Shown here one piece after another: positions 1-6,454 of a stretch of 6,454 nucleotides of DNA. Under the pieces are notes generated by a model. That model did no database searches. It saw only the letters and a list, made by a program, of their open reading frames with translations, and was not told the DNA's origin. Location of the stretch: contig JAHIPN010000408.1 in the NCBI GenBank assembly GCA_018894595.1, positions 1 through 6,454 of the forward strand. The letters are read 5' to 3'. Position 1 is the stretch's first letter; every line of letters begins with the position of its first letter. This stretch comes from a bacterium (GTDB taxonomy: Bacteria > Atribacterota > JS1 > SB-45 > 34-128). The position numbers and the translations under genes were made by a program.

Positions 1-2
1 CC

Positions 3-122
3 CTTCTTACGTTGAAATATCAGGCTATCATGGACGCAGAAGAAATACTCGGTGGAGTTGATAATATCCGTACCATCTTTATTGATTTTCAAAAGTATTT
101 GTATGAGGAAGCAGTGGCATAA
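3..122 (+). CDS. C-terminal end of an unidentified protein (5' truncated by window edge)
   Basis: An open frame enters from the left edge and ends at TAA 120-122, giving 39 residues that begin LLTLKYQAIMDAEE and end FQKYLYEEAVA. The other two + frames stop within the first 60 bases, so this is the only frame that can carry a gene end. The residues are ordinary and amphipathic (IMDAEEILGGVDNIRTIF), as expected of a real helical C-terminus. I do not recognise the family. The tail of a mobile-element or phage protein is possible given the surroundings, but nothing visible proves it. No terminator follows directly; the nearest is the hairpin at 345-367. Confidence 0.5.
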   Translation, partial: LLTLKYQAIMDAEEILGGVDNIRTIFIDFQKYLYEEAVA

Positions 123-344
123 TTTTGAAAGAATATAAAGTGTCTTGCAAAAAAAGGACATAGTAGAACATAGGGTTCAAGTTTTAAATGTGACAGGGGA
201 AGATGTACCAACTCAATAATTTGGCAACTTTTAGCAATAAACCTATAGGATCTGAGGAGTTCTTAACCGGATGGTTGAAACTTTAGATATTAATATACAG
301 ACGTCCTAAAAGAAAACTTTGTAAAATGGAAAGCTAAACCATGG
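123..344 (+). other. Intergenic stretch with overlapping mini-ORFs, possible gene debris
   Basis: No convincing gene lies here. Three short frames follow one another: 145-219 (TTG start, 24 codons, ends GEDVPTQ), 203-286 (ATG, 27 codons, reads MYQLNNLATF then EEFLTGWLKL) and 271-309 (ATG, 12 codons, MVETLDINIQTS, with GAGGAG 11 bases upstream). The frame alternates between them, and the residue content looks more protein-like than random AT-rich sequence. A small gene broken by frameshifts, or short translationally coupled leader peptides, are both possible. I recognise no family. Confidence 0.25.
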
Positions 345-367
345 AAAAATAGGATTTGCCTATTTTT
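345..367 (+). terminator. Hairpin terminator (9-bp stem, 5-nt loop)
   Basis: The arms AAAAATAGG (345-353) and CCTATTTTT (359-367) are perfectly complementary around the loop ATTTG. The 3' arm itself supplies the T-run, followed by ATTAATTTTTTAT. Only three pairs are G-C, but an A-tract 5' arm with a U-tract 3' arm is the usual form of a rho-independent terminator and can work in both directions. It separates the debris on the left from the promoter at 496-524. Confidence 0.6.
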
Positions 368-495
368 ATTAATTTTTTATAAAACTTTTTCTTGAATTAG
401 AATTTCAACTATTTATTTTTAGTAAAAAGAAGGGTTTTTAGAAATTATGGTGTATATAATAAGTAGGTAAGAATTTACAGGGTAGATCTTTGTTA

Positions 496-524
496 ATGAC
501 AATTAAATTTTGCTCTAGTATATT
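496..524 (+). promoter_or_regulatory. Sigma-A-type promoter for the membrane-protein gene
   Basis: The -35 box ATGACA (496-501, 5 of 6 to TTGACA) and the -10 box TATATT (519-524, 5 of 6 to TATAAT) are separated by exactly 17 bases. This predicts a transcript start near 531, about 30 bases before the ATG at 561. It lies downstream of the terminator at 345-367, as expected for a fresh transcription unit. Confidence 0.6.
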
Positions 525-560
525 TTCAAAAAATAATATCGGAAGACAATAATTTAAATA

Positions 561-1022
561 ATGAAAAAAGAAATGTTGGAAATAATCAGTGCTGAAGCGA
601 GAAGAAAACTCGAAGATCAATTAAACGCAGTAGATTCTACAGATCAAAAAATAGGAAGTATCTTAGGTTTTGTTGGTGTAGTTTTAGTCTTAGCTTTTAA
701 TAGTAAACCAAATCAATCATGCTCATTATTATTTTATCTATTAAGCCAAATTTCATTCGTTGTGAGTATTTTAATTTTGTTTTTTGGTTATCACTCAATA
801 AGATTAAAAACTGGTTTAAGCATAAAAGGATATTTAGAGGAAACTATAGAATTAGAGTGTGAAGAAGACTTAACAGTTTTTATCGAAGATCAGGTAAAAT
901 ATTTTAAAGATGCCATAAATACAAATAATTATCTAATAAAACAAAAAAATATATATTTAGCTTACGGTGTGTTGCTGTTATTAATAGGTTTAGTTTCATA
1001 TACTGTAAGTACACTAATCTAA
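561..1022 (+). CDS. Small three-helix membrane protein of unknown function
   Basis: This 153-residue protein starts with a charged amphipathic helix (about 1-30, EARRKLEDQL then DSTDQK). A first membrane segment follows (about 31-46, IGSILGFVGVVLVLAF), then a second (about 56-79) and an acidic soluble stretch (about 88-130, rich in E and D with FIEDQVKYF). The last membrane segment (131-152) ends at the C-terminus. There is no signal peptide. The layout, with D-x-K just before the first segment, recalls membrane effectors of cyclic-nucleotide defence systems (Pycsar/CBASS TM, SLATT-like). That is only a resemblance, and no nucleotide cyclase gene is visible here. TAA at 555-557 rules out a longer start. 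The SD is poor: GGAAG 541-545 is 15 bases away, so ATG 573 is an alternative. It is probably co-transcribed with the 43-codon ORF that begins 17 bases downstream. Confidence 0.75.
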   Translation: MKKEMLEIISAEARRKLEDQLNAVDSTDQKIGSILGFVGVVLVLAFNSKPNQSCSLLFYLLSQISFVVSILILFFGYHSIRLKTGLSIKGYLEETIELECEEDLTVFIEDQVKYFKDAINTNNYLIKQKNIYLAYGVLLLLIGLVSYTVSTLI

Positions 1023-1039
1023 AGGAGGCGTGTAATTGT

Positions 1040-1171
1040 ATGATCGCAAAAAAAAAGAAAGAAGAAGAAAGGCCTATTAAACCCGAAAGAATGGATTATA
1101 TAGAAAAGGGCGCTAAGATTGGAAAATCTAGGGAAGAAAAAAAACCTAGAGACAAATCAAAAGAAAATTAA
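1040..1171 (+). CDS. 43-residue highly charged small protein
   Basis: The ORF runs from ATG 1040 to TAA 1169-1171. A perfect AAAGGAGG (1021-1028) lies 11 bases upstream and begins as the preceding gene ends, which points to translation as the second gene of a two-gene unit. The protein starts MIAKKKKEEERPIKPERMD and continues with alternating Lys/Arg and Glu, with no membrane segment and no cysteine. It looks disordered or helical and strongly basic overall. The function is unknown. A partner of the membrane protein (binding its charged cytoplasmic part or nucleic acid) is possible by position only. The stop codon lies inside the hairpin at 1165-1197. The only internal ATG is codon 18, without an SD. 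Confidence 0.6.
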   Translation: MIAKKKKEEERPIKPERMDYIEKGAKIGKSREEKKPRDKSKEN

Positions 1172-1197
1172 ATATTTCATACTAAAATATTTAATTT
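1165..1197 (+). terminator. AT-only 13-bp hairpin overlapping the stop codon
   Basis: The arms 1165-1177 (AAATTAAATATTT) and 1185-1197 (AAATATTTAATTT) are perfectly complementary across a 7-base loop (CATACTA). The right arm ends in a T-rich run. With no G-C pairs the RNA stem is weaker than usual, but its position at the end of the 43-codon gene fits a terminator, possibly bidirectional. A second short stem, GACAG-agaa-CTGTC followed by TTTAAT, lies at 1213-1226 and may assist. Confidence 0.45.
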
Positions 1198-1308
1198 CTA
1201 GTAAGTTATTGTGACAGAGAACTGTCTTTAATAAGAAAGCAGAGTCAGCCTATTGAGATCTGGCAACCATTTGCTTACTGTCTATCAATAGTTATCAGGA
1301 ATTCTGGT

Positions 1309-1337
1309 GTGTAAAGCAAATATAAACGTTTTATAAT
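1309..1337 (+). promoter_or_regulatory. Candidate promoter of the nuclease-kinase-barrel operon
   Basis: A perfect -10 box TATAAT sits at 1332-1337. At 17-base spacing the -35 is the weak GTGTAA (1309-1314, 3 of 6). The predicted start is near 1344, leaving a leader of about 50 bases. A second possibility is the extended -10 TGTGATAAT at 1346-1354, without a good -35. The poor -35 suggests an activated or tightly controlled promoter. It is the only promoter-like stretch seen before the three coupled genes. Confidence 0.35.
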
Positions 1338-1365
1338 TATGCATTTGTGATAATATGTTTTATAA
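1321..1365 (+). repeat. Palindrome and direct repeats around the operon -10 box
   Basis: TATAAA (1321-1326) and TTTATA (1330-1335) form an inverted repeat around CGT that overlaps the -10 box. The 9-mer GTTTTATAA occurs at 1328-1336 and again at 1357-1365, 29 bases apart, or nearly three helical turns. ATAATTAT (1333-1340) is also palindromic. Such an arrangement could be an operator for a dimeric repressor, and the winged-helix-like part of the first operon protein is a conceivable binder. AT-rich DNA gives such repeats by chance fairly often, so this is tentative. Confidence 0.3.
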
Positions 1366-1395
1366 AAGGTACTTACTTATATAAAGGAAACGAAA

Positions 1396-2094
1396 ATGAT
1401 ATACAAAAAACCAAAAAATATGGAAAATAAAGAATTGTCTTTCCTTAAAGAATTTTTAGCATCTAGTTTTTTCACTGATATTAATGAGAATCATCAATAT
1501 GGAGTATCAACAATACAAGAACCATATACGGGATTTGGTTATGCTGATTTAGTATGCATAATCTGGGATCAATCAATTAGAAAGAAATGGTTGGAGAAAA
1601 GGAATCAAATTGATATTATTGATATAAAAATATTGCATCACCTTTACAATGTTAAAATATTCAAAGAGAAGAACGAAATTACGAAAGAACTAGGATTTAG
1701 TTTAAGAAAAACTAATAAATCAGTTGGAAAGTTGTTAGAAGCTGAACTAGTAACAATAAACAAGCAAAACAAAATAAAAATTAAAAATTTAAAAGAGATA
1801 TTTTTTATAAAAGAAATTATTTCAATTGAAGCTAAGTTGCATGATTGGAAAAAGGCATTGGAGCAATCCCTTAACAATGTTTATTTTTCTTCCAAATCAT
1901 ATGTTCTTTTTCCTGAAAAAATAATAACAAAAAGATTGATGGCAGAGTATATGAATACTGATGTAGGAATTATTTCATTTGAAAAATCTTATAGGATTAT
2001 AAAAAAACCAAAAAAACAAAAAATTCCCTCATCTTTGAATTCATGGTTTTTTAATGAGTATATAGGGAGGGAATTGTGTGCAAACTTTAAGTGA
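1396..2094 (+). CDS. PD-(D/E)xK nuclease-like protein with inserted winged-helix-like domain
   Basis: This 232-residue protein carries the signature of the PD-(D/E)xK nuclease fold in two halves. Residues 13-57 give an N-terminal helix and the strand GFGYADLVCII with D51, preceded by E42. Residues 141-172 give IISIEAKLHDWKKALEQ, with E145-x-K147 and Q157, then the strand SYVLFPEK. The final core part (about 181-196, LMAEYMNTDVGIISFEK) matches the late helix-strand of this fold. Between the halves, residues about 72-130 (IDIIDIKILHHL, EITKELGFSLRKTNKSVGKLLEAELV, then a basic wing) read as a winged helix-turn-helix. Family knowledge implies metal-dependent DNA cleavage; target and activity are inferred. 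ATG 1396 is favoured by AAAGGA 7 bases upstream; ATG 1420 is an alternative. It is the first gene of three, and its end overlaps the kinase start by 17 bases. Confidence 0.7.
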   Translation: MIYKKPKNMENKELSFLKEFLASSFFTDINENHQYGVSTIQEPYTGFGYADLVCIIWDQSIRKKWLEKRNQIDIIDIKILHHLYNVKIFKEKNEITKELGFSLRKTNKSVGKLLEAELVTINKQNKIKIKNLKEIFFIKEIISIEAKLHDWKKALEQSLNNVYFSSKSYVLFPEKIITKRLMAEYMNTDVGIISFEKSYRIIKKPKKQKIPSSLNSWFFNEYIGRELCANFK

Positions 2095-2959
2095 AATTAC
2101 AGAAGAAGAAATAAAAGAATTAATTCTAAAAATTCCTGTGAATTTAAAATTACTCGATAAAATTGGAAAAGGTGGACAAAAACAGGTATATAAAGCCATC
2201 GATCAAGATAAAGACAATATAATTGTATTTAAAGTAATAAGACCAAATTTAGACATTGAAAGAGTAAAAAGAGAAATAATAGCAGTAAAAATAATAAGCC
2301 ATCAGCACATTCCTAAGATATATAATTCAAATGTTGAAAGTGTAAATAATGCCGACGAAATAATTTGGATAATTGAAGAATTTATTGAAGGAGAATCATT
2401 AAGGGATGCGTTAAAGAGAAAAAGAAGTTTTAATTTAGGTGATATTGTCCTTTTTATCGATACAATGCTTTCAATATTAGAAAAATCAGATGCTTCAAAT
2501 ATTATTCACAGGGATATTAAACCAGAAAATATAATTATAGATACTAAGAATAAATATTGGTTAATAGATTTTGGCATTGCAAGACATTTAGAGCTGGAGT
2601 CGCTTACAGAATCAAATTCTCCTTTTGGGCCATTTACGATTGGGTATTCAGCAGCAGAACAATTTCGAAATAGAAAAAAAGAAATTGATATTAGAGCAGA
2701 TTTATTTTCTTTGGGGGTTGTTGTTGCTGAAATAATTACTGGATACAATCCATATTTACGTGACGCAAAAGACGTTTTACAAATAATAAAAAATATTGAA
2801 AATCAACCCTTACCATTATTAAGAATAGAAGGAGACAGCCAATTTTTACTTGCAAGATTTATAAAAGTTTTAGGTGATAATAGAATTTCAAGGAGGCCAA
2901 GAACTGCAAAAGAAGCGAAGCAATTATTTAATATTGTGAAAAATACATTAAAAATATAA
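2078..2959 (+). CDS. Soluble Hanks-type Ser/Thr protein kinase
   Basis: The 293-residue protein is little more than a kinase domain. Visible are the glycine-rich loop GKGGQKQV (30-37), ATP-anchoring K52 in VFKV, helix-C E66, catalytic loop HRDIKPEN (144-151), metal-binding DFG (164-166), the activation segment with TIGYSAAEQF (187-196, the APE equivalent) and D208 in the ADLFSLGVV stretch. All catalytic residues are present, so it should be active. The third glycine of the loop is replaced by lysine (K35). No transmembrane helix or PASTA repeat follows, so it is cytoplasmic and not a cell-wall sensor kinase. The start is GTG 2078, fixed by GGGAGG (2065-2070) 7 bases upstream inside the preceding gene. 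The substrates are unknown; the two operon partners are the obvious candidates. Confidence 0.93.
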   Translation: MQTLSEITEEEIKELILKIPVNLKLLDKIGKGGQKQVYKAIDQDKDNIIVFKVIRPNLDIERVKREIIAVKIISHQHIPKIYNSNVESVNNADEIIWIIEEFIEGESLRDALKRKRSFNLGDIVLFIDTMLSILEKSDASNIIHRDIKPENIIIDTKNKYWLIDFGIARHLELESLTESNSPFGPFTIGYSAAEQFRNRKKEIDIRADLFSLGVVVAEIITGYNPYLRDAKDVLQIIKNIENQPLPLLRIEGDSQFLLARFIKVLGDNRISRRPRTAKEAKQLFNIVKNTLKI

Positions 2960-2971
2960 GGAGATTTTATT

Positions 2972-4180
2972 GTGGAATTGTTTTTGCAAATGGGTCATCA
3001 AATGAAACCTCACTCACTTGAACTTCTTTCAAAGTGGGGAGAAGGCACTGTTATTTTAAGCCCTAAATATATGACTTTAAAACAAATGAAAATAATAGCT
3101 AATGATATTCAACAAAGAAATGGTTCTGTTTTAGTTGATCCTCAATTTTATATGCCAAGAACTTCTCAAGAAAAATTACATTTACATTCTTTTTGGCCCC
3201 AAGAATACAATACAAACACATTTTTTAATGGAAGAGGAGTTAAAGAAATGATAAATATTCTCTTGAATGAGTATATTTATCCACTTGAAGCATCAGCATT
3301 TATAATACCAACCTTATATTTAGAAAACACAAATGAGGATTGGAACAATATTACAGAGAGAACCATTAGTTCATTATCAAATTTTCAACTGTCAATTCCA
3401 AAATATTTAACAGTATGCGTTGGAGAAGAATTATTAAAAAATGAAGAAAATACACATTTATTAATTGAACAATTAGAAAATTATCCAGTTAATGGATTTT
3501 ATATTATACCAACACACCCAAACAATAGCTATTTAGTTGAGAATGTTTCTTGGCTATTAAATTTATTAGATTTAGTCTCTAGTTTGAAATTGTCAGGAAA
3601 AAAGGTGATAGTTGGGTATTCTAACCATCAATTACTTTTTCTTTCTCTCGCAAAAGTGGACGCAATATGTGCTGGGTCTTGGTTGAAAACAAGAATGTTT
3701 CCTCTAGGAGATTTTAATGAGAATAGCGATGAGCAAGGTGGTGGCAGGAGAAGCATATGGTATTATTGCCCTCAAGCCCTTTCAGAATATCAAGTCCATT
3801 ATTTAGACATTGCCCATAGAGTGGGTATACTTCAAGATATGAAACCTCCAGAAGTATATGAATCAGAATATTCAGCAATATTATTTAATGGTGCACAACC
3901 AACAACAGTTGATTTTAAGGAAAAACAGGCATTTAGACATTATCTCAACAGCTTAAAAACGCAGTGCTTGGAAATTCCCAAAGAAACATATGGGGATACT
4001 AAATCATATTTAAAAATGATTTTTGAAACGGCAATAGATCTCACTAATTATTTCCGTGAAAATGGAGTTAGAGGTAAACATCGTGATTTTAACAATATTG
4101 GTGAGAGTAATTTATCAATATTAGATGCTTTTGATAATATACGTGGTCTAATTTATAATGCAAAATGGCAAGAGATTTAA
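2972..4180 (+). CDS. Putative alpha/beta-barrel enzyme of unknown family, third gene of the kinase operon
   Basis: The 402-residue protein begins at GTG 2972 with AAGGAGA (2958-2964) 7 bases upstream, overlapping the kinase stop. Eight hydrophobic strands alternate with helices across residues 3-237: LFLQMG (3-8), TVILSP (26-31), SVLVDPQF (52-59), AFIIPTLY (109-116), YLTVCVG (145-151), GFYIIPTH (175-182), KVIVGYSNH (211-219) and AICAGSW (231-237). This is the pattern of a TIM barrel, and the polar residues at strand ends (H9, D56, E152, H182, N218, S236) would line its active site. A Gly/Arg-rich loop (256-260) and WYYCPQALSEY (263-273) follow, then a helical C-terminus ending near AFDNIRGLIYNAKW. 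A tRNA-guanine-transglycosylase-like barrel was considered, but the usual CxCxxC zinc site is absent. The function remains unassigned. Confidence 0.85.
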   Translation: MELFLQMGHQMKPHSLELLSKWGEGTVILSPKYMTLKQMKIIANDIQQRNGSVLVDPQFYMPRTSQEKLHLHSFWPQEYNTNTFFNGRGVKEMINILLNEYIYPLEASAFIIPTLYLENTNEDWNNITERTISSLSNFQLSIPKYLTVCVGEELLKNEENTHLLIEQLENYPVNGFYIIPTHPNNSYLVENVSWLLNLLDLVSSLKLSGKKVIVGYSNHQLLFLSLAKVDAICAGSWLKTRMFPLGDFNENSDEQGGGRRSIWYYCPQALSEYQVHYLDIAHRVGILQDMKPPEVYESEYSAILFNGAQPTTVDFKEKQAFRHYLNSLKTQCLEIPKETYGDTKSYLKMIFETAIDLTNYFRENGVRGKHRDFNNIGESNLSILDAFDNIRGLIYNAKWQEI

Positions 4181-4183
4181 TCC

Positions 4184-4207
4184 TAATAAATATAATTAAT
4201 TTTATTA
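4184..4207 (+). terminator. Weak AT-only hairpin after the three-gene operon
   Basis: TAATAAA (4184-4190) and TTTATTA (4201-4207) are complementary across ten bases, starting four bases after the stop of the barrel gene. No G-C pair is present and the following bases (ATGCTCC) are not a T-run. It may contribute to transcript ending or stability, but is weak evidence for a terminator. Confidence 0.3.
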
Positions 4208-4210
4208 ATG

Positions 4211-4350
4211 CTCCATAACTTCCGATAACACAACATAGTGCATTGTTGTTTCGCTCTTATCCTTCTGGTTATATAAAATGTACTGCATCATACATGGCTC
4301 ACTATGTTTACCCAAATTAGCTAACGCCGACTTCGTATAGTCTATGCTGT
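4211..4350. repeat. Cluster of inverted repeats in a gene-free stretch, possible old recombination site
   Basis: Several arms are visible: AACATAGTG (4232-4240) pairs perfectly with CACTATGTT (4300-4308). ACAACA (4230-4235) pairs with TGTTGT (4244-4249), ATGTA (4278-4282) with TACAT (4291-4295), and GACT (4329-4332) with AGTC (4339-4342). Two sequences resemble tyrosine-recombinase arms in the same direction, ATAACTTCCGATAA (4215-4228) and ACTTCGTATA (4330-4339). They share ACTTC at 112-base spacing. The stretch appears less AT-rich than the genes beside it and lies exactly between two accessory modules. It could be an attachment-site scar, a structured RNA or chance; no recombinase gene is present. 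Confidence 0.3.
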
Positions 4351-4680
4351 TTTAAATAAATAGGGAAGGTGCACCAAGACAATAGTCCGGTAACTTTTGG
4401 GTTGTCCTGGAAGAAAAGAGGAGAGAGATAATAGAAGAGTGGATTGGTTCCGGAAGGATTGAAGCGGGGTAAAAAACTAAGCTTATCTGTTTAAAAGGGC
4501 TGTTTGGCCCGAATTATCGAATTTTGGGATAAATATCTAAAAAAAACTTAAAAGAAGGTAGATTACTTGAAGCTAAAGGTAAATTTTAATAAACTGAGAT
4601 GAGTACTGTTTATCATAAAAACTTTAGGCTAGGGAATTGAACTAAATGTTTCAAGACTTCCTCGAAATGCGGAGAAACGA
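4351..4680 (+). other. Gene-free stretch with short coding remnants and hairpins
   Basis: No intact gene is seen. Two short frames look protein-like but lack a usable start: 4360-4431 (ending SPVTFGLSWKKRGER) and 4386-4472 (SGNFWVVLEEK then REIIEEWIGSGRIEAG). They overlap in different frames, as would a frameshifted relic. The RNA could fold through CCAAGACAA (4374-4382) and TTGTCCTGG (4402-4410), nine pairs with one A-C mismatch. GGGC (4497-4500) with GCCC (4507-4510) makes a small hairpin, without a T-run after it. TTCCGGAA (4448-4455) and TTTATcATAAA (4609-4619) are palindromes. No clear promoter was found for the gene at 4681. Confidence 0.3.
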
Positions 4681-4902
4681 ATGCGAAGTAAAAATTATCA
4701 AAAAGAACGCAATGAGCAGACAAAAAAGAATGCCCGGGAATGCTACATAAAAAATAGGGAAATAATTAAGGAGAAGAGCAAGAAATATTATAAGGATCAT
4801 AGAGAAGCTTGCAGGGCAAGGAGAAAACTTTGGGGAATAAAGAACCGGGAAAGGATTAGAAAATACAATAAAGAATATAAGCGAAAGCATAAGGTAACTT
4901 AG
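4681..4902 (+). CDS. 73-residue basic protein made of 15-residue helical repeats
   Basis: ATG 4681 has GGAG (4671-4674) at 6-base spacing; TAG at 4630 closes the frame upstream. Residues 22-66 form three exact 15-residue units (22-36, 37-51, 52-66), each with N/H-R-E at positions 4-6 of the unit (N25-R-E27, H40-R-E42, N55-R-E57), followed by basic residues and an aromatic end (Y36, W51, Y66). The protein is Lys/Arg-rich throughout and predicted helical. Similar NRE-type helical repeats are known from segments beside HNH domains in phage and homing endonucleases, but no HNH motif is present here. It may be a detached fragment or a small nucleic-acid-binding protein. A reverse-strand frame covers much of the same DNA but is hydrophobic, low-complexity and without a good start. 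Confidence 0.55.
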   Translation: MRSKNYQKERNEQTKKNARECYIKNREIIKEKSKKYYKDHREACRARRKLWGIKNRERIRKYNKEYKRKHKVT

Positions 4903-4964
4903 GTTATTTTTAAATAAATGAAAATTGTAATACTGTTGAAAATAGTGGAGGTATTTGTTAAAAA

Positions 4965-5561
4965 ATGCGACAAGATGTATCAAATTATTTAATTCATTTT
5001 GTGAGTGATAAATCATTTGATTTAGCATATTTGAGATTAAGAAAAATTATCAAAGAGAGATGTTTGCTCGGAAATAATAAATTTATCAAAGGTGGCCATA
5101 CTTGCATTTGTTTTTCTGAAGCTCCACTTAATTGTTTACCAGGCGGCCTTGTAAATCCAGATTATTATTCCAGATATTCTTCTTTCGGTATAATGGTTAC
5201 AAAAAAATGGCTATTCAATTTAGGCGGACGTCCAGTAATATATCAATCTGAAGCTGAATACTACTTGCTCCCAGATCAAATTCAATGGAGACATGTACTA
5301 TACGATCCTTTAAAAGACCCACCCATTGATTTTACGTGGGAACGTGAATGGCGAATAAATTATGCTCATCTGGATTTTAATCCGTCAAATGCACGTATAA
5401 TAGTTTTAGATAATTCATGGGCGGATAGATTAAAAAAAGATCACGAACGTGAGGAAGATTATAATGTAAGAGCATACAGTATGATATTTGATGAGGATGA
5501 CGAAGAATTAGCAGAACAATTACGAAATAAATTTGATTGGACTATAATGACATTAAACTGA
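4965..5561 (+). CDS. AbiGi/DUF2971-like protein, possible abortive-infection factor
   Basis: The 198-residue protein has the landmarks of the AbiGi/DUF2971-like group. YLIHF (8-12) is followed by a leucine-rich helix, then CICFSEAPL (47-55), YSSFGIMVTKKWLFNLGGRPVIY (given here by residue range 71-93, key residues F74, G75, K80, W82, G88, P90) and WEREWRI (125-131). Members of the group occur in phage-defence and toxin-antitoxin loci. The H11 ... Y/S ... E126/E128 order resembles ADP-ribosyltransferase-fold enzymes such as DarT, which is an inference, not a shown activity. TAA at 4959-4961 directly upstream makes ATG 4965 the first possible start. GTGGAGGT (4945-4952) is 12 bases away, a long spacing that may lower expression. 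The C-terminus is acidic (DEDDEE). The 128-residue gene follows after 59 bases. Confidence 0.65.
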   Translation: MRQDVSNYLIHFVSDKSFDLAYLRLRKIIKERCLLGNNKFIKGGHTCICFSEAPLNCLPGGLVNPDYYSRYSSFGIMVTKKWLFNLGGRPVIYQSEAEYYLLPDQIQWRHVLYDPLKDPPIDFTWEREWRINYAHLDFNPSNARIIVLDNSWADRLKKDHEREEDYNVRAYSMIFDEDDEELAEQLRNKFDWTIMTLN

Positions 5562-5620
5562 AAATAAACTAAAACATTTGGAATTATCATTATTTTTAAT
5601 ATTTTAGAAAGGAGATAAAA

Positions 5621-6007
5621 ATGCAAAAATATGAAGGTTCACATTTAGATGAATGGATGAAGTGGATTAAAGGTCAAACTTTGCCACCTCTTTGTGTTGA
5701 GCTTCTTTTAAAAAATAACCGTAGTTATTTCCTTAATAATGTATTTTACTGGGAAGACGATGATCCTATAGCAATTCTTCGAATATGGGATTTTAGAGCA
5801 ATGTCAGATGATGATATTAATGAACTAAAGAAAACTATGAATAAGATTCAAGATCGTGAGGAATACGGAAAGCCAATTAATATTCACAAGAAATTAGATT
5901 GGGCAAACTTGCGGGTTTCTAAAGATTATATTGCCTATGTTATTGAGTGGCACGATCGATTATGGCCAGGAGGTGAGATTGGATTTAAGGCAGAAATAAA
6001 AAAGTAA
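5621..6007 (+). CDS. 128-residue Trp-rich acidic protein of unknown function, partner candidate
   Basis: A strong SD, AAAGGAGAT (5608-5616), lies 6 bases (from GGAG) before ATG 5621. The protein has seven tryptophans in 128 residues and conserved-looking blocks: LDEWMKWIKGQTLPPL (9-24), ILRIWDFRAM (52-61), an acidic helix DDDINELKKTMNKIQ (63-77), KLDWANL (91-97) and YVIEWHDRLWP (106-116). No signal peptide, membrane segment or catalytic signature is visible, and I do not recognise a named family. The 59-base gap to the AbiGi-like gene holds no clear promoter or terminator, so the two are probably co-transcribed. An antitoxin or immunity role would fit its size and acidity, but this rests on position alone. 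Confidence 0.75.
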   Translation: MQKYEGSHLDEWMKWIKGQTLPPLCVELLLKNNRSYFLNNVFYWEDDDPIAILRIWDFRAMSDDDINELKKTMNKIQDREEYGKPINIHKKLDWANLRVSKDYIAYVIEWHDRLWPGGEIGFKAEIKK

Positions 6008-6258
6008 AATTCTCCAGAAACTCATGTTATAATAATAGGGGGCAGCGTCCTCTTCTATAAGAGTAGGAGAAGAGGGCAATTCTCGGGAAGTGCATCATGC
6101 TAGGAGGCGGTTAAAAAAAGAAGGATTTACCTGGAGCGAAAAATATTAATTAAATAAAGATCGAATTATATATGGCTTGGCTTCGAAAAATAATTGACAC
6201 CAATACTCTTTTCTAATCTGAAGATGAGCCTGAAACCAGTCCCTGACAGACAGAAGGT
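6008..6258 (+). other. Intergenic stretch leading to the transposase, with a gene remnant
   Basis: Apart from the hairpin at 6047-6077 this stretch holds no intact gene. The frame 6039-6149 is open and ends REVHHARRRLKKEGFTWSEKY, which reads like a protein tail but has no credible start. A possible GTG at 6090 has no SD, while AGGAGG (6102-6107) has no start codon after it. TTGACA at 6194-6199 has only TCTAAT at 12-base spacing, too close for a normal promoter. The left end of the mobile element must lie here or just outside, but no terminal repeat can be fixed because the other end is not in the window. Confidence 0.25.
6047..6077. terminator. 10-bp hairpin after the 128-residue gene (no T-run)
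   Basis: GTCCTCTTCT (6047-6056) and AGAAGAGGGC (6068-6077) pair over ten positions with one G-U, around an 11-base loop. It lies 40 bases after the stop codon of the Trp-rich gene. Neither side has a T-run, so it is a poor intrinsic terminator; RNA protection or a remnant of another element is as likely. Confidence 0.35.
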
Positions 6259-6286
6259 TTGACAGGCTAAAGGCAAGAGTCATAAT
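6259..6286 (+). promoter_or_regulatory. Promoter of the transposase gene
   Basis: A perfect -35 TTGACA (6259-6264) and CATAAT (6281-6286, 5 of 6) are 16 bases apart, predicting a start near 6293, only about 15 bases before the ATG at 6308. The very short leader has only a weak GGTGAT as a ribosome site, which would keep transposase levels low. Confidence 0.5.
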
Positions 6287-6298
6287 AGCTATATTATG
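6281..6298. promoter_or_regulatory. Operator-like palindrome over the transposase -10 box
   Basis: CATAATA (6281-6287) and TATTATG (6292-6298) are a perfect 7-bp inverted repeat around GCTA, covering the -10 box and start point. A repressor bound here would block transcription; the same stem in RNA would lie at the extreme 5' end. Self-regulation of the element is possible but not shown. Confidence 0.35.
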
Positions 6299-6307
6299 GT
6301 GATAACT

Positions 6308-6454
6308 ATGAACGACTCAAAATTAAGCAGTATTGTTGAAGTAAAGAGGTTTTTGCAAGAATCAGAGGTAATAGAATTTAAAAAGAGATTCCGAAAGGAG
6401 GCGTATCAATGGATAGAAGAGACGCTGAAAAGGTTTGATTATTTATACTTGGGC
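6308..6454 (+). CDS. N-terminus of a DDE integrase-type transposase (3' cut by window edge)
   Basis: The 49 codons visible run MNDSKLSSIVEVKRFL, then VIEFKKRFRKEAYQWIEETLKRFDYLYLG to the edge. The sequence matches my memory of the N-terminal helix-turn-helix part of integrase-core (IS481-like) transposases, where a line such as RKE-x-Y-x-W-I-x-x-TL-x-RF-x-Y precedes the DNA-binding and rve catalytic domains. The catalytic DDE residues lie beyond the window, so completeness cannot be judged. The start is ATG 6308, downstream of the TTGACA/CATAAT promoter. It marks the right side of this accessory region as mobile DNA. Confidence 0.6.
   Translation, partial: MNDSKLSSIVEVKRFLQESEVIEFKKRFRKEAYQWIEETLKRFDYLYLG

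Follow-up and report, generated by a model that had tools for sequence, protein, structure and literature searches.

Serine/threonine kinases take part in phage defence, Stk2 being one example. KKP is a further kinase-based defence system and consists, according to the accessible part of its description, of two kinases and a phosphatase, with neither a nuclease nor a barrel protein (PMC11341870). PglW of type 2 BREX brings a nuclease, a Ser/Thr kinase and winged helices together in one defence unit; the accessible sections of the source portray it as a single protein of 1400-1600 residues that contains a nuclease of the NERD type and two kinases, the second of them inactive (PMC12839542). According to the same sections, homologues of tRNA-guanine transglycosylases (TGTs) belong to Dpd and to capture systems related to BREX (PMC12839542). 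Dpd (DpdA-K), a 7-deazaguanine DNA modification-restriction system, joins a TGT-fold protein to a nuclease, and the same fold is that of bacterial Tgt, the archaeosine TGT and QTRT1.

Here we describe a three-gene unit, N-K-B, encoding a predicted nuclease with its own winged helix (N), a Ser/Thr kinase (K) and a barrel protein with the predicted fold of TGT enzymes (B). In contrast to PglW, as far as that account of it extends, the trio consists of three separate small proteins that include a TGT-like barrel, and the conserved unit holds no other BREX gene. Unlike Dpd, it possesses a kinase, and no recurrent cluster of flanking genes, grouped by mutual similarity, is of the DpdB, DpdC or deazaguanine (preQ0) type. 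The preliminary description of this DNA had not recognised the triple as a named system, and we likewise found no description of it in the literature searched, which took in no bioRxiv preprints and few subscription journals. N and B are absent as defence models from PADLOC-DB 2.0; the trio is without a name that we could find, and it may have received a recent one beyond that database.

Layout of the locus and the kinase K

The window, i.e., the whole stretch of 6,454 nucleotides that was analysed, stems from a member of the Atribacterota (Table 1). Its open reading frames agree in every coordinate with the three-gene operon originally proposed, including the 17-nt overlap between N and K, the 12-nt gap between K and B, and the GTG start codons of genes two and three. 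A strong Shine-Dalgarno (SD) sequence had been claimed for each gene; SD-like motifs of this kind are present in front of K and B, but that preceding N is weaker.

Table 1. Positions of the N-K-B genes and associated features in the window
Feature	Positions	Strand	Remarks
Source	1-6,454	forward	contig JAHIPN010000408.1, GCA_018894595.1; Atribacterota; JS1; SB-45; 34-128
SD-like aaagga upstream of N	1383-1388		weaker; read by eye
Gene N	1396..2094	+	ORF of 232 aa, ATG start
SD-like gggagg upstream of K	2065..2070	+	read by eye
Gene K	2078..2959	+	ORF of 293 aa, GTG start
SD-like aaggag upstream of B	2958..2963	+	read by eye; overlaps the K stop codon
Gene B	2972..4180	+	ORF of 402 aa, GTG start
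B loop, residues 251-262	3722..3757	+	pLDDT <50 for 251-259; conserved basic pair 259-260, just before W263

K is the sole protein of the trio that Pfam, PADLOC-DB and NCBIfam recognise, in each case as a protein kinase. It matches the Pfam Pkinase model at 5.7e-36 and many kinase models of PADLOC-DB 2.0 (best PD-T4-6, 6.4e-44), and it displays the motifs HRDIKPEN at residue 144 and DFG at residue 164. The His, Arg and Asp (D146) of the HRD motif, Lys148, Asn151, and the Asp (D164) and Gly of the DFG motif are kept in 71/71 K sequences, the catalytic Lys (K52) in 70 and the DFG Phe in 68 of them. With its catalytic Lys, HRD Asp, Asn and DFG Asp in place, K is a kinase of the Hanks type; the Pkinase match and the near-invariance of these residues confirm that its predicted catalytic residues are intact, as had been supposed.

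Predicted folds of N and B

The predicted structure of N (pLDDT 93.7) adopts the PD-(D/E)xK nuclease fold, into which a winged-helix domain of the MarR/Lrp type is inserted at about residues 66-135. Structure and alignment (the window protein plus 46 of 114 homologues) place the D...(D/E)-x-K signature on the common core of this fold. Among 118 sequences, the predicted catalytic residues D51, E145, K147 and Q157 are invariant and E42 is kept in 117; this set, like those of 119 and 176 B sequences used below, is not free of near copies and counts the window repeatedly. By fold and residues, N is a predicted metal-dependent nuclease that presumably acts on DNA. The closest known cores are those of 3dnx (SPO1766), which we take to represent a repair-type family, and of the type IIS nuclease PaqCI, from which N differs by its inserted winged helix. 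No sequence relation to either was detected, the profile matches being confined to winged-helix-type chains. Weak winged-helix matches stay under the model cut-offs (NCBIfam Lrs14, 4.9e-05), some homologues carry the name 'predicted transcriptional regulator', and no PADLOC-DB 2.0 model matched the window N at E up to 1.

The model of B (pLDDT 90.6, pTM 0.91) is a (beta/alpha)8 barrel with all eight strands visible. The earlier domain calls for the three proteins hold in the predicted folds and in Pfam, and the barrel, whose eight strands had been noted and whose family had been left unassigned, can now be given a predicted TGT-like fold. In a plain Foldseek search, other barrels rank beside TGT. 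The TGT claim rests on the fold, since sequence links to TGT or DpdA were not significant: profile comparisons with 10 Tgt and with two, then five, DpdA-like proteins gave no such link, and 32 of 200 column shuffles reached the profile score of a trimmed B region. A search of viral contigs for relatives of one Tgt and one DpdA-like protein, meant to deepen the profile, confirmed none. PF01702 matched none of 42 B members (E up to 10; the B alignment combines the window protein with 41 of 120 listed homologues), and when 12 host genomes were searched with PF01702 at the same threshold, the 12 trio loci were not among the matches. No match of the window B to Pfam, PADLOC, NCBIfam, PHROGs or PDB sequences was better than E 0.01, searches of the PDB sequences with B profiles were empty up to E 10, and in PADLOC-DB 2.0 (E up to 1) B matched CARF3 only (E 0.018). 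Against nine B proteins, the NCBIfam TGT/Dpd models were silent, and only two unrelated models appeared, at E 0.013 and 0.058.

Four residues of B (D56, Y177, G235 and R241) are invariant, and several invariant residues sit at strand ends. D56, present in 176/176 sequences, lies at the end of strand 3, presumably the place where TGT enzymes have a catalytic Asp. In contrast to the TGTs, the zinc site C-x-C-x-x-C is absent from all 119 B sequences inspected, and the strand-8 site matched by eye to the nucleophile (mapped without coordinates) is occupied by Ala in 130, Cys in 41 and Ser, Thr or Gly in five of 176 sequences. Judged from this by-eye motif match, the catalytic nucleophile has probably been lost. 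Because the zinc motif is missing and the nucleophile apparently gone, we favour B as a reader over B as a writer, and the predicted fold suggests a guanine-type base in nucleic acid as its ligand. The genome of Desulfosarcina widdelii, one of the trio hosts, encodes two extra DpdA-like transglycosylase relatives besides Tgt (L091, 1405-2688; L095, 1354-2538); the latter copy starts at the end of a same-strand 373-aa gene that may encode a DpdB/ParB-like partner.

The poorly modelled loop of B (Table 1) is a candidate lid or phosphorylation site. A motif R/K-R/K-x(0-2)-S/T occurs within the eight residues before the conserved Trp in 93 of the 173 sequences (out of 176) that possess the W motif, compared with 1.8% of random 8-mers; its Ser or Thr is absent in many rows, and phosphorylation of the loop is a lead only.

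Linkage, distribution and neighbours of the trio

Searches yielded 1060 homologues of B (E <= 0.001) and 114 of N. We assembled 80 loci (76 from a genome scan, three from a scan of viral contigs, and the window; a locus with a split B, L059, was counted) and searched all their ORFs with the N profile, the B profile and the window kinase. N, K and B are adjacent, in this order and on one strand, in 71 of the 80 loci. Several loci are near copies of each other (L009-L012, L068/L069, L073/L074 and L058/L063); therefore, these are not 71 independent events. The conserved order nevertheless rules out chance adjacency, and linkage, whose loss we looked for, holds across about twenty phyla. A contig edge interrupts the trio in four loci (L022, L025, L035, L060), and N, K and B are split in L030, L037 and L059, respectively. 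L031 retains B together with roughly the C-terminal third of K and has no N; each interior locus with an intact B keeps at least a remnant of K. In L062, K and B share a strand and N is convergent downstream. Inspection of four additional stretches revealed all three genes in each: L123 (a plasmid of the haloarchaeon Natribaculum breve), L136 and L137 (from two other genomes) are new cases, and L138 is the L074 contig. N is again convergent in the divergent L136, so that N remains linked even without co-transcription; in these two loci a separate promoter must serve N, a sign that co-transcription is not needed. A correlation of distances was calculated with L010-L012 left out and with no control for shared descent.

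By label, the hosts fall into 20 phylum-level groups (eight of the 76 rows carry none) plus Halobacteria, with labels taken from the records, whose bins may be erroneous. The trio is rare inside such groups: with starting genomes counted, it occurs in 2 of 60 genomes of one genus (with Flagellimonas as centre), in 2 of 19 Exiguobacterium genomes, the same two being the only carriers among 200 relatives, and in 4 of 198 genomes of one phylum. This patchy presence led us to reject a housekeeping operon. The B tree requires 32 changes of phylum label, where 19 would be the minimum and shuffled labels average 46.2; it appears partly clustered by phylum with much movement, and binning errors add to the changes. 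Two Methylotenera loci (L058, L063) have in common a 3.3-kb block of 94% identity that starts ~450 bases ahead of N and stops where B ends, within 10-kb surroundings that are unlike. Only this block is shared; between these two loci the cassette is the unit of exchange. Within the block, on the reverse strand upstream of N (~7888-8280), lies a stretch that by eye resembles a small XRE-type regulator. Loci labelled Cytophaga, Maribacter and Euzebyella each share 16 kb around the trio, at 93% identity, with that of Flagellimonas. Phage records held no match to B, and plasmids a single one, the Natribaculum record; three B loci from IMG/VR (L077-L079) lie on contigs carrying N-K-B. The archaeal N and B had no match in PADLOC-DB 2.0 at E up to 1e-5.

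Clustering of 1004 flanking genes revealed no fourth conserved gene. The clusters found in at least four loci comprise a serine recombinase (seven loci), an ABC-type ATPase (five) and eleven clusters that belong to one integrative-element block (four each). To survey the neighbours, we compared 135 of 172 flank ORFs from 20 loci with 130 of 181 control ORFs from 20 stretches located elsewhere on those contigs (random draw, up to 1500 aa) against PADLOC-DB at 1e-15. The flanks matched 119 models and the controls 37, a qualitative comparison and not a statistic, the models being redundant. The leading 25 of the 119 flank models include BrxA, BrxC, PglZ, PglX, type I methylase and specificity, type II/IIG, AbiEi/AbiEii and mad2/mad3. 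The leading 25 of the 37 control models include none for restriction, BREX or Abi; they feature mad3/mad6/mad8, kinase models such as PD-T4-6, MkoA/MkoC, one PDC candidate and one GlgB model. MADS-type models occur in both sets alike. Pfam matches on the flanks were led by resolvase (4/135), recombinase (3/135) and phage integrase (3/135). A type I restriction system adjoins the L050 trio, and a type IIG-like gene precedes the archaeal one by ~1.4 kb. Directly after the archaeal B follows a metallophosphoesterase (7204-7893; Metallophos_2, 3.7e-27); this protein and the PP2C-family proteins among the flanks (2/135) are possible counter-enzymes to the kinase.

The flanks of the window itself differ from this picture. 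The 'transposase' (3-119) and the 'AbiGi-like' gene (4965-5561), on which the initial proposal of anti-phage defence had leaned, did not hold up: neither has a Pfam match at E 0.5, and the latter matches PADLOC AbiGi at no better than E 0.048 and PHROG 13416 weakly, at E 5e-4. One further gene (5621-6007) follows. A small protein encoded at 561-1022 has two hydrophobic stretches by eye and a weak PADLOC PycTM match (6.4e-05), and might act as the membrane effector of a different system. Judged by sequence, the window's own neighbours are not convincingly defensive. The proposal draws indirect support from the patchy distribution, the horizontal spread and, in the loci sampled elsewhere, restriction, BREX, Abi and recombinase neighbours.

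Rival readings and meaning of the trio

An intact nuclease core, an intact kinase, the fold of a base enzyme and a mobile unit often near restriction genes lead us to read N-K-B as a self-contained, horizontally moving three-protein module against phages or plasmids, a reading to which we give an even chance. Invasion would be signalled by a nucleic-acid base, or by a nucleic acid with modified bases, to which B binds; K would relay the signal by phosphorylating B and/or N, and N would then cut DNA; the defence role, this B-to-K-to-N direction, DNA as the substrate and the ligand of B are what we infer. A more specific version, for now tentative, sees in B a repurposed transglycosylase-fold reader of modified phage guanines or altered tRNA that acts through the kinase on a DNA nuclease, which would constitute an undescribed immunity class of bacteria and archaea.

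Alternatively, the trio might be a toxin-antitoxin or abortive system driven by phosphorylation, in which N or K is toxic and B restrains it until a phage interferes. The compact coupled genes, the kinase, the mobile context and the PP2C-family neighbours would suit such an arrangement, and KKP, in the accessible part of its description, demonstrates the principle (PMC11341870). We consider it unlikely: three conserved folds with invariant residues exceed the needs of a simple antitoxin, and no phosphatase family recurs in at least four loci. Instead, B could actively exchange bases in the manner of DpdA and so label the cell's own DNA (or RNA), with N cutting unlabelled DNA and K as control switch. 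The TGT fold, the invariant D56 at the end of strand 3 and the TGT homologues that the accessible sections report from Dpd and BREX-related capture systems (PMC12839542) speak for this modification-based restriction, but the missing zinc motif (119/119), Ala or Cys at the by-eye nucleophile position in 171/176 sequences, and flank clusters in at least four loci that include no deazaguanine or DpdB/DpdC-fitting family render it rather improbable. The same low expectation applies to a unit that serves regulation or DNA repair, not defence, in mobile elements or cells, with N as a DNA-binding regulator or repair nuclease tuned by K and B as a sensor of a nucleotide metabolite. The winged helix of N, the regulator name of some of its homologues and the match of its core to 3dnx are in line with this proposal; the invariant E-x-K, the patchy distribution, the restriction and BREX neighbours in the sample and the exchange of the cassette almost alone argue against it.

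A predicted fold is now assigned to the large B family, whose members are listed as 'hypothetical protein'. If the trio serves defence, the 1060 B homologues would represent a widespread system for which no name was found, one that unites three enzyme folds in a minimal unit. N-K-B could then reveal the way in which a DNA nuclease comes under kinase control in prokaryotic immunity, and a transglycosylase-fold family would have a role outside the modification of tRNA and DNA.
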